Program-made: the position numbers and the translations under genes
Origin: Bacteroidales bacterium
GTDB lineage: Bacteria; Bacteroidota; Bacteroidia; Bacteroidales; VadinHA17
Direction: 5' to 3'
DNA: 32,082 bases
Assembly (NCBI GenBank): GCA_019429325.1
Contig: JAHYJA010000022.1
Span: forward strand, 1-32,082
The notes under the pieces: model-generated
Told to the model about the DNA's origin: nothing
What the model saw: the letters and a program-made list of their open reading frames with translations, nothing else
Database searches by the model: none
Shown here: positions 1 through 32,082 of the stretch, in pieces
Position numbering within the stretch: position 1 is the first letter of the stretch
Layout of the letters: every line of letters starts with the position of its first letter

Positions 1-482
1 ACAGGTTGTACTTTTTCCGACCATTTGTCATAAAGCTCACCGAATTTCCTCCTAAGAAACTGCTCCTCAGCAAACATTATCCTTTCGTAGTAGAGCCAGT
101 AAACCAGGATAAAGCTTACCGTGAACCAGACCGATCTCAGGAAAAGAACGGGGCCGAGCCACATCAGGAAGTTTGCTGCATAGAGCGGGTGACGCACAAC
201 AGAATAGATGCCGGTCATGTTAAGCTCACCTGCAACCTGTCCGGCAGCGGTGTTACGGCCTGAGGTCGATCCCGGTGCAAATCCGACGGTAAATATCCTG
301 ATTATCTCCCCTGCAATGCTGACACCCAGTATCATTATTTCATAAAGCGGACTATAGGCGACCGCCTGTCTGTTACCCAGGTACATGGCGGCAATTCCCG
401 CAAGGATCACGACAAGAGGAAGCCATCCCCTCCTTCTGAAGAGCCAGTTGCCGCTTTTCTCAAATTCATGGACCAGTGCCAT
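1..482 (-). CDS. Isoprenylcysteine methyltransferase-like membrane protein (3' end outside window)
   Basis: About 160 codons are visible, starting at the ATG at 482-480 and running off the left edge. The protein has several hydrophobic segments, then the family hallmark YSVVRHPLYAANFLMWLG followed by a downstream EEQFLRRKFGELYDKW stretch. That RHP...G...EE...Y layout is typical of the ICMT/PEMT/NnrU-like group of integral membrane methyltransferases, where the C-terminal part binds S-adenosylmethionine. The substrate cannot be read from the sequence; bacterial members act on lipids, small thiols or unknown targets. It is the last visible gene of the minus-strand operon and begins 46 bp after the outer-membrane barrel gene, so it is probably co-transcribed with it. 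Family assignment is good; the specific reaction is unknown. Confidence 0.75.
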   Translation of the reverse strand, partial: MALVHEFEKSGNWLFRRRGWLPLVVILAGIAAMYLGNRQAVAYSPLYEIMILGVSIAGEIIRIFTVGFAPGSTSGRNTAAGQVAGELNMTGIYSVVRHPLYAANFLMWLGPVLFLRSVWFTVSFILVYWLYYERIMFAEEQFLRRKFGELYDKWSEKVQP

Positions 483-528
483 ACATCTAGCATTAGAGAA
501 TAATTGCGGCAGTAAAAGTATTAAATTT

Positions 529-1683
529 TCAGAAACTGTATTTGATTCTCATGAACCCCAGGTTCATCTTCCTCCGCTCAACTCCGAAACGGGCGTTGAA
601 GTACTGCCAGATAAATGAAAAATCGATATTTTCAGCGAGTGAAAAATCAGCTGAAGGTCCGGTAAAAAATCCTTTCAGGTCAGGGAACCACATACCTGAA
701 ATCGTGATGTTAATCAGCGGAGCGGCAGCCCAGGTGAACTGTCCGAAAGCGGAGAATTCAGAAAATGCAAGATCTTTTGCAGACAGGGTGCCGGTATAGA
801 GGCCTGTGAAATTATTCAGATCCAACGGATTATTGCAGTACATCAACTGCATCTGCAGCATTGAGTTATCTTTAAGGACCCTGTCAATCCCTGCGGTCAC
901 CAGCATTGTTCCTTTCATCCCTGGTTCATTGCCGGCAGGTATGAACCATGAGCCCTCGCCCCTGAAAGACGACGAGCCGATTACTCCCGACCAGCCAAGA
1001 CCGGTCACGAAATCGTCACTATCAACATATCCGGCAAGTAACTGAAGGTCGTAACCCCATCTGTTGAAGCGGAACAGTCCGGCAGCGGTTATTTTGTCGT
1101 ATGAATCGGTCTTGACAGCCAGTTCCACCGCTGAAGAGAAGGTGGGGAAAAACTGGATTCTGACCGCATCGCTTCCGGGACGCTCAATATAATCAAAGTC
1201 GAAGAATGAATATGCGTTAAAAATATCATTTGGGTTCCATACGAAAGTCTGCCCCCAGTTGATCCTCTGGCGGCCGATGGTTACCTGGAACTTATCAAGG
1301 CTGTAATCGAGCCAGAGCCTGTCGATCTTCGAATTTACAATCACTGACGGCTTGCTCAATATGTTCCACGACAAGTCGATCCACCCGGGATCGGTGCCGA
1401 TAAAATCTAAATAAAACGGACCTGTTCTGACCATATCGCCTGTGAAAACACGGTTCCTGAGTTCTGCAGCAAATGTTAAGCCTGGTGTAATGAATCCTTT
1501 AAAATTGAGCCTGTTATGAATAAGATTATCGTTGATAAAATCATCCGAAAGGGTTTCAAATATTACACTCTGCATGCTTGTCAGATACCCGTTGAAAGCA
1601 ATCTTTTTTTCAGGGTCCTGTGCGGCAGCCTTAAACAGCTGTAAAGCAACAAGCAACAATATCAGGGTTTTTCCTTTCATCAT
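529..1683 (-). CDS. Outer-membrane beta-barrel protein (porin/DUF1302-like)
   Basis: This 384-residue protein starts with a clear signal peptide (hydrophobic LILLLVALQLF, cleavage after KAAAQ). It continues as alternating beta-strand sequence rich in aromatic residues and ends in ...RIKYSF, the terminal Phe expected of a BAM-inserted barrel. The stretch GRQRINWGQTFVWNPNDIFN resembles a motif I associate with DUF1302/alginate-export-like barrels, which often accompany LolA-like proteins and exporters. The likely role is the outer-membrane partner of the upstream ABC/LolA-like genes, either as exit channel or as final acceptor; this is inference from context. Two adjacent ATGs (1683 and 1680) could serve as start. 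It lies 17 bp after the remnant of the ATPase gene and appears intact. Confidence 0.72.
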   Translation of the reverse strand: MMKGKTLILLLVALQLFKAAAQDPEKKIAFNGYLTSMQSVIFETLSDDFINDNLIHNRLNFKGFITPGLTFAAELRNRVFTGDMVRTGPFYLDFIGTDPGWIDLSWNILSKPSVIVNSKIDRLWLDYSLDKFQVTIGRQRINWGQTFVWNPNDIFNAYSFFDFDYIERPGSDAVRIQFFPTFSSAVELAVKTDSYDKITAAGLFRFNRWGYDLQLLAGYVDSDDFVTGLGWSGVIGSSSFRGEGSWFIPAGNEPGMKGTMLVTAGIDRVLKDNSMLQMQLMYCNNPLDLNNFTGLYTGTLSAKDLAFSEFSAFGQFTWAAAPLINITISGMWFPDLKGFFTGPSADFSLAENIDFSFIWQYFNARFGVERRKMNLGFMRIKYSF

Positions 1684-1700
1684 ATTTAATCGGATAGTAC

Positions 1701-2050
1701 TTATTCCCTGACTTCATCAGCAAGGACAAATTTGGGTCGTGAGGCCAGGGCTCGTGCAACGGCAACCCTCTGTTGCTGACCTCCCGACATTTTTGAAGGG
1801 CGGCTGTTAACCCTGTCGCTCAGACCTACGGCCTGGAGAGGTTCGTGCCGTCGATGGTGATCTCTCCCGAGGTGGGCATGTCCAGCCCGCCGATGAGGTT
1901 CAGAAGGGTTGTCTTGCCTGAGCCGGAGGGTCCGACAATAGCAGCAAATTCAGCCTCATCGAAATCAAGGGTTACACCGTTCACGGCATGCACCTTTACC
2001 TCGCTCGAGTTGTATATCTTATGCACATCTTTTAATTCAAGTACTTTCAT
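1701..2050 (-). pseudogene. LolD/MacB-type ABC transporter ATPase, disrupted by two deletions
   Basis: The first 72 or so codons form a normal ATPase N-terminus with Walker A GPSGSGKT at residues 40-47, but the frame ends at a TAG (1828-1826). In the next frame the sequence continues as [14 protein letters not shown], the signature MSGGQQQR (1790-1767) and Walker B KFVLADE (1733-1713), then stops within three codons at TAA (1703-1701). About 45-55 residues containing the Q-loop are therefore missing, with a frame change. After Walker B the D-loop, H-loop and C-terminus are also missing. LolD-type ATPases are normally about 220-230 residues. The gene sits between its permease and the barrel gene. 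As written it cannot make a working ATPase; an assembly error is the main alternative. Confidence 0.85.
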
Positions 2051-2072
2051 GATCAGTCTGTATATTAATATG

Positions 2073-3377
2073 TTATTCTGTTCTCAAAGCTTCAACCGGG
2101 TTCAGCTTAAGCGCTTTTCTCGCCGGCCAGAGTGATGATACAATGGCAGTAAACACCACCATGAGTGTGGTGAAAATAAAGAAGTCAGGAGTCACCACAG
2201 GATATACCCTTGCGGCGAATCCCATAGCCTCGAATCCTTCTCCCCAGCCCGAGAAATGTATGCCGGTCTTTCCCAGCACCTTTACGATTGCCCAGCCCGC
2301 TATCATACCTGTGACAGCTCCGGTCAGGGTCAGGAAGATTGTCTCCAGCATTATGATCCCAATAAAAATAAAATAATACATTATCATATAATCATTCATC
2401 ATTGCTGCGTCAGGAGCCAGTTCCTTCCAGGTCCTGACGCTGTCCCCGGATGAAATTCCTTCAAGCTTCTCTTTAACCTTCCCAGCTTCCTTTACATCAT
2501 TCAGAAGGATTGCTATTTCGTGCGTCATTATCTCATCCTTTCCCATGAGTTGTGCCAGCTCCCGGGCATTAACGAAGAGTGCGGCCTGGTCGAACCCGGT
2601 GTTGGTGGTTTTATAGATGCCGCATACTCTGAAAGCACCCTGGACGGGTGTTCCCGTATCATCTGACAGAGTTATCAGAATCCTGTTCCTGATCCTGTAA
2701 TCGAGCGCCTTACCGGTAATCAGATTACCGTAACCGTCGAGCTCCCTTTTAGTGAAAACCAATTTCAGTGCCTCACTGAAATCCTTTGGTGATCTGAACC
2801 TTGTCTCCTTCAGGTCCGTGAGCCTCAGAAGAATGTTTTCAGGAACCTTTTCCCCTCTGAGCTGATCAATTACCTCTTCCGTTATTATATAATGCTTTAG
2901 CTTAAGGATCTCCGCGCACTTGTCGCTGATAAGGATTTCACCCTGCCGGTTAATATCCGGATACTCACCTGCCCCCGGCACTATTTTTTTCCATATTTCC
3001 GTAACACCTTTCTCCCTCTCCGGGTCAATCCCGTAAACAATTACCCCGGTGGTTGCCCAGGGAGTATTGGCCATCGCCACAACCTTGCTCCTTTTTACCC
3101 ATCCCGAAACTTCCGGCAAAGCCTCTATTGCTTTTTCAGTTTCCGGCAGGCCGGTTAATGTAAGATCGATCTCCTCATTATTGATGAATTCACTATTGTG
3201 TATCTGCAGATGTGATACCTCATTGCTGATGACATCGCGGAGGCGTTGTTCAACCCATCCCTTCATTATTCCGACAAGAAGCACGCCCGAGATTATTCCG
3301 AGTGTTACGGCGGTAATGACCACCAGGCTCCGGTTCCTGTTCCGCCATATATTTTTCCAGGCTATTGATTTAATCAT
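2073..3377 (-). CDS. FtsX/MacB-family ABC permease 1, apparently lacking its coupling loop
   Basis: The 434-residue protein begins [20 protein letters not shown], a typical FtsX-family start, at ATG 3377; an upstream in-frame ATG at 3446 would overlap the antiporter gene and is rejected. TM1 covers about residues 16-38, followed by a large periplasmic MacB-like domain. At residues 335-350 the expected TM2 ([13 protein letters not shown]) runs straight into [11 protein letters not shown], which is normally the start of TM3. The roughly 35-40 residues that usually lie between them, the rest of TM2 and the cytoplasmic coupling helix (compare ERRREFGVLVAIGM in the sister permease at 4365-5786), are absent in frame. 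The C-terminus ([18 protein letters not shown]) is normal. It starts 2 bp after the antiporter stop. It is probably non-functional if the deletion is real. Confidence 0.8.
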
Positions 3378-3379
3378 GA

Positions 3380-4351
3380 TTATCTGCTTATTATCAGAAA
3401 GCCCACATAAGTAAAATAAATTACCACCATAACGATCCCCTGCCATCGTTCAATTACATGCTTTTTGCTGACATACATTGATACGAACAATAGCAGGCTG
3501 GCAAAAATCGTCATCAGAATGTCGATGTTTGAGGCAGGATTGAGTGGCAGCGGACGAATAAGGGCATTAAAACCAAGTATCCACAGGATATTCAGGACAT
3601 TTGATCCCACGATGTTTCCGATCGCTATGTCGGTCTGTTTTTTGAACGCGGCCACTGCCGATGTGGCAAGTTCTGGCAGTGAAGTTCCTACAGCGATTAC
3701 AGTGAGCCCGATCAGCGACTGGCTGACATTAAACAGTTCAGCTATCCCTACAGCTCCGTCGACGATCCATTTGCCTCCCAGCACCAGGCAAATAAGGCCG
3801 ATAAGAATAAAGGTCGCTGATTTCAAATATCCATAACTTTTTACCTCATTTGAATCCTCGCCATTCTCTTTTAGTTTGCTTATTGTAAAAGTATAAGTGA
3901 TAAAGATCACGAGGAACAGCAGAAAAACCAATCCGTCAATTCTTGTGATGACAGATGTAGCCTCCCTGTCAAAAAGAATATCATTTGCTGTTATCCCAAG
4001 AAGCAGGACGGCGAGAAGGCTGAAGGGGATCTCTTTTAACACTGTATTCCTCTGTACGGCTATCGGGAAGATGATTGCTGAAATTCCCAGTACCAGCAGG
4101 ATGTTGGCAATGTTGCTTCCCAGAATATTACCGATTGCGAGGTCTGTATTCCCTTTCAGTGTCGCAAAGAAACTGACGATAAACTCCGGGGCCGATGTGC
4201 CGAAGGCGACCACGGTCAGGCCAATGGCTATATTTGAAATACTTAATTTCCTGGCTATAGATGCCGAACCATCAATAAGCATGTTGGCTCCCGTTATCAA
4301 AACAACGAATCCCAGTATGAAGATGAGGTAAGTGAATATATGATGTTCCAT
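3380..4351 (-). CDS. CaCA-family calcium/sodium (cation) antiporter, YrbG-like
   Basis: This 323-residue integral membrane protein has the two inverted alpha-repeats of the Ca2+/cation antiporter superfamily. Repeat 1 spans about residues 44-88 (VVAFGTSAPE then AIGNILGSN); repeat 2 spans about 215-259 (VIAVGTSLPE then AIGNIVGSN). The acidic residues E56 and E227 are the expected ion ligands. A short charged cytoplasmic loop near residues 158-172 separates the halves. Length and motif spacing match bacterial YrbG-type exchangers, which use the Na+ (or H+) gradient to expel Ca2+. It is embedded between two FtsX permease genes, 13 bp after one and 2 bp before the other, so translation is probably coupled. 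Together with the EF-hand in the operon's TetR regulator this points to calcium. The ion is inferred, not proven. Confidence 0.88.
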   Translation of the reverse strand: MEHHIFTYLIFILGFVVLITGANMLIDGSASIARKLSISNIAIGLTVVAFGTSAPEFIVSFFATLKGNTDLAIGNILGSNIANILLVLGISAIIFPIAVQRNTVLKEIPFSLLAVLLLGITANDILFDREATSVITRIDGLVFLLFLVIFITYTFTISKLKENGEDSNEVKSYGYLKSATFILIGLICLVLGGKWIVDGAVGIAELFNVSQSLIGLTVIAVGTSLPELATSAVAAFKKQTDIAIGNIVGSNVLNILWILGFNALIRPLPLNPASNIDILMTIFASLLLFVSMYVSKKHVIERWQGIVMVVIYFTYVGFLIISR

Positions 4352-4364
4352 TACGGCTTAATGT

Positions 4365-5786
4365 TTAACTTCTCAGTGCTTCGATCTCCTTAAGTCTGCC
4401 AATTTTCCTCAGGGGATAAATTGTGGCGATAATAACCATGATTGCCACGACTGCCGCCTGTATGTAAAAATAGGGACCGACGGGTGCAGTTGGCATTACT
4501 GCATCCCATCCGTAATCCTCCATCATCTTTGCCAGGCCTCCTCTGAGCACAATCGGGTTGTGATTAAAAAAAAGGATCAGCGGCATGCTTGCCATCAGGC
4601 CTGCCGCAAGTCCTAAAATGCCGAGAAAGAGCATTTCCATTGAAAGGATCCTTTTAAGCCTGCCCTTTTGCATTCCTATGGCAACCAGCACCCCGAATTC
4701 TCTTCTTCTCTCTGCTATCATCATCAGCACGGTTCCGAAAATGCCGAAGAATACGATGAAGTAAAGAAGTCCGAGCATTGCTGCTCCGCTCTGGCTGTCG
4801 CCCTGTATCTGCTGATAGAGAACCGGGTTCAGTTCATACCAAGTCTTAGCCACCGTGCTTTCGCCGGAAAGGAGAGAGTTGATCTCTTCCTGTGCCGACC
4901 TCATTGTACGGTTCGACCGGCCGGTCAGATTAACAGCGAGCGAGGTAATCATCCCTTCACAGCCAAAGAACTCTTGGGCTGTTGGTATAGTCATAATAAT
5001 CAGCCTGTTGTCAATATCAGGGGAAGGCATTTTAATTATTCCGCGCACCGCGAAGATACCTGCAGCCGAAACGCCCTGGTATCCCTGACCCATAAGGATA
5101 ACAGTATCGCCTGGTGAGACTTTGAGAAAGCCTGCCAGCCTGTCGGAGACAAGCACTCCGTTATCCTGATCCTCAAGATAAGCGTTATTTACCTGTATGT
5201 TGTTCAGTATCGGAGGAATATAGAGTTGAATGTCGGAGGCCGGGAGACCAAGTTCAAGTTCAAGTCTTGCCCTCGAGGAGTAAGCCCTCCCGGAGTTCTT
5301 TTCAAGCTCACTGATAACGTGCGATGGCAGCAGATTTTCGTTCTTCATCTGTACGATCGATTCGGGGGTGATCCTGTACCTTACAAGATTGTTCTCAGGA
5401 TTCGAGAAATCTCTTTCCATGAGTGGATCAATTGCTATCACCGCCACCCCTTTCGACTGCGGGCCGTTTGAAACCAGGGCAAATGACTCGAGGTGCGGGA
5501 CCACCGAGGTAACACTTTCAATCCCTGATATTGCTTCCGCAAGGTCGTCGCTGTATTCAAAAGAATAATCTATCAGCGGATTATCCTGATATTTTTCATG
5601 CTGGATCTTAATATGCCCGGAAAACGATTCGATAAAGTTGTTTATCACCATATCGTAGGTCCCAAGCTGATAGGATCTCATAATGACCGCAAAAAAGACT
5701 GCGAAGAAGACTGAGGCAGCCGTAATGACGGTCCGTCTTTTGTTCCTCCACAGGTTTCTCCAGGCTATTTTAATTTCGTCCTTCAT
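4365..5786 (-). CDS. FtsX/MacB-family ABC permease 2 (intact)
   Basis: The protein has 473 residues and begins MKDEIKIAWRNLWRNKRRTV. TM1 lies at about residues 18-40 and a large periplasmic domain at about 41-335. TM2 (LLYFIVFFGIFGTVLMMI) is followed by the coupling segment ERRREFGVLVAIGM, then TM3, and a TM4 near residues 445-463 before the terminal RKIGRLKEIEALRS. This is the full architecture of LolC/LolE/MacB-type permeases, which use cytosolic ATP hydrolysis to move periplasmic or membrane-anchored substrates rather than pump across the membrane. It should pair with permease 1 and the ATPase, both damaged here. It follows the LolA-like gene by 55 bp. Substrate is unknown; lipoproteins or lipids are the natural guess given the LolA-like neighbour. 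Confidence 0.88.
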   Translation of the reverse strand: MKDEIKIAWRNLWRNKRRTVITAASVFFAVFFAVIMRSYQLGTYDMVINNFIESFSGHIKIQHEKYQDNPLIDYSFEYSDDLAEAISGIESVTSVVPHLESFALVSNGPQSKGVAVIAIDPLMERDFSNPENNLVRYRITPESIVQMKNENLLPSHVISELEKNSGRAYSSRARLELELGLPASDIQLYIPPILNNIQVNNAYLEDQDNGVLVSDRLAGFLKVSPGDTVILMGQGYQGVSAAGIFAVRGIIKMPSPDIDNRLIIMTIPTAQEFFGCEGMITSLAVNLTGRSNRTMRSAQEEINSLLSGESTVAKTWYELNPVLYQQIQGDSQSGAAMLGLLYFIVFFGIFGTVLMMIAERRREFGVLVAIGMQKGRLKRILSMEMLFLGILGLAAGLMASMPLILFFNHNPIVLRGGLAKMMEDYGWDAVMPTAPVGPYFYIQAAVVAIMVIIATIYPLRKIGRLKEIEALRS

Positions 5787-5841
5787 GTTGAATGTTAAGA
5801 TGTTATTACCTGATCACCTTTCGGTTCAATCAATATTCCTA

Positions 5842-6606
5842 TCAGCGGACCCTTCTCATGTTCTGCTGTGAAAAGAAGCTTTCCTCAACAGGTATGTTGA
5901 ACTGTATTTCCCGTATCTCAATAACTGTTCTGTTATCGGGTTCTTCTGCAGGGACCAGATCAATCCTGGTGGGTATGTTCCTGTTATCCATATTTTTTAT
6001 CTCTGAGCCTGTCTCGGTCCTTACGAGGGAGCCGTCCTCGTCGTAAAGTTCTGCTTTCAGGACAAGGAAATCGTTCTTGTCAACCCACCTGATCTGATGC
6101 CCCCAGACAATTGCCGCCTCTTCCTTTGCCGTCATCATGATCTTATAACAGAGTCGTCCTCCGACCATCTCCTCACCTGCTATCTCATGAACATAATCGG
6201 TCACAACAGATGATTCCCTCAGGATATCGTCGTTTGTATAATCCGATCCCATCCATCCCTGCGACATCATCGATGGCGGAAGTTTTATCAGCCTGTTGAT
6301 GGCAGGGTTCCATGTCCACATTTCGTTTCCCCTTTTGAGGAAAGTCTGTCCTGCCTCTTTTGCCGGTGCGGTGATAAGGGTAAGGGCATAATCTCTTCCC
6401 ATGGTCCAGTTCCTGAACTCGACGGTTCTTTTCCATGCCGGCCTGACAATGGTCATTGACATTACTGAATAACCCGATTTCTCGCCGTTGAACTTTTCAT
6501 CTGCCTGCCTGATTATTTCTGTGGCAGTAATTCCCTGTCCGTATGCTGTATAGGTTAATCCGAAAAGAACTGAAAACTGAAATGCTGTTTTAAGTAAACG
6601 TTCCAT
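5842..6606 (-). CDS. LolA-like outer-membrane lipoprotein-sorting protein
   Basis: The 254-residue protein has an N-terminal signal peptide (FQFSVLFGLTYTAYG, probable cleavage near residue 23) and then a sequence typical of the LolA-like group usually annotated as outer membrane lipoprotein-sorting protein. Family-like features are the ADEKFNGEKSGYSVMSMTIV start, the FLKRGNEMWTWNP turn, KLPPSMMSQGWMGSDYTNDD and a late RWVDKNDFLVLKAELYDEDG strand pair. Such proteins fold as an open beta half-barrel that carries a hydrophobic ligand across the periplasm. Members of this group often sit beside FtsX/ABC or RND exporters and DUF1302-like barrels, as here. It starts 6 bp after the TetR gene's stop, so they are co-transcribed. 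The cargo is unknown. Confidence 0.8.
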   Translation of the reverse strand: MERLLKTAFQFSVLFGLTYTAYGQGITATEIIRQADEKFNGEKSGYSVMSMTIVRPAWKRTVEFRNWTMGRDYALTLITAPAKEAGQTFLKRGNEMWTWNPAINRLIKLPPSMMSQGWMGSDYTNDDILRESSVVTDYVHEIAGEEMVGGRLCYKIMMTAKEEAAIVWGHQIRWVDKNDFLVLKAELYDEDGSLVRTETGSEIKNMDNRNIPTRIDLVPAEEPDNRTVIEIREIQFNIPVEESFFSQQNMRRVR

Positions 6607-6612
6607 GGAGCT

Positions 6613-7242
6613 CTATTTAAATAATTCAATTATCCGGTTTATGGTTTTTTCATCATCCTCGTCATCATCGATATAGATGCGGGTTATGGCATAACCCTTC
6701 AGGGTGATCAGGAACATGTTCATATCGAGGATCGGATCATAATCAGGGCCCCTGCTCTCTTTTTTCCGCATGAAGTAATCGGTTATCACTCCTGAAATAT
6801 CCAGCAGGAATTTTTCCTCGCCGGTAAAGAATTCCATCTTTATCAGGGGATCCGAAGATAAAACCGAAAATTTCTCCCTCACTTCATTCTGCAGTACCAG
6901 CTGAAAGAAAAGGCGCCAGAATGATCTTTTATCGCGGAGTACAGCGGAGATCTTTCTGATAAAAAAATCAAATTCATCCTCACTGAGGTATCCGTCCTTA
7001 TTCAGGTCGAAGTATTCATAAACCTCCATTACCGACCTTTTCAGGATTGCCTCCAGCAGAGCCTCTTTGCTGTCAAAGTAGTTGTACATCAACCCTTTCG
7101 AAATGCCGGCATGTTTAGCAATATGGTTTATCGTGGCAGCATGATACCCCTCGTTGGCAAAATGGTCAAGAGCAACATCCATTATGAGTGCCCGTTTTTC
7201 CTCCCTGATCTCCTCAAACTGTTTTTGTGTTCTGGGTGACAT
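6613..7242 (-). CDS. TetR-family regulator with an embedded EF-hand calcium loop
   Basis: The 209-residue protein has a standard TetR DNA-binding domain at about residues 15-60 (FANEGYHAATINHIAKHAG, then ISKGLMYNYFDSKEALLEAI). Immediately after, residues 79-90 read DLNKDGYLSEDE, a textbook 12-residue EF-hand loop: D79, N81, D83, G84, L86 and E90 fill the canonical positions, flanked by helices at about 61-78 and 91-102. This places a potential Ca2+ site on the helix linking the DNA-binding and ligand domains. The ATG at 7242 is chosen because an upstream in-frame TTG (7281) lies above the likely transcription start. It leads the operon encoding a CaCA exchanger. Family call is secure; Ca2+ sensing is inferred. 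Confidence 0.9.
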   Translation of the reverse strand: MSPRTQKQFEEIREEKRALIMDVALDHFANEGYHAATINHIAKHAGISKGLMYNYFDSKEALLEAILKRSVMEVYEYFDLNKDGYLSEDEFDFFIRKISAVLRDKRSFWRLFFQLVLQNEVREKFSVLSSDPLIKMEFFTGEEKFLLDISGVITDYFMRKKESRGPDYDPILDMNMFLITLKGYAITRIYIDDDEDDEKTINRIIELFK

Positions 7243-7250
7243 ATTCTTTA

Positions 7251-7268
7251 TGATTGAACGGTTAGTCA
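7251..7268. promoter_or_regulatory. Candidate TetR operator palindrome
   Basis: TGATTGAACGGTTAGTCA is an imperfect 18-bp palindrome; 6 of 9 half-site positions pair. It resembles the TGAC...GTCA operators of many TetR repressors. It overlaps the end of the minus-strand promoter and the expected transcription start of the TetR operon, the usual place for autorepression. Binding by the neighbouring regulator is inferred. Confidence 0.5.
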
Positions 7269-7298
7269 AAGATATTGTCAATATTTAAAACAAGCAAA
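7267..7298 (-). promoter_or_regulatory. Bacteroidota-type promoter of the TetR operon
   Basis: Read on the minus strand, TTTG (7298-7295), a 20-bp spacer and TATCTTTG (7274-7267) exactly match the primary-sigma consensus TTTG-N19/20-TAnnTTTG of Bacteroidota. Transcription would begin near 7262, leaving a leader of about 20 nt before the ATG at 7242. Confidence 0.7.
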
Positions 7299-7573
7299 TT
7301 TCAGATAAAGATTTTGATGAAAGGTGTCGCACGTTCAACCGGGACTAATTCCTGTTCAACAATCTGCCTGCCAGGTCCGGGCTGAGCTTCCCTGCAAATG
7401 CCTGGCAGGATAAGCGGCAGCATCCCAGCCGGCCAGACACAAATATTTGGTAATTTGCAACATTTGCCGGGTTACTCCGTTATTCCGGATATATAATATT
7501 AGATTTTCAGCTTTCAAATTATTAGGAAAAGAATTTCTATCTTTAACGAGTCCTACTTTAAAACACTTCTAAC
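7299..7573. other. Intergenic region between divergent tetR-like and GH16-like genes
   Basis: With the promoter just described, the divergent gap is about 330 bp. It holds a 9-bp inverted repeat, CCTGCCAGG at 7367-7375 and CCTGGCAGG at 7401-7409 with a 25-bp loop, of unknown role. It also has a near-consensus plus-strand element TATCTTTA at 7538-7545, which could be the -7 element for the gene starting at 7574 although no clear -33 TTTG sits upstream. I see no open reading frame or RNA gene. Confidence 0.4.
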
Positions 7574-9187
7574 ATGGCAAGTCTCAGGTTTTTACTGGGA
7601 ATGATCCCGGCAACTTCAAAGATTGAACAGGAAGAGAAAGCTCTGGTTGAGGAATATGAGCGACTGGGTGCTTTCACGAAATCGGAACTCCTGGCAAAAT
7701 ATAACAGGCTGAATGAACTGATACATTCTACTGATTTCATTCAGAAGAAAAAGGAGATAGAATCGCTTCAGTATAAAAACTCCGAAGAGTATGCCAGGGA
7801 AAAAGAGTTTTTGTCGCTTCAGAAATCCAGGGATATCGTTCTTTATTTCAAGACCGTAGGAGGAAGTGCGCTGAAACGGTTCAGGGAGATGGATGGTTCT
7901 CAGAAGATAAAGGATTATGAGGCCCTGGAGAGCCTTATAAATTCATATGAATTCAAGCAGAAGCAGAAGATGAAGCCCATTACCTTCAAGGACAGCGAAG
8001 AATACAGGAAATACCTTGAATACAAGTCCCTGAAATCTGACTATGAGATCAAATCGTATTACAAGGCAATCAGGAAGGGTGAGGCAGTAAAATCGAAGGC
8101 AGTTGAGCGCTTCGAAGAGCTCGGTGCATTTATAAGAAGTAACGAATTCCTTGCTAAGAAAAGGATGAAGCCGATCACTTTCAGGGATACGGAGGAGTAT
8201 AAAAAACTGCTTGAATACAAGCGTCTTAAGGGAAGCGCTGATATTAAGGAGTATTACAGGTTCAGGGCATCGAAGGAGTACGCCAACTTTCTGAACACCG
8301 ACGGTTCGGCACGGCTTGAAAGATATCATGAACTTAAGGATTATCTGGCCACACCTGAGTTCCGGGACAGAAAAAGCTACCTTCTCGATAAGAAGAGGTT
8401 TGAAAAGACAGAGATGTTCCGGGAGATTCAGGAATTTGAAAACCTGAAGAAGACTCCGGAAATCGTCTGGTACTTCAGGGTGAAAGACTCCAACAAGTTT
8501 GATGTACTTAAGACCAGGGAACTGACCTTCGCCGATGAATTCGAGGGCGACAGGCTCGACACGGGCAAATGGCTCACAAACTACTACTGGGGCGAGAAGC
8601 TCCTTAAGGACAGGTACTCAGTGGAATCGGATCTTCAGGCCTATACGGAGAAGGATAATTTTGAGGTACGCAACAGCCTCCTGAAGATACATACCAAACC
8701 CCAGAAGATCAACGGCAAAGTATGGTCGGCGGCTCAGGGTTTCAACACAAAGGATTTTAATTATACCTCGGGGCTCATCAATTCCGGCAACAGCTTCCGC
8801 CAGAAATATGGCATCTTCTCAGCCAAGATCCGACTGGGCAATCCCGAAGCAAGGAACGCCTTCTGGATGATCTCCGGCGAGCTCACTCCGCATGTCGATA
8901 TCTGCCGGACATCCGGCAATAAGGTGTGGTTTGACTATTCATCATTACCGGTTAAAAAAGCCAGGACTTCAGTCGGTTCGAAATACGCAAATGATTTCTT
9001 CATCTATACCCTGGAATGGACCAGCGACAGGCTTGTATGGAAAATAAACGGTAAAGAGGTTTTCAAACAAAAATCCGACATTCCCCAGGATCCGATGTTC
9101 ATCCACCTGGCCGGCGGCCTTGAAAAACCGATCAACGGCATGACAACCATGGATGTTGACTGGGTGAGGGTATATCAGTATAAATAA
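7574..9187 (+). CDS. Four-repeat helical protein with a catalytically degenerate GH16-like domain
   Basis: The 537-residue protein has no signal peptide, so it is predicted cytosolic. Residues 30-315 contain four charged, helix-rich repeats of 65-73 residues; their most conserved parts are at 70-92, 141-163, 206-228 and 279-301 (for example SEEYRKYLEYKSLK and TEEYKKLLEYKRLK), and two units share KPITF. Residues 316-537 look like a GH16 jelly roll (LTFADEFEGDRLDTGKW at the start, WTSDRLVWKINGKEVF and MDVDWVRVYQYK at the end). At the GH16 active site, normally ExDxxE, the sequence is H440-V-D442-I-C-R445, so both catalytic glutamates are gone. A sugar-binding or structural role is therefore more likely than hydrolysis. 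It stands alone, upstream of two palindromes. Confidence 0.8.
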   Translation: MASLRFLLGMIPATSKIEQEEKALVEEYERLGAFTKSELLAKYNRLNELIHSTDFIQKKKEIESLQYKNSEEYAREKEFLSLQKSRDIVLYFKTVGGSALKRFREMDGSQKIKDYEALESLINSYEFKQKQKMKPITFKDSEEYRKYLEYKSLKSDYEIKSYYKAIRKGEAVKSKAVERFEELGAFIRSNEFLAKKRMKPITFRDTEEYKKLLEYKRLKGSADIKEYYRFRASKEYANFLNTDGSARLERYHELKDYLATPEFRDRKSYLLDKKRFEKTEMFREIQEFENLKKTPEIVWYFRVKDSNKFDVLKTRELTFADEFEGDRLDTGKWLTNYYWGEKLLKDRYSVESDLQAYTEKDNFEVRNSLLKIHTKPQKINGKVWSAAQGFNTKDFNYTSGLINSGNSFRQKYGIFSAKIRLGNPEARNAFWMISGELTPHVDICRTSGNKVWFDYSSLPVKKARTSVGSKYANDFFIYTLEWTSDRLVWKINGKEVFKQKSDIPQDPMFIHLAGGLEKPINGMTTMDVDWVRVYQYK

Positions 9188-9194
9188 TCAGATA

Positions 9195-9222
9195 GTAGTG
9201 GCGTAGCATGCTACGCCACTAC
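9195..9222. repeat. Perfect 28-bp palindrome
   Basis: GTAGTGGCGTAGCA followed directly by its exact reverse complement. It has no loop and is centred on GCATGC. It lies 8 bp after the GH16-like gene's stop codon, so as RNA it could protect or terminate the message. It shares its core design with the palindrome at 9260-9281, suggesting REP-type dispersed elements. Confidence 0.85.
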
Positions 9223-9259
9223 CATGATGGCATGTAAACTACTCATAATAGTGGTTGTG

Positions 9260-9281
9260 GGGGCGTTGCATGCAACGCCCC
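9260..9281. repeat. Perfect 22-bp palindrome
   Basis: GGGGCGTTGCA followed directly by its exact reverse complement, again centred on GCATGC. The core GGCGT-T-GCATGC-A-ACGCC differs from the palindrome at 9195 by a compensated A/T swap, so pairing is kept while the sequence changes. It is probably a REP-like element. Confidence 0.85.
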
Positions 9282-9303
9282 TCCTATAATTATTATTAAG
9301 AGC

Positions 9304-9330
9304 TGTAACTTTTTTGAAATTCGGCCGTCT
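9304..9330 (+). promoter_or_regulatory. ECF-type promoter of the sigma factor gene
   Basis: TGTAAC (9304-9309) and CGTC (9326-9329) are separated by 16 bp, the usual layout of an ECF sigma promoter (AAC in the -35 and CGTC in the -10). The ATG follows at 9351. The same GTAACTTTTT...CGTC pattern occurs before the barrel gene, suggesting autoregulation. Confidence 0.55.
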
Positions 9331-9350
9331 TTGCTATTGTAAACCGGGTT

Positions 9351-9836
9351 ATGACTGTAAAAGAATACAACAGATCCGTTGAGAAGCACGCCGATTCGGT
9401 ATATCGCTTTATCAGGGCCAGCCTTAAAGATGAGGAGAGGGCAAACGATATTGTTCAGGACAGCTACGAAAAGCTGTGGAGGCACGTGGCAGAAATAGAA
9501 TACTCAGTTGTGAAATCATGGCTTTTCTCTGCCGCTTATAACAGAATGATCGATATCATCCGCAAAGAGAAAAGGATAGTATCGGTTGAGACATACGACG
9601 AAACGGACTATATCTCGGAATCTCAGTACACCGATCTCAATGAAATACTTCACGAAGCCCTGGAGCGTCTGCCTGAAAACCAGAGGATTCCGGTCATTCT
9701 TCGCGACTACGAGGGATACAGCTATAAAGAGATCGGGGAGATAACGGGGTTGAGTGAAGCCCAGGTCAAGATCAATATCTATCGCGGCCGGATGGCACTG
9801 AAAGATTATATCGGGAAAATTGAAACTGTCCTTTAA
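9351..9836 (+). CDS. ECF-family RNA polymerase sigma factor
   Basis: The 161-residue protein has the two-domain ECF layout. Sigma region 2 covers about residues 10-75, with DEERANDIVQDSYEKLWRHV and WLFSAAYNRMIDIIRKEKR. Region 4 covers about 105-155, with LPENQRIPVILRDYEGYSYK and the helix-turn-helix IGEITGLSEAQVKINIYRGR. It should direct RNA polymerase to GTAAC/CGTC-type promoters in response to a signal relayed by the anti-sigma factor encoded 2 bp downstream. An ECF-type promoter precedes it, implying autoregulation. The inducing signal cannot be read from the sequence; the third gene of the cassette, an outer-membrane barrel, suggests a cell-envelope role. Confidence 0.92.
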   Translation: MTVKEYNRSVEKHADSVYRFIRASLKDEERANDIVQDSYEKLWRHVAEIEYSVVKSWLFSAAYNRMIDIIRKEKRIVSVETYDETDYISESQYTDLNEILHEALERLPENQRIPVILRDYEGYSYKEIGEITGLSEAQVKINIYRGRMALKDYIGKIETVL

Positions 9837-9838
9837 CA

Positions 9839-10912
9839 ATGAAACCCGACAGGTCAAATTATGAAATATGGTTCATCGACTGGCTCGATGGAAAGCTGGA
9901 TGAGAGTCAGGTGCAGCAGCTTCAGGAATTTCTTGACGGGAATCCTGACCTGATGGAGGAGTTCAAGGTTCTTGCCCCTGTTCACCTTAAGCCCCCGGAT
10001 GGTTCCTTCGTGAGTAAAGAGAGCCTCAAAAAGAGACCTGGCGATCTGACCGACTCCCAGTTTGAATATCTCTGTATTGCCAGTCTTGAAAACGACCTCT
10101 CGCCTGCTCAGGCCGGAGAGCTTCATGAAGCAATGGCTGATGATCCCGCGAAGAGTCAGATCTACAATCTGGTTAACAAAATAAAACTGGTTCCTGCTGA
10201 AACAAGATATTTACACAAGTCGAAGCTTAAAAGAGTCGGCGTATACGCGAAAGTGTTCCGTATTTCACTGGCGCTGTCAGGTGCAGCTGCAGCAGTCGCT
10301 CTGTTTCTGACGCTTTTTACACCCGACCCTGCCGGAATGCATCAGCCGGAGTTGCCCGTTGCCATAATAATGATACCTCCGGCTATTACCGGACCTCAGG
10401 CAGATGAACCTGAGGATGCGATCATAGCCGAGGCACAGGCAGATGAGCCTGCAGAGTCAATCATCAGGGAGACACCTGCCGCTGTAAGTCATTATTACGC
10501 AACCAGCGATTCTGTAAAAAATTATGTCCCGGACTTTCCTGTGATGAACCTGTCTCCTGCACCTGTACCGGGAAAGGTGTTTATTGCCGGCATTTATGAG
10601 GCACGAAGCTCTCTTGTGGAATATGAGCCTGGTCTTGTGGTACCTCTCTTCCCTGATGAAAGAAGCAATGTCAACAGGTTTTTTGCCAGGCTCTTTCATG
10701 AAAAGATCATGAGAGACAGCACTGCAGGCGACAGACCCGTTAAAGGCTATGAGATCGCAGAAGCCGGGATTGCGGGTCTTAACAAACTATTGGGCACCGG
10801 TATTGCCCTGCAGAGGAATACCGACGAGAACGGTGAAGTAAGGTCAGTATATTTCAGTTCAGGATTGCTTAAATTCAACGCACCTGTAAAAAAAACCGGG
10901 ACATTACAGTAA
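9839..10912 (+). CDS. Membrane-anchored anti-sigma factor-like protein
   Basis: The 357-residue protein is encoded 2 bp after the ECF sigma gene and is almost certainly its anti-sigma partner. The cytoplasmic N-terminus has two similar modules, NYEIWFIDWLDGKLDESQVQ (about residues 7-45) and DLTDSQFEYLCIASLENDLS (about 69-108), each followed by a D/N-P turn; this looks like an internal duplication of a Bacteroidota anti-sigma module without a zinc motif. A single TM segment lies at about residues 141-160, followed by a low-complexity acidic/proline stretch with a short repeat (QADEPEDAII and QADEPAESII) and a periplasmic domain of about 150 residues that I do not recognise. The barrel gene follows after a 52-bp gap. 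Role inferred from position and architecture. Confidence 0.78.
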   Translation: MKPDRSNYEIWFIDWLDGKLDESQVQQLQEFLDGNPDLMEEFKVLAPVHLKPPDGSFVSKESLKKRPGDLTDSQFEYLCIASLENDLSPAQAGELHEAMADDPAKSQIYNLVNKIKLVPAETRYLHKSKLKRVGVYAKVFRISLALSGAAAAVALFLTLFTPDPAGMHQPELPVAIIMIPPAITGPQADEPEDAIIAEAQADEPAESIIRETPAAVSHYYATSDSVKNYVPDFPVMNLSPAPVPGKVFIAGIYEARSSLVEYEPGLVVPLFPDERSNVNRFFARLFHEKIMRDSTAGDRPVKGYEIAEAGIAGLNKLLGTGIALQRNTDENGEVRSVYFSSGLLKFNAPVKKTGTLQ

Positions 10913-10936
10913 CTTTTTACACCATGTTGCCGTCAC
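10910..10936 (+). promoter_or_regulatory. ECF-type promoter of the barrel gene
   Basis: GTAACTTTTT begins at 10909 and overlaps the anti-sigma stop codon; CGTC follows at 10931-10934, 17 bp after the AAC. It matches the promoter before the sigma gene in both boxes and in the T-rich start of the spacer. It would give the barrel gene (ATG 10965) direct control by this sigma factor. Confidence 0.5.
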
Positions 10937-10964
10937 ACTTCTGGTAACCATTATCAAAAAAGTC

Positions 10965-11834
10965 ATGAAACGAATAGGAATATTACTGATTGCCGCGGCA
11001 GTGATCTGCCAGGCTTTCTCTCAGGAAAAAGCGCTGGGAGCACAGGAGGAGAAAAATGCAAACAAGAGGCTGGGCATGCTTGAAACTCTTGAAGGGTCAA
11101 ATACCCGGTATGAAAAACCGTCACAGGATTATGATAACGACTATGATATCCTGTACCGCCATCAGGATTATGATGAGAAGACCAGGAGCAGACGGGCAAA
11201 GAACTTCAGGGGACACTGGTCGGGTTTCGAGTTTGGGTTTAACAATTATACGTATCTGAGAAGCATGGACCTGCCCGATGATATTTCTTATATGTCTCTC
11301 ATAACCAGCAAATCAAACTCTTTTAATTTTAACATCTCTCAGCTCAACATGGGGATTACGAGGCGTTTGGGCTTTGTGACCGGTATCGGGCTTAACTGCA
11401 ATAATTACCGCTTCGAAGGGAGCAACAACATCACTGTCGGTCCCGGCAAAGTAATCGCAGAGCTTATACCTGAAAGCGGATCAGCCGTTAAAAGGTCAAA
11501 ATTCTCAACCCTTTACCTTAACGTGCCGGTTCTGCTTGAACTGCAAATCCCTGCAGGGTACAGCCGTAGTCTTAATATTGCGGCAGGGGTGATAGGAGGA
11601 ATAAAGCTCAATGCCACCACCAAGATTGTATTTGAGAATAAGGAGACCGTCAAAGCAAACGGTGATTTCAACCTTAACCTGTTCAGGGGAGGATTTACAG
11701 CCAGGGTAGGTTACGAAAATTTCATGCTGTACGGGACCTATTATGCCACCCCATGGTTCAGGGAGCTTAAAGGCCCGAACGGTCGAAATCCTGAGCCCTT
11801 CGAGATCGGGCTCGCATTCACCTTTAATAATTAA
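10965..11834 (+). CDS. Outer-membrane beta-barrel protein of the ECF cassette (PorT-like)
   Basis: The 289-residue protein has a signal peptide (IGILLIAAAVICQAFS, cleavage near residue 20). A charged, tyrosine-rich linker with the near-repeat YDNDYDILYRHQDYDE covers about residues 54-70. From about residue 80 there is an eight-stranded-barrel-like domain beginning HWSGFEFGFNNY and ending EPFEIGLAFTFNN, resembling PorT/OMP_b-brl proteins of Bacteroidota. It has its own ECF-type promoter and is probably the main target of the sigma factor encoded upstream, for example as an envelope-stress output or part of the signalling loop. No enzymatic motif is visible. Confidence 0.75.
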   Translation: MKRIGILLIAAAVICQAFSQEKALGAQEEKNANKRLGMLETLEGSNTRYEKPSQDYDNDYDILYRHQDYDEKTRSRRAKNFRGHWSGFEFGFNNYTYLRSMDLPDDISYMSLITSKSNSFNFNISQLNMGITRRLGFVTGIGLNCNNYRFEGSNNITVGPGKVIAELIPESGSAVKRSKFSTLYLNVPVLLELQIPAGYSRSLNIAAGVIGGIKLNATTKIVFENKETVKANGDFNLNLFRGGFTARVGYENFMLYGTYYATPWFRELKGPNGRNPEPFEIGLAFTFNN

Positions 11835-11873
11835 AATGGACCGCCCTGCCGGGCAATTCATACAGAATATTAT

Positions 11874-12026
11874 GAGGCTGTCCCAAAAGTACTTTTAACC
11901 ACTAAGGACTCAAAGTACACACTAAGGACACAAAGTATATAATCCTGGTTGATAATTCTTTGTGTCCTTTGTGTTTTCCCTGGTGTCCTTTGTGTTTAGA
12001 TTAATTTGGACTTTTGAGGAAGCCTC
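11874..12026. mobile_element. MITE-like non-coding element with IS-type ends
   Basis: This 153-bp non-coding stretch is bounded by imperfect inverted ends: GAGGCTGTCCCAAAAGT on the left and, reverse-complemented from the right, GAGGCTTCCTCAAAAGT. These ends resemble those of IS1182-like insertion sequences. TAT flanks both sides and could be a short target duplication. Inside are direct copies of CACTAAGGAC(T/A)CAAAGTA and a perfect 12-bp stem, AAGGACACAAAG (11924-11935) with CTTTGTGTCCTT (11958-11969). There is no open reading frame, so it would have to be moved by a transposase encoded elsewhere. It could alternatively be a dispersed repeat not linked to any IS. Confidence 0.6.
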
Positions 12027-12028
12027 TA

Positions 12029-12060
12029 TTTGTATCTTCCCTGCTCCTGGCGTATATTTG
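12029..12060 (+). promoter_or_regulatory. Consensus Bacteroidota promoter for the E1-like gene
   Basis: TTTG (12029-12032), exactly 20 bp, then TATATTTG (12053-12060) match the TTTG-N20-TAnnTTTG consensus. It starts 2 bp outside the right end of the MITE-like element and lies 17 bp before the ATG at 12078, so the leader must be very short. Confidence 0.7.
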
Positions 12061-12077
12061 CATAAATCAGCGGATAA

Positions 12078-12854
12078 ATGTCAGGAACCATATTAACCCC
12101 CAGGGAAATACGCAGATACAGCAGGCAGATAATGATCCCGGAAGTCGGGATCGCCGGGCAGGAAAAAATCCGTAAGTCAAGGGTCATTGTTGTCGGTGCC
12201 GGGGGGCTCGGATCTCCGGTACTACAGTATCTTGTAGCTGCAGGTGTCGGTATGGCAGGCATCGCGGAATTCGACACAGTTGATGAAACCAACCTTCAGA
12301 GACAGGTTCTCTACGGCTCAGATGATGTTGGCAAGCTTAAATCGATAATCGCTAAGGAACGTCTTGTTCATCTGAATTCCCTGGTTGAAATTCCGATACT
12401 TAACCTGAGAATCGATGCAAAAAATGCGATCCGCGCTTTTGAGAACTACGATATCGTTGTGGATGCAACTGATAATTACGAAGCCAGATACGTGATCAGT
12501 GATGCCTGTGTCATACTTGATAAGCCGATGGTCCATGGTTCAGTTTACAAGTCAGAGGCACAGGTAGCCGTTTTCAACTATAACGGAGGCCCGACTTACA
12601 GATGCTTTAATCCATATGTAAAGGATCCGGCTTTAAGGGATCCCCGCCCAGCAGATGTGGGTATACTCGGGGTCCTTACCGGTATGACCGGAACCATTAT
12701 GGCCAGCGAGGTTCTGAAGATCATAACGGGAACAGGAGAGGTCCTGTCCGGGAAAGTTTTGTTAGTCAATACTTTCAATTACAAGTTTACCGTTATTAAG
12801 ATAAAAAGCGTCCCCGGGAATCATAATATAAGGGAGATCCAGACCTTTGACTAA
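12078..12854 (+). CDS. ThiF/MoeB/HesA-family E1-like adenylyltransferase lacking the usual cysteines
   Basis: The 258-residue protein has the complete adenylation core of the ubiquitin-activating-like family: RRYSRQI at 12-18, the nucleotide loop GAGGLGS at 40-46, D66 in EFDTVDETNLQRQ, K86 in GKLK and the DATDN motif at 129-133. These enzymes activate the C-terminal Gly-Gly of a small sulfur-carrier protein (ThiS or MoaD). ThiF and MoeB also have four zinc cysteines and a catalytic cysteine; here only C176 of YRC remains. The usual C-[ER]-x-A-G is PADVG and the C-terminal CPxC is absent. It therefore could form acyl-adenylates but not use cysteine chemistry in the standard way. The peptidase E gene follows by 18 bp. 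No ThiS/MoaD gene is in the window. Confidence 0.85.
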   Translation: MSGTILTPREIRRYSRQIMIPEVGIAGQEKIRKSRVIVVGAGGLGSPVLQYLVAAGVGMAGIAEFDTVDETNLQRQVLYGSDDVGKLKSIIAKERLVHLNSLVEIPILNLRIDAKNAIRAFENYDIVVDATDNYEARYVISDACVILDKPMVHGSVYKSEAQVAVFNYNGGPTYRCFNPYVKDPALRDPRPADVGILGVLTGMTGTIMASEVLKIITGTGEVLSGKVLLVNTFNYKFTVIKIKSVPGNHNIREIQTFD

Positions 12855-12872
12855 AATATTATTACGTTATAT

Positions 12873-13580
12873 ATGAGACTCTTACTTATCAGCAACTCAA
12901 CAAATCAGGGAGAACCCTATCTTGATCATCCAAAGTTCTACATAAGGGATTTTCTGGGAAATACCCCTGTAAAAGCACTGTTCATTCCTTATGCTGCCGT
13001 GACGTTTTCATACGATGCCTACGAATCGAAGGTATCGGAAAGGTTCCGGGAGGTGGGGCATGATGTTGTCTCCATACACCGGTTCAGCGATCCTGTAGCT
13101 GCTGTCAGGGAAGCGCAGGCTATTGTGGTCGGGGGCGGCAATACATGGAAGCTCCTGAAACTTATCCACGGGAACGGGCTGATAGAGCCTGTAAGGGAGA
13201 GAGTCGCTTCGGGTATTCCTTTTATTGGCTGGAGTGCAGGGGCAAATGTCGCATGTCCCACCATCATGACCACGAATGACATGCCTGTTGTTGAGCCCGG
13301 TTCCTTCAGTTCATTTGGCTTCATCCCCTTCCAGATAAACCCGCATTACCTCGATGCGAATCCCGAAGGCCACGCCGGAGAAACGAGGGAGCAAAGAATA
13401 GAGGAATATATCGAGATGAATCCTGATATAAGTGTTGCAGGACTCAGAGAGGGAACAATGTTCCTGCTTGAAAATGGGAGCTTAAGCCTCCACGGCTTCC
13501 GAAAAGCAAGGATCTTCAAAAAAGGGAATCCCCCGGAAGAGCTGGGAGAAGGTGATGATTTCTCTTTCCTTCTGATTTAG
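12873..13580 (+). CDS. pepE: Peptidase E (alpha-aspartyl dipeptidase, family S51)
   Basis: The 235-residue protein matches the E. coli enzyme (229 residues) closely in length and motifs. The nucleophile elbow is GWSAGAN with S121; D136 (TTNDMPVVE) and H158 (NPHYLD) complete the Ser-Asp-His arrangement expected from the family. VVGGGNTWKLL at 85-95 is also characteristic. It hydrolyses dipeptides with N-terminal aspartate in the cytosol, releasing aspartate for reuse; no signal peptide is present. It is 18 bp downstream of the E1-like gene and is probably co-transcribed with it, although no functional link between them is known to me. Confidence 0.92.
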   Translation: MRLLLISNSTNQGEPYLDHPKFYIRDFLGNTPVKALFIPYAAVTFSYDAYESKVSERFREVGHDVVSIHRFSDPVAAVREAQAIVVGGGNTWKLLKLIHGNGLIEPVRERVASGIPFIGWSAGANVACPTIMTTNDMPVVEPGSFSSFGFIPFQINPHYLDANPEGHAGETREQRIEEYIEMNPDISVAGLREGTMFLLENGSLSLHGFRKARIFKKGNPPEELGEGDDFSFLLI

Positions 13581-13607
13581 ATTGAGTCTCTGAATAAGTT
13601 ACCTTTG
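13576..13607 (+). promoter_or_regulatory. Likely promoter of the AsmA-like gene
   Basis: TACCTTTG (13600-13607) fits TAnnTTTG, with a weaker -33 TTTA (13576-13579) 20 bp upstream. The ATG at 13649 follows about 40 nt later. Confidence 0.4.
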
Positions 13608-13648
13608 CTGACCTGTTATAATCACGGTAAAGACATCCGTTTCAGGGA

Positions 13649-16261
13649 ATGAAGCTGAAGAGAAAGATACTTAAAATAATTGTGCTGATTGTTGCCGGGG
13701 TGGTGGTCATGCTGTTCTTCATATCGCTCATAATGCAGGACAGGGTGGCTGACATATTCATCAGATCGCTTAACAGCAATATCTCGACAAAACTGGAAAC
13801 AGGTTCCTTCAGGCTGTCACTGCTGAAGAAGTTCCCAAGAGCATCATTTGAGCTGAGGGATGTAATCGTGCATTCATCCCCCGGGCTGGATCCGGATCTT
13901 TTTGCTTATGATTGTACCGATACCCTGCTTACCGCAAGAAATGTATCTGTCGAATTCAGCATGATCAACCTGATAGTCGGAAAATATACCGCAAACAGAA
14001 TTGGAATAAAATCAGGGCGGGTGAATCTGTTTTCTGATGGCAATGGCAATACCAACTACAACATATACTGGAAAGATCAGGATGAAGGCGGGGACAAAGG
14101 AAGCATGACCCTCGATCTTGAGAAAGTTTACCTGACTGATGTCAGGGCTGTTTACAATGATCTGTCCGTAAAACTTACAATTGAAGGAGATATAAATGAC
14201 GGTCAGCTCAGGAGCAGGATATCCGGCAACAATATCGACTTTGCCGCTGTTGCCGGACTTCAGATCAGCCTGTTTCAGCTCGAAGAAATGAAAATCAGCC
14301 ACAGTTTCATGACCACTGTTGATCTGAACCTTCAGAAATCCGACAGCGGAATAATATTCAGCAGGGGAATAATCGGGATAGAGGATTGGGATTTTCTGCT
14401 GACGGGATCTGTTACTGCCGGTAATTATATTGACCTGGATATCTCAGGAAGTAATATTGATATTGCAGGGGTAGCGAAGCTTTTCCCTCCGAAGTACCGT
14501 GAAATGGCCTCAGCATATCGTCCGTCAGGGATACTGAAGGTGAACGGAAGGATCAGGGGTGCCTCTGCAGGAAGCCTGAGTCCGCACTTTGAAGTAAGCT
14601 TCTCCCTTAATAACGCTTATATAAAACACGCAAAATCGAAGCTTGCCATCGATAACTTTTCCTTCGACGGATTTTTTACAAACGGGGCGAAGAACAAGCC
14701 GGTAACCGGAAGCCTTGCGGTGAAGAACTTCACGGGAAAACTCGGTTCCGCAGAATATAAAGGATCTTTCACTCTTTCTGACTTCACCAGCCCGACCGCG
14801 GAGGTCAGGCTCAGGGGAACTGCATATCCGGCGGAGCTTAAAGAATTCTTCAGCCTTCAGAATATAACAAATGCTGGCGGCTCAGTAAATATCGACCTGA
14901 ATCTTTCAGGCAAAATTAACAGGAGCGGAAAATTTAAGTTGTCTGATCTTATCGACCTGAACCCGCAGTCCGGATTTGTGTTCAACTCCTTCAGAGCAGG
15001 CTTCAGAAAGGAGAACCTTGAATTTTCAGAGGTCAACGGGACCATCCTGTTTGCCCGTAAGACTCTTGTCAGGGATATGAATCTCATTTTCAACGGACAA
15101 AAGCTGAGGATCAACGGAGAAATGACAAATTTCCCCGGCTGGCTGGCCGGCAGGCCGGTTACCATGGCAATAAGTGCAAACATCATTTCGGACAGTTTCC
15201 GGCCTGAGCCGTTCTATTCCGATACACCGGGGGCAGAGGCTCCGGAAAAGGCCCCGCTGACATTTCCCGCTAATGTTACTGCCGACATAACATTTTCAGC
15301 AGACACCTTCACATATAAATCCTTCACCGGAAGTGATATTTCAGGGGTCCTGAACTATAAGCCTAAAGTTGCCAATTTCAGATCACTGACCATGGCATCG
15401 CAGGGTGGCACTATTTCCGGCAATTGTGTCTTTGCCCAGAATCCCGGAAAATCGGTTACCGGAAGGGGCAGTTTCAGCATGAGCAATATCGATGTCAACG
15501 AAACATTTACCACATTCAGGAATTTCGGACAGGATTTTATCAGGGCCGAAAACCTTGCTGGGTCCCTTTCCGGGTCATTATCCCTGCTTCTGCCACTGGA
15601 TTCGATGCTGAGGCCAATAACGGGTTTAATTACTGCAGAAGGAAAATATCTTCTTAAAAACGGGGCTCTGATAAACTTCGAACCTGTAAAACAACTATCT
15701 TCCTTCATTGAATTGTCGGAGCTTGAGAATATAAGTTTCAACCAGCTTGAAAACAATTTTTTTATCAGAAGCAATTATGTGTATATTCCTCAGATGGATG
15801 TCAGGTCATCTGCAGCCGACCTTTCGGTAAACGGCAGGCATGGCTTTGACAACCAGTATGAGTATCATGTCAAAGTGCGGCTTTCCGAGATCCTGAGCAA
15901 GAAGGCCGGCAGGAAAAAAGACCCGTCGACTGAGTTCGGGGTCATTGAGGATGACGGGCTCGGCCGCACATCTGTACTGCTGAAGGTTGAAAGCCAGGGT
16001 GACGATATTAAGGTAAGCTACGATGTAAAAGCCGCAGCTGCCCAGGTAAAGGATGATATGCGCAATGAGCGGGAGGTCCTCAGGAAGATAATTGATCAGG
16101 AATATGGCCGTGCAGGCAGCGATACCGGCAGTGATGCCGCCACAGCCCGTAAACCCCGCTTCAGGATCTCCTGGGAAGAGCGGGACAGTGTCAGAGTGGA
16201 ACCGGAAACTCAGGCAGAAAGAAAAGAAGGTCCGCTGAGGAATTTACTCAGAAGGAAATAG
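13649..16261 (+). CDS. AsmA-family inner-membrane-anchored periplasmic protein
   Basis: The 870-residue protein has an N-terminal membrane anchor (about residues 9-29) followed directly by the AsmA-style start: IFIRSLNSNISTKLETGSF and FPRASFELRDVIVHS. The rest is a long run of beta-strand repeats typical of AsmA/TamB-type bridge proteins, which form hydrophobic grooves for phospholipid movement between membranes. The AsmA C-terminal-type region is at about 610-790 (INFEPVKQLSSFIELSELEN). The last 80 residues are polar and charged. Bacteroidota carry several AsmA-like paralogues, so no gene symbol is given. It has its own probable promoter and is followed at 29 bp by the histidine kinase gene. 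Confidence 0.85.
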   Translation: MKLKRKILKIIVLIVAGVVVMLFFISLIMQDRVADIFIRSLNSNISTKLETGSFRLSLLKKFPRASFELRDVIVHSSPGLDPDLFAYDCTDTLLTARNVSVEFSMINLIVGKYTANRIGIKSGRVNLFSDGNGNTNYNIYWKDQDEGGDKGSMTLDLEKVYLTDVRAVYNDLSVKLTIEGDINDGQLRSRISGNNIDFAAVAGLQISLFQLEEMKISHSFMTTVDLNLQKSDSGIIFSRGIIGIEDWDFLLTGSVTAGNYIDLDISGSNIDIAGVAKLFPPKYREMASAYRPSGILKVNGRIRGASAGSLSPHFEVSFSLNNAYIKHAKSKLAIDNFSFDGFFTNGAKNKPVTGSLAVKNFTGKLGSAEYKGSFTLSDFTSPTAEVRLRGTAYPAELKEFFSLQNITNAGGSVNIDLNLSGKINRSGKFKLSDLIDLNPQSGFVFNSFRAGFRKENLEFSEVNGTILFARKTLVRDMNLIFNGQKLRINGEMTNFPGWLAGRPVTMAISANIISDSFRPEPFYSDTPGAEAPEKAPLTFPANVTADITFSADTFTYKSFTGSDISGVLNYKPKVANFRSLTMASQGGTISGNCVFAQNPGKSVTGRGSFSMSNIDVNETFTTFRNFGQDFIRAENLAGSLSGSLSLLLPLDSMLRPITGLITAEGKYLLKNGALINFEPVKQLSSFIELSELENISFNQLENNFFIRSNYVYIPQMDVRSSAADLSVNGRHGFDNQYEYHVKVRLSEILSKKAGRKKDPSTEFGVIEDDGLGRTSVLLKVESQGDDIKVSYDVKAAAAQVKDDMRNEREVLRKIIDQEYGRAGSDTGSDAATARKPRFRISWEERDSVRVEPETQAERKEGPLRNLLRRK

Positions 16262-16290
16262 CTTAATTAACATATTGATATCAAAAACAA

Positions 16291-17454
16291 TTGAATATTT
16301 ATCGCAACAAAAGCTTCTGGAAGGTTAATCTGTTCCTTTTCGCCGTTCTGATTGGCGTCAGTTCGCTATTCTATACAAGGAATCTTGTGAAGAGGCTCGA
16401 GGCGGAGGAGAGGAAAAAGGTCGAAATGTGGGCAGAGGCGACCTGGCTTATCAGTCAGGCTGACTCAACTCAGAATCTTGATTTTCTTCTGTCGATAATG
16501 GAGGACAATACCACTGTTCCTGTAATACTCACAGACGGGCATGACAATATTATTGCCTTCCGCAATTTCAATCCGGCCAGGAGCGATGATCCCGGGTTCA
16601 TGCAGAATAACCTTGAGAAGATAAAAAGGAAAAGCGATCCCATAGTGGTTGATCTGGCGAATGGCTTTGTCAATCATATTTACTATAAGGACAGCATAAT
16701 CCTGACTCAACTCATTTATTACCCCTTCGTTCAGCTGGCTCTGATCATTCTGTTTATCCTCGTTTCCTATATTGCCCTGAGCTCATCGAGGCAGGCCGAG
16801 CAGAACCAGGTTTGGGTAGGTATGTCAAAGGAGACGGCCCATCAGCTGGGAACGCCCACCTCTTCACTGGCCGGATGGATAGAGATACTTCAGAACAGAT
16901 ACCCGGATATTCCTTTCAGCAATGAGCTTGCCCTTGATGTTGAAAGGCTTGTTAAAGTTACCGAGCGCTTCTCAAGAATTGGATCGAAACCCTTACTCTC
17001 ACCTGAGAACATCATCGATCTGATCCGGCGCACTGTGGAGTACCTGAAATCAAGATCTTCCTCCAAGATAATTTTCGACCTTGAGTTTGATGCCGAATCT
17101 GATGTTATTGTTCCCGTTAATGTACCTCTGTTCGAATGGGTTATTGAAAACATAGCAAAAAATGCCATAGACGCAATGGAAGGGGAGGGACAGATCACTG
17201 TCAGGGTGACTGAAAATGACAATCATGCGTATATCGACATTTCAGATACCGGAAAAGGAATCCCGAAATCAACCTACAGAAAGATCTTTAATCCCGGCTT
17301 CACAACCAAATCCAGGGGTTGGGGCCTGGGGCTCTCACTTGCCAAAAGGATCATAGCGGAATATCACAACGGGAAGATCTTTGTAAGGTATTCTGAAGTA
17401 GGAAAAGGTTCCTGCATTAGGATAATAATGAAAAAGAACCATATCAGCGGGTGA
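16291..17454 (+). CDS. Membrane sensor histidine kinase
   Basis: The 387-residue protein starts at TTG; no ATG gives a complete N-terminus and an in-frame stop lies 15 nt upstream. TM1 is at about residues 10-28, a small periplasmic sensor at about 30-140 and TM2 at about 148-168. The phospho-acceptor box SKETAHQLGTPTSSLAGW has the expected His. The ATPase domain is intact: N box ENIAKNAIDAME, DTGKGIPK and GWGLGLSLAKRI. It should therefore be an active kinase. No response regulator gene is adjacent, so it is an orphan in this window. The stop overlaps a possible GTG start of the next gene, although an ATG 48 nt later is preferred there. Confidence 0.9.
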   Translation: MNIYRNKSFWKVNLFLFAVLIGVSSLFYTRNLVKRLEAEERKKVEMWAEATWLISQADSTQNLDFLLSIMEDNTTVPVILTDGHDNIIAFRNFNPARSDDPGFMQNNLEKIKRKSDPIVVDLANGFVNHIYYKDSIILTQLIYYPFVQLALIILFILVSYIALSSSRQAEQNQVWVGMSKETAHQLGTPTSSLAGWIEILQNRYPDIPFSNELALDVERLVKVTERFSRIGSKPLLSPENIIDLIRRTVEYLKSRSSSKIIFDLEFDAESDVIVPVNVPLFEWVIENIAKNAIDAMEGEGQITVRVTENDNHAYIDISDTGKGIPKSTYRKIFNPGFTTKSRGWGLGLSLAKRIIAEYHNGKIFVRYSEVGKGSCIRIIMKKNHISG

Positions 17455-17501
17455 CCGGACGAAAGGGCATTTGCGGAATCGGGTTGCAGGCTGTTCACAG
17501 A

Positions 17502-18764
17502 ATGATGATAAGGAGAGAGGACATAGAGATCATGGCTCCGGCCGGTTCGTTTGAATCGCTTATGGCAGCCATAGCCGGCGGAGCTGACTCCGTCTATTTC
17601 GGAGTGGAACAGCTGAACATGAGGGCCGGATCGTCGGTAAGCTTCAGCCTGGACGACATGCACCATATTGCTTCAATATGCAGGGAAAATGGAAGAAAAA
17701 GCTACCTGACCCTGAATGTTGTTATGTACGATCAGGAAATGGACCGGATGAGACAGCTGGCTGATGCAGCGGCTGACAGCGGAGTAAATGCAATAATTGC
17801 CTCCGACATGGCAGTGATAAAATATGCTTTCTCCCGGGGAATGGAAGTTCATCTTTCGACACAACTGAATATCTCAAATCTTGAAGCTCTCAAATTCTAC
17901 TCAGGATGGGCGGATGTGGTGGTCCTTGCAAGGGAGCTCAACCTCAGTCAGGTTAAATATATTACCGGTGCAATCAGGGATCAGGACATAAGGGGACCGG
18001 GCGGGAAACCCTTAAGGGTTGAACTCTTTGTGCACGGGGCCCTCTGCATGGCTATATCCGGTAAATGTTACCTGAGCCTTCATGAGCATAATAAATCCGC
18101 AAACCGCGGAAGGTGTTACCAGACATGCAGGAGATCATATATTGTGACCGACAGTGAAACAGGTTATCAGCTTGAGATCGACAATGAGTATATTATGTCG
18201 CCCAAAGATCTTTGCACCATCGGATTTGCCGATAAAATAGCTGACGCCGGTGTTACGGTTTTCAAGATAGAAGGGCGGGCGCGTTCCCCGGAATATGTCA
18301 GGACCGTTACCTCCTGCTACGACGAAGCTGTCAGATCACTGGCCGACGGTACCTACAGCCCTGAGAAAGTCAGCAGATGGACCGAAAGATTATCTTCCGT
18401 CTTCAACCGCGGCTTCTGGGATGGCTATTACCTCGGGCAGAAAATGGGTGAATGGAACACCCGTTATGGTTCTGTGGCCACCAGAAGGAAAGTTTACCTC
18501 GGAAAGGTGACCAATTTCTTCACGAAGATCAGTGTGGCGGAAATAAGACTTGAAAACGGAGACCTGGCCGTAGGCGATGAAATGCTTATTACGGGGCCAG
18601 GCACCGGGGTTGTCGAACTCAGGGCAGGTGAGATAAGGGTCGGTCTTGTTCCCGTACAAAAAGCCCTCAAAGGGGAGTTCTGTTCAATCATGGTCGGGGA
18701 GTTTCTGAGACGCTCCGACAAAGTATATAAATGGGTAGAGGTAGATGAAAATAAAGAACTGTAA
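17502..18764 (+). CDS. Peptidase U32-family protein (TrhP/YegQ-like tRNA hydroxylation protein)
   Basis: About 420 residues, beginning MMIRREDIEIMAPAG, a standard U32 start; an upstream GTG at 17451 is less likely because it overlaps the kinase gene and adds a non-conserved tail. Features are the GGADSVYFGVEQLNMRA segment, STQLNISN and the U32 signature ELFVHGALCMAISGKCYLS, followed by GRCYQTCRRSY and MSPKDLCTI, which supply the conserved cysteines. U32 proteins such as E. coli TrhP and RlhA hydroxylate tRNA uridine-34 or rRNA cytidine using prephenate-derived chemistry; older annotation calls them collagenase-like peptidases. Length and the YegQ-type ending favour the TrhP branch. Its stop is 7 bp from the stop of the convergent mnmH gene, with no obvious hairpin between them. 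Confidence 0.85.
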   Translation: MMIRREDIEIMAPAGSFESLMAAIAGGADSVYFGVEQLNMRAGSSVSFSLDDMHHIASICRENGRKSYLTLNVVMYDQEMDRMRQLADAAADSGVNAIIASDMAVIKYAFSRGMEVHLSTQLNISNLEALKFYSGWADVVVLARELNLSQVKYITGAIRDQDIRGPGGKPLRVELFVHGALCMAISGKCYLSLHEHNKSANRGRCYQTCRRSYIVTDSETGYQLEIDNEYIMSPKDLCTIGFADKIADAGVTVFKIEGRARSPEYVRTVTSCYDEAVRSLADGTYSPEKVSRWTERLSSVFNRGFWDGYYLGQKMGEWNTRYGSVATRRKVYLGKVTNFFTKISVAEIRLENGDLAVGDEMLITGPGTGVVELRAGEIRVGLVPVQKALKGEFCSIMVGEFLRRSDKVYKWVEVDENKEL

Positions 18765-18771
18765 ATAAATT

Positions 18772-19818
18772 TTATATGAACGTCACCTCTTTCGCTGCTT
18801 CAAGTATCTTTCCGGCATTGGTTCTCACATCATCAGTATCCGTATAAACATAGGTTACTTTCTCCTGCACCTTTTTCCTGATACCGTACCGGTAAGCCCT
18901 GTCATAATAATCAAGTATGATCTCTATGGCCCGTGCAAGATCGCCTTTCTCAATGGCGTTCATGATCTCTTTTGTTTTTTCGCCTCCGATCCTCCTGCTG
19001 ATTTTTATCACGGAAGCCTTCAGGTCGTCGGGGGAAATGGCAGAGTATTCCCTTAACAGCCTTGGTATCCTCTTATCCGGATCCATCATGAGGATGACCA
19101 CCGGGCTTTGCTGAAGGTTCAGATAGAAATTCTCAGGCATAAAAACCGATCCGATGTTCCGGCTTTCATCCTCGATCCAGACAAGGTCTTCGTTGCTAAT
19201 TTTCTTCCACTCCCGGAAAAGAAGGTTTGCGAAGTGTTCTGTTGTTGGCTGTTCAGGCTGGCCCAATGCTCCGAAGGCCGATCCCCTGTGATTTGCGAGC
19301 CTCTCAAGATCAATTACCCTGTGGCCCGATTCGCTAAGGTAATTGAGAATATCTGTCTTGCCGCTTCCGGTAAGCCCGCCCAGCACCATTACCTTCTTTC
19401 TTTCAGAAAAACTCTCAAGAATATGCTGGCGGTACGACTTATAGCCTCCCAGCAGGACCTCCGTCTCTATATCTCCTGTCGAAAAGAGCCATGCCATGGC
19501 TTCTGACCTCATCCCTCCCCTCCAGCAATAGACAAGCAGTTTCCCGTCCCCCGATATTTCCAGGGCGTGTCTTAGCTTTGATGACAGTGAGGGTCCGGCT
19601 GCCTCCAGTCCCCTGAGGATGGCTTGTATGCGGCCCTCCTTCCTGTATGTTATACCCACCATTTCTCTCTCTCTGTCATCGAAAAGCGGTATATTGACAG
19701 CTTCCGGAATATGGCCGGCGGCAAATTCCCCGGGCGATCTTACATCGATAACCGGATATTTAAGTGAGAGCTCAAGAAATTCAGTTATACCGGTCTTGCC
19801 GGTTGTCGGATAAGCCAT
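18772..19818 (-). CDS. mnmH: tRNA 2-selenouridine synthase
   Basis: The 348-residue protein has the two domains of SelU/MnmH. The N-terminal rhodanese domain (about 10-130) begins YPVIDVRSPGEFAAGHIPEA and carries the active cysteine C98 in YCWRGGMRS. The C-terminal P-loop domain has GGLTGSGKT at 147-155. The enzyme replaces sulfur by selenium at the 2-position of the wobble uridine in certain tRNAs (for Lys, Glu and Gln) via geranylated 2-thiouridine and uses selenophosphate. Its presence implies a selenophosphate synthetase (SelD) elsewhere in the genome. It follows the hybrid kinase gene by 12 bp and may be in an operon with it and rsgA. Confidence 0.93.
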   Translation of the reverse strand: MAYPTTGKTGITEFLELSLKYPVIDVRSPGEFAAGHIPEAVNIPLFDDREREMVGITYRKEGRIQAILRGLEAAGPSLSSKLRHALEISGDGKLLVYCWRGGMRSEAMAWLFSTGDIETEVLLGGYKSYRQHILESFSERKKVMVLGGLTGSGKTDILNYLSESGHRVIDLERLANHRGSAFGALGQPEQPTTEHFANLLFREWKKISNEDLVWIEDESRNIGSVFMPENFYLNLQQSPVVILMMDPDKRIPRLLREYSAISPDDLKASVIKISRRIGGEKTKEIMNAIEKGDLARAIEIILDYYDRAYRYGIRKKVQEKVTYVYTDTDDVRTNAGKILEAAKEVTFI

Positions 19819-19830
19819 ACTTCAGTGAGG

Positions 19831-22665
19831 TTAAGTGCTTTCCGGCTGTAACGAAAAATACCTGACAAAAAGGGTTCTGAGGTCGTCGATCCTCACCGGT
19901 TTGGAAATGAATTCCCGTATGCCGCACAGTTCCGCTTTTTTCTTCGACCCTGGCAGGCTGTCTGCAGTAAAGGCAACTATGAGCTGGCTCCTGTCATAAT
20001 CCAGGATCTTCAGAGTCGATTCATACCCGTCCATTTCAGGCATAATCAGGTCCATGAAGATCACGTCATATTTTCTTGTTTTGGCCTGAAGGTAACCGGT
20101 ATACCCGTTTTCGGCCACATCGCAGGAGTAACCCAGGGTGGCCAGCATGGCGCTTATCACCTTCTGATTCATCTTATTGTCTTCGACGATCAGTATCTTC
20201 AGATCCTTTCTGAGCTCAGCCTTTTCCGGTTCATATACCTGGGCTTTTACGGCAGGAAAGCATAATCTGATTTCCGATTCCAGTTCGCCAACCTCAATGG
20301 GCTTGACAAAGTAGTGGTCGATCCCTGTTGAGATTGCCTTCAGATAATTACCTTTCTTATCGGTTGAGCTTATCAGCAGGATAAAGAACCTGCCGGTCAG
20401 ATTATTCTCATGAAGGATACCGGCGGCATGAAAACCATCGAAATCCGTGTCGTCGAATATTACTATAAGCTGATACCTTTTATCGGAATAACTAAGGTTT
20501 GCCTTAATCTGGTTCAGGGTTGATTTCTGAAATGTGGTGACAGAGACTGAAAGGCCCATTTTGTGAAGAATTCCGAGTAGTTCCTCATCCCTGTTCTGAT
20601 CGCCGGTGATAACAAGGGTGTTAATCATGTTGAAGGAGGTGATTTCGTTCACGTCAAGAACCTTTGCCTTTCTTTCGTCAGAATATGCTGAAATTGTGAA
20701 TGTCACCTTTATGCCACGGTCTCCGGCAATACCCGAAGGACTTTCAGCCGTGATCTTCCCTCCCATCAGTTCTATAAGCTGTCTGGCTATTATTGTACCA
20801 AAAACCGATTCATCATGTTGCCTGTGCACCCTTGACTCAAGGTTCACATAATCCCCGAATATTTTTTTAAGGCTCGCTTTGTCATAGCTGTTCCCGGTGT
20901 CGTACAATTCAAACTTCAGTGGTACACTGCCCGACTGACCACCCATCCGGGTGCAGACAAGACGGATCTCACCCTGTTCCGTATTATAAACTGACTGATT
21001 AAGGAGATTGATCAATATCTGCCTGATCCTGAAAGGATCTCCGATCAGTTTTTCCGGAATATTTTCATCTGTCTGACTTTTCAGGATAATGTCCCGCCCT
21101 GATAGTTCTGTCCTGACCAAATCGATACAATACCGGATCTCCTCCCTCAGGTTAAACGGGATCTCATCTATTATCATATTGCCTGACTCTATTTTCGAAA
21201 AATCAAGAATATCATTTATGATGTTCAGAAGGACCCCGGCGGAACTCCGGAGAAGGGCTGCAATCTCATCCGCTCCCTCAGGCAGGCTGAATCTGTTCAG
21301 CAGATCAGACATTCCGATAATGCCGTTGAGCGGCGTCCGTATTTCGTAGCTCATCCTTGCAAGGAATTCCGATTTGGCTGTGCTTGCGCTGGCTTCCTCT
21401 TTCCTGGCTTTTTCGAGAAGGGTAACATCCACCAGCATCTCCATCGTTGCCTCTTCCCCGAGAAAGTCTACCGGAATTCTGTTCCTGAAAAGTATGATCT
21501 CCCCTATCTCCTTTTTAATAACTACGAACTGGTCGGGAGTGAAGGTCCCGCCCATATGCTTTGAGAAATAGCTGGTATCGCCCGACAACGATGTTTCCGG
21601 GAATATTTTTCCCTTCATTTCCTCCTCGTCTTTGTACGAAAATTGTGATGCTGCCACCTTGTTGGCCAGGATTATCTCCCTGTTCCTGTTGTAGATTATG
21701 ATCCCGACAGGCATCTCCTCGATCATTCTGAAAAGGACCTTTTCCGAAGTATTGAGTTGTGTGATCTTTTTTTCCTGCGAGAGCATCTGCCGCCTTAAAA
21801 ACAGGATGATAAACATTGTTATCATAAAGGTGATGAGAGCGATCACTACAGAGTTTCTTACCAGGTGCTTCTGGAAGACATGTGTGGGGGCCGAGAAAAC
21901 AAGGCCCAGATCGCGCTGGAGCAGGTGGGTGGAGTAGTAAGATGACAGGATCGTCTCAGATTTGCCGTTTATAACAGCCGTATGCATGATCTTATCAACA
22001 AAGCCGTCAGCCACTCTTCCTGATATCTTTTCAATCTGCGAATATTCAATCTCCTCCCCGTTATTGCTGTAAATGATATCACCCGACTGACTGAGAACCC
22101 ATTCCCACTGGTAATCCTTCAGATTGAAAGCAGAAAAGATCTCTCCGAAATACTTCTGATAATCAACGGTTATTACGATGTTGCCGATGGTCCTTTCATC
22201 CTTTATGACGGGCAGGTAATATTCAAACTTCCGGTTCTCATGAGCAAGTCTCTCCCTGTCGAATATTTCTCCCTGTACATGAAGGATAAATGTCTGTTCA
22301 AGCCAGCTGCTCTGGGTTTCATCCCTCTTAAGGGTAAATTCATTCCTGCTGTTGTCGTAAAACCTCAGCCCCGAAACCAGGTCCTGGTACTTTGAGAAAA
22401 AAAGCTTCATCCTTTCCCTGACGTTGTACTGGAGTTCCGGACTGTCAAAAAAGAGTGAGAGATCCTCGGAGACGACAAGCTGGTTCAGATCGCTCAGGAA
22501 CCTTTCGTTCAGGTTATCCACAGAAAGACCCACAAGCTGTACCTGCCTGTCGAGCAGTTCCGCGAGATAGCTTATCTGTTTCCTGTAGAGGCTCCTGTAA
22601 TAGAGTACATTTACGAGTACAATTATCAGGAAAGCGGAATAAGCAATTATGAGGACTCTTTTCAT
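19831..22665 (-). CDS. Hybrid sensor histidine kinase with degenerate kinase core and tandem receivers
   Basis: The 944-residue protein is read from ATG 22665; the in-frame ATG at 22692 lies inside rsgA. TM1 is at about 3-23, an extracytoplasmic sensor at about 25-275 (Cache-like by position) and TM2 at about 277-297. A PAS-like domain covers about 315-415 (IEEMPVGIIIYNRNREIIL). The HisKA helix reads FLARMSYEIRTPLNGI, with Tyr440 where the phosphorylated His should be. The ATPase motifs are altered too: NLLNQSVYNTEQG in the N box, DTGNSYD for DTGxGI and ESVFGTIIARQL for the G2 box. A degenerate receiver follows, then an intact C-terminal receiver (IVEDN, MDLIMPEMDG, AFTAD, SKPV). It is probably a pseudokinase scaffold or phosphate acceptor. 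It starts 4 bp after the rsgA stop. Confidence 0.9.
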   Translation of the reverse strand: MKRVLIIAYSAFLIIVLVNVLYYRSLYRKQISYLAELLDRQVQLVGLSVDNLNERFLSDLNQLVVSEDLSLFFDSPELQYNVRERMKLFFSKYQDLVSGLRFYDNSRNEFTLKRDETQSSWLEQTFILHVQGEIFDRERLAHENRKFEYYLPVIKDERTIGNIVITVDYQKYFGEIFSAFNLKDYQWEWVLSQSGDIIYSNNGEEIEYSQIEKISGRVADGFVDKIMHTAVINGKSETILSSYYSTHLLQRDLGLVFSAPTHVFQKHLVRNSVVIALITFMITMFIILFLRRQMLSQEKKITQLNTSEKVLFRMIEEMPVGIIIYNRNREIILANKVAASQFSYKDEEEMKGKIFPETSLSGDTSYFSKHMGGTFTPDQFVVIKKEIGEIILFRNRIPVDFLGEEATMEMLVDVTLLEKARKEEASASTAKSEFLARMSYEIRTPLNGIIGMSDLLNRFSLPEGADEIAALLRSSAGVLLNIINDILDFSKIESGNMIIDEIPFNLREEIRYCIDLVRTELSGRDIILKSQTDENIPEKLIGDPFRIRQILINLLNQSVYNTEQGEIRLVCTRMGGQSGSVPLKFELYDTGNSYDKASLKKIFGDYVNLESRVHRQHDESVFGTIIARQLIELMGGKITAESPSGIAGDRGIKVTFTISAYSDERKAKVLDVNEITSFNMINTLVITGDQNRDEELLGILHKMGLSVSVTTFQKSTLNQIKANLSYSDKRYQLIVIFDDTDFDGFHAAGILHENNLTGRFFILLISSTDKKGNYLKAISTGIDHYFVKPIEVGELESEIRLCFPAVKAQVYEPEKAELRKDLKILIVEDNKMNQKVISAMLATLGYSCDVAENGYTGYLQAKTRKYDVIFMDLIMPEMDGYESTLKILDYDRSQLIVAFTADSLPGSKKKAELCGIREFISKPVRIDDLRTLFVRYFSLQPEST

Positions 22666-22669
22666 AAGG

Positions 22670-23596
22670 TTATCTGTATTTTGAATTATCATCTTCCATT
22701 ATGCTGAGATAGCTTCTGTACCTGAAGAAATCTATCCTTCCCTCTTCAACAGATTTCCTTACCGCGCAACCCGGTTCATCAAGGTGGAGGCAGTTGTAAA
22801 AACGGCACTCACTGGCAGTTGTGAAGATCTCCGGAAAGAAATGATAGATTTCATTCTTATCCATGTCGACAACACCGAATCCCCTTATCCCGGGGGTATC
22901 GATCACGAAGCCGCCAAACGGCATCCTGTGCATCTCGGGATAGGTAGTAATATGCTTCCCCTGCTTATGGTAGCCGGATATCTCTTCTGTCTTAAGGTTA
23001 AGCGACGGATCGAGGGCGTTCAGCAGGGATGTCTTTCCCACTCCCGAATTGCCGGAAATAAGCGTTATCCTGTTTGTAAGAAGCTGTCTGATAGTCTCAA
23101 GATTGGTGCCTTCAGTAACGGATATTTTTATACATTCGTATCCGATCCTGCTGTAAATTGAAATAAGATGATCCATTCTGGCAATCTCCTCATCCCTGTA
23201 GAGGTCTGTCTTGTTTATAATGACCTTGGCAGGGATCCTGTAGGCTTCGGCTGTTATAAGGAACCTGTCGATAAATTCCAGGGGTGTCTCGGGAAAAATT
23301 ATCGTTACAAAAATAAAGGCCTGATCAATATTTGCCGCGATGATCTGAGCCTGTTTTGAGAGGTTTGAAGCTTTTCTCAGAATATAGTTTTTCCGGTGAA
23401 GAACTTCGTTGATAACCCCGGTGTTGGTTGACGGGTCAAATGTGAAAAGGACATTGTCCCCCACAGCAACAGGGTTTGTGGTCCGCAGTTCCATTACCCT
23501 GAATTTTCCCTTTATGGTACATTCAATGATCCCGGTATTCTCGCCCAGCACGCGGTAACGGATCCCTGTGGATTTTATTACTTTCCCCTGTTCCAA
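22670..23596 (-). CDS. rsgA: Ribosome small-subunit-dependent GTPase A
   Basis: The 308-residue protein has the RsgA layout: an N-terminal OB-fold (about 1-70), a circularly permuted GTPase domain and a C-terminal zinc region. The motifs appear in permuted order: NKTDLY (G4), SVTEG (G5), GNSGVGKTSLLN (G1) and DTPGIRGFG (G3). The zinc knuckle is CRFYNCLHLDEPGC. RsgA helps the 30S subunit mature and releases its substrate upon GTP hydrolysis. The start is TTG; the first ATG would cut off the OB-fold. A TATTTTTG element (23621-23614) just upstream could be its promoter. It begins an apparent operon with the hybrid kinase and mnmH. Confidence 0.95.
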   Translation of the reverse strand: MEQGKVIKSTGIRYRVLGENTGIIECTIKGKFRVMELRTTNPVAVGDNVLFTFDPSTNTGVINEVLHRKNYILRKASNLSKQAQIIAANIDQAFIFVTIIFPETPLEFIDRFLITAEAYRIPAKVIINKTDLYRDEEIARMDHLISIYSRIGYECIKISVTEGTNLETIRQLLTNRITLISGNSGVGKTSLLNALDPSLNLKTEEISGYHKQGKHITTYPEMHRMPFGGFVIDTPGIRGFGVVDMDKNEIYHFFPEIFTTASECRFYNCLHLDEPGCAVRKSVEEGRIDFFRYRSYLSIMEDDNSKYR

Positions 23597-23679
23597 GTTT
23601 AATATTTCTGATGCAAAAATAGCAGAGACTGTATCAAAAGATTGGATCCATAAACCGCCGGGAACGCCAAGGGAGAACG

Positions 23680-24912
23680 CTAATTATCTGAGGCCACAAG
23701 CAGGAAGGGCTTCATCTCAAAACTGTGATAATAGGGTCTCAGCCTTTCGGTGTTGTAATAATCCGAAACTTTCACAACCTTCTTGGAGGATGTTACCACA
23801 TCGATCGGAACGTTATCGTACCTTCCGTTCTTCAGCACCACAATCCTGCCATGCACACCCTTCAGAATGAGGTCCAGCGCCAGGTTTCCGTATGCCATGG
23901 GAACAATGGAGTCGAGTGCATCCGGATCACCGCCGCGTACCATATAACCGAGCTTCTGATTGATCACATTGATAGTTTTTCCGTCGTTATACTTGGGAGA
24001 AATATCCTTCAGCTTGGCAGAGACCAGATCACCGATCCCTCCGAGTTTGGCGTGTCCGTATGCATCTTTTTCACAGTCTGCATAAATCATTTCGCCGCCC
24101 TTGAACATAGCACCTTCCGAAACGAGCACAACCGAATATTTGCTTGGGTTGTGGTTTCTGTCTTCCACCAGCAACCTGGTCAGCAGGTCAATATCAAATT
24201 CGTATTCAGGAATCACACATCTGTTGGAAGCTCCGGCCATTGTAGGAAGCATGGCAGTGAACCCGGCATACCTGCCGAATACTTCAAGAACGAGAAATCT
24301 TTCGTGCGAGCCTGCTGATGTTCTCAGGCTGTTTGTCATTTGTATCGTCCGTGTAACACATGTGCTGAATCCTATGCAGTAATCTGTTCCGGGAACATCA
24401 TTATCCATTGTTTTCGGGATGGCCACAACATTTACTCCCTTTTTATAGAGGTGCACTCCGTAACTCAGTGTATCGTCTCCTCCTATCGGAATTAGATAAT
24501 CGACGCCGAGCCATTCAAGATTCTTTATAACCTCGGGGGTAAGGTCATTCATATCATTGCTGTAGGCATCTTTCAGATGGTCGGGAACAGTCACGTTGCT
24601 CATGTGACTCGGCCTGGTCCGCGAGGTGTGGAGAAATGTACCTCCCGTTCGTCCGGCCTTGTTGACAATATCGTCAGTAAGTACCTGGTAGCAGTTGCTG
24701 TTGTCTGCCTTATTATCCCTTATCAGTTCGGTAATTCCTGCCCATCCCCTTCTTAGACCGATAACCTTATACCCTTCACGGTTGGCACGGATCGTCACTG
24801 CCCTTATGGCAGGGTTAAGTCCCGGGACATCCCCCCCTCCGGTCAGGATCGCAATAATACCTTTTGTTGTTTTGATGTTTGCCATTTTCTTCTGCTTTTT
24901 ATTTGATGTCAT
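23680..24912 (-). CDS. Phosphofructokinase, probably pyrophosphate-dependent
   Basis: About 410 residues from ATG 24912; ATG 24885 (MANIKTTKG) is an equally possible start, and a TTG further upstream is unlikely. Phosphofructokinase motifs are GGGDVPGLNPAIR, IPIGGDDTL (144-147) and PKTMDND (166-172). The Asp at the second position of GGDD and the Lys of PKTxDND are the residues that distinguish PPi-dependent enzymes from ATP-dependent ones (GGDG and PGTIDND). It would phosphorylate fructose 6-phosphate reversibly in glycolysis. Length is above the 320 residues of ATP-PFK, as in group III PPi/ATP enzymes. It sits 53 bp after tldE and 83 bp before rsgA; TAATTTTG (24943-24936) is a candidate -7 element. 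Confidence 0.9.
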   Translation of the reverse strand: MTSNKKQKKMANIKTTKGIIAILTGGGDVPGLNPAIRAVTIRANREGYKVIGLRRGWAGITELIRDNKADNSNCYQVLTDDIVNKAGRTGGTFLHTSRTRPSHMSNVTVPDHLKDAYSNDMNDLTPEVIKNLEWLGVDYLIPIGGDDTLSYGVHLYKKGVNVVAIPKTMDNDVPGTDYCIGFSTCVTRTIQMTNSLRTSAGSHERFLVLEVFGRYAGFTAMLPTMAGASNRCVIPEYEFDIDLLTRLLVEDRNHNPSKYSVVLVSEGAMFKGGEMIYADCEKDAYGHAKLGGIGDLVSAKLKDISPKYNDGKTINVINQKLGYMVRGGDPDALDSIVPMAYGNLALDLILKGVHGRIVVLKNGRYDNVPIDVVTSSKKVVKVSDYYNTERLRPYYHSFEMKPFLLVASDN

Positions 24913-24965
24913 GTTTACAAGATTTTTTGAGACCTCAAAATTAAGATTTTTTTGCAAAAACCATT

Positions 24966-26300
24966 CTACCTTCCGCCTATCTGCATTTCTGCCACCCTGA
25001 ATGTGGGAGATGAGAATGATCTGGTATGATCAATATCGTTCCCCATCATATCGATCCCGTTCAGAATATCGATTGCCCTGCCTGCGATTGTGACGCCCCT
25101 GACAGGATGGACCACTTTCCCTCCTTCTATCCATAATCCGGCAGCACCTCCGCTGAAGTTACCGCTTACCGGATCAATCCCGTAGCCTGTAACCTCTTTG
25201 AGCAGAAGACCTCTTGAGGTAGCGGCTGTAATCTCTGACGGATCATAGTTCCCCGGTTCGATGCTTATGTTGAACGTCCCTATTCCCGGCATGCTTGTAT
25301 AGCTTCCGCGCGATGCATTTCCCGTACTCCTTGTGCCCGCCCTTTTAGCTGCGGCAGTATTGTAAATAAAACTCTTCAGAACGCCATTCTCCACCAGTAC
25401 GTTCCTGCGGGTTGGAACACCTTCACCGTCGAAGGGAGCGCTTCCCGTGCTCCTGCTTCTCGTACCGTCGTCAATTACAGTAAGAAGAGGGGTTGCAAAT
25501 TGTTTGCCGAGATAATCTCTGAGGAAGCTTGCTCCCTGCAGCACCCTTTCACCGTTTATAGCGCTTATGATGCCTCCGATCAGCGATCGGGCAACGTCCG
25601 GGTCAAAGATAACTGCTGCCCTTTGTGTCCTGATCATTACGGGGTCAATCAGACCCAGAGCTTTCTCCGACGCCTTTTTTGCTATCTCTTCAGCAGGTAT
25701 CAGATCGGAAAAGAAGACCCTTGAGCATGATTCGCCCCCAGTGTTTCTCTGGTCACCCTTTTCAGCAACAACACTTACGCCGAATGAGCAGCCTGATGAT
25801 CTGGAGCTCCTGGAGATCCCTCTGGAGTTCGCAATAAAGGTCTCTGATTCTCCCTCTCCGTAGCGTGCTCCCGAGCTTTTTGAGATCCCGTTTATCGCCA
25901 GGGCCATTCTTTCAAGATCGAGTGCCATCTTAATCTTCAGGTCCATAGGCACGGTGGCTGTTTCCGGATCGTAGAGGTCGTCAATATTTGTTATTCCGGT
26001 GTCATCGGGCAGTACATTGTTCTCATCGGGCGACGCGAGCCTTGCGTATGCAATTGCCCTCGAAATGGTATCCTCAAGTGCCTTGCCGGAAAAATCGTTG
26101 CAATGGCTGAACCCCATTCTGTTACCTGTGATCACCCGGAAACCGGCTCCTCGTGAAGCTGCTTCCTGGACAGTTTCAAGTTCGGCATTCAACACCCTGA
26201 TTGACAGATTTCTTCCTGACTGAATAAAAACCTCGGCATCATCCGCGCCAAGTGCGAGACACTTTTTCACAAGTTTTTCTGCTAATGATATATAGTCCAT
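24966..26300 (-). CDS. TldE/PmbA-family protein
   Basis: The 444-residue protein belongs to the TldD/TldE (PmbA) family but lacks the HExxxH zinc motif, as TldE does. Recognisable features are ADDAEVFIQSGRNLSIRVLN at the start, the IANSRGISRSSRSSGCSFG region and the C-terminal GNFSGGAAGLWIEGGKVVHP with NDIDHTRSFSSPTFRVAEM. TldD and TldE form a heterodimeric protease in which TldE shapes the channel and TldD cuts; in E. coli it matures microcin B17 and degrades CcdA. It has no signal peptide, unlike its TldD partner here. It starts 23 bp after the tldD stop. No modified-peptide gene is visible nearby. Confidence 0.9.
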   Translation of the reverse strand: MDYISLAEKLVKKCLALGADDAEVFIQSGRNLSIRVLNAELETVQEAASRGAGFRVITGNRMGFSHCNDFSGKALEDTISRAIAYARLASPDENNVLPDDTGITNIDDLYDPETATVPMDLKIKMALDLERMALAINGISKSSGARYGEGESETFIANSRGISRSSRSSGCSFGVSVVAEKGDQRNTGGESCSRVFFSDLIPAEEIAKKASEKALGLIDPVMIRTQRAAVIFDPDVARSLIGGIISAINGERVLQGASFLRDYLGKQFATPLLTVIDDGTRSRSTGSAPFDGEGVPTRRNVLVENGVLKSFIYNTAAAKRAGTRSTGNASRGSYTSMPGIGTFNISIEPGNYDPSEITAATSRGLLLKEVTGYGIDPVSGNFSGGAAGLWIEGGKVVHPVRGVTIAGRAIDILNGIDMMGNDIDHTRSFSSPTFRVAEMQIGGR

Positions 26301-26323
26301 ATTTTTCTCATTTTTAGATTTTA

Positions 26324-27856
26324 CTACGACCTGCTTCCTCCGACATTAATACCCCTGATCCTGACTGTAGGCTGTCCGGCCGTCACTTCCGCCGACTGTC
26401 CCTTGCCGCAAATGCCGGGGCCAAAATCGAGATCATCGCCAACCGCGTCGATATTGGATATCACATCCATGCACGATCCGATAAGGGTGGCTCCCTTTAC
26501 CGGACTGGTCTTCTTCCCGTTCTCGATAAGGTAGGCTTCGCGGCATGTAAAATTAAAGACACCCGTGACGGGATTTACGCTTCCGCCGCTGAGGCTTTGA
26601 ACATATATTCCCTTCTTTGTTGATGCAAGGATATCCTCAGGTTTATCCTTTCCGTTTTCGATATAGGTGTTTGTCATTCTTGGGATGGGGATATATCTGA
26701 ATGATTCTCTTCTTCCGTTGCCCGTTCGTGCCATCGAAAGCTGTTGTGCGCTGAGGATGTCTGTCATATACCCTTTAAGCCATCCCTCCTCTATAAGAAC
26801 ATTCTTCTGAGCTACCGTACCTTCGTCGTCGAAATTTATCGTACCCCTGAAATTGGGTATGGTACCGTCATCTGTCATCGTGAAGCAGTCGCTTGCAACT
26901 TTCTGTCCCAGTTTTCCTGTGAAGGCACCTATCCCTTTGGCAATATTGTCAGCTTCCAGGGGATGCCCTACAGCCTCATGAACCAGAACGCCGCCCCAGC
27001 CATTCTGCATGACCACATCCATTATTCCTGCAGGAGCATCTTCTGCCTTAAGCATTGCGATGGCTTCCCTTGCGGCATTCCTGGCTATGGTCTCGGGCGT
27101 GACATCTTCAAACATCTCGAATCCCGAATGCTGGCTCAGCCTTTCCCTTGCCATGTGCCTGGCGCCACCCTCTTCACTCATAGCCTGAACGATAAAGAAG
27201 AGCATTGGCAGGTCATCCCTGAGGTAGAGGCCTTCGCTGTTGGCAATGACCCTTCCCCTGGTCTCGTCGTAATAATCGACCATCGTCATCTTTATCCGTG
27301 GATCATAGTCCCTGGCAGCCTGATCGGCGCGCCGTATAACATCTATTCTCTTCTCATCGGCAATCTCCCCGAGTGGTTTCAGAACGGTCACCCAGGAGGG
27401 CATTGATCCTTCTGCTATACTTACAGGTCCGCGGGGTGATCCTTCCGCAGCTACATAAGAAGCCACCTCTGCAGCCCTGAGAAGCTTTTCCCTGGTTATC
27501 TCGTCGGTATAGGCATAGCCGGTCCTGTTCCCTGAAATAACCCTGACCCCTGCACCCTGACTGATGCCAAACAGGGCGCTTTTAAACCTGGACTCTTCCA
27601 TCACAATCTGCCTTGAGATCCTGTTCTCGAGGTACACATCTGCAAAATCACCTCCTTTACCGAGGGCTTTTGCTATTATCCCTGAAAGGGTCTCCTTGTC
27701 CATATCAAGTCCGGGGCCGCTCTTTGTGCCTCCGCTGCATGATACCAGCTGAGACAGCAGGGCCGGGGTAGCAGCTATAACAAGTCCTCCCTTCATGCTC
27801 AGCTCCAGGAACTTCCGCCGGGGAATATCCCTCACAAAATGCTTGTCGTTACTCAT
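26324..27856 (-). CDS. TldD-family zinc metalloprotease with a Tat/lipoprotein signal
   Basis: The 510-residue protein has the catalytic motif HEAVGHPLEAD at about 293-303, giving H293, E294 and H298 of HExxxH, and the TldD C-terminus (FGPGICGKGQSAEVTAGQPT). Unlike E. coli TldD it begins with RRKFLELSMKGGLVIAATP, a twin-arginine motif (R13-R14) followed by a hydrophobic stretch and the lipobox LVSC with C40. This predicts Tat export and lipid anchoring. The mature part is otherwise full length. It heads a probable tldD-tldE pair. Protease family is certain; export is inferred from the N-terminus. Confidence 0.92.
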   Translation of the reverse strand: MSNDKHFVRDIPRRKFLELSMKGGLVIAATPALLSQLVSCSGGTKSGPGLDMDKETLSGIIAKALGKGGDFADVYLENRISRQIVMEESRFKSALFGISQGAGVRVISGNRTGYAYTDEITREKLLRAAEVASYVAAEGSPRGPVSIAEGSMPSWVTVLKPLGEIADEKRIDVIRRADQAARDYDPRIKMTMVDYYDETRGRVIANSEGLYLRDDLPMLFFIVQAMSEEGGARHMARERLSQHSGFEMFEDVTPETIARNAAREAIAMLKAEDAPAGIMDVVMQNGWGGVLVHEAVGHPLEADNIAKGIGAFTGKLGQKVASDCFTMTDDGTIPNFRGTINFDDEGTVAQKNVLIEEGWLKGYMTDILSAQQLSMARTGNGRRESFRYIPIPRMTNTYIENGKDKPEDILASTKKGIYVQSLSGGSVNPVTGVFNFTCREAYLIENGKKTSPVKGATLIGSCMDVISNIDAVGDDLDFGPGICGKGQSAEVTAGQPTVRIRGINVGGSRS

Positions 27857-27919
27857 ATCATTTATTTTGGTTTATAATAATTATCCCGTTTATATATCGG
27901 CTTGTGCATTGAATTTATT

Positions 27920-29848
27920 TTACCGGATACTGAATTCCTTCTCCTTCAGAATACCGCCACGAGTCGACAAAACCCTGGCCTTTCCTCTCAATACTGCTCC
28001 CTTGTAAGTTCTGATAACGTAGCTGGCAGTTGTAACTGAGCCTCCCTGCGTGGCAGGAACGAACTTTATGGCCGGTCTGCCATAGGCCGGGTTTTCAAGA
28101 TAAAGTCCTTCCGCAGCCAGTTGCTGATCCCTTCGCCGGCGGTTATCTTCGGTATTGATTATTTTATATGCGGGTTTCTCATCAACAAGGGCAACCGAAT
28201 CAATTTCGATTATCACCCTGTCGTCCCTTACAATCTTAACCAGCTGTGCCTGTTTCAGCGCTGTGGGCAGCATTCCGGTATTCCTGAACCTGACGTTTAC
28301 CTGATAATCGGCAGAGTCGGTTCTGTAGGATCTGATCCTCTTCACCTCGATATTTTCCCATTCCAGACCCGGAAGAGCCTTTGCCATTTCGAGGTTGAAG
28401 AAGGCCTGGTTGGCAACCCACTGTTCCATATGTTTCGCCGGGGGGTTCTGTGAAAAGAACTTCGGATCAAAACCTCCGATCTCAATATCACCATGCTGAG
28501 GGTGTCTGAAGGGTTTCCACTCAAAGAATCCGTTGCCGTCGTTCTCTTCATCATCCCATATCAGCATATCGAGCTGGTCCTTCACCCCATCGTTGTTATA
28601 ATCTTTATGCCTGCCCCCGTTCCATATCTCGTCGCCATACCAGATAGCCCCATAGTACCAGTACCCGAAATCGGGGCCATGCCCGAAAAGCGGATTACCT
28701 CTTCCGTAATCGTCGAAGACGTCTCCGGCCCTTTCGTAACCTGTTATGCTTTTCCCGACCTCATCAAAATGCCTGTACCATTTCAGGTCCTCGGGATACA
28801 TTCTCTCTTCGGAAGGAGAAGTTGAAGGAGCTCTGAGATGCATCGGAACGCTGGTGTCCATGGAATTAACTACCGATATGTTGGGATGCGTAAGAAGGAA
28901 TGACACAACCGATCGTGTTTCTGTTTCACTCAGCGGATACTCTCCTGCTCCGCCCTGTGTGTAACCGCGGCCTGTCTCCTCAGATAAGGGTCTCCAGTTC
29001 TCGGGGTAATTGCGATGAAGATCCAGACCTCCTATCCCGTCTTCATTGATACGCCCGTCACCATCGTTGTCGATGCCTTCAGAACCCGAGAGGTAAATTC
29101 CCTCACCGGCAGGGACCCTCTGCATGATCCTTCCGGTTGAATCCAGGGGATGAGGAATAAGGTTCCCCCTCTTCTCATCCTTCCACCTCATCGTTAAAAT
29201 GATCCCGTCACCGTCAATATCGTCGGGAGCATCCTCATCCAGCAGACCGTCGCCGTCGTTGTCGAAGGGTCTCACCGTGCTCCGGTTGCTCTGGGCTGTA
29301 TTCATGTAAAGTTCATGTCCGTCGGGATTATTTACCGGTCTGAGATAAATGGTCCTGGTATCGATTAGGCGGGTCACCTCAGGATCTTTACCGTAATTCG
29401 TGATAAGGTAGTTGGCAAGCCATAACACTGATTCACAGCCTGATACCTCGCCACTATGTCTCCCTCCCTCAAAGAAGGCTGCCGGTTTATCTGTATCTTT
29501 GCCGCTCTCCTTTTTGGTGACAGTGATCTGCATTACAGGCCTGCCTTCATAGCTCCGGCCAACCTCGTACAGATCGACGATTGAGGGATATTTCTCCGCC
29601 CATCTGCTCAGCCATGTGTAAATTACGTCAGCCGAATGATATTGTGTGAAATCGAGGGAATCTCCGGCTTCATACTGAACGTGGGAGAGTTTCACCCGGG
29701 GGAAAAAATTAACACCATGCCTGAATCCCGACAGGGTATAGACCTCCCTGTCCCTCCGCTCTTCTGCTTCAGGGCGCATTCCGGGCTGACCTGTCAGTAT
29801 GGTGAAGCCAGGAAGAAGCAGCAACAAAAACGTTATCGCTTTATTCAT
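27920..29848 (-). CDS. Secreted M14 zinc carboxypeptidase with calcium-loop inserts
   Basis: About 642 residues from ATG 29848 (MNKAITFLLLLLPGFTILTG, a signal peptide); an upstream start would overlap the Crp gene. Zinc ligands are H131 and E134 in GGRHSGE and a later His in MDTSVPMH. NPDGHE and DLHRNYP supply substrate-binding residues, and E in GDIEIGGF is the likely catalytic glutamate. Inserted between these motifs are acidic loops, NDGDGLLDEDAPDDIDGDG (about 198-215), NDGDGRINEDG and NNDGVKDQLD, resembling thrombospondin type 3/dockerin Ca2+ loops. The enzyme should trim C-terminal residues from peptides outside the cytoplasm. The C-terminal 130 residues look like a beta domain. It lies 71 bp after the Crp/Fnr gene. 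Confidence 0.87.
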   Translation of the reverse strand: MNKAITFLLLLLPGFTILTGQPGMRPEAEERRDREVYTLSGFRHGVNFFPRVKLSHVQYEAGDSLDFTQYHSADVIYTWLSRWAEKYPSIVDLYEVGRSYEGRPVMQITVTKKESGKDTDKPAAFFEGGRHSGEVSGCESVLWLANYLITNYGKDPEVTRLIDTRTIYLRPVNNPDGHELYMNTAQSNRSTVRPFDNDGDGLLDEDAPDDIDGDGIILTMRWKDEKRGNLIPHPLDSTGRIMQRVPAGEGIYLSGSEGIDNDGDGRINEDGIGGLDLHRNYPENWRPLSEETGRGYTQGGAGEYPLSETETRSVVSFLLTHPNISVVNSMDTSVPMHLRAPSTSPSEERMYPEDLKWYRHFDEVGKSITGYERAGDVFDDYGRGNPLFGHGPDFGYWYYGAIWYGDEIWNGGRHKDYNNDGVKDQLDMLIWDDEENDGNGFFEWKPFRHPQHGDIEIGGFDPKFFSQNPPAKHMEQWVANQAFFNLEMAKALPGLEWENIEVKRIRSYRTDSADYQVNVRFRNTGMLPTALKQAQLVKIVRDDRVIIEIDSVALVDEKPAYKIINTEDNRRRRDQQLAAEGLYLENPAYGRPAIKFVPATQGGSVTTASYVIRTYKGAVLRGKARVLSTRGGILKEKEFSIR

Positions 29849-29919
29849 AATTGTCAGTCTTGTTAAATTCCGGATGCTCTCATGCTGTACAAAGGCCTGG
29901 TAACCTGAACAGAACAGGC

Positions 29920-30615
29920 TCATCCCTTTAATGAGATTATCTCAAGTTTGTTATAATCGGCTATTTCTATGGTTTTCCCAAAAACCTTTATTATCCCGTC
30001 GCGTTTAAAATCCGACAGGGTCCTGATAACGTTTGCCATGCTCATTCCGATAAAATCTGCAATTTCCTGACGTGAAACGGGAAGCTCAAATACCCTGGAG
30101 CTATAGATCTCCTCAGAAAAGTACAATAACACGTAGGCAACCCTTCCCGCCAGGTTTTTCTGCCGGAGATCAAGAGTCTGGGAAATGATTTTCTCGTTTA
30201 TGATCGAAATTTTTGTCAGAAGGCCAAGCGCAAATCCTCCATGTTTGACTGCAAGCTCCTTAATAAATTTAAGGTCCACTGAACAGACAACGGAGTCTTC
30301 GAGGGCAGAGACCGAGTAATGGTAGGTCTCATCTGAAAAAATGCTCATGTTACTGACAAATTCAAAAGGTTTTGTTATGGTAATGATCTGCTCCTCGCCC
30401 TTTCCGGAGCTTCTGTATACCTTCACAAGACCCTTTTTAAGGTATCTGAAGCTGGAGATCTTTCCGCCTTCCCTGTTTATGACCTCACCCTTCCGGTAGG
30501 TGTCCTCATGTTTATGCCGGCACAATTCGTGTATTGTCGGTTCATCAAGGTGAGAAAAGGCTATCTCCCTGAACTCGCAGTTAACACAGATACAATTCGG
30601 GTCAAAATTATCCAC
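29920..30615 (-). CDS. Crp/Fnr-family regulator with an N-terminal cysteine cluster
   Basis: The 231-residue protein starts at GTG. The cyclic-nucleotide-binding fold covers about 25-140 (YRKGEVINREGGKISSFRYL, KPFEFVSNMSIFSD) and the winged helix-turn-helix about 165-225 (VSRQEIADFIGMSMANVIRT). Cysteines C8, C10, C13 and C32 cluster at the N-terminus and C111 sits in the sensor domain, a pattern reminiscent of FNR, where N-terminal and one internal cysteine bind an oxygen-sensitive Fe-S cluster. The spacing is different, so this is suggestive only. A likely target is the downstream M14 gene or a distant regulon. TAAATTTG (30639-30632) is a candidate promoter element. Confidence 0.9.
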   Translation of the reverse strand: MDNFDPNCICVNCEFREIAFSHLDEPTIHELCRHKHEDTYRKGEVINREGGKISSFRYLKKGLVKVYRSSGKGEEQIITITKPFEFVSNMSIFSDETYHYSVSALEDSVVCSVDLKFIKELAVKHGGFALGLLTKISIINEKIISQTLDLRQKNLAGRVAYVLLYFSEEIYSSRVFELPVSRQEIADFIGMSMANVIRTLSDFKRDGIIKVFGKTIEIADYNKLEIISLKG

Positions 30616-30631
30616 CGGAATCAGTTTTTCA

Positions 30632-30661
30632 CAAATTTATCATTTCTGTTATCAATTTCAA
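30632..30661 (-). promoter_or_regulatory. Candidate promoter of the Crp/Fnr gene
   Basis: On the minus strand TAAATTTG (30639-30632) fits TAnnTTTG, with a TTG (30661-30659) 19 bp upstream as a partial -33 element. The GTG start is 16 nt downstream. Confidence 0.45.
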
Positions 30662-30928
30662 GAATCAATTTGTTTTATTGGCAAATTTGGAGCTAATTTG
30701 AGATCGGATATAAGACGGAAGACCGAGGGAAGGAAAAGTAGAGGGGGAGAAGGGGAGATAGAATATCTAAGACGTAATTAATAAGATTCTTCAGACTTGC
30801 ACGACTTGCACGACCTGCACGACCTGCACGACTTGCACGACCTGCACGACCTGCACGACCTGCCTTACGGCTCCAAAACTATTGGTCAGGAATGGTAACG
30901 AAACTTTTTTTAACCACCAGCATAAAGA
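30662..30928. other. Divergent intergenic region before the PHP gene
   Basis: The gap between the Crp/Fnr and PHP genes is 313 bp. It holds a purine-rich stretch (about 30716-30770), the 9-bp tandem repeat at 30794-30863 and an A/T-rich approach to the PHP gene. I found no consensus promoter for the PHP gene and no open reading frame or RNA gene. Confidence 0.5.
30794..30863. repeat. 9-bp tandem repeat, about 7.8 copies
   Basis: The unit GAC(C/T)TGCAC repeats without gaps, with only the fourth base varying (T in copies 1, 2 and 5; C in the others). It lies 66 bp upstream of the PHP gene. The array is non-coding here, and copy number could vary between strains. Confidence 0.9.
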
Positions 30929-31714
30929 ATGATCTACAAAACTGATTACCATATCCATTCATCGTTCAGCGACGGGAAATCAGCACCCGGGGAATATATT
31001 GCCGCTGCCCTGGAGGCAGGGTTTAATGAAATTGGTTTTTCCGACCACTTTAATCTGCTCAGAAAAGAGCATGAACCCACAATGGGGAAACAGGAAGCAG
31101 GTAAATATCTCGATCACATAAACAAACTGAAAAGAAGTGTGGGTGACATTGATGTAAGAACAGGGATTGAGGTTGATTATTTTCCCGGCAAGGAGGATGA
31201 AATACGGACAATTCTGAGTGAGATGGATGTTGATTACGTTATAGGTGCGGTTCATTACCTGGACGACGGCGGTGTTGATGAGAGTCCTGATTATTACAGG
31301 GGCAGGGACCGCGACAGGTTGTTCAAAGCATATTTCGATGTGATTGCGTCTGCTGCTTCTTCAGGTCTCTTTGATATTATTGCACATCCCGATCTGATAA
31401 GGATATACGGGTGTCTGGCGACAGATGATGAGGAGCCGCTTTACAGGAATCTGGCAAAAATCCTTAAGGAGAATGATGTGGCTTTCGAGGTGAACACAAA
31501 CGGCAGGAACAAACCACTCGGTGATTTCTATCCGGACCGGCGCTTTCTTCATATCTTCAGGGAGGAGAATGTTCCGGTGTGCGTCAATTCCGATGCCCAC
31601 ATGCCTTCGAGGGTAGGGCAGTATTTTGAAGAAGCGTACCACCTGGTAAAGCTGGCCGGCTTTAGTGAGATGGCAGTTTTTGAAAACAGGAAAAGACGGT
31701 TGATCCCGTTCTGA
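30929..31714 (+). CDS. PHP-family phosphatase, histidinol-phosphatase-like
   Basis: The 261-residue protein has the PHP-domain metal motifs in order: DYHIHSSFSDG (HxH) at residues 6-16, GFSDH near 36, GIEVDYFPG with the metal-binding Glu, GAVHYLDD, IIAHPDL and VNSDAHMP near the end. It resembles the histidinol-phosphatase branch of the PHP family (HisK type), which removes phosphate from histidinol phosphate with a trinuclear metal centre. It is not in a his operon, so the true substrate could be another phosphoester. It is probably monocistronic; the next gene starts 130 bp later. Confidence 0.85.
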   Translation: MIYKTDYHIHSSFSDGKSAPGEYIAAALEAGFNEIGFSDHFNLLRKEHEPTMGKQEAGKYLDHINKLKRSVGDIDVRTGIEVDYFPGKEDEIRTILSEMDVDYVIGAVHYLDDGGVDESPDYYRGRDRDRLFKAYFDVIASAASSGLFDIIAHPDLIRIYGCLATDDEEPLYRNLAKILKENDVAFEVNTNGRNKPLGDFYPDRRFLHIFREENVPVCVNSDAHMPSRVGQYFEEAYHLVKLAGFSEMAVFENRKRRLIPF

Positions 31715-31844
31715 CTTCAGAAAAACAACCAGTAAGATGCTTTTATTTTAAATACCCTGCACATTACGGTTAGAAGCTAAGCCTTATCTTAGATCCTGTA
31801 TGACAAGTTGGCTCAGATCAAAATTTTAATTAAACGGGGGAAAT

Positions 31845-32082
31845 ATGACTGCTGAGGAGCTTTGGGAAAAATATACCGGAAAAAATATACCGGAAATCTT
31901 TGATATCACCTGGGATTTCTTTTCAAAGGAATTACCGGCCGGGTTTCTGGAGAATTATGATGCCGGAGAAGTAATTCTGGAGACAATTGAAAAAAATTTA
32001 TCGGCAAAAGAGTTCGGACGGGTTATGGAATTTATTGGTTTAATCAGGGACAAACAACCGGCTCTTTACCATGAAAATTTTC
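31845..32082 (+). CDS. Unknown protein, 5' part only
   Basis: From ATG 31845, preceded by the purine-rich ACGGGGGAAAT, an open frame of 79 codons runs to the window edge. It begins MTAEELWEKYTGKNIPEIFD and has short aromatic and acidic stretches, soluble and helix-rich by appearance. There is no signal peptide or recognisable motif. Codon use looks coding. I do not recognise the family. Confidence 0.6.
   Translation, partial: MTAEELWEKYTGKNIPEIFDITWDFFSKELPAGFLENYDAGEVILETIEKNLSAKEFGRVMEFIGLIRDKQPALYHENF

Follow-up and report, generated by a model that had tools for sequence, protein, structure and literature searches.

The DNA analysed here (the window) is a stretch of 32,082 nucleotides from a Bacteroidales bacterium. 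At positions 6613..7242 of its minus strand we identified a gene for a TetR-family regulator of 209 amino acids. The helix-turn-helix DNA-binding domain (TetR_N, PF00440, E 5e-17) covers residues 20-66 (7045..7185, minus strand) and scored 61.9 bits against a curated Pfam cut-off of 24. The start was placed at the Met codon at 7240-7242; an alternative in-frame TTG is present at 7281. The AlphaFold2 model, built with 66 sequences, had a mean pLDDT of 88 (82 for residues 71-80, 90 for residues 81-90), and the whole model matched TetR structures (FadR, RutR, TM1030). The protein is a member of the TetR family, both by the TetR_N score and by its all-helical TetR fold.

Residues 79-90 of this protein (6973..7008, minus strand) read DLNKDGYLSEDE. 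They fit the EF-hand consensus as a 12-residue loop in which every position is filled (D1, N3, D5, G6, L8, E12), as a first-pass annotation of the window had stated. Its claim that the loop lies between two helices was also correct: helices are predicted at residues 59-75 and 88-104, directly after the DNA-binding domain. With the second of them, the exiting helix begins at residue 10 of the loop, which is also where it begins in EF-hands. The loop and its helix context were thus confirmed. The Pfam model EF-hand_1 matched residues 72-97 (E 1.3e-4, 21.7 bits) and did not reach its cut-off of 25.4, which was exceeded by a single protein (L075, 29.2 bits) among the 10 relatives scanned. Among 66 aligned members TetR_N matched all 66 at E <= 0.01, and EF-hand_1 matched 32. 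EF-hands are expected in pairs, and one stretch was matched in the window protein. Single EF-hands are known in other proteins, and Ca2+ binding by unpaired hands is often weak. We would therefore count the stretch as an EF-hand by its ligand pattern and its helix-loop-helix arrangement, with helices that are predicted, and not by the Pfam cut-off or by pairing. In the genome of the window, which is rated 97% complete, EF-hand_1 had no match at E <= 0.01 other than the TetR loop. A large secreted-looking protein encoded elsewhere in the window (27920-29923, minus strand) carries several acidic loops of the DxDxDG type (DNDGDGLLDEDAPDDIDGDG, DNDGDGRINEDG), and these were absent from the EF-hand_1 matches at that threshold.

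Further, we compared the stretch with known structures. When the fragment 57-106 was modelled alone, Foldseek returned 17 matches at E <= 10, every one an EF-hand or dockerin entry; their E values were weak (1.5 to 8.5), and the sequence itself enters into them because Foldseek also scores the residue letters. A loop profile built from 39 fragments (the window and 38 other full-loop relatives) matched 465 distinct PDB sequences at E <= 0.01. Nearly all of the 60 matches listed were named calcium-binding EF-hand proteins of the calmodulin type, and the best of those listed was secretagogin (E 6e-17, a sum over the several hands of that protein). When the corresponding stretch of 26 loop-less relatives was searched, two PDB sequences matched: the HALC3_919 chain and one described as a possible transcriptional regulator. 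The name of neither points to an EF-hand protein. This control took 26 of 28 fragments, as the near-duplicates L104 and L108 were dropped; L110, L124, L130 and the partial loops had been excluded earlier. The contrast is somewhat flattering to the loop, because the profile was loop-bearing only and the control alignment was more diverse. On sequence grounds the case for a metal site in the loop is strong.

The regulator gene is the first of a set of genes on the minus strand. It is followed by the genes for a LolA-like periplasmic carrier (5842..6606; PF17131, E 4e-53), a LolC/E-like FtsX-type ABC permease (4365..5786; PF02687 and PF12704; lolCE E 4.9e-24, below its cut-off), a CaCA Na+/Ca2+ antiporter (3380..4351; PF01699 E 4.7e-64, TIGR00367 above cut-off) and a second LolC/E-like FtsX-type permease (2073..3392; PF12704 and PF02687). 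The remains of an ABC ATPase (1713..2050) and a barrel-like protein with weak similarity to DUF1302 (529..1683; PF06980 E 0.058, below cut-off) complete the operon. The CaCA gene begins 13 bp after the gene upstream and overlaps the next one, so that its place in the operon, asserted by the first-pass annotation, holds. The ATPase remains were located by tblastn with the ATPase of a relative (L032), in which an intact gene of 228 amino acids stands at the equivalent place. In the window two pieces matched in different frames, with residues 73-122 and 170-228 of that protein unmatched; either the gene is broken or the assembly is at fault here. A PADLOC search gave no match.

Around the orthologues we observed the order TetR, LolA-like protein, two FtsX/LolCE-like permeases, ABC ATPase and barrel-like protein. 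The LolA-like protein, the two permeases, the ATPase and the barrel-like protein are the constant partners of the regulator, the last recognised by its conservation in these operons. The function is read from family names: it is probably export, and our guess is that lipids or lipoproteins are carried to the outer membrane. Some loci departed from the common arrangement. Two entries from the same isolate (L052 and L053) show that one genome holds two TetR-LolA-permease operons with the loop. In L068 (7001-7576) the stretch examined around a loop-bearing TetR contained neither a LolA nor an ABC gene, and in L200 a loop-bearing TetR heads another gene set, barrel-permease-ATPase.

Upstream of the regulator gene, at 7251..7270 of the minus strand, lies a predicted operator, TTTGACTAACCGTTCAATCA, which in relatives takes the form of a perfect palindrome, TGACTGAACGTTCAGTCA. 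It overlaps the sequence TATCTTTG (7267..7274, minus strand) of the form TAnnTTTG, which we take to be a Bacteroidota -7 box. A TTTG at 7295..7298, on the same strand and 20 bp before this box, is a possible -33 element by its consensus. The operator-like palindrome over a promoter that had been annotated earlier is real in this sense, but a scan for sigma-70-type promoters in the upstream region of the TetR gene found none. In the genome of the window this operator was the sole site without mismatches. The pattern TTTGACYRAMCGTTCARTCA, with at most 3 mismatches, was present within 200 bp upstream of 99 of the 106 order-wide members counted (L188 and L222 were dropped for short upstream DNA), and the TAnnTTTG box overlapped it in 91 of these 99. 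After the letters of each upstream region had been shuffled once, the count was 0/106. The palindrome is thus likely, judging from its position and conservation, to be the TetR's own operator. A wider regulon was considered and rejected: the second genomic match has 3 mismatches, and hits of this quality were also obtained, three times, with the pattern reversed as a control. Only self-control is therefore claimed. In L003, L005, L008, L016 and L057 we noticed by eye two operator-like palindromes approximately 45-60 bp apart, some with ACGGTTTTT between them.

We surveyed the loop in the genus, in the order and beyond. Sixty relatives were searched, 36 of which share the genus of the window (its own genome counted). 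A full-length orthologue was found in 13 same-genus genomes, and that of G002 was cut by a contig end. The full loop was present in 12 of the 13, with two loop-bearing copies in G012; in G014 (L013) it has been lost and replaced by a longer, broken loop. In the alignment of 14 loop-bearing sequences, with the window included and L013 omitted, D79, D83, G84, L86 and E90 were invariant and position 81 was Asn or Asp. The profile of these 14 sequences was compared at E <= 1e-15 with 393 genomes of the order, which we take to be Bacteroidales in the wide sense, a sample unselected for the loop apart from the loop-bearing query. A family match was obtained in 113 genomes and counted as one locus per genome (second matches in six genomes were not fetched). 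The full loop was present in 65/113, from 35 families and 43 genera, and was counted absent in 40/113, from 30 families and 31 genera. The remaining 8 were near-complete: 5 had all four side-chain ligands without the glycine and 3 had Asn at position 1 together with the other ligands. Loop-bearing members of the family occur in the strains Labilibacter marinus Y11 (L100) and Thermophagus xiamenensis DSM 19012 (L122). All 65 full loops have Glu at position 12, as would be expected of an EF-hand that takes Ca2+ and not Mg2+.

The loop is nearly all-or-none in this family. After five distant sequences (L233-L237) had been removed, all six loop positions were matched in 65 of 108 rows and two or fewer in 29. 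When the columns were shuffled, six positions were matched in 18.6 rows on average (maximum 29) and two or fewer in 3.7 (maximum 9); shared ancestry inflates the excess of joint matches over these shuffles. A metal site would be expected to keep or lose its scattered ligand positions together. A chance motif is ruled out by this pattern together with the 65/113 full loops. The aligned stretch was exactly 12 residues long in 101 of the 108 members, with or without the motif, which rules out an inserted EF-hand domain; since the loop adds no length, the EF-hand was apparently formed in place. A quick tree of 114 rows, made with the loop columns removed, gave at least 17 changes of loop state, with loop-bearing rows in both halves (44/111 inner branches open; L039, L110 and identical rows omitted). 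We read the loop as an ancient trait with many losses, on a tree that cannot distinguish gain from loss.

A further scan took the best 80 loci of 498 relatives. The full loop was present in 40/80: in 22/35 labelled Bacteroidales, 8/8 Marinilabiliales and 10/19 Bacteroidota without class. It was found in 0/16 loci of other classes or phyla and 0/2 Bacteroidia without order. Because the query was loop-bearing and the loci were ranked by their similarity to loop-bearing sequences, the set is biased towards the loop. A loop profile of 50 residues, applied to a sample of 296 genomes of the phylum at the strict cut of E <= 1e-8, returned only the genome of the window. Within the best 80 of 498, six loci from two separate clades of the tree (L056, L057, L058, L082, L093 and L096) have Asn instead of Asp at position 1; their metal sites may be weakened, and they offer natural variants of some use.

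The first-pass annotation had taken the antiporter in the operon as a reason to expect Ca2+ sensing. In its version, the regulator exists to sense Ca2+ on behalf of this antiporter. The tight packing of the CaCA gene in the window speaks for such a relation, as does G021, the nearest relative, where the antiporter likewise follows the first permease gene. But among the window and 20 further loci, some of which end early, only these two have the antiporter inside the operon, and downstream of the TetR gene it was found in 0/80 loci (best 80 of 498; the DNA available on that side ranged from 69 bp to 7 kb, so that some offered little). The argument from the operon fails; the loop itself extends far beyond this one gene. 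At E <= 1e-40 an antiporter homologue was detected in 3/25 same-genus genomes and was missing from 22/25, many of them incomplete; a full-loop TetR was present in 10 of the 25, and just 2 of those 10 had the close antiporter homologue. The loop is far wider spread than the antiporter insertion, which contradicts this version as a general rule, and the rarity of the antiporter in the operon rules it out as the reason for the loop. Of the explanations weighed here we consider this one the least probable. We take the antiporter to be a recent addition to the operon in one small clade. Its joining would fit a Ca2+ signal, and two genomes are thin evidence for that.

The same annotation had named loop-less homologues with the same operon as the observation that would count against a calcium sensor, and such homologues exist. 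Within the fetched stretch (up to ~6.6 kb, some contigs ending early) the LolA-like gene accompanies 35/40 loop-less TetRs, the other five being the distant L233-L237, and 61/65 full-loop TetRs. The operator is kept in 31/34 loop-less members, against 60/64 with the full loop and 8/8 with a partial one. Therefore the DNA target has likely stayed constant while the sensor loop came and went, and a Ca2+ input is not needed by the operon everywhere and would be dispensable in some lineages. For proteins with an intact loop, metal binding is not called into question by this. The earlier interpretation as a whole is partly supported.

The main rival to gating by Ca2+ is a permanently occupied structural site. 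The loop would hold Ca2+ (or Mg2+) at all times and stiffen the turn between helices 4 and 5, and another ligand would signal through the C-terminal pocket. This agrees with the unchanged operator and operon of loop-less members and with the best solved profile matches, 1vi0 (an unnamed regulator) and 3whb (a regulator of fatty acid metabolism). As the nearest solved relatives include FadR, the pocket ligand would perhaps be a lipid or acyl-CoA. The repeated loss of the loop fits a dispensable input better than an indispensable scaffold, and we regard the structural site as rather unlikely but serious. A metal-free mimic, in which an acidic, glycine-containing turn is retained for helix capping or an electrostatic contact, seems very unlikely to us. 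Asp, Ser/Thr and Glu are common capping residues at helix starts, and in the full set (114 rows, 209 columns) loop position 9, a Ser/Thr, is well conserved (rank 58) and position 8 moderately so (rank 93). But the ligand positions 1, 3, 5, 6 and 12 (ranks 49-74) outrank positions 2, 4, 7, 10 and 11 (ranks 95-167), they are lost jointly, and the PDB matches listed for the loop profile are nearly all named EF-hand proteins.

We lean slightly towards a one-component TetR repressor that is gated by Ca2+ through its single EF-hand and controls an envelope export operon, which the antiporter joined later in one small clade. The loop with its position and its all-or-none conservation, the operator and the operon are features of the DNA itself; from them we infer the binding of Ca2+, the binding of the operator, the direction of the response and its trigger. 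The turn that joins helix 4, which serves as hinge to the DNA-binding domain, to helix 5 would itself form the EF-hand. The TetR would occupy the palindrome over its own promoter and so repress the LolA-like/LolCE-like ABC/barrel export operon. A rise in cytosolic Ca2+, such as damage to the envelope might cause, would fill the loop with the ion. The filled loop would fix the angle between helices 4 and 5, DNA would be released, and the envelope operon would be expressed. In the clade of the window the added Na+/Ca2+ antiporter would close a Ca2+ feedback loop. According to earlier work, helix 4 of TetR proteins swings like a pendulum and so hands movement of the sensor domain on to the domains that bind DNA (PMC8326586), and rigidification has been proposed as the driver of DNA release (PMC6018408). 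An EF-hand with helix 4 as its entering helix is in a good position to do the same in response to Ca2+. The case for this putative gating of transcription by Ca2+ in the loop-bearing TetRs is a good one.

The EF-hand TetR family is real, widespread and, as far as we searched, unreported. No TetR carrying an EF-hand was found in the literature by titles and the starts of abstracts, in a search with subscription papers mostly outside its coverage, and the papers mentioning both 'EF-hand' and 'TetR family' did not, by title, concern one. In their accessible parts, a review of bacterial Ca2+ proteins (PMC10574481) contained no TetR with an EF-hand, a paper on Bacteroidota LolA (PMC11885536) had no bearing on the LolA-like/TetR operon, and a paper on Dx[DN]xDG loops (PMC3123361) named no DNA-binding regulator, the words 'transcription' and 'DNA-binding' each occurring 0 times. 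The last describes, in that part, calcium loops of many folds, and the TetR loop resembles them as the same linear motif in an unrelated fold (PMC3123361). Like canonical EF-hands (PF00036; calmodulin, secretagogin), it has the loop residues, the helix-loop-helix and an exiting helix at position 10; unlike them, it is a single hand in a protein predicted to bind DNA, where it lies inside a TetR fold and apparently arose in place with no gain in length. Like other TetR/AcrR regulators (PF00440; by fold FadR, RutR and TM1030), the protein has a helix-turn-helix, an all-helical sensor domain and a palindrome over its own promoter. It differs from them in that the turn between helices 4 and 5 is an EF-hand; no such loop was seen in the 8 alignments with solved TetR chains that were viewed, the others being compared by name alone. 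SczA and ComR are TetR regulators that answer to a metal, zinc and copper respectively, and not to Ca2+, and we know of no EF-hand in either.

Ca2+ as an internal signal of bacteria has long been disputed, mostly since direct Ca2+-to-gene receptors are few. The EF-hand TetR family offers a small candidate receptor of this kind, with a conserved operator and natural loop-less controls. Its textbook loop, at the hinge between the part that grips DNA and the sensor part, suggests repressors that are switched directly by calcium. The closest known parallel in outline, DREAM/KChIP3, differs in being a eukaryotic member of the neuronal calcium sensor family, with several EF-hands and no TetR fold. 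As described in PMC6104694, this EF-hand protein sits on DNA as a repressor and comes off when Ca2+ rises, and its targets include the Na+/Ca2+ exchanger NCX3. A similar release by Ca2+ is what we propose for the TetR family. In summary, we suggest, tentatively and with a little less than even confidence, that in much of the order an EF-hand evolved in the hinge of a TetR and that Ca2+ directly sets the transcription of an envelope export operon. Such a regulator would be a prokaryotic counterpart of DREAM, in which one protein leads from ion to gene.
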